Assembly: GCA_021442455.1 (NCBI GenBank) | Contig: JABUSY010000046.1 | Coordinates: 1 to 64,000 of the forward strand | DNA from: Lachnospiraceae bacterium | Lineage (GTDB): Bacteria > Bacillota > Clostridia > Lachnospirales > Lachnospiraceae | Direction: 5' to 3' | DNA: 64,000 nt | Shown here: positions 1 to 64,000 of the stretch, one piece after another | How the letters are laid out: each line of letters starts with the position of its first letter | How positions within the stretch are numbered: position 1 is the stretch's first letter | The notes under the pieces: generated by a model | The model's input: only the letters and a program-made list of their open reading frames with translations | Told to the model about the DNA's origin: nothing | The model's database searches: none | Position numbers and translations under genes: made by a program

Positions 1-3
1 AGT

Positions 4-528
4 GTGTCTGGGATAGAGGAAGTACAGAAGCAACAGCAGAACGAAGAACAGTCGAGTCACTCCGAGATTGCAGACAATGTTCCGGAAGATTATATAAAAT
101 GGATAATCGATGAAAACGACATACTTTCAATATTTGATTTGATGATAGATACATGGGAAAGTGGTGTTTTCAACAATGTTTTGTTAGACAGTATAATGAG
201 TACAGATATACAAGAAAATGAAAACACTTATGAATTGAAGATTGAACTTCCTAGTTATAAGAAAGAGAATGTTTGTGTAGAATTGGACAGTGGATATTTG
301 ATCATATCTGTTTCTCAGAAAGAAAATAAAGATGAGAAGGATGAAAAAGGTAATTACGTTTGTCAAGCGTGCTATGGCAGTAGCTACAGAAGAAGTTTCT
401 ATATTGGTGAGTATGTAAAACAAGAGGATATTCATGCGAAGTTTGAGAGCCAAGTTTTGAAGTTAGTGATTCCGAAAGATAGAATAAAAAAAGGAAAAGA
501 AAAGAAATATATCGCGATTGAAGGATAA
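4..528 (+). CDS. Hsp20/alpha-crystallin family small heat-shock protein (5' end at window edge, start uncertain)
   Basis: ORF translation: ...ENTYELKIELPSYKKENVCVELDSGYLIISVSQ...YRRSFYIGEYVKQEDIHAKFESQVLKLVIPK resembles the alpha-crystallin domain; ends TAA. Confidence 0.85.
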   Translation: MSGIEEVQKQQQNEEQSSHSEIADNVPEDYIKWIIDENDILSIFDLMIDTWESGVFNNVLLDSIMSTDIQENENTYELKIELPSYKKENVCVELDSGYLIISVSQKENKDEKDEKGNYVCQACYGSSYRRSFYIGEYVKQEDIHAKFESQVLKLVIPKDRIKKGKEKKYIAIEG

Positions 529-3356
529 GAATTCCACAGAAGAATGTATTTTTCTTTTCCATCTGACTTTGGAAAGTTCAGTATAAAGTGCAGAAAAGTG
601 AAAGCAGATATACTTAAAAAGGTGAGAAAAAGAAATTTTTGTAGCTCTTATGACATACCGTTGGAAGATGTTAATGTGGAAAATAAAAAATAACAGTCAT
701 TGCTTAAAAAGAAATGCAAAGATATAATAGTGGCTTTTAGTTAAGCGGATTAGTACTTTATGTTGTATAGGAAATATCAACAGTTCACATTTGCCTTTAA
801 CATCAAAATATAACAGAATAACTGTACTTATGTTACAGATTTTTGTTGAAACATTATAAAATGACGGCTGTTCTGGGAAAAGGTTATTTGCTAATTGTAA
901 TGCCGAAGAAATATTTTTCTATAAAGTTGAATTTTATAAATTACGTCATTTTGTGTTTGGCGGAGAGCACATGAAATGCATTGGGATGGTGAGAAGGTTT
1001 TTTAAGTAATCCATAGATTTTTTGATTATCATCTGGCTCGATATGGGATTTCTAGTTTTTTAATAGAAAACGCTTCATAGTGATCTTGTTTTATAGCGAT
1101 ATATTATTTTATTTTTGTCCATCAATTTAATGTTTTAATTGAAGAGGATGAATATGTAGAATGGTTAGGAGAACACTCTGCAAGAATTTTTCTGGTTAGA
1201 GAAATTTAATCCTCTTCTATGATGTTAGGGCATTGATCAACATTTTTAATGACGAGCTTTGCATAAAATATTTGTTAAACATTTTAAATATGATTTGAAT
1301 CATCTTTTCATTTAGGAGAAATAATAAGGAGAAAGCTGCTGTAGATGAAAGTTGTGTTCTTTTTTGATGTGAATTTGAGGCTGTTATTTTGCTAGTTTCT
1401 GTTATGGTATAACGGTTTTTTTAAGGTATCAGTCGCTTTAAATTTTGAACAATAAGCATTGGGAAACGGCCGCTGTTTTGGTTCAAATTTTGTATATTTG
1501 GGAAGTCATAGTTGTTGTACTGAGAGAGACTTAGAAAAAGAGTGTGTGCCTACTGATTTAATACTGTTTGGCATCTTTTGTTTTGCCTGAAGTTTTGCAG
1601 TATGATAACGTGCAATTAATTATTGATTATGATTCTTGTGAGCACATTTGTCACTTGTATAACGGCACTGGTGTAGTTTATATACTTGTTGATTACAAGA
1701 CCTTTTTGGAATGATATTGGACTAAATAAATAGATAACAACATGAGAAATGCAGAGGATAAAATATGTGAAAAAATTGCAGATTTACAAATTATATGTTA
1801 AAAAATAATGGAGGTCATCATTCTGTAGGATGACGACCTTGAACACGCAAAGAATCAGCTAGTGACGAATTTTATTGGGACGGAAAAATTAATATACGAT
1901 TTTGTAACAAGAAAATTTTAATAACTAGGAGATGCGAGAAGATTTGAAGGATCAACTGTCTATATGATAATAGTTTCAGAAATGCTGCTTTATTGGTTTA
2001 CAGAGTGAGAGAGGAAAAAAATTTAAGTTTATGAGAAGCGTGTTTAGTTTTGTGTTTATAAAAAACGATTTCGTGTTTTCTGTTAAGAACTTTTTTGAAT
2101 CCAATCTATTAAATGTAAAAGTAGATTTTGTAAAGTATCTGTTAACATGCTAAGTTTTCAAAATTAATGAGCATGTGATGAATAATTATTTAAGATGTGT
2201 TTTTTTCAAAGAAGTTTTATCAGGAGATTTAGTGTTTTGTAACGCTACATTTTACTTTATGATACCGGAAAGAGGAAGGTTATCGTTTACAGGCAGGTTT
2301 CAGTCAAATAAATCTATCACTCAAAAAGAAGCGGTTGACAAAATTGAGCAGGTGTTTAACATTTTCTTAGAAGTCTATAATTAGCGATGTAAAAGTTAGT
2401 TATTGTCTATCCAGCGGGGTGAATTCCACCTAAGTGGGGTTTTATTTTTTAAGAAAAAGCATTTACGAGTTGGATTTGGCAAAGACGATCGTTATTAATG
2501 AGACCAGTTTGGCTAAAAAAGTGGGAAATAACAAACAAATGGCTTGTTATCACTATCTGATAACGGTTGATGAATTCTGAGATACACTGTTAGGTGTTTA
2601 GTATTTTATAGATCAGCTGCTGTTAAATCTGGCTTGTATCGCTCTTATATGTTGTCTATAGGATTTAAGCAAGCGAGTAAAAGAATGTGTAGATTGCTTT
2701 CCTGGAAAAAGGTTTTGATAGACTGTGAAGAGGATAGCGTATTTATTACATAATGGAGTCTCTTTCGATTTTTCCGTATTTTCTTGCTAGGGATTTTTGA
2801 TTCAGGAGTTCAAACTTGGAGAAAATATTTTGCTACTGTATAAAAATTATTGTACACTATTATCATTGAAAAGAGAAAATCAGCAGAATGTATTTATTTG
2901 TTTCATTTTTTGATATAGAATTTATTTTCAGAAGGATTATGTCAATGGGAAATGGGTGGATGGTAGCAACCAAAGATCAGAAATAGTAGGCTGTCGCTGG
3001 AGAAGAGAGATGAAAAATGCTCATTGACAAATGATAAGAAAAATCATATAATCTACTTCACAGGAGAACGGTTATGATTGAAAAAAATCTTAGTTTAACA
3101 TTTATATATTTTATAGCTGGAGCCAAGAATTTCTACCGGCTTGTTGTGCTACGAAGATCCTAAGAATTCAAAACTGTTTATAAATCAGACAGGAAAGAAG
3201 AATTATATGGGTCGATGCTGGAATTCAACAGTCATCGGTCCTTTTATATGTCTATGAACGAAAAAATTAGAAACATAAGGTGCATTTTTGGTGAGTGCTT
3301 AATAATAGGCGCTACAGGTATGCGGAAGAAAAGAAGAAAGAAAAGGAGGGAAAATA

Positions 3357-4295
3357 ATGAAACCCGAGATTTTAGATTGTACATTACGAGATGGAGGATT
3401 GGTGAATCGATTCTTTTTCAGTGATGAATTTGTACGGGATTTGTATCTGACAAATTTAGAAGTCGGCGTTGATTATATGGAATTTGGATATAAGGCGTCG
3501 GAAAAACAGTTTAATTGGAAAGATTTCGGGAAATTGAAATTTTGTCGTGAAGAAGATATACGCCAAGTTGTAGGAGATCATTCATCGAAGATGAAAATAT
3601 CTGTGATGGCGGATGTAGGAAGAACAGAGCGGGGCAGTATACTGGCGCGAAAAGACAGTGTCATTGATATGATACGAATTGCAACATACAGTTCCACTAT
3701 TCCTGAAGCTATAGAACTGATTGAAGAATGCCATGAAAAGGGGTATGAGACTTCTGTTAATATCATGGCGGTATCCAGTGACACAGAATCAATGATCCAT
3801 AAATTTCTTGGGGAGTTTTGTGATAGTTCTGTAGATGTAATTTATTTGGTGGATAGCTTTGGGGCCTTTTATCCAGAACAGATCCGGAAGTTGTCCAACC
3901 TATATTTCGAATATGCAGAGAAACAGGGAAAACTCTTAGGTATACATGCACATAACAACCAGCAGCTTGCCTTTGCAAATACGTTAGAAGCGATTCATTG
4001 TGGGGCAGGATTCGCAGATGCTACTTGTGATGGAATGGGTAGGGGAGCCGGAAACTGTTCTATGGAAATGCTGGTGGGATACTTGAAGGATAAACAGCTT
4101 CAGGAACTTCCAATTCTGAAATTCATAGAAAAACATTTGATTCCCATGAAAGAAGCTGGAATCAGATGGGGCTATGAACTTCCTTACCTGCTAACCGGGC
4201 AGGGAAGAGTACATCCGTCTAGAGCGATACAGTTCATACAAGAAGGATGCAAGGGGCTTGCTGGAATGTTTGCACAGATAGCAGCGGGAGAATAA
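3357..4295 (+). CDS. HMGL-like / 4-hydroxy-2-oxovalerate aldolase-type TIM-barrel protein
   Basis: N-terminal ILDCTLRDGG motif, later GIHAHNNQQLAFANTLEAI and DATCDGMGRGAGN; SD aaaggaggg upstream. Confidence 0.85.
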   Translation: MKPEILDCTLRDGGLVNRFFFSDEFVRDLYLTNLEVGVDYMEFGYKASEKQFNWKDFGKLKFCREEDIRQVVGDHSSKMKISVMADVGRTERGSILARKDSVIDMIRIATYSSTIPEAIELIEECHEKGYETSVNIMAVSSDTESMIHKFLGEFCDSSVDVIYLVDSFGAFYPEQIRKLSNLYFEYAEKQGKLLGIHAHNNQQLAFANTLEAIHCGAGFADATCDGMGRGAGNCSMEMLVGYLKDKQLQELPILKFIEKHLIPMKEAGIRWGYELPYLLTGQGRVHPSRAIQFIQEGCKGLAGMFAQIAAGE

Positions 4296-4402
4296 GTCTC
4301 GGGTTTAGTCTTTGCAGGGGCATGAATATGTTTACAAATCAAATAGAATGAAAATAATATGCAAAGCACTGTAAAGAAGAGTGCGCAGGAGGAATTTAAA
4401 TA

Positions 4403-5197
4403 ATGAAGATAGGTTTTGTTGGTTGCGGGAATATGGCGACTGCTATGATCGGCGGTATTTTGAAAAAAGGGATGGTTAGTAGGGAGAATTTGATTGCCTC
4501 AGCAAAATCGCCAAAGACATTGGATAAAATCGATAAGGAGCTTGGAATTCGGGCTACTGCGGATAAACGGAAGATAGCGGTAGAATCGGATGTTCTGATT
4601 TTAGCAGTTAAATCAGTTAATATGAAAGAAGTGATAGAAGAAATATCGATTGTCATCAGGCCAGAGACGATAGTGGTAACGCTGGCGCCTGGAAAGACAT
4701 TGCAATGGCTGAACGATACATTTGGGAAGCCTACGAAGCTGGTGCGTACGATGCCGAATACACCGGCTTTGGTTGGGGAAGGGATGACTGCGATGTGTCC
4801 GAATGACTATGTGAGGCCAGAGGAAGTAGTAGAGATTGAGGAAATCTTCCAGAGCTTCGGAAAGACACAGGTGGTACCAGAGCCAATGATCGATGTAGTG
4901 GTTGCTGTCAGCGGAAGTTCGCCGGCGTATGTATTTCTGTTTATCGAGGCGCTGGCTGATGCGGCAGTGGCAGACGGTATGTCTAGGGAACAGGCCTATG
5001 AATTTGCGGCACAGTCGGTGCTTGGTAGTGCAAAAATGCTTTTAGAAACCAGAAAGCATCCGGGAGTTTTGAAAGATATGGTATGCTCTCCGGGCGGTAC
5101 AACTATAGAAGCGGTACGTGTGTTGGAAGAACGGGGATTGCGCAGTGCTGTCTTTGAGGCAACAAAAGCCTGTGTGAAAAAAGCAAAAGAAATGTAA
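4403..5197 (+). CDS. proC: pyrroline-5-carboxylate reductase
   Basis: KIGFVGCGNMATAMIGGIL N-terminus, LVRTMPNTPALVGEGMTAM, VSGSSPAYVFLFIEALADAAV, SPGGTTIEAVRVLEERGLRSAV motifs. Confidence 0.95.
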   Translation: MKIGFVGCGNMATAMIGGILKKGMVSRENLIASAKSPKTLDKIDKELGIRATADKRKIAVESDVLILAVKSVNMKEVIEEISIVIRPETIVVTLAPGKTLQWLNDTFGKPTKLVRTMPNTPALVGEGMTAMCPNDYVRPEEVVEIEEIFQSFGKTQVVPEPMIDVVVAVSGSSPAYVFLFIEALADAAVADGMSREQAYEFAAQSVLGSAKMLLETRKHPGVLKDMVCSPGGTTIEAVRVLEERGLRSAVFEATKACVKKAKEM

Positions 5198-5243
5198 AAA
5201 CATAACGGAGTTGCAGAAAATTAAATTTTGGAAACTCCATTAT

Positions 5244-5486
5244 TTAAAAGTTGTTGTTTTGAAAATCCAGCAGATTTGTTGCTGGGATATCTAAAGCTCC
5301 TGCAATGTCGAATAATCTGTTCAGAGAAATAAAAGTTCGGCTATTCGAGGCTTCAATGTTGCTCATGTGTGTCCGGTTGCTGTGAAAAATTTCAGCCAAT
5401 TTTACTTGTGTTATTCCCCTGGTTTTACGGTCATAAGCTATTGTGAGACCTAAAAGTCGTAATTCATTTAAATGTGAATCATTCAT
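5244..5486 (-). CDS. small XRE-family helix-turn-helix regulator
   Basis: 80 aa ORF: LRLLGLTIAYDRKTRGITQVKLAEIFHSNRTHMSNIEASNSRTFISLNRLFDIAGALDIPATNLLDF matches HTH_3 layout. Confidence 0.75.
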   Translation of the reverse strand: MNDSHLNELRLLGLTIAYDRKTRGITQVKLAEIFHSNRTHMSNIEASNSRTFISLNRLFDIAGALDIPATNLLDFQNNNF

Positions 5487-6027
5487 GCAATACTTTCCTT
5501 AGATATTAAATCTTTACTTTACAGTTTAAATGTTAAAAATAAACGATTCAGAAGCAACAAATCGAAAATATATTTTTGCCAATTGTCTAAAAACAAACTT
5601 AAAGTGTGGTTCTGATTTTTTCGACGAATCAATCAGGAGAGAAATCAATACATTTGTTGCAGTTATATTCGAAATTTTACGTCCGACATATACAAGTTTG
5701 CCTGTATATGGAATTTTTTTGGCGGAAGGTTTTGAAATTTTCATATTCATAAGTTATGGAAGTCAGCGAAAGGATTGTAATCTTTCTATAAGCTGAATAA
5801 ATCTTCTTGTTCAATCTGATGTTCTAGATGCATCAGAAGTGCTTGAACTCGCTACTTTCTTATTGTTTCTGCCTTCTGCAAAAAACGTTTCCTTAATGTT
5901 TTTAGCATTTTAGCAGTAAATTTGTTAAAGAATGCATATAATATATTGGTAAGCATAGCATAACATATTACATTAAAAAAGTCATGGAAATGATGTATAT
6001 TTTTCATAATATAAAGGAGGATAAGAT

Positions 6028-6585
6028 ATGGCAAAAGTATATGTTTTTTTGGCAGACGGATATGAAGAAGTGGAGGCATTAACACCGGTAGATTTGCTAC
6101 GGCGTGCCGATCATGAAGTATGTATGGTTTCTATTATGGAGAAAAAGCAAATTACAGGGTCTCATGGCATCAGGGTAGAGGCTGATGTGCTTTTACAAGA
6201 TGAAAAGTTTAATGAAGGGGATATGTATTTACTTCCCGGAGGAATGCTTGGCACTTGGCATTTGGGGAAAAACCAGCGGTTAGCGAAGTTGTTACTTCAG
6301 GAGTATGTGAAGGGTCAATATTTGGCGGCTATATGTGCGGCACCGAGTATTCTGGGACAGTTAGGAATTTTGAAAGATAAGAAAGCAGTATGCTATCCAG
6401 GATTTGAAAAAAAATTGACGGGGGCTCAGGTACTCACAGTACCGGTAGTGACAGATGGTACGATCACTACGGCTCGGGGCGTGGGCGCTGGAATTGATTT
6501 TGGACTTGAGCTCATCCGGGTGTTAGACGGATCTGATAAAGCTTGTGAAATAAAAAATCAAATCGTATATCCTTATAACAGTTGA
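6028..6585 (+). CDS. DJ-1/PfpI (YajL-type) family protein
   Basis: AKVYVFLADGYEEVEALTPVDLLRRA, LPGGMLGTWHL, AAICAAPSILGQLGIL nucleophile-elbow motif; SD aaaggagg. Confidence 0.93.
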   Translation: MAKVYVFLADGYEEVEALTPVDLLRRADHEVCMVSIMEKKQITGSHGIRVEADVLLQDEKFNEGDMYLLPGGMLGTWHLGKNQRLAKLLLQEYVKGQYLAAICAAPSILGQLGILKDKKAVCYPGFEKKLTGAQVLTVPVVTDGTITTARGVGAGIDFGLELIRVLDGSDKACEIKNQIVYPYNS

Positions 6586-6891
6586 CAGTTTGTGAAATTT
6601 CTAGGATTATTTACAAAGAGAAACGGTTACAGTATTTAAACAAGAAACAGTGGCTGATATATGATATGGCGAAGCAAAGTAGGGTATGCAAAGTAATCAA
6701 CAGGGACAGTTCTTTAGTGTTTTCAAATACGAAGGACAGAACTGGAACTTTCGAAGAAAAACCAAAGTTTTTTATAAGTGAGTATTTCATAATTCTATGA
6801 AATACGATGTTAAAGTTGGTGTTTAAAAAGTTATCAGTAATTTTTTAATCTATGTGATAAACGGATGATGGAAAAGTGGTAAGTTTTCATC

Positions 6892-6920
6892 TTGCACTTT
6901 TTAAATTTTTATGATATACT
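6892..6920 (+). promoter_or_regulatory. sigma-A-type promoter upstream of tig
   Basis: TTGCAC - 17 nt - TATACT. Confidence 0.55.
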
Positions 6921-7076
6921 GATATAACGACTGTAATGAAAAAGGTTTGTTCTAGAGTACTTTATATGCAAGCTATACGGGTGAAAGTTTTACTATACTA
7001 TATGCTGAAATTGTTCGAAAGTATTCAGGGATAAAAAATATATTCCATGAATATATACAGGAGGAAAGTTAATGCA

Positions 7077-8381
7077 ATGAGCGTTCAGGTTGAAAACTTG
7101 GAAAAGAATATGGCAAAACTCACTATTGAAGTTTCTGCAGATGAGCTGGAAAAGGCGCTGCAAAGTGCATATTTGAAACAGAAGAATAATATCAGCATTC
7201 CCGGTTTCCGTAAAGGAAAAGTGCCGAGAGTTATTGTTGAGAAAATATATGGAACGGATATTTTATATGAAGATGCTGCTAATGAATTGATTCCAAAAGC
7301 GTATTTTGATGCAGTTTTTGAAAGCAAACTAGATGTCGTATCTCAGCCGAAAGTCAATGTAGTACAGATCGAACAGGGAAAGTTGTTTGTTTTTACAGCA
7401 GAAGTAGCTGTTAAGCCTGAAGTTACCCTGGGTGTATACAAAGCATTAGAAGTTCAGAAAGCCGATCTGACAGTTTCCGATGAAGAAATTGAAGCTGAAT
7501 TGAAGAAAGAGCAGGAAAAAAATAGCAGAAGGATTGACATTGAAAACCGTCCGACGCAGATAGGTGATATCGTCACTATAGATTTTGAAGGTTCTGTGAA
7601 TGGAGAGACTTTTGCAGGGGGGGTTGCTAAGGGTTATTCTCTGACTCTAGGTTCCAATACTTTCATTCCAGGGTTTGAGGAACAGCTAATGGGAGTAAAG
7701 CTGAAAGAGGAAGTGGATGTTAATGTGATTTTTCCGAAAGATTATAATGCAGAAGAGCTAAAAGGAAAAACTGGCATATTCAAATGCATCATTCAAAAAA
7801 TTGAGACAAAGGAGCTGCCGGAGTTAGATGATGATTTTGCAAAAGATGTATCCGAGTTTAACACACTGGATGAATATAAAGCAGATGTGAAGAAAAGTTT
7901 AAAGAAGAAGAAAGAAGCAGAAGCAAAACATGCTAAAGAAGATACAGCTGTTGAAAAAGCTGTTGCTAATGCATTTATGGAGATCCCTGAGGCGATGATG
8001 CAGAGTCAGATGGTTCAGATGATGGATAATTTTGTCAAAACGCTTCGGGCGCAGGGCATGAGTATGGAACAGTATATGCAGTATAGTGGTAAGACTCTAG
8101 AGCAGGTGCAGGGTCAGATGAGAACACAGGTTATCAAGCAAATCCGGACTCGTCTGGTGCTGGAGAAAGTTGCAGAGGTTGAACAAATAGAGGCCAATGA
8201 GGAGAAAATTGACGGGGAAATTCGAAAAATGGCCAGAATGTATAAAATGGAGGTTAATAAATTAAAGGAACTTCTAGGAGACTTTGACAAAGAGAAGATT
8301 AAAAAAAATCTAGCTGTTCAAGAAGCAGTTGCCTTTCTGGCAGAACATGCGGTAGAAGTTGATACGTCAGATAAAAGTTAA
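7077..8381 (+). CDS. tig: trigger factor
   Basis: MSVQVENLEKNMAKLTIEVSADELEKAL..., IPGFRKGKVPR, IGDIVTIDFEGSVNGETFAGG FKBP domain; start set at ATG 7077 after gaggaaag SD rather than the 7047 ORF start. Confidence 0.96.
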   Translation: MSVQVENLEKNMAKLTIEVSADELEKALQSAYLKQKNNISIPGFRKGKVPRVIVEKIYGTDILYEDAANELIPKAYFDAVFESKLDVVSQPKVNVVQIEQGKLFVFTAEVAVKPEVTLGVYKALEVQKADLTVSDEEIEAELKKEQEKNSRRIDIENRPTQIGDIVTIDFEGSVNGETFAGGVAKGYSLTLGSNTFIPGFEEQLMGVKLKEEVDVNVIFPKDYNAEELKGKTGIFKCIIQKIETKELPELDDDFAKDVSEFNTLDEYKADVKKSLKKKKEAEAKHAKEDTAVEKAVANAFMEIPEAMMQSQMVQMMDNFVKTLRAQGMSMEQYMQYSGKTLEQVQGQMRTQVIKQIRTRLVLEKVAEVEQIEANEEKIDGEIRKMARMYKMEVNKLKELLGDFDKEKIKKNLAVQEAVAFLAEHAVEVDTSDKS

Positions 8382-8418
8382 GACTAAAGAGTAACGATTT
8401 GAAAATGGAGGCTGTTGT

Positions 8419-9000
8419 ATGAGTTTAGTACCTTATGTCATTGAACAAACCAGCAGAGGAGAGAGAAGTTACGATATTTACTCAAGGCTGTTAAAAGACA
8501 GAATTATCTTTCTTGGAGAAGAAGTGAATGATATTACAGCGAGCTTAGTGGTAGCGCAGCTCCTATTCCTAGAATCAGAGGATCCAAAAAAGGATATTCA
8601 CCTGTATATTAATAGTCCTGGTGGTTCTGTTACAGCAGGTATGGCGATCTATGATACCATGCAGTATATTCAATGTGATGTGTCGACAATCTGTATTGGA
8701 ATGGCTGCAAGTATGGGTGCTTTCTTACTTTCCGGAGGTACAAAAGGCAAACGGATGGCTCTTCCGAATGCGGAAATTATGATTCATCAGCCATCAGGAG
8801 GTGCTCAGGGGCAAGCAACAGAGATTCGGATTGTTGCCGATCATATTTTAAAGACAAAGAAAAAGCTACATGAAATTTTGGCGATGAATACGGATCAGCC
8901 TTTGGAGAAAATTGAGATTGATACAGAACGTGATAATTACATGTCAGCAGCAGAGGCTCAAGCCTATGGGCTGATAGACAATGTGATAGTGAAACGGTAA
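8419..9000 (+). CDS. clpP: ATP-dependent Clp protease proteolytic subunit
   Basis: [38 protein letters not shown]..., [32 protein letters not shown]. Confidence 0.98.
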
Positions 9001-9096
9001 TGATTGATAGATAAGGATGTTTCAAAAGTCAAATTCGCTTTTGATTCATCCTTTTGGTCTTTCGGAAAGAAAACTAAGCAAGGAGTTGGTATAAAA

Positions 9097-10365
9097 ATGG
9101 TTATCAAGGGAAATGAATCTAAAATAAGATGTTCCTTTTGCGGAAAGAGAGAAGAACAGGTAAAAAAGATGATCTCAGGACTTGACAGCGCATATATTTG
9201 TGATGCATGCATTGAAATCTGTACAGAGATTATAGAAGAGGAATTTACCCATGAGCCTCAGAAAGATAATTCCAAAATCAATCTACTAAAGCCCATTGAA
9301 ATCAAAAACTTTTTGGACCAGTATGTGATCGGACAGGATGAAGCAAAAAAAGTGTTGTCAGTTGCTGTTTATAACCATTATAAGCGGGTGTTGTCAGGAG
9401 AAGATTCTGACGTGGATTTGCAGAAAAGCAACATTCTCATGCTAGGGCCTACGGGATCAGGTAAAACTCTTCTGGCTCAGACGCTTGCTAAGCTCTTGAA
9501 TGTGCCGTTTGCTATCGTAGATGCTACAGTGTTAACAGAAGCAGGTTATGTAGGGGAGGATGTAGAAAATATCCTATTAAAACTGATTCAAGCGTCGGAA
9601 TATGATATAGATCGTGCTCAACATGGTATTATTTATATCGACGAAATCGACAAAATTACAAGGAAATCAGAGAATGCTTCCATCACTAGGGATGTTTCAG
9701 GAGAAGGCGTACAGCAGGCACTGCTGAAAATTCTGGAAGGCACAGTAGCGAGTGTACCTCCTCAGGGAGGAAGGAAACATCCCCATCAGGAATTTTTTCA
9801 GATTGATACTACAAATATTCTGTTTATTTGCGGCGGTGCATTTGAAGGATTAGAAAAGGTCATTGAAATGCGGCAAGATACTAAATTGATCGGATTTAAT
9901 GCTGATCTTGGTTGTCAGAAGAATGAAAATGTAGGTGCAATCCTGCGCCAGGTGATGCCGGAAGATTTCATTAAGTTTGGCATGATTCCGGAATTTATCG
10001 GTCGTGTACCGGTTGTGGTGACTCTGGAAGCATTAACAGAGGATGCGTTGGTTCAGATACTGAGTGTACCGAAGAACTCACTGATCAAGCAGTATAAGAA
10101 GTTATTAGAACTGGACGGAGTGAGATTAAGCTTTGAGGAAGATGCCCTGAGAGAAATTGCAAAGGAATCGCTTAATCGTAAGACTGGGGCCAGAGGGTTG
10201 CGAGCGATTATGGAGAAAACTATGATGGAGATTATGTTTGAATCTCCTTCGAACAACATGATTAAAGAATGTCATATTACAAAAGCAGTGGTGGAAGGTA
10301 AAGAAGCGCCTATGGTGGTACAGAGGGAGCTAATTCCGATTACCGGGGCGTGCGAAGACGCATAA
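9097..10365 (+). CDS. clpX: ATP-dependent Clp protease ATP-binding subunit ClpX
   Basis: Zn-finger [15 protein letters not shown]...CDACIEIC, Walker [15 protein letters not shown] Walker B; ATG 9097 better than ORF-track start 9004. Confidence 0.97.
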
Positions 10366-10399
10366 GAGCAGGGCTAGTTGTATTGGCAGAGTTAAAATA

Positions 10400-11890
10400 C
10401 TTATCTCACCTAATGCTCATAATTCCTATGATAGCTTTGAGAGAAACTACGATGTTGCCGGATATGATTATTCATTTTGATATTAATAAAATCCAGGTTT
10501 GTCAAGAAAATGAACGAAGCAATGGTGTGGAAAATATTTTAAATAACTAAGAAAGATACTGGTGTAATGAATTAGTTGAAGGTTGATGTCTATAAAATAG
10601 GAACAAGTACTTCTGTTTATCAAGTAGATAGACAAGATTTAGACAAGAGTCGAAGTCTCTGGGGTTTGTATCCAGTAAACGGTATGCTGAAATCAGAGAA
10701 CGTCATCTTTGAAAAAAAAGTTACAGAGACTATTACAGAAAATGTGGAAAAAGCGATGATTAGGAATCTCAAAGGAGGGGGAAGAGTTGATTGATAGGGT
10801 ATCAAGAAGATAAGCAAAAAACTGATGCTGTAGATTATAAAATTTAAAGATATGGAGAAACTGGTGAAAATCTCATTTATCATCAATATGCCTGCTTTTT
10901 ACGAATACTGTTAGAAGTTGTTGAAGGATGTGAAGCTTAAAGATTGGTATGAGAAGATCGAGACCATGAGTGCTATACTGAACAATGCAGTTAGAATACT
11001 GGAGATGTGTATAAATTTTGGGAATCAGATAAAAGTCAAAATTGACAATAACCAGAAGGAATGTATTCTCGGAGAATAAATTCTAGCTAACTCTCGAAGA
11101 GATGTGAAAAGATAACGTACAGTTCAAGATTGCGAGTTTCAAAGTGGTAAAGAAGAAAATCTGAGAATGAGAAATATAACCAGAGTATATCTTTTGCTTA
11201 AGCAAATGAAGGAAAACAGCATTTGAAAGCAGAAAATGACGATCTTTAACAAAGCCGCTAAGTGAGATCCATATTTACCGAAAAAAGAAACTTTAAGATA
11301 GAGACAAGTGGCAAAGTGGTAAAGATAATATTTTCATAACCGTCCAAAACCTGGAATAATCTCTGGGGAAGAAGTGATATAATATTCACAAAGCAAATCA
11401 GAGTTAGAGATCCAAACTATTAAAGGACTGATATATAAAACAGTGTAAAGGAGATACTCTGAAGATCGAGGTCAAGGTCATTTCAGAGCGAGGTAATTTT
11501 CATCTGACAAAGCAGTTAATTGTAATAAAAATTTAAATATATATGTATCTTCACATACATATTTTGGAAAAAGCGGTATCAAAAGATTGGTTTTTCTACT
11601 GAAATTACCATAGAGACAGCTATGCTGGCATATCATTCAGGTGCTTGCCGACATGACTATAACAGATATAATTGTGCTGGGGGCGTATATTTATTCATTT
11701 GATGGTTAAAGTGGAAATTTTGGATGTTCATAAAAATAGATTTTAAGATTGCTTTTTATGCTGGTTTGAAATAAAACGGATGTCCTGGAGATGAACGCTG
11801 ACATTATGAGCATACTTGTTATGTATTTTTTCTTCTAGCATGACCATTATGGAAGAAATTGAATAGTTGCTAGAAATGACATTTGTGCGA
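10400..11890 (+). pseudogene. lon: eroded Lon protease gene (lon remnant, multiple frameshifts/stops)
   Basis: Start fragment IPMIALRETTMLPDMIIHFDINK resembles Lon N-terminus; later VDVYKIGTSTSVYQV; near the 3' end TAMLAYHSGACRHDY resembles TALxSALSGRPVRxDIAMTGE. Sits directly after clpX, the expected lon position. Confidence 0.75.
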
Positions 11891-11950
11891 AAATAGAGTT
11901 GAGATTTAGCTGGGTTGTCCGAAAACCGTGGCTACTAAGGAGAGATAGGA

Positions 11951-12540
11951 ATGATAATCAAACAGATAGCATTGGAGTTTGTTTGCGGTGTAAACCAGTA
12001 CATTGCCGGATACCAGGTAGCCGGAGATATCAATAGGAAAATCTCATGTTGGTAAATCTTCGTTGATTAATGTTTGGGTAAACAGGAAAGCACTGGTAAG
12101 AAGGAGTTCTCAGCCGGGTAAAACTCAGACTATTAACTTTTATCATATCAATGATAAAATGTATCTGCTGGATCTGCTAGGATATGGCTATATCACAGCT
12201 TCAGAAAAGGTAAAAATCCAATTGGATAAGATAATAAAATGGCATTTTTATACTTCAGTGAATTTGCAGGCAGTCTTCCTGCTGGTTGATATATGTCATG
12301 CGCCTTTGTTAAACGATCAGATGGATGTACCAGTGGATACTGGAGCAAGGGGTATCATCCGATAATCATCGCCACAAAACTGGATAAAATTAAGAGAAGC
12401 AAGTTGCAGAAGCAGCTAAAGCTGATACGGAGCACATTGAATATGGAAAGTAAATCCAAAATTCTGTTTTTCACGCATTGACGAAGCAAGGAAAGGATGA
12501 AATCTGGGAGATGATCGACAGGATGACAAGTTTGTAGCCG
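11951..12540 (+). pseudogene. eroded ribosome-biogenesis GTPase EngB/YsxC
   Basis: Frame-broken fragments IIKQIALEFVCGVNQYIA, SSLINVWVNRKALVRRSSQPGKTQTINFYHINDKMYLLDLLGYGY, VFLLVDICHAPLLNDQM, NPIIIATKLDKIKRSKLQKQLKLIR-like; expected order after lon. Confidence 0.85.
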
Positions 12541-12570
12541 GAGATTGTAAAAGCAACGAGGAGTTAGATC

Positions 12571-13220
12571 ATGGAAATCATCAGAGCTAAAAAAACTGGG
12601 ATACAATTCTTTTCAATATGAGGGTAATGAGCTGAAAATTATTTATGCTATCGAGGATGTAGATGTGGAGATGTAATCCGGGCAATTTATTGCGATATTA
12701 GGACATAATGGCAATGGAAAATCTACGATGATTCAGAATTTGAACGAGTTACTACATTTTATCTCAGGCCGTGTATTTTCTATGGCGGAGACGATATCTT
12801 GGAGGAAGGGTATAAGCTGAGGGAATTTCGTGTCCATGAAGGACTGATGTTTTCAGTATTCGGAGCACCCAGCTGTTGGAAACGAATGTGCTTACAAACG
12901 TTTGTTTCCAACCAAAGAATTAGGGTTTGACGTCGATAGCATTCCGTACAACAGATGACATATAGGAATGTCTGAAGAGTTAGTTGTATGAGAAGTCCAT
13001 TACTTTATCAAGAAGCTGAAGAGGAGGGTTGCCATCGCGGTTGTCCTGTCTATGGACCTAGATATCCTTATCCTGCCTGATAGAAAATTGGTTTGAAGGT
13101 GGCAAGATGACTTATATCATTCATGCTCTGCAAGGAAATTTGGATGGACGTGGAAGCAAGCGAAACAACAGCAGAAGAAGCCAAAAATCCATTGTCAAGA
13201 CACTTAGAAGACAAAAATAA
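12571..13220 (+). pseudogene. eroded ECF-transporter ATPase(s) (ecfA-type)
   Basis: AIEDVDVEM*SGQFIAILGHNGNGKSTMIQNLNELLHFISGRV retains Walker A, but frame is interrupted repeatedly. Confidence 0.75.
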
Positions 13221-13235
13221 ATAAAGATAAAGCTT

Positions 13236-13850
13236 ATGATACGAGATATTATCATAGTTCAGGACTATCTTGTAGAATCTATTTTGTACAGGTTGGATCC
13301 GAAGGCGAACTTTGTTAGTACCTTAATTTATATTCTATCCCTGTTTGTGATGAAGAGCTTGGGATATTTTCTTGGTATTGCTTTTCTGATAGGTGTTATT
13401 TTGTTATCAAAGGTGCCTTTTCTTTTTGTGATATGGGGATTATAATTTATTGTGGTACTTCTGATTACAATCATAACTTTCAATGTTTGGCTGATGCCTG
13501 GATAAGTGCTATGGCAAGTGGTGGCTTCTAAGAGAACACTAGGAAGGACTTGTACTTGATGGACGGATGGTCATTCTCTTGGATTTATCTGATTCTTGGC
13601 GCTTCGTTGATGACGCTGCTGTCAACGCTAAAGAAGCTAACGGTTGTCATGGAAAACTTGTTGAAACCTTTGAATAAACTTCATGTGCCAGTTCATGAAA
13701 TTTCCATGATGATGCTTGTCGCTTTTCGTTTTATCCAGATAGTTTCTGGATGAGACCGACAAGATTATGAAAGCTCAGATGGTGTGCAGGTTTTGGCTGT
13801 TTTATCTGTTGACTTCGTTGGTAATAAAACAGTTCATGTTGTTTCATAAA
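13236..13850 (+). pseudogene. eroded ECF-transporter T component (ecfT-type)
   Basis: MIRDIIIVQDYLVESILYRLDPKANFVSTLIYILSLFVMKSLGYFLGIAFLIGVILLSKVPFLFVIWGL* then frameshifted fragments; located immediately before truA. Confidence 0.75.
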
Positions 13851-13874
13851 GTCTAGAAAGGAGGTAGATGGATT

Positions 13875-14675
13875 ATGAAGCGGATAAAATTGACGGTCGC
13901 ATATGACGGTACGAATTATTGCGGCTGGCAGATGCAGTCTAACGGGATCACTGTTCAGACAGTGCTGAACAGTGCGCTAAGCGAGTTTTTACAAGAAAAA
14001 ATCTATACAGTTGGTGCTAGCCGGACAGATACTGGAGTACATGCAAGAGGGAATGTGGCGGTTTTTGATACCAGGGCACAAATACCAGGAAATAAGATCG
14101 CCTTTGCTTTGAATCAAAGACTTCCGGAGGATATACGAATACTGGGATCACAAGAAGTATCTCCGGAATTCCACCCACGTTTTACGAGTACGATAAAAAC
14201 ATATGAATACAAAATTCTGAACCGCACATTTTCTGACCCTATCAGAAGGAAGGACAGCATGTTCTGGTACGGGAAATTGAATCTGAAAGCGATGAAGAAG
14301 GCGGCGGGATATCTGATGGGTACTCATGATTTTAAAAGCTTTGCAGCTATTAAGGGAACGGAAGGTTCAACTGTGCGCACTATTTATGCTACCAGACTGT
14401 GGAAAGAGGAAGATATGATCCATTTTCAGATTCAGGGGAACGGTTTTCTGTATCATATGGTACGGATCATTACAGGTACTTTGCTGAAAATCGGTCAGGG
14501 CTCCTGGCCGTCAGAGCAGATATGCCAGATCCTTGAAGCTAGGGACAGAAGTCGGGCCGGTGCTACGGCCAGGGCTTGCGGACTGACGCTTCTGAAAATA
14601 CGGTATCCTGAGTGGGAGCCAGATTTGAGGAATAGACAGAATGACAAATTCAAGTCTATCAGTTTAAATGTGTAA
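13875..14675 (+). CDS. truA: tRNA pseudouridine synthase A
   Basis: MKRIKLTVAYDGTNYCGWQMQ, GASRTDTGVHARGNVAVFDT catalytic Asp motif, GNGFLYHMVRIITGTL. Confidence 0.96.
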   Translation: MKRIKLTVAYDGTNYCGWQMQSNGITVQTVLNSALSEFLQEKIYTVGASRTDTGVHARGNVAVFDTRAQIPGNKIAFALNQRLPEDIRILGSQEVSPEFHPRFTSTIKTYEYKILNRTFSDPIRRKDSMFWYGKLNLKAMKKAAGYLMGTHDFKSFAAIKGTEGSTVRTIYATRLWKEEDMIHFQIQGNGFLYHMVRIITGTLLKIGQGSWPSEQICQILEARDRSRAGATARACGLTLLKIRYPEWEPDLRNRQNDKFKSISLNV

Positions 14676-14682
14676 ATAATAG

Positions 14683-14711
14683 TTGACACACAAGGATCCG
14701 TAACATATAAT
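14683..14711 (+). promoter_or_regulatory. sigma-A promoter of rplM-rpsI
   Basis: TTGACA - 17 nt - TATAAT, full consensus; leaves ~220 nt leader before the rplM ATG (14935). Confidence 0.75.
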
Positions 14712-14934
14712 TATCCAGTATAGCATCTGTTATTTGCTAACAGTTTTATATCTTTCGAATACGAAATTTCAGTAAGTCAGGAATCAAAATGAGAATATGG
14801 GAGGTCAAAGTCTCAGTTGAGTTGTTTATTCATGTACAGAGACTATTCAAACAGTAGCGAGAGTAGAGAATCGGTTACCAAATCCGATATTACATGATAT
14901 TTTACATACAATTATAGTACAGGAGGTTATATTC

Positions 14935-15393
14935 ATGAATACATTTATGCCTAATCCGAATAAGATTGAAAAAAAATGGTATGTTATTGATGCTACAGAT
15001 TGTACTCTTGGACGTTTGGCTTCAAAAATAGCAAAAGTTTTAAGAGGAAAGAATAAACCGGAGTTTACTTATCATGTAGATATGGGTGATTATGTAGTGA
15101 TTGTCAATGCAAAGAAAATTAAAGTGTCTGGAAAAAAGCTGAATCAGAAAATTTACTACAGCCATTCCGAGTATGTGGGAGGTATGAAAGAGACCACTTT
15201 AAAGGAATTGCTGGAAAAGAAGCCGGAAAAAGTAATTGAACTGGCAGTAAAAGGCATGATGCCGAAAGGGCCTTTAGGCAGAGCAATGCTGACAAAACTT
15301 CATGTGTACGCTGATGCTGAGCATCCGCTATATAGATCAGAAATCGGGAAGTATTTACATTTTAATGAGGAGGTAAGAGATATTGGTCAGTGA
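14935..15393 (+). CDS. rplM: 50S ribosomal protein L13 (C-terminal tail atypical)
   Basis: [62 protein letters not shown]..., [11 protein letters not shown]-like; tail [23 protein letters not shown] unlike usual L13. Confidence 0.96.
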
Positions 15394-15775
15394 AAAATAC
15401 TATGGAACAGGAAGAAGGAAAAAATCAGTCGCGAGAGTATATCTGATACCTGGCATTGGTAAAATTACGATTAATAAAAGAGATATTAATGAATATTTCG
15501 ATTTGGAGATACTAAAGACCGTCGTTCGTCAGCCTCTGATCATCACAGAAAAAAATGACAAATTCGATGTTCTTGTAAATGTATATGGAGGCGGTTATAC
15601 CGGACAGGCAGGTGCTATTCGTCATGGAATCGCCCGTGCTTTATTTCAGGCAGACTCAGAAGATAAATTGGTATTGAAGCGCGCCGGATATCTGACTCGT
15701 GACCCGCGTATGAAAGAGCGTAAGAAGTACGGTCTCAAGGACGCTCGTCGTGCACCTCAATTTAGCAAGAGATAA
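15383..15775 (+). CDS. rpsI: 30S ribosomal protein S9
   Basis: [19 protein letters not shown]..., [50 protein letters not shown]; apparent TTG start with gaggagg SD overlapping the rplM end. Confidence 0.96.
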
Positions 15776-15969
15776 AATTATTGAAATTCGGAATGATATA
15801 CGAGCTAATCTCCCATAAGGATATATAATATACAGTGAACAGTTTGATTTTTATTAAAAAATTCCAGAAAAAAATATCGAAAATTGTTTTATAGTTTTTC
15901 TGACTTCATTTATTTAAGCATTAAGCTTAAAATAAAAATATTATATGGGCATAGATAGTTTAGTGGTAT

Positions 15970-16043
15970 GAATAAAAGGTATGGCTGTTATGTATAAAGG
16001 TATGAATTCGATCAAATATACATAACAGCCATACCTTTTATTC
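15970..16043. repeat. long perfect inverted repeat (26-bp arms, 22-nt centre)
   Basis: gaataaaaggtatggctgttatgtat (15970-15995) and exact reverse complement atacataacagccataccttttattc (16018-16043). Confidence 0.9.
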
Positions 16044-18775
16044 CTAAGGAGGTAAAAGTAGTATTAAGGTACCACAAGCAAGATAAATGCTTAGCTTTGC
16101 CTTCACATAGAGATATCTTATGGGTATCTGTTTTTAATAGATTTGAGGCCATATATATACATAGATGAAATGCTTGTTCCGAAAAAATATTGTTTTACAA
16201 GGGGATTTTTGATAATTTTATAGCTGCTGGAAATCTTTTTGTTGTGTATTTTACATATGGATTTTTAAATTCGCGAAAGTAAAAAATGGCGTATGGCATG
16301 ATATTGTCGGAAGGAGGTAGCTATTTTTATTAAAAGATGGAATTTTTATGGCAATTTACATGATGAATGAATTGCACTTCAACTGATACAATAAACTAGA
16401 TTGCATTATCAATTGAAAATATATTCAAAATCAGAAGTTTATCATTGCATGCTGGATTGATTAGCATCAAAAATTTTTTCTATTGAGTAAGCATAGAAAT
16501 TCTCGATTATCAAAATATATTATAACATGAATTTTTATTGGGAAAATTGGGGAGGAAGGGCTATTCTTTTGATCGAAATTTTTTATTTTTTTCTAGTCAA
16601 TATCAGAAATGGTGATTTTGGCAGATAATTCCTTTACAAGGCATTCAGATTTTTGTATAACTTTATAATGCCAACCGTGCTTGAAAATACACCAAGCAAT
16701 TTCATGTTTATAATTGAGACAAAAGATAAGCTGAGAGCCTGTATTCTGATCGAACATTTACTGATTACGTTTTTGAGTTTTTTGATATGCATTGGTGGTA
16801 GCGGATACATTTCAGGATTATTAAGTATTTTCAATACTGGAATCTTTATTGTACAGGTTTTTAGTAATATATATTTTAAGTAAACGGTATTTTGCAGAAT
16901 AGTTCTCGGAGAGTTTAGGCTAGGAATACATTCATTGTTTTGTCGATCATATGCGTTTTGTGAAAACCCATTCTTCTTAATGTTATAACAGGCTGTCGTT
17001 ATTTCCTGTTCATTCATTGCGACTCTCGCGTAGGTGTTGAAAAAAGATATATCAATCCTCTAGAGAAACCGTAGGTGAATGGCTGTCCTCCGTTGCCGTT
17101 GTTTATGAGTAGATGTCTTGATTTGAACAACAATACGTAAATTTTCGTCACGAGAGATGATGTTGTTGGTAGAAATTGTCATTTCAGCTTTTTTCAGGCG
17201 AAGAACTGTGGTATTAGGATTGTTGTTTGTGGCCAATAGTATAAATTTTGTGCAGCAAATCTGGTATCCCGTGTAAATTCAAGCGAACGGCGGCAGGAAT
17301 CGTTGACAATGAATGAGTTTTTGTGCCAAAGCGAAAGGTAAAATAGCTGTAAATGAAAAAAACATATAGTTTTTTGTCAACAATAATCAGCCTTCTGGAC
17401 AGTTCAGACAGAATTCTCAGGGCAGCACTGGTGTCTGTAAAGAAATGTTCCTTGATGTCTGGAATTGCTAGACAAACCGTCGAACCTCCTGTATTGATTA
17501 TTGATTGTTGTTTCTCTCATTTCAAACTCTGGCTATTGTGCTGAATTTCTAACCAGTAGGGAATTTTTATGATTTTTGATAAAATTTAACCTTTTTCTCA
17601 AATTCAATGATATCTACGTTTTTTTTATTTGTTGCGTATTTTTTGCTAGAGTTTTGTTTACTGTTTTGAATTCGATTATAGTTTTTATCTAATAACATTA
17701 TTATTTTTGCAATTACAAATTATGAAAATTATTCTAAAAATTCATTATGGGAATAAGACTGAAGAGTAACGAAAATTCCATGAGAAAGATAAGCAACAGA
17801 AGAGCAGTGAGATTTGTTCACAGATAGCTGCGTTAACCAGAGAGTAGTTGAAAAGTGACAATTTTTATGAAGAACAATTATCGTGTGGCATTAACCGTAG
17901 TTTTCTGGTGATCCTGTGAATGCTAAAACTGTACGGAAATCATGATAAGAAGTTATCTATGAGGTGTTTAGTTTGCATGCTTGGTATTTGACTTTACATG
18001 TCATGTAAAGAAAGAAGACTTGAAGGTTGCGATGAAAGGTTGGAAGCTATTCAGTATGAAAGGTTATAATTTAACCATGTTACGTAAAATCGTGATTATC
18101 CCTTATATAGATTCTCTGACTTTAACAGTGAAAATCATAGACATGGTAAACATGGTTTTGTATCAAAACGTAAAAATATGAACGGAAAAGTAATTTGTAC
18201 TAGCTTTGTAAATGGATAAAAGCGAACTTGGATGGTAAGAGAAATACCTTTCTGATAGCAGGAAAAGCTGCTAGGTCAATCGATGTCGTGTATACCGTTT
18301 CCGGTGGATGAGCGAGCATAGCCATTGTATTGAGCTGAAATATAAGTTACGGAGAAAAAATAGCCGAGCTGATCGGAAGGGGGAAAAAAGGAGGGACAGC
18401 GGCGTTATTTTGTCCGTGGATGAAACAGTACAGAATTTCAAAAGGAAACGATATTTTCCAGATATTATATAGATTGTTTGTTGACATAAGTGGCTATCGC
18501 TTATGATAATTCGTTAGGATGCGCTGAACTTTGCACAGAAAGCGACGTTGGAGATCATGTAAACATTGGTGAGAGAATTTAGAGCTTTCAAATAGCCTGT
18601 TATGATAATGATTAGAACAATCAAGTTATTAGTCACAGGGCTGCAAGCAAAATTAATAGATGCAACAAGCAACATAATAGCAGACGCTCAGCGAGATAAA
18701 CAGTAATGTAGTAAGTGGTATGCATAGAATATAAATTCAGACAAAGAGACAGTGAGTAACGAAGATGGAGATAAC

Positions 18776-19810
18776 ATGTGAAAATCTTGGTGACAGAAGG
18801 TGCAGGATATATAGGCAGCCATACATGTGTAGAATTGTTGCAGGAAGGGATATGATGTAACCGATTGTCGATGATATGTATAATGCCAGTGAAAATCTTG
18901 AATGTGTGGTAGGGATTATCTGGGAAAAGGTAACTTTTTATAAAGAGAATATCTGCAGAAGTACATCAATGGAACAGATTTTTGAGCTGGAAGTGTTGAA
19001 CGTAGTCATATATTTTTCAGGATACAAGGTAGTTGGTGAATTTGTGGAAAAGCCCTTTGAATATTATCAGAATATGATAGGAATTCTGACTTTTTGAGAC
19101 GTAGACGTAATAGAAAAAACACGGAGTAAAAAAATATCATTTTCGGTTCTTCCACAACCGTATATGGAAGTTTTGGCCGAAATACCGATTGCTGAGAATT
19201 GGAGCAAAGGAATGTGTACGCCCCTTACGGATGGACGAAATGGATGCTGGAACAGGTACTGTTGGATAAATTCTAGACAGCTGATCCAGAATAGAAAGTG
19301 ATTTTCTTCGGTATTTTTACCAGATGGGAGGGGCGTATAAGAGCGGTTTGTTAGGTGAAAATCCAAAGGAACTTTCCAATGACCTGTTTCCTTATGTGGC
19401 CAAAGTTACCATTGGTAAGCGAAAATCTCTTGGTGTGTGTTCAGTAATGATTATGATACGCCTGACGGCAGAGACATTCAGGATTACATACATGTGGTAC
19501 ATCTTTGCCAGAGGTTATGCAAAAGCTGTACAAAATATTGGTTGACAGAGAAAAAGGGGGGATAGAATATATATCCATGGGGATGGGAAAAGGATACAGC
19601 GTGTTGGCTTGGTTTTATGGAAAAGTCTGTCCGGCCATGAGATCCCTTATGAGGATTAAGCTCAGACGGGAAGAAGATGTAGCAGTCTGTTATTGTGATT
19701 CACGAAAAGCCAGAGAAGAGTTAGTCTGGAAAGTAAGGTATGGGATTGAAGAAATGTGCAGAAATTTTTTAAAATGGAAAAGACAGAATCTCGATGGATA
19801 TGGCATATAA
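18776..19810 (+). pseudogene. galE: eroded UDP-glucose 4-epimerase
   Basis: VKILVTEGAGYIGSHTCVELLQEG, YNASENLECV...VTFYKENI...VVIYFSGYKVVGEFVEKPFEYYQN, CVYGSFG, YAPYGWTKWMLEQ, YISMGMGKGYSVL, DVAVCYCDSRKAREELVWK..YGIEEMCRNF..W: collinear with GalE but in shifting frames with stops. Confidence 0.9.
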
Positions 19811-22761
19811 TGTCGTTCTAAGTTAAAAAAATTCATAGATTTACATGAGCTTTCAATTTTAAAATAATATCTTCTGTGCTAGCATGAATATATGTCGGAT
19901 ATATCGACAGAAGAATGCGGTATGTCTGGAAAAAGCATGTTGTTTAATATATTTGGTTGAAGCTATGATTATGCTCATAAACGGGATGACACTAGTAATC
20001 ATAAATGTACTGAAGCAATTGAATTTGGAAATGGGTGGGCGCAGTAAAATTTGTGTAAGGGACAGTTTTTTTTGAATGGGATGCTTTAGATCATCCTTTT
20101 TTATTCTTTCCACTAGACGGCAAAAGGTTTCTTTTTTGGAGAGATTATAATGAGATACGAGATAGGAAGAAGTTGGTATGATATTGTTTCGGAGAGATGA
20201 TATTAGAAAGATTCGTGTTTCTGGCTAATGTGTCCGAATGGACAACATGGGAGTTGGCAGGTTTGCTATAGCTACGAATCTGGAAATTGAGTAAAATAAC
20301 AAAGACTGATATTCTTCTGTGAAGAAGAAGTATTGGTAAGCATCTGGAAAAGATTATTTTGACTTAGATGTGCATTCTCGGTTCATTCGGAAGAAGATTG
20401 ACAGCAAGGGACAACTCTCTGGTGCATATCACTGAATTTGGGGGAAAAAATAAGATACTAAAGCAGGATCGGTGAAAGATAGTTATTATATTTCTCAGCA
20501 AAACCATATTAAGAGAATCTTCAGGATTATAAGACTACTATGAAAAAAATATGGAGAACGAAGAAAATGTTCGGAGAACAGTCAAGGAGTATAGAAGGTT
20601 TTATGATACGTTTCCGAATCCGAAACGGCTGGCATATGCAGAACTAAAGGCGTTGCTGGAGTGCAAACCTGGGCTACCATGCCACAATACGTAAAAGAAA
20701 CAGCAGAATAAATACTGAAGGTAACTAATCCTGAAAAAGATAGTTGAACTGCAATATCTGGTGGATAAACAGAAATTATTACGCTGCTGCTAGATTTGAC
20801 ATAAATTAGCAAACTGCATTTGTCTGTTCGGGATATATATGCTGAGGTCGTTGCCGATAAATATATCAATTCGGAAGATACTGATGCTATCATTTATCCG
20901 AACGGGTTCTCCCTTTGGAAACAGGGGTATGTAGGTGTCAGCAATATTTGTTTTATTTTGATTTTTATGGGGATAAAGGTGAAGTAATCAGAGAAATTTT
21001 ATAGCTCTATAAATGTACTGATTTCAAAAAAAATAAATAAGAAAGGAAATGGAAGTATTGAAAAACAATTATATCACTGAATAATTTTGAAATTTTATCA
21101 TGATAATTATACTGATTCTTATACAGTATTGTTAGCGTTACTCATTTCATTATCAAAATCTTATTATAAAAATATAGTTATCCAATGAAAATCTAAGATA
21201 TGAAGTGATATACTGTATTGTTGGGTGTTTTCATTGTTTATTTGATTAAGTAGATTGAAGAAAGTTCAGAAAAACGAGAAGAAAATATCTGAAAGCATTG
21301 AAAAAAAGAATGAAGATTATATGGAAGAAAGTAGTAATTTTCAGCCGTTTCCTATAAACTAAACGTGTATAAATATTTCAACAGTTTGGATATGGTCGTT
21401 GTATGTGTAATATATTCTTTCATCGAAGAGTGTGTTATCTTTTTAAAACATATCTGCAATATTTATATAGCAGTTATTCCTGTTTTAATGTATTATATTT
21501 TGGAACGAAAAATATTTTTATCATATCTCAAATTGGAAAATTGGCTATGATTATTCAGTTTTGTGTCATGTATTTTCATATAGTGTTCTTAGCAAGCAAA
21601 TCGAGAGAAGAAGATCAAGCAAGTGGAAAGATCAGTTCCTTATTGACAGTATATTTTATCATGAAAAATCAAGACGGTAGCCGATTTTCTGTCAAATACA
21701 GGAAAAAACGGTGAAAAGAAGATTTGACTGTGTCGAAATCAGTTTTGCGCACGTTTGTTTTTGGAAAAAAACTCTTCGCTGTGAATAAAGTGAATCCAAA
21801 GAACTTGAAAAACTTTTCGAGTAAAGACCTGATAGGATATGAAACATCATCTGCGTCTATAGGATATAGTAGCTTTTCCAGTGTTGTCTTTGCAAGCTTT
21901 TGCAATTCAGACAAAACTAAAAACGCCAGAATTCAAAGCCTAACGTCTCGGATTTTTTCCTACCTATATAAAAACAGGAAATTTGCCATAGATGTATCCC
22001 GTTTATCATTAGCTTGTGCATGGCGTTTTTAGTTTGTTACGTTTTGTATCGTATAATGCTAGAGAATTAAGAAAAACATAGTAGGTATTCTATACAAAGC
22101 TGAATAAATTTTATGAATACGGTAGAATACAGTCACGATCCTATTGTATATCGTTTTTCATATCGAAAATCGTATGATGAAACGGATACTTCTATCAATG
22201 AGATGGTTTGATAAAATAGATAAAATTATCCAGCCAAACGAAAAATATTGTTGCTAGTGAAAGTTGTGTTTGAAGTTTATGAGCTTACTAATATTGTTCT
22301 GTGAGCGGATATCTGCTGCACAAAGAATTACGTGACAGCATTTATCTATAGGGACTGCTCTTGAGTGTATTGTTGATCATTTTTTAGAAATTTCTAACTC
22401 CAGAAATTTTTAAAACTTTGGTCATATGATTTGCCATATTCCTCTTAATACGCAGTCGAAGCAATGGTGGACGAAATGCTGTCTTGAGACAAACATTCAT
22501 ATATCTATAGAAAAACACTTTAAATAATGTAGGGACAATGCTATAATATCTATGGAAGCAATAATCAGTGTAAAAAACTTTAAATTAATGCTGTATTCGT
22601 AACATAACGCGTTTTCAGTTTACCTGATTTTGGCGAAGTTCGTCGTTTCGTAAAATCTCAGGTTTTTCAAGTCGTACTGCGACTAGCAAAGAGGTCATAT
22701 ATCCTCTTTCTCAAGTTATTGCGAATATCAGTTGAGGAATAAGAAAAAGGAGAAAAACATT

Positions 22762-22932
22762 ATGAAACATATCAAGACATTGAATGAAAAGAATTTTCAA
22801 AAGATAGTTACAAAAGGTGGATGTGGCGAATGCCAAACATCTTGTCAGTCTGCCTGTAAAACATCCTGTACCGTAGGTAACCAAAGTTGTGAGCATAAAA
22901 AAATAAACAGAGCTGATATAAAGTTTCTATGA
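22762..22932 (+). CDS. SCIFF-type ranthipeptide precursor (six cysteines in forty-five residues)
   Basis: MKHIKTLNEKNFQKIVTKGGCGECQTSCQSACKTSCTVGNQSCEHKKINRADIKFL; Cys pattern and MKHIKTLN leader characteristic of SCIFF; start at ATG 22762 after aaaaaggag SD, followed by its maturase. Confidence 0.92.
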   Translation: MKHIKTLNEKNFQKIVTKGGCGECQTSCQSACKTSCTVGNQSCEHKKINRADIKFL

Positions 22933-23015
22933 GGTGTTCTGGATATCTGGTAATCGGAAGCAGAAACACCATTTTCTGGAAGTACAGGACAACATTTGAG
23001 AAAAGAGGTTTATCC

Positions 23016-24371
23016 GTGATTCATCAATATAAAAATAATGGTTTTAACATGGTTCTTGATGTAAACAGCGGATCGGTTCATGTAGTGGATGATGTCGTGT
23101 ATGATTTGCTGGATTTGATGAACCGAAAGCTTTCGCTGGAGGATATTACAGCAGTTCTGAAGGGAAAATATACATTTAAAGATATCGGTGAAGCATATGC
23201 TGAGGTACGGGAGCTGATGGATGCAGGCATGTTGTGTACTGAAGATGTTTACCGAAATAAGATTAATCATTTTCAGGATAGTATTGTACTTAAGGCTCTT
23301 TGCTTGCATATTGCTCATGACTGTAATTTAGCATGTAGGTATTGTTTTGCAGAAAAAGGTGAATACCATGCTGAAAGAGGATTGATGTGCCTGGAGGTAG
23401 GAAAAAAAGCTTTGAATTTTTTAATTACGCATTCTGGGAGTCACAGAAATCTAGAGGTGGATTTTTTTGGAGGTGAGCCGCTCATGAATTGGCAGGTGCT
23501 CAAAGAGCTTGTGGCTTACGGACGTATACAGGAAAAGAAGCATCACAAAAATTTTCGTTTCACCCTTACTACGAACGGCGTTCTTCTGAACAACGAGGTG
23601 ATGGAATTTTGCAACTGGGAGATGAGCAATGTGGTTATGAGCATCGACGGACGGCAGGAATTTCACGATCGGATGCGTCCGTTACGTCAAGGGAGTGGTA
23701 GTTATAGCTTGATCGTTCCAAAGTTCCAGAAGTTTGCTGAGAGCCGTCATCAGGAAAAATATTATGTGCGTGGTACCTTTACTCATTACAATTTGGATTT
23801 TTCTGCCGATGTGTTGCATTTGGCAGATCTAGGGTTTAAGCAGATTTCTGTAGAACCGGTAGTGGCACCGAAGTCTGCTGATTATGCAATCCGAAGAGAG
23901 GATCTACCTGTCATCATGGAGCAATATGATATTCTAGCCAGAAAAATGATTCAAAGGCAAAGAGAAGGGAGAGGTTTCAATTTTTTCCATTTCATGATAG
24001 ATTTGATCAATGGCCCTTGCTTGTATAAGAGGCTTTCAGGCTGTGGATCAGGCACTGAATATCTAGCGGTTACTCCATTAGGAGATTTCTATCCCTGCCA
24101 TCAATTTGTTGGGAAAAAGCAGTTTTGCTTAGGAAATGTGGAACAGGGTATTAAACGGACAGAGATTTGCAATGAGTTTAAGCAGTGTAATGTTTATTCA
24201 AAAGAGGAATGTTCCAAGTGTTTTGCAAAATTTTACTGCAGTGGTGGATGTGCCGCCAATTCTTGGAATTTAAAAAGAAAGATCAATGATATTGATGACA
24301 TTGGATGTGATATGCAACGCAAGCGACTTGAATGCGCCTTGATGATAAAAGCAGCTCTGGCTGATGAATAA
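23016..24371 (+). CDS. SCIFF maturase, radical SAM/SPASM thioether (ranthipeptide) synthase
   Basis: Likely GTG start 23016 after aaaagagg SD (VIHQYKNNGFNMVLDVNSGSVHVVDDVVYDLL); CNLACRYC radical-SAM motif; C-terminal SPASM cysteines CGSGTEYLAVTPLGDFYPCHQFVG...CNVYSKEECSKCFAKFYCSGGCAANSW; adjacent to SCIFF peptide. Confidence 0.94.
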   Translation: MIHQYKNNGFNMVLDVNSGSVHVVDDVVYDLLDLMNRKLSLEDITAVLKGKYTFKDIGEAYAEVRELMDAGMLCTEDVYRNKINHFQDSIVLKALCLHIAHDCNLACRYCFAEKGEYHAERGLMCLEVGKKALNFLITHSGSHRNLEVDFFGGEPLMNWQVLKELVAYGRIQEKKHHKNFRFTLTTNGVLLNNEVMEFCNWEMSNVVMSIDGRQEFHDRMRPLRQGSGSYSLIVPKFQKFAESRHQEKYYVRGTFTHYNLDFSADVLHLADLGFKQISVEPVVAPKSADYAIRREDLPVIMEQYDILARKMIQRQREGRGFNFFHFMIDLINGPCLYKRLSGCGSGTEYLAVTPLGDFYPCHQFVGKKQFCLGNVEQGIKRTEICNEFKQCNVYSKEECSKCFAKFYCSGGCAANSWNLKRKINDIDDIGCDMQRKRLECALMIKAALADE

Positions 24372-24384
24372 ATAAAAACATAAA

Positions 24385-25480
24385 GGGATATTCATTAATG
24401 TTATTTTGATCATCTGTATAGTTGCTGCTTGGATTCTTTACTATCAATAAGATAGAGGGGGAAATGAATATCAGGAGGGGAGTATGACGAATATCCGCAC
24501 AGAGTTGGATTTTTCCCAAAGTATTAGCATCGTGTATTAGATGAAGGTAAAGAAATTCTACTCAAGAAGAATATGAATAATATAATTTACAATTTATAGC
24601 AGCGTGTTGCTCAGTACAGCAATGTGGCATAGGTATCAATAGGAATTTTACTCGGATTAGTATTGAAATTTTGAAAAAGAACAAGAAAAATACGTTTCTG
24701 AAAAAAGTTGCATAGATTTGGTTTATTGGTATTTCCAGAATGAAAGCATTAATACAGTTTTTTATCGTCAATGTGCAAAGTGTAGCGAAAACAATATATG
24801 TTTGATGTTCTCTGAGGGAAAGGTAAACTTAAATTTTCTGAGACTGTTATAAAGACAAGATAGACAAGAGGATTAAATCTTGTATCCAGATGATAAAGTA
24901 TAATTACAAAGGACATGTCTCAAAGAAACGACATGTTTGGTATTGACGACGGTGTGATAGCCGTTATTATAGAAGTTCTGATTTTCATTATCTTTATTTT
25001 TATAATTGTTGTATATAGGATATTTACTCTAGCAAAAGGTTGAAACTTGGTAATATTCACTTTTCTAGATTTAATATATCTGAATACCTTTGATCTTACG
25101 TTGATTTTGTTTGAAATTGTAGGTGTCCATTTTGACAATTGGCGTGAATTGTAGATGTTGATTATTTATCTATGTATGAATGCGAGAAGCACTGACAGTA
25201 GGAAAAGAGGTTGACGATTACATAGAATCGGTTTTTTAAACAAGAAAGCTTTTTTAGTAGTCTTTTGAAATAATGTGTTAACTTTGATAACTATGGCAGT
25301 GTTCTATTTGTTGAGAATTGATAGTATCTGTTGGCGTGTGTTTATATTTGGCGATATGATCGCAGGTCTTCAAATTTTATGGCACAATCAAAGCCTACAA
25401 GTCGATCAATTTTGTATGAAAGGAAAATTTTTTGTTCATCTTCTCGACAATACTGGGAATTACTATTGTAGTGAATTTTA
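24385..25480 (+). pseudogene. secD: eroded protein-export membrane protein SecD
   Basis: Fragments NIRTELDFSQSISIVY, QRVAQYSNVA, IFIIFIFIIVVYRIFTLAKG..LVIFTFLDLIYLNTFDLTLILFEIVGV (cf. SecD ALDLTLTLPGIAGI), IGFLNKKAF, separated by stops/frameshifts; expected position downstream of SCIFF pair. Confidence 0.85.
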
Positions 25481-25739
25481 GTAAAAAAATTGAGTCTCTT
25501 GGTATACCTTAGATACATTCGGTGATATCAGAGATAATCGAGCATGAGAATGTGATTTTTCAGTAGATTAATGACATTAACTAGATGATTATCAAGAGGA
25601 GAGTTGAATGCGGATGGCAGAAAATAGCTGAAAACAGTAATTTCTGAAAAGTTATCAACGTGGAAGAAATTATGGGGGGAAATTTCTTTCTCGCTTAGTG
25701 AGCAAATCAGGCAAAAATATCATACAAGTTGTTGCAATG

Positions 25740-26240
25740 ATGCTAATCTTTACGTTTTTGTATATTTGATTTTGTTTGTTACTTTTTGGATCTTCGTTTC
25801 ACTTCCAGTTTTAGTATATGCTATTTTTATTTTTCTGTTTTTATGTCTTCTCCCGTTTGTTAATGAAGAGCATATTTATAGTTGTCATGCTGACAATCTT
25901 CGGCTATTTGATCCGCGCTCTTTATATGACTGGATTCGGGGAAAGCTGTCAAGTATGTATGAAGGATATCAGCTGGAAACTGAATATGCATATATCTGTA
26001 ACCAAAAATTTGACAGAAAGTATTTATTTTTTACGACGTTTATCACGATTTGTGATTGTATCTGTTGGATGTTTTGTAAGTCAGAGGATCTACTCTTTTG
26101 ATCATTGCGAAATTTTCGTGAAAGCCTATTCTGCCGTATGTCTAACCAGTTCTTTGTAAGTATATCATGAAAGCGAAGCCGGGTACAAACGATCTTAAAT
26201 AAAGAGACAGTTTCTAAACTTGTAGTGGTGGCAACATCTT
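25740..26240 (+). pseudogene. secF: eroded protein-export membrane protein SecF
   Basis: MKSIFIVVMLTIFGYLI and VTKNLTESIYFLRRLSRFVIVSVGCFV..IYSF..CEIFVKAYSAVCLTSSL resemble SecF FIAAMLTIVGYSIND and VNQTLTRSINTSLTTFI...AYSSI regions, frame-broken. Confidence 0.7.
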
Positions 26241-26364
26241 TTCTAAGTGTCAATGTACAACCAGTGTTCAGTGAAGATAGATTTTTGTGGTGTCTAAGAA
26301 AAAAACAAAACAGATTAAACTTACAGAGTGAAAAAAACTAAGAAAGGTAGAGAAAGACAATACT

Positions 26365-28080
26365 ATGGAAAAATGGATAGTAATAGCAGAACATGCCGAT
26401 TTCATGGATATTGCAAGGCAATTTTCAATTGATCCAGTGCTTGCTCGGCTGATACGGAATCGGGATATAGTGGCAAGTGAAGAAATAAAAAAATATCTGT
26501 ATGGAGGGCTTTTAGATCTGTATCCTCCGGAGCAGCTTAAGGGAATACGAAAGGCAGGCAAAATTTTGCTACAGAAGATTAGGGAGAGGAAACTGATCCG
26601 GGTGATTGGAGATTATGATATCGATGGGGTAATGTCTGCTTATATATTACAGACAGGGTTGAAACGTCTAGGTGCTATTTGTAATGTGCGGATGCCAGAG
26701 AGGATCAAGGACGGCTATGGGCTGAATGAAAATCTAGTTCGCCAGGCTTTCGATGATAGCATTGATACGATTGTGACTTGTGATAACGGGATTATAGCGT
26801 CTGCTCCCATCTCTCTAGCTCGAGAATTGGGAATGTCTACGGTAGTGACCGATCATCACGAAGTTTCCTATTCTGAACAAGAAGATGGAACACGTGAATA
26901 TATACTTCCGCCTGCAGATGCAGTAATTAATCCAAAACAGCCAGGCTGTTCTTACCCTTTTAAGGAGATTTGTGGCGCTGCTATAGCATGGAAGCTAATC
27001 TGTTATCTCTATAATCAGGTAGGCATAGAAGAAAAGGAACAAGAAAACTTTTTGGAATTTGTGTGTCTTGCTACAGTTGGAGACGTGATGGATCTTCAGG
27101 ATGAAAACAGAATTTTAGTAAAAGAAGGCTTGAAACGTCTCCGAAGGACGAAAAATTTGGGGATCCAGGCATTGATCAAGCAAAATGGTTTGGAGCCGCT
27201 TCAGATAGACGTTCATCACATCGGATTTGTATTAGGACCATGCTTGAATGCAAGCGGGAGGTTGGATACGGCGAAACGCACTTTGGATCTGCTGACAGCG
27301 GAAAGCAGGGAAGAGTCGGAGCGGCTAGCAAGAGATCTGAAAGCTATGAACGAAAAGCGAAAGGGAATGACGGAGCAGGGGGTAGAGGAAGCTGTCAGCT
27401 TGGTGGAATCTACATCACTGATAGATGATAAGGTCCTAGTAATTTATCTTCCAAATTGTCACGAAAGCCTGGCTGGAATCATCGCAGGAAGGTTAAAAGA
27501 ATATTACCACAGGCCTTCTTTCGTACTGACGGGGAAGGAAGAAGGGACGAAAGGTTCCGGGCGTTCCATTGAGGTCTATTCCATGTATGAGGAGCTTTGT
27601 AAATGCCGAGAGTATTTAATACGTTTTGGAGGTCATCCGATGGCTGCTGGAATTTGTATGGAGAAAAAAAATATACCGTTATTTCGGGAAAGGATCAATC
27701 AACTATGCGAACTTACGGAAGAAGACATAATTCCACAAATTACCATAGATGCTCCCATGTCCATACGCTATGTCAATCGGAAGCTGCTGGAGCAAATAGC
27801 TCTACTTAAACCTTTCGGTAAGGGAAATCCAAGACCTCTTTTCATAGAAAAAAAAATGAAAGTGTTAAATCAAAGAATTTTTGGCAAAAATAGAAATGTA
27901 GTAAAAATGCAAGTGATGAACGAAAACGGCTATGCGATGAACGGAATTTACTTTGGAAACGCAAGAAAATTCAGCCATTACGTCGCCATACATTCTCAGC
28001 TATCTCTTGTTTATTATCCTAGTATCAATAGTCATATGGGTCACGAAACTTTGCAAATCATAATCACCAACTATCGATAA
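26365..28080 (+). CDS. recJ: single-stranded-DNA-specific exonuclease RecJ
   Basis: RVIGDYDIDGVMSAYILQTGL, VTDHHEVSY (DHH), LGPCLNASGRLDTAKRTLDLLTA, RFGGHPMAAGICME. Confidence 0.96.
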   Translation: MEKWIVIAEHADFMDIARQFSIDPVLARLIRNRDIVASEEIKKYLYGGLLDLYPPEQLKGIRKAGKILLQKIRERKLIRVIGDYDIDGVMSAYILQTGLKRLGAICNVRMPERIKDGYGLNENLVRQAFDDSIDTIVTCDNGIIASAPISLARELGMSTVVTDHHEVSYSEQEDGTREYILPPADAVINPKQPGCSYPFKEICGAAIAWKLICYLYNQVGIEEKEQENFLEFVCLATVGDVMDLQDENRILVKEGLKRLRRTKNLGIQALIKQNGLEPLQIDVHHIGFVLGPCLNASGRLDTAKRTLDLLTAESREESERLARDLKAMNEKRKGMTEQGVEEAVSLVESTSLIDDKVLVIYLPNCHESLAGIIAGRLKEYYHRPSFVLTGKEEGTKGSGRSIEVYSMYEELCKCREYLIRFGGHPMAAGICMEKKNIPLFRERINQLCELTEEDIIPQITIDAPMSIRYVNRKLLEQIALLKPFGKGNPRPLFIEKKMKVLNQRIFGKNRNVVKMQVMNENGYAMNGIYFGNARKFSHYVAIHSQLSLVYYPSINSHMGHETLQIIITNYR

Positions 28081-28109
28081 ATGATTCTGCTTGTAAGCAA
28101 AATCATTTA
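28078..28109 (+). terminator. hairpin overlapping recJ stop, putative terminator
   Basis: TAAATGATT...AATCATTTA arms with an inner GC-containing stem; downstream T content is moderate. Confidence 0.5.
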
Positions 28110-28425
28110 TTCTATGTTTCAGTAATGTTATACTTTGAATTGAAATGCTGAATATTGAAAGAATATGTGAGAAGTATTCAGGGATTATCTTTAGATGTAA
28201 GTAATATTTTGTAGAACACAGACAGGTTACAACTTGCAATTGAAAACTTATTGCAGAGACCGCTTGAAAGTTTAGATTTTGTTGTGATTGTGTCAATGTA
28301 CTTCAAAAGATTTGTGTTTAGCGTTCTATTCACATATAAATCGTTTATTTTGATTCGCATACTGATAAAAAAGATTCATCAGATGAGCAGTGTAATTGAT
28401 ATACAATGTTTGAAAGGATGATATC

Positions 28426-29055
28426 ATGGTAAAGATGAAAATTCAAACTCTAGTTCTTGGAATGGTAGCGACTAACTGTTATTTCCTTCTAAATGCAGAT
28501 ACAAAGGAAATGATCCTGGTGGATCCGGCGGATGAAGTGGAAACTATCAAAGACAAGGTAAATGCTATGGAAGGTAGGCCGGTAGCTGTGTTGCTCACCC
28601 ATGGGCATTATGATCATATTTTAGCAGCCGACAGCGTGCGTAAGATCTATCAAATTCCAGTATATATTCATGAGCTAGACGAAAGGAGTCTGAAGGATGC
28701 TTCCTTGAATCTTTCCAAGTTTTGGAGATCTTCCTTTACTATGAAGGCAGATCGGCTGTTGAAGCATGGTGACGAGTTGCATCTGGCAGACTTTGGAGTC
28801 CGTGTTCTGCACACTCCAGGACATACCGTTGGCAGTGCCTGTTATTATTTTCAGGAGCAAAAAGCTTTGATGAGCGGGGATACTATGTTCTTCCGCTCTT
28901 ATGGACGGACAGATTTTCCTACTTCCAGCATGCTGGATATGAAGAAAAGCATCCGAAGGCTGTTGCAGGAATTGCCGGATGATACGATCGTATATCCGGG
29001 GCATGAGATGTCCACAACAATTGCGATGGAAAAGAAATATAATCCACTTGCTTAA
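28426..29055 (+). CDS. MBL-fold metallo-hydrolase (glyoxalase II-like)
   Basis: LTHGHYDHILAADSVRKIY metal-binding HxHxDH motif, HTPGHTVGSACYYF, LMSGDTMFFRSYGRTDFP, VYPGHEMSTTIAMEKKYNP. Confidence 0.94.
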   Translation: MVKMKIQTLVLGMVATNCYFLLNADTKEMILVDPADEVETIKDKVNAMEGRPVAVLLTHGHYDHILAADSVRKIYQIPVYIHELDERSLKDASLNLSKFWRSSFTMKADRLLKHGDELHLADFGVRVLHTPGHTVGSACYYFQEQKALMSGDTMFFRSYGRTDFPTSSMLDMKKSIRRLLQELPDDTIVYPGHEMSTTIAMEKKYNPLA

Positions 29056-29159
29056 TATTAGCTTTCGGTTTAACTGAAAAAAATTGAATACGACGTCTGT
29101 ATATTGGTCGGTGCATTTTCCTAAGTAGCCGAATTAAGGTTGATAATTTTAAAAAGCAG

Positions 29160-29199
29160 AGGTTTCGTGAGAAATTTAACGGACCTACTCACGAAACTT
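29160..29199 (+). terminator. putative rho-independent terminator downstream of the MBL gene
   Basis: AGGTTTCGTGAG / CTCACGAAACTT stem (one G.T pair), flanked by A-rich/T-rich sequence. Confidence 0.45.
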
Positions 29200-30291
29200 T
29201 TCATACGCCTACTAAAAAAGTTTAATCAATGTAAAAATTGTTTTGGCCTTGCATATTTTTTTTGAATCCCATTTGTTGAAGCAGCGGAGAAGGTAGTGGA
29301 GGGTATATGATGAAGCTTTATTTAAAATCAGTGTTTCAAAATTTGGCGGTTATATTCGGAGGAATGAGCGATTATCCTCTGAATATCATCTATGTGTGCG
29401 TCAAAAACTTCGGTCATGTTGAAACCTTCGTAACTGGCACAGTTGTTTTTTCAGAGGAATTTTTTGGATTACTGAAAGAATTCACTGTAAAGGCGGACGA
29501 ATACGACGATTTCAGACTATGAATTAGAAATTCTGGATTTGATCATAATTTTTTGTCTGAAGAAGGTTAGGAAGAAATAAAAGTTACATTGTAGGTTGTC
29601 AAGGAACGGAAAATCGAACATTCTGATTGTTTCTATTTTGATGTTGTTACAAGACTGTATTGGTTCAAAAAGTAAGTATGCAAGAATATTAAAAAATCTG
29701 CGAGAATCATGAGAACGATAAAAGAATACGTCATGTTAATAAAGCTTTACCGTAAGAAAACATAATACAGGGGAAGTTGTAAAATGTTGGCTATGTCTCA
29801 AGTTAGATAAAGCTGGTATTTACAATATACTGATCATGAAAGGGAGAATAGGCCATTGTTCTGGCTTTCAGAACTTCTACTACCTTTGTATTTCAACAGA
29901 AAATGTATATTGAATGATTTGAGCATATCAAGGACTTTAAAATTACGTGAAACTGGGATCGACGAGATGCTAAAGAAAAGATTAAGGAATAAAATGGTCT
30001 ACAATATGAAAATTAAAAACATTTATTATTTTATAGCCTTTCAGAGGAGCTGATCAATTTGGCTCACGAGATCGTCCGTGAACTGAAACTGTCGATTAGT
30101 TTAGTAGTTGGAGGAAATGAAAATATGTTTAGATGCATTCTTATATACCTGGAAGGGATTCAATATTTTTTAGAGGCTTGGATTTTGAGAATCTGTAATG
30201 TATTCTGTGGTCTGATTGTCGACTGGCTCTACTATAGTGAGATCCGGTTGCCTGAAATTACTTTGGATATGAGAGGAGAGCTGCGATAATT

Positions 30292-31548
30292 ATGAAGTTG
30301 AAGAAGAATCCCGTAACCGGAATGAAGGATATTTTGCCGAAAGAGATGAAAATCCGTGATCATGTGATCAGGCTGATTAAGGACACTTACAGTCATTTTG
30401 GATTTTCTTCCATGGAGACTTCTTGTGTGGAGCATATTGAGAATCTCAATAGCAATCAGGGCGGCGAAAATGAAAAGCTAATTTTCAAGATTCTGAAGAG
30501 AGGCGAGAAGTTGAAGCTGAAAGATGCCAAGGAAGAAGCAGATTTAGTAGACTGCGGTCTCCGGTATGATCTTACTATACCATTATGCAGGTATTATTCC
30601 AATAATGCAAGTCAGTTACCTTCACCTTTCAAGTCATTGCAGATTGGAAATGTCTGGAGAGCTGATCGCCCTCAGAGAGGAAGATTTCGTCAGTTTATGC
30701 AGTGTGATATTGATATCCTTGGCGAGTCAACAAATTTGGCGGAGATTGAATTGATTTTAGCCAGCACCACATTGCTGGAAAAGCTGGATTTTCACGATTT
30801 CACTATCCGAATTAATGATCGAAGAATACTGAAGGCTATGGCTGCATACAGCGGTTTTCTGGAGAAGGATTATGATACTGTATTTATTATTCTGGATAAA
30901 ATGGACAAGATTTTGCTGGACGGGGTAATCCAGGAGCTGGAAAAAGCAGGATTTGCAAGGAAATCTGTAGAAAAATATATAGAACTATTACAGGTGATTA
31001 CACCGGATTCGGTCGGAGTGCGCCTGATGAAGGAAAGACTATACAATTTTCTTGAACCTTCTTATGCTGACGAGCTGATCACAATTATAGACAGAGTGAA
31101 CGCATCCAAGGATGCAAATTTCCGCATTGTCTTTGATCCAACGCTAGTGAGGGGAATGTCGTATTATACAGGGCCAATTTTTGAAATTTCTATAGACAAG
31201 CAAGGAGAAAGTATCGCTGGAGGCGGGCGTTATGATGAGATAATTGAAAAGTTCACTGGTCAGGATATACCAGCCTGCGGTTTGTCCATAGGCTTTGAAA
31301 GGATTGTTATGCTACTTTTGGAACGAAATTATCAGATTTCGGAAATTGTTAAGAAGAAAGCATATCTGTTGGATAAGAATCTGAGTTCTAAGGTTATAGG
31401 GCAGGTGATCAGAAGAGCTATGAAGGAACGGAAGAATGGATGTACAGTCAACTTGTCAATGATGAAAAAAAATAAAAAATTCCAAAAGGAGCAGCTGAAA
31501 TCGGAAGGGTATATGGAGATTGAAGAGATTTTCGTCGATAAGTTGTAA
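30292..31548 (+). CDS. hisS: histidine--tRNA ligase
   Basis: PVTGMKDILPKEMKIRDHV, LRYDLTIPLCRYY, FKSLQIGNVWRADRPQRGRFRQFMQCDIDILGE, GRYDEIIEKFTGQDIPACGLSIGFERIVMLL. Confidence 0.95.
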   Translation: MKLKKNPVTGMKDILPKEMKIRDHVIRLIKDTYSHFGFSSMETSCVEHIENLNSNQGGENEKLIFKILKRGEKLKLKDAKEEADLVDCGLRYDLTIPLCRYYSNNASQLPSPFKSLQIGNVWRADRPQRGRFRQFMQCDIDILGESTNLAEIELILASTTLLEKLDFHDFTIRINDRRILKAMAAYSGFLEKDYDTVFIILDKMDKILLDGVIQELEKAGFARKSVEKYIELLQVITPDSVGVRLMKERLYNFLEPSYADELITIIDRVNASKDANFRIVFDPTLVRGMSYYTGPIFEISIDKQGESIAGGGRYDEIIEKFTGQDIPACGLSIGFERIVMLLLERNYQISEIVKKKAYLLDKNLSSKVIGQVIRRAMKERKNGCTVNLSMMKKNKKFQKEQLKSEGYMEIEEIFVDKL

Positions 31549-31571
31549 GGATGAGAGGAGGGGCAGAATAA

Positions 31572-33368
31572 ATGGCTGAATCAATGACTGGTATGCATCG
31601 TTCTCATAGATGCGCGGAAATTACGGAAAGAGAAATTGGTACTCAAGTCACACTTATGGGATGGGTACAAAAAAAACGAAACAAAGGTGGCATCATATTT
31701 ATCGACCTGAGAGATCGGACTGGCATCATACAGTTGGTTTTTGAAAAAGATAACATAAAGGGAACAGGATTTGAGAAAGCGAGACAGCTCCGCAGTGAGT
31801 TTATCATCGCTATCACTGGTATCTTACAGTGGCGTTCCGGAGCGGTAAATAAAAAATTGGCCACAGGTACGGTAGAGGTACAAGTAGAATATATGCGGAT
31901 TTTAGCAGAGTCGGAGACACCACCATTTCCAATAGAAGAAAATAGTAAGACAAAAGAAGAGATTCGTATGAAATACCGTTATCTAGATTTGAGGCGTCCG
32001 GATATCCAGAGAAACCTGATGATGCGCTCACAGGTAGCGCTGTTGGTACGTCAGTTTATGGCCAAAGAAGGTTTTTTGGAGATTGAGACGCCAATGTTGG
32101 CTAAAAGTACTCCGGAAGGAGCACGAGATTATTTGATTCCAAGTCGCATACATCCGGGAAGCTTCTACGCTTTGCCTCAGTCTCCTCAGCTCTTTAAGCA
32201 GCTTTTGATGTGTTCGGGATATGATCGCTATATCTAGATTGCTAGATGCTTCAGGGATGAAGAGTTGCGGGCTAATCGGCAGCCAGAGTTTACACAGATT
32301 GATATGGAGATGTCTTTTGTAGACGCTGAGGATGTCATGGATGTTAATGAAAGGCTGTTGTCTTACCTTTTCAAAAAGGTGCTGGCTGTGGATGTAACGT
32401 TGCCGATTCAGCGTATATCCTGGAAGAAGGCAATGGATCGTTTCGGTTCTGATAAGCCAGATCTTCGCTTTGGTATGGAGCTTGTGAACGTATCGGAGAT
32501 TGTTAAAGGCTGTGAGTTTTCCGTTTTTAAAAATGCCCTCAAGCTACAGAATGGTTCTGTGCGCGGGATTAATGCTAAAGGTCAGGGTTGTATGCCAAAG
32601 AAAAAAATTGACAAGTTCGTGGATTATTGCGTAAAGGGATACGGCGCCAAAGGGCTGGCTTATGCTTTTGTTCAAGAAGGAGGCACGTTCAAATCTTCCT
32701 TTGCCAAGTTTATGAAAAAAAAAGAAATGACAGCTCTGGTAAGGGCTATGGACGGACAGCCGGGTGATCTGCTTCTGTTTGTAGCGGATAGCAATAAAAT
32801 CGTCTGGAATGTGCTAGGTGCGCTACGCCTAAAGTTGGCAGAGACAATAGGGTTATTGAACAAGAATGATTACTGCTTTGTGTGGATTACAGAGTTTCCG
32901 CTTCTTGAGTGGTCTGATGAGGAAAACCGTTTTATGGCCATGCATCATCCGTTTACCATGCCAATAGAAGAAGATTGGAATAAAATCGATACTGATCCGG
33001 GAAGCGTCAGGGCAAAAGCTTATGATATTGTCTTAAATGGAACGGAGTTGGGAGGAGGTTCGGTTAGAATCCACCAAAACGACATACAGGAGAAGATGTT
33101 TGAAGTTTTGGGCTTTTCGAAAGAAGAAGCTTGGAAACAGTTTGGATTCATGCTAAGCGCTTTTAAATATGGTGTACCACCTCACGCAGGGCTGGCGTAT
33201 GGCTTGGATCGTTTGGTCATGCTGATGGCACAGGAGGATTCTATCAGAGATGTCATCACCTTTCCGAAAATGAAGGACGCTTCCTGTCTGATGCTTCAGG
33301 CACCAGCGCTTGTGGACGACAAGCAATTGAAAGAACTGGCGATATCTATCTGCCAAAGGAAAGAGTAA
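31572..33368 (+). CDS. aspS: aspartate--tRNA ligase interrupted by one in-frame UAG (32235-32237)
   Basis: Two ORFs in the same frame join as ...[44 protein letters not shown]...; only one stop separates ~221 and ~376 intact codons; motif 3 GLAYGLDRLVMLM present. Confidence 0.93.
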
Positions 33369-33696
33369 AAAAACAAAAAGGTTTACTATCAAAGATTTGG
33401 ATAGTAAGCATCTCAGCCATCTTTCAAGAAGGAGGTTGTTTGTTTCCAGAGATAACAAAGTATTAAAAAATAGAAGCAATGATTTGAAGAGGTTATTTTG
33501 AGGTTATCTCGTTTTAGGGTTTTGTGGAAAAGCAATAGAATGAGGGGAAAATACGATAATAACATGTGTGTCTTTCTGATTGCTTTATGTTTGTGCAACG
33601 GAAATGTAAAACTGCTAAAATATACAAAAACTCATGTAGAGACGCGGAAGGTTCTGTGGGATAGGCTAAGTGTTTTCCATACATTGTCAGTGGAAT

Positions 33697-33833
33697 AAAT
33701 AAGATAGAGGACATTTATTATATCGAAGCAGCGGGCAATGTAGTGATCTTGATATATAATTTCGATGCTTAGAGAGAATTTTTTGACATGCTGATTTCAA
33801 TTCACTGTGAGGGACGGTAGGTTTATTCTCAAG
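33697..33833 (+). pseudogene. possible LytTR-domain response-regulator fragment
   Basis: NKIEDIYYIEAAGNVVILIYNFDA*REFFDMLISIHCEGR resembles the LytTR xxEDIYYIEAxGxxV signature; stops follow. Confidence 0.35.
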
Positions 33834-36800
33834 GGAGAGCGAAGATGTGCCTCTGTTTGAGAGAAAAAAATTTGATTTATTCTTAGCTAAAAGAAGGAAC
33901 AGGGAAATGCAAATTTTTTTAGTGCTTGAAGAGGATGAGACGTCTTACTGTTTGCTGTATGCATAATATTCGAAGATACGATAAGAGCTAGCCAGGAAAA
34001 AAATCCTCAAGCAAAACTACAATATCATTTTGATTGAGGATCGCTCTAGCTCTAATAGATCAGTTCTATTGAATTGTTGGCGCGTCATTATAGGGCTATG
34101 GAAGGAAAGCTGATCGCGCTAGATTTTACATAGATTTATTGTTCCCATGACTGTGTTATTTATGGTCATTGTGATCGACCAGGTACGAAATTTAGATATG
34201 AAAATCCATATATTTGACTTTGTCGGTGGGCTTTTATATATTTTCTTCTGTTCAGAACAAAGAGCTTTCTTCTTCCAATCGTTGATATTGTTTGTTGGCA
34301 GTATCACCGAATTTAATGCCACTTGCTAGCAGGTAGAAAAAAGCAACGAAGCGAATCTCAAGCAGGAAGAGAAGCATTACCATGACATACCAGTATCATA
34401 GTTTATTGTGATCATAACAGTTATATAGGGAATTATCGTATTCACTTAGCGGTCCCGTTCCTATTTTTCGGATGGCAATGGAAAAGGATCAGACTGTTAG
34501 TCATTGTTCCCATTTTGGTTATTTACTGTATCCAAAAACGCTCTTTTCTAGCCTGCAAGCACTTTTTTTCTTTGTTTCGCTCAGGCAAAGACCGCTGGCG
34601 GTTTACTATCCGCTCTATATCTGTGAAAGAGCAACACACTTATTTATAGCGCCAGGACTTATTTTTTATGATGATTAATCAAAGTTTTATAAAAACAGAA
34701 GCTGAATACGAAGAGTTAAGAAATATAAAAACTGAGAAATCAGGACATCACAAATAGTGTTTTTATTTTTGATTATGGATTGTTGTGGGAAAATGCTTGG
34801 AATATCTGATTTTTCTGATGATCTAAAACGTTTCACCTAGATTTAACGAAAGTGTCATGGATATAGTTGCAAACAATAATCTTTGGCTGACGGTGTTTGA
34901 TTAGCGCCAGTTTTTTAGCTTTTTTGCAACAATTGAGATTTTTTTCTTTGCCGAAAGGGAGGAAGGTAGTGCCTAAAATACGAAGATATAGATTATGTTG
35001 GTCTTTACTTTCCAGAGGAGCTGTCCGATAGAAAGCATATATTATTTTAGAGTCACACAGGAGGTGCCTATATTTGGCAAAGAGAAAATTAAGGGAAATT
35101 ATGAGGTTAAGGAAGAAAAAGAACAGACATGTTTTCGGAAAATGGAAGGTTGTTCTCTGAAAGAAAAAGAGTTTGGAGTTATCCGTGAAGATTGTATATA
35201 GGCGGTAAGATGCATTGATGGGAAGGTAAGTATATGAAACTTTCAAAATCTTCACAAGAGTTATGATAGAATAAGGATGCTTAGTTAGCTGAGTCTGACA
35301 GGAAAATTTTGGAGTTTGGTTTTAAAATTCGCTTTTGCAGATAATTGCAGAAGTATTGAAACCGGCTAAGGGGAAAGTTCTTGTGGATGATGAAGCGATG
35401 TTTGAAACCTCAGAGATTTTATTTGATATTGAGGTTTGAACTGGAGTAGGGAAGGAAGATCCGATTATTTGCTTAAGGGGTTGCAGATGCCTGTTTTATT
35501 GGGTGAGTTATTGGATACCTACTACAACTGCTGAAGGCTTCCAGTTTCTTTTGAGATTGTGTTGGATAAAGGGGAACCTAGATATGTTTCAGACGGTAGA
35601 CTTTGAAATAGAAATAAAATAATCAATGAAGAGTTATGATACCACTTCGTTTTTCTTCTTATTGACTAAAAGCTGATATGTTATATAGTTAATATCTTCA
35701 TTGTACTTTTGTTTGGTTAATGTAAACAATTGGGTTAGTACTACCTGGCAGCAGATGGTTGCGAACTGTGGACATTGGTGAATAAAGCCGGTGAAATTTT
35801 GTACAGAAAATCTTCAAGCTTATATCCATGTAATTTTGGGAGCGTAAACTGTACATATATAGTCTATTGCCTGCTGTACTTTTGCTAACTTTCATCTAAT
35901 CACAATGAATGCTAGTATGAGAGTAGCACGTAAGCAGATAAGGGCACATAGTTTTCTATGGAGGTCGATATTTCTGTTCCTTGCTGGCGAAGGTATTATC
36001 AGTTTATTTATGGAAAATAGTCTTCGCAGACAATGTAGAGAGGTCGCTGGCTTTTTTATGTGTTACAAAGTCAGGTTGTCAACAAAGTCATTGAGATACT
36101 CGAGGTAACAGCAGTATGTTCCGGCATTAGATTAAAGCTTTTTCTGATTGTTTTTGTACTATTTTCATAACATAATAATAGGAGAAATTCTTTTTGTTGA
36201 AATTGTAAATGCGAGTTTCTCCTCAATGGCGGTAGCTTTCTTTTTGGTATTAGTAAGACATAAAATTTTTCTTCAGTAATTGCATGTTACATAGAATAGT
36301 CTTCAGAATAAGAAAAATTCAACCTTCTATCAAGAACAGATAGATCATGGTCAAATATATATATCTGCCGGGGCGGCAGAGCACATCAGCATGTCTCCCT
36401 AACGGAAATATGGTTGTTTAGTAATGTTTTAAATCTTATGTAATCGAAGAAGAGTAATAGGAGATTATGCATATCTTTTTATTACGTTAAAGAGTGAACT
36501 CGCTTATATTTTTAATGATTTTTCATTGAAACAGGAGAACCGTAGGTACAATTTACTGCATCTAATCTTAACGGTAAAGAAGTGTTATCATTTGAATCTA
36601 CTTTACATAATGCGGAGAGGGTATATCGCTTTCTACAGTGAAATGCATATGGCATATTAACTGTGATTTGGAAGACATGGTGTTTGCTTTCGATAAAACA
36701 AAAAGTGTGTTTGTCATAGATAACGAAGGGATTATTTATCGGTGGCATCAAGCGGAAAGTGATTCTTCAGTAAATTTGCTATCAGAAAAGCATATTCAAG

Positions 36801-38233
36801 GAGGGGTTGTTGATCATTAAAAAAAAGATCTAATTGTCTGTTAGAGGATTCGAATATAAAAAAAGATAGCTATCTTGCAGATATACTTTATTTTGTACGA
36901 TTTTGTCTCTTTTTTATTACGTGTAATATCTTTTCAAATAATATGTAGTACAAATGATCGGCGATACTGACAATTATATGATTATATCAACTTTTTTCCG
37001 AAATATGTAAAATTATTGCGAAAGAGAGAGGATATGAAAATAGTCAATTTTGTTAGAATTATCATTGGGATCGTATATTGTGTTGTTGAAGGAGTTTTTT
37101 ATATTTTTGAGAGACATTGTTGATTTCTGTCATTTTTATCGTTGCTTCAGACATATCTGTAATAAAGTGGAAATACTGGAGATTTAAGCAAGTTCTATAG
37201 GGAAATTTATTATTGGCTATTGATTGCTTTTCATAGATAATGGCGGAATGGAAATTCTCGTGTAATATAACCGTGTCATTTGAACATTTAACTATGAAAG
37301 AAATCAGAAATGTATCCGTGTTGTGTTCGTTCCGATATAGATATTGGCTTTTTAGAGTTGACAGTTTTCTTATTGTTTACCGTGTTATATATCAATAGAT
37401 AGATGTTCCCTGGAAGTTTTATTTTTATGGTGGTTTGAGTATTATAAAAAACTCTCTTTCTGAGTAGTTCTTTACAAATTTTTAATCTTTAGTTGTCTGA
37501 AATATGCGAGCCATCGCTGATAGCAGCTATGAATGGCGTTGCTTATAAATGTGAAGACCTGGAAAGCAAAACGAGCAGGCGAAGATTTATAGATAATGCT
37601 GCTTGTTTTTCTCATCTGTATATGAAAACTCTTTCTTATAGACAAGAGATATAAGTTTGTTTCTGTAACGGCCGTTGTGCTCTGCACAATGACTTACCAG
37701 GTTGTACTAGGGCTTCTTGATTAGGATATTAGAATTCGTTTTTATAAAAAGGAGGTAGAACATTCAGTTTACGTTTCTGAAAGTTTCTGTTATTTATTTG
37801 ATTAATACAAATCAATAAACGGCGATACTAATTATGAAGTATGGAAAAAGATTTGGATTCATCCTCAATGATCATACTGTAAAAAATGTATTTGTACATT
37901 TTTTAGCAATTATATCTAAAGAACTCAAAATTTTTGAAGGGGGGGAAAAATTTGATACAGAAGGTTTCCCTTCAAGGATAAAAAAGTTGCAAGCAGTCAA
38001 TGTTTGTGTGGTATAAGCAGAATTACTATAGTATATAATTTATTTTTGTTTTATCCTCCATTCAGATATTGTATTTTAAAATTATTCAATTTTCTGTGAA
38101 TGAAATGAGTGGGAAGCACGGTTATATGATAACTGTTCACCCAGATGTTTGATGTTTTTTGGAAGGAAAACGGAAAATATTTTAGATATTAGAAGAATTT
38201 ACCTCTTAATTCTTCTTTATATGAGTGTAATAC

Positions 38234-38262
38234 TTGAGAAAAATCAAGAATCGTTTTATAAT
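38234..38262 (+). promoter_or_regulatory. sigma-A-type promoter upstream of argS
   Basis: TTGAGA - 17 nt - TATAAT, ~97 nt before the argS ATG. Confidence 0.6.
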
Positions 38263-38359
38263 AAATATGATATTATAGAAAATAGTCTGAGTTTCTGAAG
38301 AAACAGCATTTATAGGAAAGTCGTCCTGGATAAAATGAGCCATTGGAGGTTGATTATCA

Positions 38360-40126
38360 ATGAAAAAATTAATTGAGTGGATTAGCGAGGAAGTGGCAAA
38401 AGCTTTTAAAAAGGCAGGCTATGACTCTTACTATGGAAGAATAACAGTGTCCAACCGTCCTGATTTATGTGAATATCAGTGTAATGGAGCAATCGCAGCC
38501 CAAAAAGCTTATCAGAAAGCATCATTTCTGATTGCGGAGGATGTGGCTGAGGTTATGGATAGTTCGGAGGTGTGTGAAAAGGTCACAGTGATGAAACCAG
38601 GCTTTATCAATATTAAAGTTTCTAAACAGTTTCTGGTTGAATATCTGCAACAGATGTACAAGGATGCAAGATTGTCATCAGATCTTTCATCGGATCCAAA
38701 GAGCATTATCGTGGATTATGGTGGTCCGAATGTAGCTAAACCGCTTCATGTAGGGCATCTCCGTTCAGCTATCATAGGGGAAAGCCTAAAACGGATTGGA
38801 CGTTTTCTGGGGCATAGGATAATCGGGGACGTACATCTTGGAGATTGGGGCTTACAAATGGGCTTGATCATCATAGAACTGAAGGAACGGAAACCAGAGC
38901 TAGTTTATTTTGATGAAAGTTTTGCAGGAGAATATCCGTTGGAATCTCCCTTTACAATCAGCGAGCTGGAAGAAATCTATCTAGCTGCTAGCATCAAATC
39001 CAAGAAAGATGAAGATTACAGGGAAAGGGCATTGGTCGCAACCCGGGAGTTGCAGGAGAATAGACGGGGTTATATGGCTTTGTGGAACCATATTATGACG
39101 ATTTCTGTCAATGATCTGAAAAAAACTTACAAAAAACTGAATGTAGAATTCGATCTTTGGAAAAAAGAATCTGATGCACAGCCATACATCCCGGAAATGA
39201 TTCAGCGGATGAAAGAGGGAGGTTATGCCTATGAAGATCAGGGTGCCCTGGTGGTGGATGTAAAAAAAGAGACAGATGTCAATGAGATACCACCCTGTAT
39301 TGTTCTGAAATCAGATGGGGCATCTCTTTATACGACTACTGACTTGGCAACGCTTATAGCACGGATAAAACAATTTCATCCGGATGAAATCCTTTATGTA
39401 GTGGACAAGCGGCAGGAGTTACACTTTATTCAGATATTTCGCTGTGCCTGGAAAACTGGACTAGTGAAGCCGGATACGAAGCTCTCGTTCTTGGGGTTCG
39501 GTACGATGAACGGAAAAGATGGGAAGCCGTTTAAGACTAGAGAAGGAGGCGTCATGCGCCTAGAAAATCTTATCCGGGATATTGATCAGACAATGTACCG
39601 GAAGATTATGAAGAATAAAAATGTAAAAGATACAGATGCTGAAAAAATTGCTGAAATGGTGGGGTTATCTGCAATTAAATATGGAGATTTATCTCACCAA
39701 ATATCTAGAGATTATGTCTTTGATATCGAGCGATTTACCTCCTTTGAAGGCAATACAGGACCGTATATTTTATATACAATTGTTAGGATTAAATCTATAC
39801 TTACCCGTTATGTGAAAGAGGGCGGGAGCTTGCAGGAAAATATATTGATGCCTGCAACCAGTGACAGCGAGAAAGGTCTCATGCTAAAAACAGCAAGGTT
39901 TAATTCTGTTGTGGATAATGCGTTTGAAGAAAAAGCACCTCATAAAGTCTGTTTTTATATCTATGAACTGTCTAATGATTTTAATTGTTTTTATCACAAA
40001 ACAAAAATTTTAACTGAAGAGAACAGTGAACAAAAAGCCTCTTGGATCCTGCTTTTGGATTTGGTTCGTAGAGTTTTGGAAGAGTGTATTGAGCTCCTTG
40101 GTTTTTCAGCACCGGAGCGGATGTGA
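38360..40126 (+). CDS. argS: arginine--tRNA ligase
   Basis: ITVSNRPDLCEYQCNGA, VDYGGPNVAKPLHVGHLRSAIIGESLKRIGRFLGH, TEGNTGPYILYT-like anticodon-binding end. Confidence 0.96.
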   Translation: MKKLIEWISEEVAKAFKKAGYDSYYGRITVSNRPDLCEYQCNGAIAAQKAYQKASFLIAEDVAEVMDSSEVCEKVTVMKPGFINIKVSKQFLVEYLQQMYKDARLSSDLSSDPKSIIVDYGGPNVAKPLHVGHLRSAIIGESLKRIGRFLGHRIIGDVHLGDWGLQMGLIIIELKERKPELVYFDESFAGEYPLESPFTISELEEIYLAASIKSKKDEDYRERALVATRELQENRRGYMALWNHIMTISVNDLKKTYKKLNVEFDLWKKESDAQPYIPEMIQRMKEGGYAYEDQGALVVDVKKETDVNEIPPCIVLKSDGASLYTTTDLATLIARIKQFHPDEILYVVDKRQELHFIQIFRCAWKTGLVKPDTKLSFLGFGTMNGKDGKPFKTREGGVMRLENLIRDIDQTMYRKIMKNKNVKDTDAEKIAEMVGLSAIKYGDLSHQISRDYVFDIERFTSFEGNTGPYILYTIVRIKSILTRYVKEGGSLQENILMPATSDSEKGLMLKTARFNSVVDNAFEEKAPHKVCFYIYELSNDFNCFYHKTKILTEENSEQKASWILLLDLVRRVLEECIELLGFSAPERM

Positions 40127-41538
40127 TAAAAAAGATCATCAAGAATCTAAGGTAATATTTTGCTGATTTTTATATCGACTATTCTAGTGATAGTTATGCT
40201 TGGAGGAGGTGTTTGGATCTGTAATATTTGTGCCCCTGATAATGGTCATCGAAACACTGATTCCGATTCATAATGTGAATATTTGGGAATAGCTTATTTT
40301 AGGAACAGTGGAAGCGATGGATAAAAATTATATTATAGAATTTGAAAATTTGTTTCAATACTAGGACGGGTAAGAAAATCTGGTAGCATACGTTGAGAAG
40401 GTCTTGGCTAACTGTGTCCTGCATCTTGAAAAGAGATTATAGCGCTGTCTCGAATAAAATAAGAGATAGATTCGAAACTGGCAACATTAACTTCAACGAA
40501 AGTGACTGTTGCTGTATAAGAGGGAAAATAGTTATTAATCCGAATATCAGTCATATATAATAGAAAGAGTGTAACAGGAGTTTCTCAGTTTGAGTTTGGA
40601 CCAGATAAAGAAAAAGTAGTTTCTGGACTTCATGAAGGCACGTTAGGGCTGAATAAATATAGATTTACTCATGTGTGAGTGGTGTTCGTTTTACAGCTTC
40701 AGCGACAGCACAAACGAGCTAGAAACACGGAGATACGGGGCAGTGTATATACTTCGAAAGACGAATGAGTTCGACTTCAGAAAGCTATAACAGTCGAAAA
40801 TGATTGTTTCAGTAGGAACGGATATTTTAGTTTTGCATTCATATAAATGCTTATGCAGATATTTCTGGAGAGAGTTTCCGTCTACGGGAGACAATCTTGA
40901 TGTAGAAAAACTGAGCGTTAAAAGCGTTAGAGAAGATGTCGTAGTTATTAACGAATTCTATGCGACAACAGAAACTTTCGGCAAAGGTGTTTTCAGTAAA
41001 ATGAGCGGGATTCACTGAAGATATTATACCAGTTCTGATTGTTGAGATGGGTTGCATGACCAAATCTTGATCTTGATGAGGATTTTTAGATGCTGCCGAT
41101 GCAATGATTGGATAGTAATCTGGGAATTTCATCCATGAGGTGAATAAGTTCCTTCGCGAAATTAAAGCAATGAAAATAATAGAATTGATTTTTATTAATC
41201 ACGACGAAATAGTGATGGTTTCAGTGTAAAATCAGATATTTCATGGAAAAACCTAGTTATTTTTGGATTCTCGCTGTATGAGCAATTTATGCAGTTCGCA
41301 GGAATGAACATGAGGAAGCGGATGTACTTGTAGAATAAGCACATACAAAGAAATTTAAAAGTATTTTAAGCTGGATAATTATTTTGACGTAGTGATGGAT
41401 AGTGAAACTGGATGAACATGGCAAAAGTCATTGAAGAAGTTTTCTTCTATATAGGCTATGCTCATAGTGAAAAAAACGCAACAAGTAATGAAGCAGTCGT
41501 AAGTAAAAGAAGAAATTCCTGCATGGAGGAGGAAAATT

Positions 41539-42516
41539 ATGAAATCTGGAAACTGTGAAGAACTGGAAACAGAAAGAATGAAATATAGCGCAGAAACGGT
41601 GAAGGATCTGGATTTTCTAGCTGGAGAGGACGAAGTTGTTCACTACGAGAAAAAAGATAAAAAACAAAGTGTACGCTATGGACAAGAGTTAAGTTGTAGC
41701 AGAAAAATCTGGGATATGCTATCTCCGATAGTCTACTTTCTGCTGTGTATGGATGGTGTTACACTGGCAGTCCTGATCGTGGCCAGCCTGATTACAGGTG
41801 TACGGGGACTGACTATCATACAGCTGATGGAGCTGATACCGTGGATTCCGTGCTTGAGCTTGTTTTTGGCTAACGGAATAACAATTTTTAATCAGCGAAA
41901 AAACTATTTTCTGGATCAGATGCGTTTCGGGCCTTATGATCAGACCTGGACAATGAGCAATATCATATTATCTTGTTGTTTGGCAGTTTGCATCGGACAT
42001 CTTTGGAGTATATTCATCAATCTGAGTGAATTGGAGCATGTATTTCCAGGATATGCAGAAAGCGCGGCAAGTTCATTTAAAGGACAAAATCCGTTTTTGC
42101 TGATTACTGCTACGGTTCTTTTAGGGCCTGTGGCGGAGGAAATGATTTTTCGTGGCATGACTTACCAGAGAGTAAAAAATTATCTAAATTCTAGCTGGGC
42201 TGTTGGCATTTCCAGTCTTTTGTTCGGTATCTGTCACGGAAATATGATTCAGTTTTTCTACGCTGTCGTTTTAGGTGTCATTCTGGCCGTCCTTTATGAA
42301 TATAGTCAAAGTCTGTTGGTGCCGGTTCTAGCACATATGGCTACTAATTTGTGGGCTATTTATAGCGAAAATTGTGTCATTCTGTTGACAAAAATCATTA
42401 CTCAGGGAAAGATTCTATTGCTAACGATTGAGGGAGTGGTGGCTGTTGTATGTATGATCGTTTTATTCGGAAACAAACGCAAGGTAGTAAGTCACCAACA
42501 GGGAAAACTTAGATAG
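41539..42516 (+). CDS. CPBP-family intramembrane metalloprotease
   Basis: LLGPVAEEMIFRGMTYQRVKNYLNSSWAVGISSLLFGICHGN...ILAVLYEYSQSLLVPVLAHMATNL: EExxxR and HxxxN motifs; ends TAG. Confidence 0.9.
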   Translation: MKSGNCEELETERMKYSAETVKDLDFLAGEDEVVHYEKKDKKQSVRYGQELSCSRKIWDMLSPIVYFLLCMDGVTLAVLIVASLITGVRGLTIIQLMELIPWIPCLSLFLANGITIFNQRKNYFLDQMRFGPYDQTWTMSNIILSCCLAVCIGHLWSIFINLSELEHVFPGYAESAASSFKGQNPFLLITATVLLGPVAEEMIFRGMTYQRVKNYLNSSWAVGISSLLFGICHGNMIQFFYAVVLGVILAVLYEYSQSLLVPVLAHMATNLWAIYSENCVILLTKIITQGKILLLTIEGVVAVVCMIVLFGNKRKVVSHQQGKLR

Positions 42517-42535
42517 AATCAGCATGTAAAAGTGC

Positions 42536-42564
42536 TTGTCTCCATACTTTTTTTATGTTATAAT
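42536..42564 (+). promoter_or_regulatory. sigma-A promoter of rpsB-tsf
   Basis: TTGTCT - 17 nt - TATAAT. Confidence 0.6.
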
Positions 42565-42674
42565 TTGCACGTTGTGAAAAAACACGCATGTGGATTTGAA
42601 GGATGGTGCCTGAACGCTTCAGTTTTCCAAAAGTTGAAACATGCGGAAGAGTTTAACCAAAAGGAGAAAAATAA

Positions 42675-43424
42675 ATGAGCGTACTTTCGATGAAACAGTT
42701 ACTTGAAGCAGGTGTTCATTTTGGACATCAAACCAGAAGATGGAACCCAAAGATGGCTCCGTACATTTATACAGAGCGTAATGGTATCTACATCATTGAC
42801 CTGCAGAAATCTGTGGGAATGGTAGATATAGCATATCGTGCGGTTGTAGATATTACTGCGAATGGTGGCAACATTCTTTTCGTTGGCACCAAAAAACAGG
42901 CTCAGGACGCCATCGCATTAGAGGCAGAGCGCTGTGGAATTTTTTATGTAAATGAGAGATGGCTAGGTGGTATGCTGACCAACTTCAAGATGATCCAGAA
43001 CAGGATCAAAAGAATGAAAGAGATTGAGATCATGCAGAAAGACGGAACCTTTCTTGTACTGCCGAAGAAAGAAATTACTACATTGAAGAAAGAATTAGAG
43101 AAATTGCAGAAGAATCTGGGGGGCATCAAAGAAATGCAGAGAGTACCGGATGCAATCTTCGTTGTTGATCCGAAGAAAGAGAGGATCTGCGTTCAAGAGG
43201 CTCACGTGCTTGGCATTCCATTGATTGGCATCTGTGATACAAACTGTGATCCGGAAGAACTGGATTACGTAATTCCTGGCAATGATGACGCTATACGTGC
43301 TGTCAAACTGATTGTTTCCAAGATGGCGGACGCCGTGATCGAAGCAAAACAGGGCGAAACCTTTAAGGATGATATATATGATGAAGAAAACATGGAAGCA
43401 GTTAAAGCAAACGAACAGGGATAA
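42675..43424 (+). CDS. rpsB: 30S ribosomal protein S2
   Basis: [54 protein letters not shown]..., [49 protein letters not shown]. Confidence 0.98.
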
Positions 43425-43448
43425 TGAACAGATATGGAGGAATATGCC

Positions 43449-44402
43449 ATGGCTATTATAGCAGCAATGATAAAGAAATTGAGAGAAATAACTGGTGCTG
43501 GAATGATGGAATGCAAAAAGGCTTTGACAGCTACCGATGAAGATATGGATCAGGCTATTGAGTTCCTGAGGAAAAAAGGATTGGCAATCGCTCAAAAGAA
43601 GGTAGGGAGAATTGCATCAGAAGGCATTGTTATGCTAAAGGTTACTGATGATTGCAAGAAGGCAGTAGCAATTGAAGTGAACACTGAGACTGATTTTGTT
43701 GCCAAAAATGAGAAATTCCAAAGTTATGTAGCAAAGGTGTGTGACCAGGCTATAGATACGAAAGCTGTCGACATCGAAGCATTTTTGGCAGAGCCTTGGA
43801 AATTTGATGCTAGCAAGAGCGTACACGAGGCTCTTGCTGGCCAGATTTCCATAATTGGTGAGAATATAAAAATCAGAAGGTTCACCAGGATAGAAGAAAC
43901 CAATGGTTTTGTTGCAACTTATACTCATATGGGTGGAAAGATTGCTGTTCTCGTAGATGTTGAAACTGATGTCGTCAATGATGCGCTAAAGGAGATGGGT
44001 AAAAACATCGCCATGCAGGTGGCAGCCCTGAATCCACTGTATATCAGCGAAAACGAAGTTCCTGAAGAGTATATCGACCATGAAAAAGAGATTTTTTTTG
44101 CACAGATCAAGAATGATCCGAAAGAATTTCAGAAGTCGGAGAAGGTAATCGAAGGCATGATCAATGGCCGTATTAAGAAAAAGTTGAAAGAAATCTGCCT
44201 GTTAAATCAAGTGTATGTAAAAGCAGAAGACGGTAAACATTCCGTTAGGAAGTATATCTCTCAGATTGCTAAGGAGAACAGTGCGAAGATCAGTGTAAAA
44301 AGATTTATCCGTTGGGAAACCGGTGAAGGCATTGAGAAGAAAAAAGAAGATTTTGTGTCTGAAGTGGTAAAACAGATGAAACAGTCAATTGACCGAAAGT
44401 GA
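43449..44402 (+). CDS. tsf: elongation factor Ts
   Basis: MAIIAAMIKKLREITGAGMMECKKALTATDEDMDQAIEFLRKKGLAIAQKK; internal ATG 43449 preferred after ggagg SD at 43437. Confidence 0.97.
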   Translation: MAIIAAMIKKLREITGAGMMECKKALTATDEDMDQAIEFLRKKGLAIAQKKVGRIASEGIVMLKVTDDCKKAVAIEVNTETDFVAKNEKFQSYVAKVCDQAIDTKAVDIEAFLAEPWKFDASKSVHEALAGQISIIGENIKIRRFTRIEETNGFVATYTHMGGKIAVLVDVETDVVNDALKEMGKNIAMQVAALNPLYISENEVPEEYIDHEKEIFFAQIKNDPKEFQKSEKVIEGMINGRIKKKLKEICLLNQVYVKAEDGKHSVRKYISQIAKENSAKISVKRFIRWETGEGIEKKKEDFVSEVVKQMKQSIDRK

Positions 44403-44655
44403 AACAAGAATAGCATTGTCCTACTTCTTCAAAACATTAGATTTACAGTGTTTTAAGGTTTTTCTATTCCAGATCAAATTATTTTTTTGTCGCAAATAAT
44501 TTGCATATAGTTCTTCTACGGCAATTCATTTATAGATGAATAAAGAATGTATCCATACCTGCGTATTTGAGAATTGAGATGAATGAAATATCGACTAAGA
44601 TTAAGGTAGAATATCGTTTTACCGCAGCGTCGCAATAGACAAGGAGGTTACGAGA

Positions 44656-45036
44656 ATGAGAAAAGACATTATCAGCACAGACAAAGCACCGGAAGCGATT
44701 GGGGCCTATGTACAGGCAGTGAAAAGTCATGGGATTTTGTTCATTTCTGGGCAGTTAGGTTTTAATATGCCAGACGGACACCTCTCCGAAACGCTGGAAG
44801 AGCAAACGTTGAATGCCTTGAAGAACCTTGAATGCATCATGAAGGCTGCAGGGAGCGATAAGTCTAAGGTACTTAAGACCACGATTTTTCTGACGGATAT
44901 GGAGAATTTTGAAAAAGTAAATAAAATTTATGAAGCATTTTTCGAGGGACAGTATCCAGCTAGATCCTGCGTTGCAGTGAAAGAACTTCCAAAGATGGCA
45001 AAAGTAGAGATCGAGTGCATGGTCGCAACTGACTGA
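44656..45036 (+). CDS. ridA: RidA/YjgF family enamine/imine deaminase
   Basis: STDKAPEAIGAYVQAVKSHGILFISGQLGFNMPDGHL...NALKNLECIMKAAGSDKSKVLKTTIFLTDMENFEKVNKIYEAFF...PARSCVAVKELPKMAKVEIECMV. Confidence 0.96.
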   Translation: MRKDIISTDKAPEAIGAYVQAVKSHGILFISGQLGFNMPDGHLSETLEEQTLNALKNLECIMKAAGSDKSKVLKTTIFLTDMENFEKVNKIYEAFFEGQYPARSCVAVKELPKMAKVEIECMVATD

Positions 45037-46600
45037 AGTAGGTGGATGGTGGCTCTCTGCACCGGGCTATATCTGCTTGTGAAGTTATTTTTACTGTATG
45101 GATGTTTGCTTTATCACTACTACTGATTATTTTAACAATTTTCAGCACGATCAAAAGCTAATGTTTTATCTAGAGCAGTGTAGAAAAAAACATATACGGT
45201 TCGTGGTATAGATATAATTCAGTTCCAAAACAGAGGGAGTGGGCAAGGATGTTTAGGATCAGGGATATAGTTATAGGATTTTTCAATATTTAGGCATGTA
45301 TGTGCTAGGCTTGGGAGATAAAGATATTTGTTAACAAAAGTGACTAGTATGATTTACTTTGACAATATACAGAAGATCAATCAGAGGCATACATTTGGAT
45401 AACGTGTTTTTTGAACACGGAGATGAATTTTGAAAATGCTACAATGATGATCAAGGCCTTAATAATTGAAGTATTATAATCTTTTACCTTCCAAGATCAT
45501 TCCGACCGAACAATTGCTATTGTCTAGGTCAGAAGCACGGATTTTAGAGGCTTTGATATACCGGAGAAGTAATGTCTCTGAAGAGATAATCTTAAACAGC
45601 AGTAATGATGGAGATGCCAACTATTAATGCGGACACAATCATAGCTTTGTTGTATAGGAAGTCAGATGTTTCGGTTTATAACTCTCTTTACTTAATTGTT
45701 ATAGTCGGCTGTAATTCTGATAACTTCAAAATCTGTTGATTCGTATTCTTTCATGTCAATATATGTTTCCTTTGTTCTGCAGCATGATTTGAGTTGCCTA
45801 GAACGATACTATTTAGCAAGATTTTGTGATTTATAATGATATTCGTTTACATGTAAGCGTTTTGCTCTCATGATTTTTATAATTTGTTTTCTTATGCTTA
45901 TATTTATAGGCTGCATAGTGTAAATTTTGAATTTGTAAAGTATTTAGATTTTAAACAGACCGTGTGATATCATGGTGTATGCTCAGAAGATCAATTGATT
46001 CAGCTAGTTAGACTGTTTGTAAATAAGCGTCCGTTTAACGTGATGTTTAAGTAATTTTAATGTATTATTGATTATTTTTCTGCAAAAAATTTGCTAGGAT
46101 CTGGGTGAATAGAGGCTATCGGCGTTGACATTGACATAAAATAGTAAAATAATTATGTTTTATATATGGTTATCACTTTACTGCATCATACTGTTAGGCA
46201 TTATGTTCCTGGTAGAGCGACTGCCACAACTTCTGTATATATCGAAAATCTGTCTCTTACAGTATGGCTTATTAGATATCAGATGATGTTAGATCATGTG
46301 TTCCAGCCTGGAACTTTCTGAATTCTAGTTGCAATATTGGCGGAAGTGGCTCTAATTTATGGCCTGTTCTTGGAAAAGTTTAAATTTGCATAAGAAGTAG
46401 GATGATAGGGAAACCTAAAATTCTGAAGTAAAAGAACTTTTATAACATATTTCGGTCAATTTTCTATTGTCAACCATTTTATTAAGTGCTTGTCTTTGAT
46501 ATTAGGGCGCCAAGGTCCATTTTTTGTTGGACAAGCTTTCAGATACAAGGAATCAATTTCTATAGCAGAACAATGATGGATAAATAGGACGAAAATAGAC

Positions 46601-46652
46601 AGTAAAAGAATTCAAAAATTAACTATAATGTTAATTTTTGAATTCTTTTACT
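46601..46652. repeat. long perfect inverted repeat (23-bp arms, 6-nt loop)
   Basis: agtaaaagaattcaaaaattaac (46601-46623) - tataat - gttaatttttgaattcttttact (46630-46652), followed by atttttattt. Confidence 0.92.
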
Positions 46653-46790
46653 ATTTTTATTTAATGCTCATCGTTTTTTTAAATTGGTAGTTATTGTTAA
46701 GAAAACATCTAGTTATGTCTTTCAGTCATTAACTGATAGGCGCTTGGGATTTAGAAGAATATTATAAATTATACATAAAGATATTAATTA

Positions 46791-46864
46791 TAGAAGCAAA
46801 GGGATTCGAACCCTTGACCTCTCGCTAGTCAAGCGAGTGCTCATCCCAACTGAGCTATGCTTCT
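46791..46864 (-). tRNA. tRNA-Val (anticodon GAC by standard loop numbering); CCA not encoded
   Basis: Reverse complement AGAAGCA TA GCTC AGTTGGGAT GAGC A CTCGC TTGACTA GCGAG AGGTC AAGGG TTCGAAT CCCTT TGCTTCT A folds as a full cloverleaf with all arms paired. Confidence 0.88.
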
Positions 46865-49221
46865 GTAATTAGATTATATCATATTTCAAGGCGAAAAGAA
46901 AGGAAAAAAATTTGTTGGCAGAAAATTGACATAAAATAGTGATATATTTTCCGATTTTTAGCGTTTTAATTCAAATTTCAAAAGTTTGCCAAGCATATAT
47001 AGGCCTAGAACATGTTTGCCATAAAATAAAATGTCGCGTAATACGTAAATTTTCGCGTGGCATCTATGCTTTCTTATGGTGTTTATAGTACAGTTTTTTT
47101 ATTATGAGTGTATGCTACAAGGAGGTAACGTACAAGATATTTACAGAAAATTTTTGAATATTTTTGAGTAAACATAATTCTTGCAGGAGCAGTTCAACAC
47201 ACCAGATACAGAAAAATATCATTTTACTAAATGATATAAAGAGTGAGTTTGGTATCTACGCGACTATGGAAAAGTTGTATTGATCGGCATAAAACTTTTA
47301 AAAAGTAAGCATGAAAGTCTTATAGATATTTTCGAAAATTATTTTCATGTTTATTGTGAGAATAATTTGTACATCAATCGGGAAATTCTTGTAGCATTAT
47401 AAATATTGAGAAGAAACTTCTATCTTTTTGGTCGGTTTATAAATATTTTGATCATTGTAGCTATATATTTATTCTTCAGGAATATTAATGGCATTTATTT
47501 ATTACGGTTTTACAGTGAAACTGAGAAGAAAGCAGAATATTTGCAAACGTAGGTGTAGATAGAATGGTATAAATAGAAATTATGTTCTCTGTTATATATG
47601 TACATGATAGGTTGGTATTTATGAAAAAAAATAATTTTGGAAGATATAGAACAGATTTGCTGTTGAAGCGGCATAACATAAATAAACATAGATATGTAAT
47701 GATTTTACTTGTTTTAACAGTTCTGTTAGTATTGGATAACTACCATTATATCTGTTTGCCTATCTAGTAAAGCACTGCTTCTTTGTGGAGCCAGATCAGT
47801 TATGAAACTTTATATGATCGTTTTTGGAATCAGATGTTTTGGATTTTTTCAATGCAGTTCAGTGCACCTGATCAAATGATTTGGAAATAGCAAAAATAAA
47901 AATCAAGAATGACAGTCAGGATTATTTTTCAAAAATATAGCTGTTATATAAGAAGGGGATTTAATGAAGAGGCTGTACTCGGCAATGATTAACTTATCTT
48001 ATCAGCAATAGCTCCTGTAGCGTGTGTTTTTTATTTTTGAATTAAAGTATATTTCGAAAAATAATGAGGGATGATATGGATAAAGAAAAAGCTTATGATC
48101 TTTCTAGTTCTGTATTATTTGTTTTGACTGTCTTGGAAATATAAAAATTTTATCTATCTATCCTGTTGATCTACCTAGTTGCGTGGATTATCTTTTTGTT
48201 TTTGGAGTGGATTGAAGTGTATTTTCAATGCATACTGGTTTCCGATGGGACTGAAAAATGGGTTAGTGATATTGCCTGGTAATTCTCTTGACGTGTTTTG
48301 TTGTTTTGAAGAGATTGCTCATCAAGAAGTTATCTTGTTGTTGTTCGGTACAGGCCTACGGAGAGTAAAGACAAGATCGGAGAGATCCCTTTTTCACGTG
48401 GAAGGCGCTAGAAAAGGAACCAATTTTAACAGAAGATCGCTCTAAAGATACCGTAGTAAACATTGTACACCATTTTCGTCTGATTACAGATAATGTTGTA
48501 TCGCTAGGGATTGTAATCAATAATTTCAGAAGCGTCTTGTTTTTCGTTATCATGATAAGAAACTTTTTCAGCCTCTCGTTTTTAATATAGTAGTGTTTTA
48601 TTGTATTAAGAAAAAGCAGATTTTTCCAGCTTTTATAAAATCATATACTTTGGATTACTCTAGTTCACAGCATAGCTAACTTTGTAAATTTGCAGAGAAG
48701 GATTAGCCAGAATTTGCTGAGCTTTTTAAATTCATACATTATTCAGTTATTTCTTGACACTGATTTACATAGAAGGAAACGGCCGAAATGTGTGTTGGGG
48801 TTGGAGCTATGCTTTTTTGACAATATGTCGAAAAATCTCAGCATAACTATGAGAGACAAAATTAATCAAAGATGGAGCAAATGCCGTTCGGAGATTGCTA
48901 AAATACAAGTGAAGAATACATGTTTTCTTGGGGAAAAAGTGTTTCAGAGTGATGTAAAACTTATTGGAATTTGATTACTATCATAATGAAATGAATTTAA
49001 AGACTAATTATTGTCATATTTTATCAGTTGTCAATGTTGGATTAGATATTTTGTTTGTGGACTTACTAGATGGGTGAGTGGAGAAAATCGACGGGCAAGC
49101 TTTTGTTTTTTTTATAGTTGTTCTATGGAGGCATTTCTAATTAATAAAAAAATTATTCCTTGCTTTCTTTATCTATCTGAGGACAATGAAGTGATATCAA
49201 AGAATGTATACATAAAAACAG

Positions 49222-49250
49222 TTTACAATATTGAATGTTTATGATATAGT
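49222..49250 (+). promoter_or_regulatory. sigma-A-type promoter of rpsO
   Basis: TTTACA - 17 nt - TATAGT. Confidence 0.55.
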
Positions 49251-49344
49251 AAAAAAATCTGATATCAGCCTTGATTCAGACTCTGGACCCTCTGACCGTT
49301 TCTTAATCAATGGTATTTATAAAATTTAAAGGAGGTAATCAATT

Positions 49345-49611
49345 ATGATCGCAAAGGAGAAGAAACAGGCAATTATTCAAGAATATGAAAGAACAGAAGG
49401 AGACACCGGTTCACCGGAAGTACAGGTAGCGATTCTGACAGCAAGGATTAGGGAGCTGACCAAGCATCTGAAAACGAATCATGAGGATCATCATTCCAGA
49501 CGTGGATTGTTGCAGATGGTTGGTAAGAGACGTGGTCTTCTGAATTTTTTAAAGAAAATAGATATTGAAAGATATCGTACTTTAATTAAAAAATTAGGAA
49601 TTCGTAAATAA
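49345..49611 (+). CDS. rpsO: 30S ribosomal protein S15
   Basis: [77 protein letters not shown]. Confidence 0.98.
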
Positions 49612-49694
49612 TTGCAAATTTTTAAGGCAGAAATTTTTCGCTCTGTTTTGTTCTGAAAAAATTATTCTTTTGGCAAGAGTCATATCCGGGATTG

Positions 49695-49728
49695 CTGAAA
49701 AGCGCATCCAGTGTGGTGCGTTTTTCAG
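49695..49728 (+). terminator. hairpin between rpsO and pnp (attenuator/terminator)
   Basis: CTGAAAAGCGCA - 10 nt - TGCGTTTTTCAG, 12-bp stem with one G.T. Confidence 0.65.
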
Positions 49729-49788
49729 TTGTTTCGGTTCTCATGCCAGATGAAAATATAAAATATATTGAGATTTAAGGAGAAATAG

Positions 49789-51924
49789 ATGGAAGACAAA
49801 AAAATATTTTCCACGGCATTGATCAATAATTATAAGACATATTCGATGAATTTGGCAGGAAGGAAACTTTCTGTAGATATTGGAAGAGTAGGACAACAAG
49901 CGAACGGCTGTGCTTTCATGCATTATGGAGATACTACCGTTCTATGTACGGTAACTGCATCTGACAAGCCAAGGGACGGAATTGATTTTTTCCCTTTTTC
50001 TGTAGAGTATGAAGAAAAAATGTATGCAGTCGGGAAAATCCCAGGCGGATTTAAGAAAAGAGAGGGAAAGGCCAGCGAGCATGCGATTCTGGTCTCTCGT
50101 GTGATTGACCGCTCGATGCGTCCGCTGTTCCCACAGGACTATAGAAATGATGTGACTCTGAATAACCTGGTAATGTCTGTAGATCCGGAGTGTAATCCGG
50201 AGGTGGTGGCGATGTTGGGTTCTTTTATTGCTACAACGATTTCAGATATTTCCTTTGATGGACCTTGTGCGGCGACGCTGATTGGTATGATTGATGGTGA
50301 GTTGATTATCAATCCTACATTGGATCAAAATGTGAATTCTGATTTAAAACTGACCGTAGCCTCCACAAAGGATAAAGTTATTATGATTGAGGCTGGAGGC
50401 AATGAGGTGTCAGAGGAGAAGATGATCGAGGCCATCTATATGGCGCATGAGGTCAATAAAGAAATAATTGCTTTCATCGATACTATTGTGGCAGAATGCG
50501 GAAGTGAGAAGCATTCCTATGAGAGCTGTGTGATTCCGGAAGAACTGTTCGTAGCTATCAAAGAGATCGTACCGCCAGCTGTGATGGAAGAGGCTGTCTT
50601 CGCTGATTCGAAGAAAGTGAGGCAAGCAAATATCCGACAGATTAGTGTGCAGTTGGAAGAAGCTTTTTCCGAGAATGAAAAATGGCTTTCCGTGTTGAGT
50701 AAAGCAATTTATCAATATCAAAAACAGATAGTTCGAAAAATGATTTTAAAGGCTCGTAAACGTCCGGATGGCCGTTCACTTTGCCAGATACGTCCGCTGG
50801 CTGCTGAAGTTGATATTATCCCGAGAGTTCATGGTTCTGCCATGTTCACCCGTGGACAAACTCAAATCTGTACTGTGACGACTTTAGCTCCGTTGTCGGA
50901 GGCACAGAGGCTGGAGGGACTGGATGGCAATGAGAGCTGGAAGCGGTACATGCATCAATATAATTTTCCATGCTATTCCGTAGGCGAATCAAAGCCGTCT
51001 CGTGGGCCAGGAAGGCGTGAGATCGGTCACGGCGCGCTCGCAGAGCGCGCGTTGCTTCCAGTACTGCCGAGTGAAACAGAATTCCCCTATGCGATTCGGA
51101 CAGTATCGGAAACCTTTGAATCAGATGGTTCTACCTCGCAAGCTTCTGTTTGTGCATCATCTATGTCACTGATGGCAGCAGGTGTGCCGATTAAGAAAGC
51201 GGTGGCAGGAATTTCCTGTGGGTTAGTGAGGGGAGATAGGGATGATGACTATCTGGTTTTGACGGATATTCAGGAGTTTGAGGATTTCTTTGGTGATATG
51301 GACTTTAAAGTAGCCGGTACCCATGAAGGGATCACTGCGATTCAGATGGACATTAAAATTCCTGGTTTACCTCGCTATATTGTAGAAGAGACAATTGTAA
51401 AGTGCAAGAAAGCCAGAGAGTATATTCTGACAGAGGTTTTGGAGAAAACAATATCGGCTCCGCGTCCGGCTGTCAATGAATATGCGCCGAAAATTTTCCA
51501 AATGAAGATTGATCCGGATAAGATCGGCGATGTAGTCGGACAGAAAGGAAAAACGATTAACGCGATTATCAATCAGACTGGTGTGAAAATTGATATTAAT
51601 GACACTGGAAATGTATCTATTTGTGGTACTAACCAGGCGATGATGGATCAGGCAGTAAAGGATATCCAGATTATTACGACAGATTTTGAGGAAGGATAGA
51701 TATACATAGGAAAGGTTATCAGTATTAAAGAATTTGGAGTATTTTTAGAGTTTGCTCCTGGAAAGGAAGGGATGGTTCATATATCCAAGATCGCTAAAGA
51801 GCGCCTTAACCGAGTCGAGGATGTATTGGCTCTTGGTGATATTGTGAAAGTGATCTGCTTAGGCAAGGATAAGATAGGACGAATCAACTTCAGTATCAAA
51901 GATATGCCGGAGGAAAAGGAATAA
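49789..51924 (+). CDS. pnp: polyribonucleotide nucleotidyltransferase interrupted by one in-frame UAG (51697-51699)
   Basis: 636-aa ORF with PNPase RNase PH domains (GHGALAERALLPVLP) and KH domain; after TAG the same frame continues IYIGKVISIKEFGVFLEFAPGKEGMVHISKIAKERLNRVEDVLALGDIVKVICLGKDKIGRINFSIKDMPEEKE (S1 domain) to TAA 51922-51924. Confidence 0.93.
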
Positions 51925-52565
51925 TTTTAGAAAATGGAATTTTAGATGGGGCTTGCCTGCTGTTACTTAGAGATTTAGGAAGCTCTATTTTTATGTGGAG
52001 TTGAAATGACGAAATGAATATTTGTAGATGCATAAATTTGCTTTAGCAAATTTCTTATCAAAACAAATGATAAGAGTTACATGATGTGATGTTATGATAT
52101 AACAAAAGACGATATGTTGAACGGGGATGGACTGTGCAGCGTATTGAATAATGGCATTGTTCACATTATTGCAGAGGATGACAAAATCTTGTTATTTATC
52201 TTCAGAACGGAGGCTTGCTTTTCGATGACAGCGAATAAGCAGCTGTTCGAGTAGCTGGAAAAAACTATATCGAGTGGATCGCATTTTTCAGATGGGATTC
52301 GTTGTTTGGATAGTAAGCGTAGAGAGATCAGCAATCTGGAAAAGAAACTTGGGTAGAAATATTCAAAATAAAACATTCTGGTTTTGTGTTGGTTACAGTT
52401 TTGAAAAGATTCTGAATCTGGAGGTTGTAGATTTTTGGAATGTGATTGTCGATAAACAATTTATTTCGAAGGAACGGGAAGTACAACTCAGAGAGTTGTT
52501 GAGGATTGTATTTTGTATGTATGATCTTGATGTAAAAAAATTGTAAAGGCTGAAAGGAAAAGTTC

Positions 52566-52997
52566 ATGGAGAAAATAAAAATACAATATTTGAATGAAAA
52601 TATTGAAAAACTTTGTTATATTGATGGAAAATCAGATTGGATCGACCTACGGGCAGCTGAGGAAGTGAAATTGAAGGTTGGAGAATTTCACTTGATCCAT
52701 CTTGGGGTTGCGATGCAGTTGCCAGAAGGTTATGAAGCCTATATTGTTCCAAGAAGCAGCACGTTTAAACATTTTGGAATTATTCAAACCAATCATATGG
52801 GAGTGATCGATGAGATGTATTGTGGTCCAGAAGATTGGTGGAAGGTGCCTGTATATGCGATGAGGGATACCGTGATTCATGTGAATGATAGGATTTTCCA
52901 GTTTCGCCTCATGAAGCATCAGGCGGTAATTAGTTTTGAAGAATGCCAACTTAAAAGTAAAAACCGGAAAGGATTTGGAAGCACAGGTATACGCTGA
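52566..52997 (+). CDS. dut: deoxyuridine 5'-triphosphate nucleotidohydrolase (dUTPase)
   Basis: SDWIDLRAAEEV, YIVPRSSTFKHFGIIQTNHMGVIDEMYCGPEDWW, DRIFQFRLMKHQ, RKGFGSTGIR motif 5. Confidence 0.93.
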   Translation: MEKIKIQYLNENIEKLCYIDGKSDWIDLRAAEEVKLKVGEFHLIHLGVAMQLPEGYEAYIVPRSSTFKHFGIIQTNHMGVIDEMYCGPEDWWKVPVYAMRDTVIHVNDRIFQFRLMKHQAVISFEECQLKSKNRKGFGSTGIR

Positions 52998-55877
52998 ATT
53001 TCACAGATACTGCGTTTCTTCCTCTGCTGATATATTTTATTTAATAGAGAATTTGAATTTTCGTGCTTCATTGACATGAATTATGATACTAGAAGCTTTC
53101 CGGAAAATAGACCGAATCAGCTTCTCAGGTTTTGAAAGTTCACATTTTGACACATGAATAGATGCTGGAGAAAATAGTAATCCGAACGTATTTCTAAAAA
53201 TTAGAAACGACATATCTATTTCCTTAGTAGCAAATCTTATTAATGTCCAGACTGAAAAAATGCTGTAAAGCACTGAGTCCTTCCTGACGGAATGTGTGCT
53301 TAGCAGTCGGGTTAAACGCTTCAAACGAAAGCGGATAAAGCAATCTTTGGATAAGTAATTGTGAAAACAAATTTCCGCCTGTATATAAAGTATTCGATGA
53401 GTAACATGCACATATTGAATCATAATACAAATTTCATGCCCAGAATATTGAAAGAAAGTTTTGCAGTCATGGTTGTCTAAGTTCTGAAGTCTACGGATAA
53501 GATCAAAAAAGAAAAATCCTACTAACAACCATGCTTATCAGAGATATTTTTTCTAAAATTCTAAAATGTGGAATGAGTTCATGACACATATATTCAATAT
53601 ATTGAATTTTAGTTTATCTTCGAGGTGTGAAAAAAGGTATGTCTTCTTTTAATCATATGCAAATAAAAAATATCCGGTTACAGTCATTTCTTCTTAAATG
53701 GGTAGAGATAGTTGCTATTTTACATCAGTAAGTTCGATTGTTAGCTCTGTTAGTTCTTTATATGTTTGATGTTTTGAATTACAGTGAATCTTGAAAAAAC
53801 AAAGGTCAGCAGATATCTTAAATACCTTTCATTTCCGTGAAGAAGAGCTTGATTTTTTGGACTTCGCTCATGAAAGCTTTTTAGTAGCGATTGCATCTGA
53901 TGATAGGATAAAAGTCTCTCTTCTATTTTAAGTCGAAGAGTATCGGAAGCTTCATTCTCGCTGATATTGTATTGTTGCAGCTTCTGAGCTACTGTTTTTG
54001 GCATGCATTTATAGCGGTCCAACTTTATTTGTTCTGAAAATGAAAATTGTTAAGAAGCGTAACAGTTTTTTGGGGGAAAAAGAGGGAAATATAGTTTTAA
54101 CTGTGGCGTATAGTGAAAAAAGCGAACAACTAGTATTTAATCGGTATGGCATTATTCGGAAAGAAAGGAGAGATATGAAGACTTGCCAGGATACGTTGTC
54201 CAAAATAAAGATATACTTGGGTATCATCAGCAGAGGTGTGTTTTTCTGGTATAGGAAATAGTATACAATGAAAATCTGCGGAAACGCTATTGTTTGAAAA
54301 ATGAGCGATGCTTGAAAATTTTAGAGAACTTACCTACATTTAAAATATATCTGGCAACTCTAGAGCTTAGAACTGCATATGACTGGAAATTTTGAATCAC
54401 TTTGCTGAGCTGAGCAGCACATGAGGCTTAGATTGAGGATTATTCGAAAAATTGCTCCCTTTTATAATATGATTAATACAGAAAAAGAATTTTATCAGCA
54501 TTTGGTTGAAATTATTTTGTTTGATTTTCCATGGCAGTTATATATTAATATATTAATCTGTAGATTGTAGGATTTCCCTGCAAGATGTTAGATCTGTCTG
54601 ATAGCTTTGGATATTTACAAAGTTGTAATGGATGAGGTGGAATAGATAAAATTTTACGATGGCATTGTTGTACAGGAAGAGAGGAAACTGTATTTACAGA
54701 TGCGCAATCTGCTAGAATAGATATTTTTATAACCGTACAACAAAGATTAAATAGACAATTTTTTTTTCTGATTCAAATAATGAAAGTCAATGATGCATAG
54801 AAAAAAGTGTTGCAGCTGCTCTTTACTATATAGTGGAAGATAAGAGTTAGTGCTATACAACAAATGCGTTCAATGCTATACTGAATTATTACATATCTGT
54901 ATGTGATATGGATAGTTTTCCGAAATAAAAAAAATGTGTGAGATACGGAACAGCGGATTTTGAAACAGTTAGATTGAGTGAAGGGACAGCAATAATAGGT
55001 GATAATAAGGATTTACAGGATGACAGATATAGCTGAGGGTATTTAGCTGATGCTGAATCTAAATGACGATAGTCGGTAATAAATGATCATAGATAGCTCC
55101 TGCTGGATCTACTTTTTATAGGAGAAATATATAACCGGAAGAGGAAGATGCTGATTTGCGTTAGACAAGAGAAAAGTGTAGAAAGCCATTGGCCTATTGG
55201 ATTGAAGGGAAGATAAAAAAATTTTGGGTGTATGAACCATATTTAAGGAAGCTTTATCATCTGTGTCAAAGGCTGGTATTCTAGGATTCTGGCGCATGCG
55301 AAAGCATAAGAGATCAAAAAAACTGGTTTTGAACAGAAATTTTTATTATTATGTAATGTGTAAAAATAAATTCTTACAGTTAATGTTTAGATCATAAATT
55401 TAATCAGAAAATTTTCTATAGAAACTTATTTTGTTTCTTTGATTTCATTAAATTTGGTTGAAATCGTTATTCCAAGATTTTGTTACCTTTTTATCTTCTT
55501 TATATTAGTAATAGTAGTTATATGTTCTCTCTCTTTGTTTTGATTGTTCTTATTCAGCAGCAACAGCAGAACGATGTTATCATTTATCATCGGTCGGACA
55601 GATCTTGATAACTGCATAGAGGATTTCTGTATCGTTCTTCAGTGGTCTCAGGAATACAGTTGGTTGTATAAGTTCAATATAGCTGCTGCAGGTTGTAATC
55701 CTGTTGCAAGATTCTGTGTTTTTTAATCCGTCATTCATAATTTCACCTGTTAGTGAATTATACATTTATCTTGTTCGTATGATGCTAGATATCTTTGGAT
55801 ATTGCTATTTTATCATAGGAGATTGAAACGAACAAAGAAAGTTTTTAGCAAAATTATTCTTTTTTGTAAAAAGCAGG

Positions 55878-55906
55878 TTGGAAACTGTTAGGTATAGGTG
55901 TATAAT
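55878..55906 (+). promoter_or_regulatory. sigma-A-type promoter of the branched-chain aminotransferase gene
   Basis: TTGGAA - 17 nt - TATAAT. Confidence 0.55.
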
Positions 55907-55961
55907 ATACGAAATTTAGTTTTAGATCTTGCAGAATAATCAGAAGAAAGGAGCATGATTT

Positions 55962-56993
55962 ATGGGGAAAAAAGACATTGATTGGGGTAATTTAAGATTT
56001 TCATATATGAAGACTGATCAGAGATATGTGTCAAATTACAAAGACGGGGAATGGGATCAAGGAAGAATGACCGAAGATGCTAACGTTGTGATGAGCGAAT
56101 GTGCAGGAGTATTGCAGTATTCCCAGTCTTGTTTTGAAGGATTAAAAGCATATACAACAGAAGATGGAAGAATTATTACTTTTCGGCCGGATTTGAACGC
56201 CGAGAGGATGGAAAATTCGGCGATCAGTCTTCAAATGCCTGTATTCCCGAAAAAGCGTTTCCTAGATGCTGTGGATCAGGTAATTGCTGCCAATGTTGCC
56301 TATCTTCCGCCCTATGGGTTTGGAGCAACCTTTTATCTGCGTCCCTATATGTTCGGAAGCAATCCGGTAATCGGAGTGAAGCCTGCGGATGAATATCAAT
56401 TTCGCATTTTTGGCATTCCTGTTGGTCCATATTTTCAAGGTGGTGCCAAACCGATCACTGTTAAAATCTGTGATTACGATCGAGCAGCGCCTCACGGAAC
56501 TGGACATATTAAAGTGGGATTGAATTATGCTATGAGCCTTTATACGATGTCCCTTGGTCATGAAAAGGTTTATGAGGAAAAAATGTATCTGGACGCGGCT
56601 ACAAGAACGAAAGTTGAAGAAAGTGGAGGAGCAAATTTCCTGTTTGTTACAAAAGACAACCTGATAGTCACTCCAAAGTCAAATACAATTCTTCCTTCTA
56701 TTACTCGTCGTTCAGCAATGTATCTCGCTAAATCATACCTTGGGCTCGAGACAGAAGAACGAGAGATATATGTAGAGGAATTAGAAGAATTCGAAGAATG
56801 CGGCCTGTGCGGGACGGCAACTGTTATTGCTCCGGTAGGAAAGATTGTAGATCATGGCCGAGAAATCTGCTTGCCAAGTGGAATGGAAAAAATGGGTCCT
56901 ATAACTAAGAAGCTGTATGATACATTAACAGGAATTCAGTTTGGAACACTTGAAGCGCCGCAAGGATGGATTCATGAAATAAAAGTAAAATAA
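55962..56993 (+). CDS. ilvE: branched-chain amino acid aminotransferase
   Basis: WGNLRFSYMKTD, YSQSCFEGLKAYTTEDGRIITFRPDLNAERMENSA, KVGLNYAMSLY, EECGLCGTATVIAPVG. Confidence 0.94.
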   Translation: MGKKDIDWGNLRFSYMKTDQRYVSNYKDGEWDQGRMTEDANVVMSECAGVLQYSQSCFEGLKAYTTEDGRIITFRPDLNAERMENSAISLQMPVFPKKRFLDAVDQVIAANVAYLPPYGFGATFYLRPYMFGSNPVIGVKPADEYQFRIFGIPVGPYFQGGAKPITVKICDYDRAAPHGTGHIKVGLNYAMSLYTMSLGHEKVYEEKMYLDAATRTKVEESGGANFLFVTKDNLIVTPKSNTILPSITRRSAMYLAKSYLGLETEEREIYVEELEEFEECGLCGTATVIAPVGKIVDHGREICLPSGMEKMGPITKKLYDTLTGIQFGTLEAPQGWIHEIKVK

Positions 56994-57228
56994 CTATCTA
57001 CTTTTCAAGTGGATCCTTTGAAATAAGGTTATGAACTTTGAAATATCCACTTTTCTGGCTGAAAAGAGATCATTTCGGTTTTACTTTTAAATGATCGGAT
57101 AGATGAGCTATGCATCTTCGAACAAAAGACTGGGTAGAGGTGATATCAGATAGGTTTTCTTGCTGTTTTTTGTTCTGGTATAGCACATACATTCTTTGTC
57201 ATAAAAATCGAAATTTTATGCTTCTGGA

Positions 57229-57258
57229 TTGACAAAATAAAAAGATGAGTGCTAGAAT
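57229..57258 (+). promoter_or_regulatory. sigma-A-type promoter of the decarboxylase gene
   Basis: TTGACA - 18 nt - TAGAAT. Confidence 0.55.
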
Positions 57259-57300
57259 TAATGATACAAGCATCCAGAGAAATGGGCGACAGGAGGAGTT

Positions 57301-58749
57301 ATGAATCAAAATCATACGCCGCTTCTGGATGTCCTGGAGAGGTTTGAAAGAAACAGACCTGTTTTTTTCAGAATTCCGGGTCATCGGTATGAACGAGGTG
57401 TCAGCAGTAGATTGCGAAATATGATGGGAGACGGAGTTTTTCGCTTTGACTTAACGGAAGCGGAGGGGCTAGATGATCTTCACCATCCAAAAGGAGCAAT
57501 CTTGGAGGCACAGCAGCTGGCAGCAGAGCTATATGGAGCGGACCAAAGCTGGTTTCTTGTGAACGGAACGACTTGTGGAAATGAAGCGATGATCCTTTCA
57601 GCGGTGAATCCGGGGGAAAAGATTATAATTTCAAGAAATGTACACAAGTCGGTGCTGATGGGACTGATTTTAAGCGGTGCAATACCTGTATGGGTCACTC
57701 AAAGATATTGTGAAGACTGGGGTGTGTTCGGAAGTGTTTCTCCGGAGTTAGTAGAGAAAGCATTTTGCAAAGAGCCGGACAGTAGAGCAGTGTTCTTGAT
57801 AAACCCTACTTATTACGGAATCTGTAGTGATATTAAGCAAATTTCTAAAATTTGTCATGAGAGAGGGGCGTTGCTCTTAGTGGATGAAGCACACGGTTCT
57901 CATTTGTATTTTTCAGATAAGTTGCCTCAAGGCTCCCTACTACAGGGCGCGGATCTTTGTGCTCAGAGCACTCATAAAACTGCTGGTAGTATGACCCAAA
58001 GTTCTCTTTTGCATTGTCAGGGAGAGCTTGCAAACAGGGAACGAATAGATGAAAATTTGAAATTAGTGATGAGTACCAGCCCTTCTTACGTGCTGATGGC
58101 ATCATTAGATGCTGCCAGGTATGAGCTTGGCATAAAAGGGAAGGAAATGATGGAGCGGGCGGTGAATTTGTCACTGGATGCTTCTGAAAGATTAGAGAGG
58201 ATACCTGGGATTTCTGTAATGAAGGAAGCAGGCAATAAAAATGTAGAACTTGATAGAACTCGTCTTGTGTTTTCCGGACGCGAGTTGGGCATTGGAGGCT
58301 ATGAGTTGCAAGAACATCTTTATACTTACTCGGGTGTGAGTACGGAGCTGGCGGATTATGAAAATGTTGTGGCAGTAATTACTTGGGCAAATAAATACAG
58401 TGAAATAGAATGTATGGTGAACGCGACAGGACAAGCTGCTCTTTTGGCTGGAAAGAAAAAAGGCAGACTTCAGAAGATGAATCCGAGGCTTCCAGATATA
58501 CCGGAAGCTGTAATGACACCGAGAGAAGCCTATTTTTGCCGAAAAAAAATAGTTCCATGGAAAGAAATGAAAGGAGAAATAGCTGGTGAGATGGTAGCTC
58601 CTTATCCTCCGGGAATACCATTGATCTATCCGGGGGAAATTATAACAGAAGAAATCTATGATGCCATGAAACAATATAGACAAGAGAAAATTCTATTGCA
58701 CGGGCCAGTTTCAGAAAATTTTTCCACATTCCGGGTACTGGATCCATAA
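57301..58749 (+). CDS. Orn/Lys/Arg decarboxylase family PLP enzyme
   Basis: FFRIPGHRYERG, FLVNGTTCGNEAMILSAVNPGEKIIISRNVHKSVLMGLILSGAIPVW, LLVDEAHGSHLYFS, AQSTHKTAGSMTQSSLLH (PLP lysine), APYPPGIPLIYPGE. Confidence 0.93.
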   Translation: MNQNHTPLLDVLERFERNRPVFFRIPGHRYERGVSSRLRNMMGDGVFRFDLTEAEGLDDLHHPKGAILEAQQLAAELYGADQSWFLVNGTTCGNEAMILSAVNPGEKIIISRNVHKSVLMGLILSGAIPVWVTQRYCEDWGVFGSVSPELVEKAFCKEPDSRAVFLINPTYYGICSDIKQISKICHERGALLLVDEAHGSHLYFSDKLPQGSLLQGADLCAQSTHKTAGSMTQSSLLHCQGELANRERIDENLKLVMSTSPSYVLMASLDAARYELGIKGKEMMERAVNLSLDASERLERIPGISVMKEAGNKNVELDRTRLVFSGRELGIGGYELQEHLYTYSGVSTELADYENVVAVITWANKYSEIECMVNATGQAALLAGKKKGRLQKMNPRLPDIPEAVMTPREAYFCRKKIVPWKEMKGEIAGEMVAPYPPGIPLIYPGEIITEEIYDAMKQYRQEKILLHGPVSENFSTFRVLDP

Positions 58750-58868
58750 TATAGATGTTTGAGCAGACAATCGTATGTTTCGGATTGACGGGCTGCTTTT
58801 TTAGATAAAATAAATTAGTAACAAACCTGCATAATGAGACAGATTGCGAAAGAGGAGATGCGTTTATT

Positions 58869-60191
58869 ATGATGAAAACAGTGGTAAAATTTGGTGGAAG
58901 TTCCCTGGCTAGCGCAGCACAATTTCAGAAAGTGGGAAAGATTATTCATAGTGATGTGGCAAGAAGATATGTAGTTCCTTCTGCACCTGGCAGACGTTTC
59001 GGAGGAGATATGAAAGTGACCGATATGCTGTACGAATGCTATCGTTTAGCAGAGGAAGACAAGAATTTTCAAGGAGCGCTGGAAAATATCAAAGCGCGTT
59101 ATATGGAGATTATTAAAGGTTTGTTTTTGAATTTTTCCATAGATGAAAAATTTGAAGAGATTGCGAAGAATTTTCGAAATAAGGTTGGTGAGTGTTATGC
59201 TGCGTCCCGCGGCGAATATTTGAATGGCATTATTATGGCAAAGTATCTGGAATTTGAATTTGTGGATGCGGCAGAGGTTATCTGTTTTAAGGAAAATGGA
59301 AATTTTGATGCTGAGAAGACAGATGAGGTCATGTCAAAACGTTTGGAAGGACTTCAGAAGGTAGTGATCCCTGGTTTTTACGGGGCAAAGCCAAATGGAA
59401 GTGTGAAAACTTTTTCCAGAGGAGGTTCCGACATTACAGGTTCGTTGGTAGCAAAAGCAGTCCATGCTAATCTCTATGAAAATTGGACAGATGTATCTGG
59501 TTTCTTAGTGACGGATCCAAGAATAGTAAAAGATCCTGTGACTATATCCACAATAACATATCGTGAAATGAGAGAGCTTTCCTATATGGGGGCAACTGTC
59601 CTGCATGAGGATGCTATTTTCCCGCTTCGGAAAGAAGGGATTCCGATTAATGTGAGGAACACTAATTGTCCGGAGGATCCGGGAACGATGATTGTGGAGA
59701 GTACCTGTAACAAGCCAAAATATACTATTACCGGCATTGGTGGTAAAAAGGGATTTGTTTCCATAACCATAGAGAAAGCCATGATGAATGCAGAAATTGG
59801 GTTTGGGAGAAAGGTTTTGCAGGTCTTTGAGGAAAATGGGCTTTCTTTCGAACACACGCCCTCCGGAATCGATACTTTTACAGTTTATGTACATCAAAGC
59901 GAATTTGAATCAAAGGAGCAGCAGGTAATTGCTGATCTACATCGAGCTGTACAGCCGGATTTGATTGAACTAGAATCTGATCTGGCTTTGGTTGCAGTGG
60001 TTGGAAGAGGAATGCGGCATACCCGCGGCACTGCTGGGCGGATCTTTTCAGCGCTAGCACATGCCCATGTAAACGTCAAGATGATCGATCAGGGTTCCTC
60101 AGAGCTGAATATTATTATCGGCGTGGAAAATCGGGATTTTGAAACAGCGATACAGGCAATTTACGAAATATTTGTGATTGCACAAAAATAA
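58869..60191 (+). CDS. lysC: aspartate kinase
   Basis: VVKFGGSSLASAAQFQKVG, GFYGAKPNGSVKTFSRGGSDITGSLVA, YREMRELSYMGATVLHEDAIFPLRKEGIPINVRNTNCPEDPGT, C-terminal ACT domains. Confidence 0.93.
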   Translation: MMKTVVKFGGSSLASAAQFQKVGKIIHSDVARRYVVPSAPGRRFGGDMKVTDMLYECYRLAEEDKNFQGALENIKARYMEIIKGLFLNFSIDEKFEEIAKNFRNKVGECYAASRGEYLNGIIMAKYLEFEFVDAAEVICFKENGNFDAEKTDEVMSKRLEGLQKVVIPGFYGAKPNGSVKTFSRGGSDITGSLVAKAVHANLYENWTDVSGFLVTDPRIVKDPVTISTITYREMRELSYMGATVLHEDAIFPLRKEGIPINVRNTNCPEDPGTMIVESTCNKPKYTITGIGGKKGFVSITIEKAMMNAEIGFGRKVLQVFEENGLSFEHTPSGIDTFTVYVHQSEFESKEQQVIADLHRAVQPDLIELESDLALVAVVGRGMRHTRGTAGRIFSALAHAHVNVKMIDQGSSELNIIIGVENRDFETAIQAIYEIFVIAQK

Positions 60192-60595
60192 TTTGGAAGG
60201 CACAGAATACTTGAATGCCCCTTAGTGGAAACTTGAAAGTTTGTCCGGATCGAATGGAAGATTGGCGAGGTGGTATCGATTTTTTGTTTATGGTACAGGC
60301 TGCAAGGATACTATTAAATTTACAGTGTAGTATTTATTCAGGAGATTCATTATGTTGACAGTCAAGGAAATGATAGCAGATGATGTCTCTGAATGAAAAA
60401 AGAAAGGGTAGTGAAACGGAATGTCTGCAATGTAATGAAGAAAAAGTATTCTGAAGTCAGGCATTTTTGGCTGGAGGTGACAGACAGCAGGTTATTTCGA
60501 TGAAAAAATGGAGTATCCTTATCATGCAAGCAGTGCGAATGAACAAATGCTGACTGATATGTAATTAAATCAACATGAATAATGAGGAAAGTCCG

Positions 60596-61294
60596 ATGAA
60601 GAGAATATTGTTAAAACTGAGTGGTGAAGCGTTAGCAGGACAGAAAAAAACTGGATTCGATGAAGCTGTTGTTACAGAAGTGGCTAAGCAGGTAAAGATT
60701 TTGCTGGATGAGGGTATCCAAATCGGCATTGTCATTGGAGGCGGAAATTTTTGGAGAGGAAAAACAAGCAAGAATATTGACCGCATAAAAGCAGATCAGA
60801 TCGGAATGTTGGCAACGATCATGAACTGTCTTTATGTGTCAGCCATATTTCGTTCACAAGGAATGATGACGTCGATTCTGACTCCTTTTGCATGCGGAGA
60901 ATTTACGGAAATGTTCTCGAAGGAACGCGCAAATAAATATTTTGCTTATAATATGGTGGTATTTTTCGCGGGTGGAATTGGTCATCCATATTTTTCAACG
61001 GATACCAGTACCGTTCTTCGGGCTATAGAGATCGATGCTGATATGATTCTGTTGGCGAAGGCTGTGGATGGAGTCTATGACTGTGATCCGAAGTATCATC
61101 CAAATGCCAGAAAGTATTTGGAGATATCTATACAGGAAATTATTGACAGGAAATTGAAGCTTGTAGATTTGACAGCTTCCATTTTGTGCATGGAAAACAA
61201 AATGGAAATGATTGTTTTTGGACTGAATGAGAAGAACAGCATTGTGAATGCTGCACATGGCATTGTCACAGGAACTAGAGTAACGGTAAAATAA
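60596..61294 (+). CDS. pyrH: uridylate kinase
   Basis: KRILLKLSGEALAGQKKTGFDE, IGIVIGGGNFWRG, AVDGVYDCDPKYHPNARKYLEIS; start probably the ATG near 60596. Confidence 0.95.
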   Translation: MKRILLKLSGEALAGQKKTGFDEAVVTEVAKQVKILLDEGIQIGIVIGGGNFWRGKTSKNIDRIKADQIGMLATIMNCLYVSAIFRSQGMMTSILTPFACGEFTEMFSKERANKYFAYNMVVFFAGGIGHPYFSTDTSTVLRAIEIDADMILLAKAVDGVYDCDPKYHPNARKYLEISIQEIIDRKLKLVDLTASILCMENKMEMIVFGLNEKNSIVNAAHGIVTGTRVTVK

Positions 61295-61341
61295 AATTAG
61301 AAGCAGACTAAGGAGAAGTATATACGGAGGATTTTACAGAA

Positions 61342-61893
61342 ATGAAGGGGAAAATTCAGATATATGATATAAAAATGACAAAAACCATTGAGAACTTAAA
61401 TAAAGAGCTGGAAACAATTCGGGCCGGACGTGCTAATCCTCATATTTTGAATAAGATTAAGGTAAATTATTACGGGGTGGAAACTTCCATTCAGCAGGTG
61501 GCCAATATTACCATTCCGGAAGCTCGTATAATACAAATCCAACCGTGGGAGTCTGCACTGATTAAGGAGATCACACAAGCAATTCAAACGTCGGATTTAG
61601 GCATTTATCCAAACACGGATGGAAAGGTCATCCGTTTGATATTCCCAGAACTGACAGAAGAGCGTAGAAAAGAACTAGTAAAGGACGTTAAGAAGAAAGG
61701 TGAGGCAGCAAAGATTTCGATTCGCAATATTCGTCGAGATGCCAATGACGCATTTAAGAAGCTGGAGAAGGAAAATGTATCTGAGGATGAGATTAATAAG
61801 CTTGGAGAGGAAGTTCAAAAGTTAACGGACAAATACATTAAAGACGTGGAGCAGAGAATAGAAGAAAAATCCAAAAAGATTTTAACAGTATAA
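61342..61893 (+). CDS. frr: ribosome recycling factor
   Basis: MTKTIENLNKELETIRAGRANPHILNKIKVNYYGVETSIQQVANITIPEARIIQIQPW..., LTEERRKELVKDVKKKGEAAKISIRNIRRDANDAFKKLEKE. Confidence 0.97.
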   Translation: MKGKIQIYDIKMTKTIENLNKELETIRAGRANPHILNKIKVNYYGVETSIQQVANITIPEARIIQIQPWESALIKEITQAIQTSDLGIYPNTDGKVIRLIFPELTEERRKELVKDVKKKGEAAKISIRNIRRDANDAFKKLEKENVSEDEINKLGEEVQKLTDKYIKDVEQRIEEKSKKILTV

Positions 61894-61942
61894 AGCCTTG
61901 AGGGCACTCTTGTAAGGATGTAATAATCTTGAGGAGAATTTT

Positions 61943-62677
61943 ATGAAGTTACCAAATCATATTGCGATTATCCTGGATGGGAATGGACGTTGGGCGAAAA
62001 ATAAGGGGATGCCAAGAAGTTATGGTCATATCATAGGCTGTGATAATTTGGAGAAGATGTGTAATATTATCTGTGAGATAGGGGTTCGCTATCTCACAGT
62101 CTATGCTTTTTCTACAGAAAACTGGAAGAGATCCAAGGAAGAGATTAAGATATTGATGAACTTATTCCGAAAGTATCTGAAGCGCTGTGAGAAAAGCGTG
62201 AAGAAGAATCAAATGCGTGTGAAGATTATAGGCGATCCGGAGAGGTTAGAGCCGGATATTCAGAGGAGTATTTGTAAACTGGAGGATATGTCCAAAGATT
62301 ACGATAAAATGTTTTTTCGGATCGCTCTAAATTATGGAGGCAGGGATGAAATTCTCCGAGCTGTGACACGGCTGGTGAAGGATGCACGTCAGGGAAAGCT
62401 TCCACAAGGAAAGATTAGCGAAGAAATGTTGGATTCTTATCTAGATACACCTGGGATACCGGACCCTGATCTACTGATTCGTACTAGTGGGGAGCAGCGG
62501 TTATCAAATTTTATGCTCTGGCAGTTGGCATATACGGAATTTTATTTTACGGATGTTCCGTGGCCTGCGTTTGATAAAAAAGAATTGGACAAAGCTATTG
62601 AACAATATAATGAGCGAGACAGACGGTATGGCGACGTGAAGGAAGAAAAGTCGAAGGAGGGGGGGGCATGTTTATAA
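61943..62677 (+). CDS. uppS: undecaprenyl (isoprenyl) diphosphate synthase
   Basis: NHIAIILDGNGRWAKNKGMPRSYGH, YLTVYAFSTENWKRSKEEI, DLLIRTSGEQRLSNFMLWQLAYTEFYFTDVPWPAF. Confidence 0.96.
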   Translation: MKLPNHIAIILDGNGRWAKNKGMPRSYGHIIGCDNLEKMCNIICEIGVRYLTVYAFSTENWKRSKEEIKILMNLFRKYLKRCEKSVKKNQMRVKIIGDPERLEPDIQRSICKLEDMSKDYDKMFFRIALNYGGRDEILRAVTRLVKDARQGKLPQGKISEEMLDSYLDTPGIPDPDLLIRTSGEQRLSNFMLWQLAYTEFYFTDVPWPAFDKKELDKAIEQYNERDRRYGDVKEEKSKEGGACL

Positions 62678-63459
62678 CGAGATTAATCAGTGGTATCATT
62701 TTGGTGGAAGTGGCATTTTTGACCATATGCTGCGGCGGATGGGTGCTGTATTTTACAATGCTCACGCTCTCTTTGATAGGAGCTTGGGAGCTGTACAAAT
62801 CCATGAATGCCCATGAAGAAAAGCCCTTTGGGCTTCTGGAAATAGCGGAATACATTAGCATTCTTATGTATTATGTGAGTCTTATCCTGATGTTTGGTGT
62901 GTTTCAGATGATGGCTGTGATACTAGGCTTGATAATTTTGATGTTTCTTTATGTGTTTCTCTATCCGCATTATCATGCCAATCAAGTGATGGCTGCATTT
63001 TTTGGAATCGTATATCTGGGAGTGATGCTGTCTTATATTTATCAGACGAGAATGTTGCCGGGTGGTATTTTTCATGTATGGTTGATTTTCTTTTGTTCCT
63101 GGGGCTATGATACGTGTGCTTATTGCGTGGGAATGCTTATTGGAAAACACAAGATAGATCCTATTCTGAGCCCTAAGAAAACAGTGGAGGGTGCAGTGGG
63201 AGGAGTGATAGGATCTATGATTTTAGGGCTGCTGTACGCATTGATTATCAGAAAGGCGTTTTTGCAATATACGGTTATTTGCGGAATCGGAGCTCTGTTC
63301 TCAATGGTAGGAGATCTTGCAGCTTCAGGAATCAAGAGAAATATGAAAATCAAGGATTACGGAAAGCTGATACCGGGTCATGGTGGGATAGTGGATCGGT
63401 TTGACAGTGTGATTTTTACGGCGCCTGTCATTTATTATCTGTTTCTTTTTCTGCAATGA
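62668..63459 (+). CDS. cdsA: phosphatidate cytidylyltransferase
   Basis: WGYDTCAYCVGMLIGKHKIDPILSPKKTVEGAVGGVIGS, GDLAASGIKRNMKIKDYGKLIPGHGGIVDRFDSVIFTAP. Confidence 0.95.
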   Translation: MFITRLISGIILVEVAFLTICCGGWVLYFTMLTLSLIGAWELYKSMNAHEEKPFGLLEIAEYISILMYYVSLILMFGVFQMMAVILGLIILMFLYVFLYPHYHANQVMAAFFGIVYLGVMLSYIYQTRMLPGGIFHVWLIFFCSWGYDTCAYCVGMLIGKHKIDPILSPKKTVEGAVGGVIGSMILGLLYALIIRKAFLQYTVICGIGALFSMVGDLAASGIKRNMKIKDYGKLIPGHGGIVDRFDSVIFTAPVIYYLFLFLQ

Positions 63460-64000
63460 ATAAATTAAACATAGGTGTGACGAAGGAGAGTTTTTCAAAT
63501 GTTTTCGTCAGGTGGTATATGTCAGTGACCTCGGCGAAGAGCAGTTTGCAAATTTTGTGTCGCTTGTGCTGATTAGTAGTCGTAGATACGAATTCGCTCA
63601 GGCTCACAGAGATAACAGAGCAATTTGGGGTAGAGGGAGATTCTATATAGTCACATTATTCACTATGTAAAGAAACGATATCATCAATTTAGCAAGAATA
63701 AAATTGATTTATAAGTGCGAAAATCTTATACTGTTCACTATCATTCAGAATCTTTTATGAATGATGATTTGTTATTATTCTGGACAGAAACAAGGTGGAG
63801 AACACTTTTGGTTGCTGTAGAATGGTTCCATGGAGCAGGCAGAATTGCAGGAAAGGGGCAAAGATGTAAATGGCGTTGCAGATCTGTAAGGATATTAAGA
63901 CATGCATGAAAAGAATGAAAAAGAGGAATGCGTCGTTAGGATTTAGCTCTTTCCTTTAGTTAGTTCGTACAAAGATTTCAACGGTCAGTTAATTGCCATA

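Follow-up and report, generated by a model that had tools for sequence, protein, structure and literature searches.

SCIFF has been described as occurring in almost all clostridia (PMC11063209). In the relatives studied, a single thioether, linked at the gamma-carbon, joins Cys32 to Thr37 in vitro and to Thr34 in E. coli, and the RRE of the maturase CteB binds the leader as a beta-strand (PMC8326336). In C. beijerinckii, disrupting this gene pair is reported to have brought a strong fall in sporulation genes and a rise in agr (Chen 2020, as described in PMC8102284 and PMC8326336). We surveyed the genomes of the order that were at least 90% complete (n = 245), and a maturase above the family cut-off was present in 226 of them. 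In a literature search of partial coverage, no paper came up that describes SCIFF in a symbiont or in a genome undergoing decay. The SCIFF pair described here is itself of a well-known kind; its added interest lies in its survival beyond the circuits to which SCIFF has been linked.

The window, meaning the whole 64,000-base stretch of DNA that was analysed, is the start of contig C4 in a genome (G000) of 1.38 Mb, assembled in 72 contigs and 98.4% complete. Its nearest relatives among the genomes compared, congeners of the same genus, have genomes of 2.3-2.5 Mb. The G+C content of the window and four other stretches was 35-37%, versus 52-57% in the congeners, and reading frames of at least 100 aa covered 37-68% of the sequence, versus 84-95%. 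The genome is decaying, as the first-pass annotation had proposed, with its small size, low G+C and many relics. The features in and around the pair were as follows.

18781-19798, + strand: galE relic, about 3 kb upstream of the pair
22744-22761, + strand: Shine-Dalgarno-like AAGGAG and spacer ahead of the scfA ATG, read from the sequence
22762-22932, + strand: SCIFF precursor scfA, 56 aa (TIGR03973, 85.5 bits, cut-off 50)
22762-22815, + strand: scfA leader
22816-22893, + strand: conserved scfA core GGC...SCE, 26 residues
22894-22929, + strand: added scfA tail HKKINRADIKFL
22897-22903, + strand: seven-A run inside scfA, by comparison with G001-G003
23016-24371, + strand: SCIFF maturase scfB, 451 aa, GTG start (TIGR03974, 744.6 bits, cut-off 425)
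24942-25328, + strand: secDF relic, SecD part (44% identity, 4 in-frame stops)
25719-26192, + strand: secDF relic, SecF part (28% identity, 3 in-frame stops)
26365-28080, + strand: intact recJ (TIGR00644, 483 bits, and synteny)

The precursor with a six-cysteine core and the full maturase with CNLACRYC, SPASM cysteines and no interior stops, both described in the first-pass annotation, were recovered by the family profiles at the scores listed. scfA runs from the ATG at 22762 to a TGA stop at 22930-22932, and its product contains GGCGECQTSCQSACKTSCTVGNQSCE. Positions 1-43 of the TIGR03973 profile aligned to residues 2-44, and the core carries the six cysteines that, within about 45 residues and at more than 50 bits, define the family. 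Cys32, the fourth core cysteine, was present together with Thr34 and Thr37. The same core occurred in 78 of 96 loci, with a one-residue difference in the remaining loci. The leader, MKHIKTLNEKNFQKIVTK, carried five substitutions relative to the usual MKHIKTLNTKNLQNTVKK and had the second-lowest profile score among 56 distinct leaders, the sole lower one being frameshifted or mispredicted. That leader, from a Blautia locus (L052), is apparently frameshifted directly ahead of the core, so some MAGs hold broken or misassembled precursors. The seven-A run is one base longer than in the CAT-ACA-AAA-TAA of G001-G003, and the extra A shifts the ancestral TAA (22904-22906) out of the reading frame, leaving 12 residues after SCE versus 2-5 in relatives. 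The A run may be a sequencing or assembly error. In a promoter and terminator scan around scfAB, matches were no more frequent than in shuffled sequences.

scfB lies next to scfA on the same strand, the adjacency by which a SCIFF system is recognised. The TIGR03974 match spanned the full profile (1-451 of 451), and the best solved relative was CteB (5wgg/5why), with 588.6 bits over 446 residues. The reading frame from 22929 to 24371 had no internal stop. GTG was the commonest codon at the start position among relatives (37 of 56 loci), and because of this the true start is almost certainly GTG 23016; the first 29 codons of the 480-aa frame that opens at ATG 22929 are therefore probably non-coding. 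The protein is laid out as an RRE (residues about 1-85), a radical-SAM core with CNLACRYC (103-110) and GGEP (152), and C-terminal SPASM cysteines (335-440). Alignment of the catalytic residues, proposed as a check on the maturase, showed that none of the 14 cysteines shared by over 90% of 93 relatives, including those of CxxxCxxC and the auxiliary clusters, has been lost.

We further examined selection on the pair, which the first-pass annotation had expected to be purifying. The core was identical to those of G001, G002 and G003 at 26 of 26 residues despite 18, 18 and 12 synonymous codon differences, respectively. In a neutral simulation, a crude model run 10,000 times with third-position divergence as observed, a mean of 2.4 of the 26 core residues was kept, with a maximum of 10. 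scfB shared 74-77% protein identity with the congeners at a third-position identity of 0.40-0.46. The proposed dN/dS comparison with relatives was run as pN/pS, dS being saturated between G000 and the congeners. It gave 0.165-0.182 for scfB, an average over the whole branch because synonymous sites are saturated, with which a very recent functional loss of the pair would be compatible. In the same block, pN/pS was 0.18-0.20 for argS, 0.19-0.22 for hisS, 0.17-0.18 for frr and 0.29 for recJ; the maturase thus fell within the range of its housekeeping neighbours argS, hisS and frr, and recJ was higher. The codon comparisons show that strong purifying selection has kept the core and the enzyme in a genome that is for the most part decaying.

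The pair could nevertheless be a relic in the making, intact in appearance and only recently released from selection. The leader and tail were the most deviant of the set, and the ancestral stop codon is lost. The maturase departed at 6 of the 141 columns invariant in 93 relatives (at most 3 in any relative) and at 10 of the 194 columns of at least 97% conservation (at most 6), so that among 94 maturase sequences the most deviations at conserved columns belonged to this genome. However, all cysteines and the whole core were retained, none of the 13 most conserved RRE columns was altered, and the acceleration of scfB over the congeners (dN ratio about 3.3) was typical of the other retained genes, mostly about 1.6 to 4.4. 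On balance, we regard recent relaxation of selection as unlikely.

The fate of the surrounding genes was then compared with the pair. In the syntenic block, 51 genes were common to G001 and G002, and in G000 17 of these were intact, 8 were degraded and 26 had left no trace there; the rule for intact was strict, and some degraded genes carry one stop only. Retention of about 1.5 kb is thus not improbable in itself. Downstream of recJ, an eroded remnant at 28155-28337 corresponds to the next gene (174-182 aa in congeners), and scattered remnants with an intact 209-aa gene at 28426-29055 lie between it and hisS. One in-frame TAG each was seen in aspS (31572-33368, at 32235-32237) and pnp (49789-51909, at 51697-51699), names that rest on synteny and reading of the sequence; the congeners have a conserved Gln at both positions, and the genes are otherwise well conserved. 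The TAG in aspS is odd because this gene should be essential. Reading of UAG as glutamine was considered and rejected, as RF1 is intact and TAG still terminates some long frames, and the tRNAs read included none with a CUA anticodon. With UAG reassignment unlikely, the explanations left for aspS and pnp are nonsense mutations of recent origin, variation between strains or an error in the assembly.

Losses of SecDF, GalE and Lon had been offered as the setting of the pair. The secD and secF genes downstream are indeed eroded, surviving as the two relics with in-frame stops, and no second copy of secDF was found elsewhere in the genome. secDF was also correctly named as the usual SCIFF neighbour: the order in G002 is scfA-scfB-secDF-recJ, with recJ directly following secDF, whereas here the usual linkage is absent and secDF is present as relics only. 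The linkage is usual rather than defining, because G001, a full-size congener (96% complete), had no SecDF match and kept SCIFF. For this reason SecDF loss was rejected as the key contrast. Nor is it diagnostic, since in G027, G036, G058 and G068 SCIFF was present with an absent or weak SecDF match; in G071, G078, G080 and G089 SecDF was present with no maturase of SCIFF level. The galE gene is a relic, as claimed, and no match above the galE cut-off was found elsewhere in the genome (an intact relative at C1:130448 scored below it), but it lies some distance upstream and is not adjacent to the pair. The loss of Lon was borne out, with no family-level match genome-wide versus two full-length copies in each congener.

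The regulatory circuits linked to SCIFF were also reduced. Spo0A, the master regulator of sporulation, is lost from the genome, and a spo0A relic with four in-frame stops was seen at C6:52170-52406 (L151). Receiver-domain matches numbered 2 (one with a stop) versus 17-21 in congeners, and none of the four genomes of the genus, congeners included, had AgrB or Peptidase_C39. Radical-SAM matches fell to 8 (one with a stop) versus 19-25 in congeners; besides the SCIFF maturase, the intact survivors were MiaB, MtaB, HemW, NrdG and two proteins on contig C32. This densely coding contig (L154, 1-9749) encodes B12-binding radical-SAM and DynA-like radical-SAM/SPASM proteins as well as three dynamin/AIG1-like GTPases, and could be a further modification system or a contaminating contig.

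It has been reported for solventogenic clostridia that the exported mature peptide acts in quorum-sensing and sporulation signalling, and the C. beijerinckii phenotypes cited above favour such a role. In this genome, however, Spo0A is gone and receiver domains nearly so, the congeners too do without AgrB and C39 peptidases, and the core hardly varies within the family, unlike species-specific pheromones. A quorum or sporulation signal is thus an improbable account of this pair. Retention as a host-association factor through a symbiotic lifestyle, which the first-pass annotation had offered as an alternative to a core function and for which the marks of host restriction speak (1.38 Mb, G+C 37% versus 52-57%, many relics), is very unlikely and was rejected on distribution, because a pair carried by nearly the whole order (226 of 245 genomes), with the same core in non-reduced relatives, has nothing specific to a lifestyle and its retention is the default.

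We therefore favour, with a probability of roughly 60%, a functional and vertically inherited SCIFF ranthipeptide whose housekeeping role depends on none of Spo0A, two-component systems, Agr, SecDF or a C39 exporter. The RRE of the maturase would bind the ScfA leader, and the radical-SAM cluster would generate a 5'-deoxyadenosyl radical. By analogy with CteB and Tte1186, a thioether may then close between Cys32 and Thr34 or Thr37. Because Spo0A, two-component systems, Agr, SecDF and C39 are absent or nearly so and the core is unchanged, the mature product would probably have a conserved role within the producing cell, acting upstream of or apart from the Spo0A, receiver-domain and Agr circuits. 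This role is argued by elimination, and other exporters or sensors could be present in the genome. If the housekeeping reading is true, the possible partners of SCIFF are narrowed to the reduced gene set kept by G000. The genome offers a natural experiment in which scfAB outlives the circuits previously linked to SCIFF, and a core unchanged while most regulation and several housekeeping genes were discarded argues for a function beyond sporulation and classical signalling. A wider proposal, that SCIFF serves the core physiology of Clostridia and that signalling for quorum or sporulation is not its primary role, is put forward tentatively, and we hold it with less than even confidence.

Compared with known systems, the maturase shares a related RRE-radical-SAM-SPASM architecture with NF040492 (not_ScfB), PapB (NF047865) and QhpD (TIGR03906), and it is placed outside these families because its scores were under their curated cut-offs (559 of 855, 267 of 340 and 261 of 453, respectively). 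It resembles the maturase of CteA/CteB from Clostridium thermocellum (5wgg, 5why) over its whole length, with the same CxxxCxxC and SPASM cysteines, and differs in a few residues that are conserved in CteB and relatives and changed here, such as Y427D, R143H and D134N. From usual SCIFF loci it differs in the five leader substitutions, the 12-residue tail in place of 2-5 residues, and the secDF relics. The gene order scfA-scfB-(secDF)-recJ is that of the congener G002, and the likeness to the SCIFF family (TIGR03973/TIGR03974) is close: both proteins scored far above the cut-offs, and the core is the family's commonest form.
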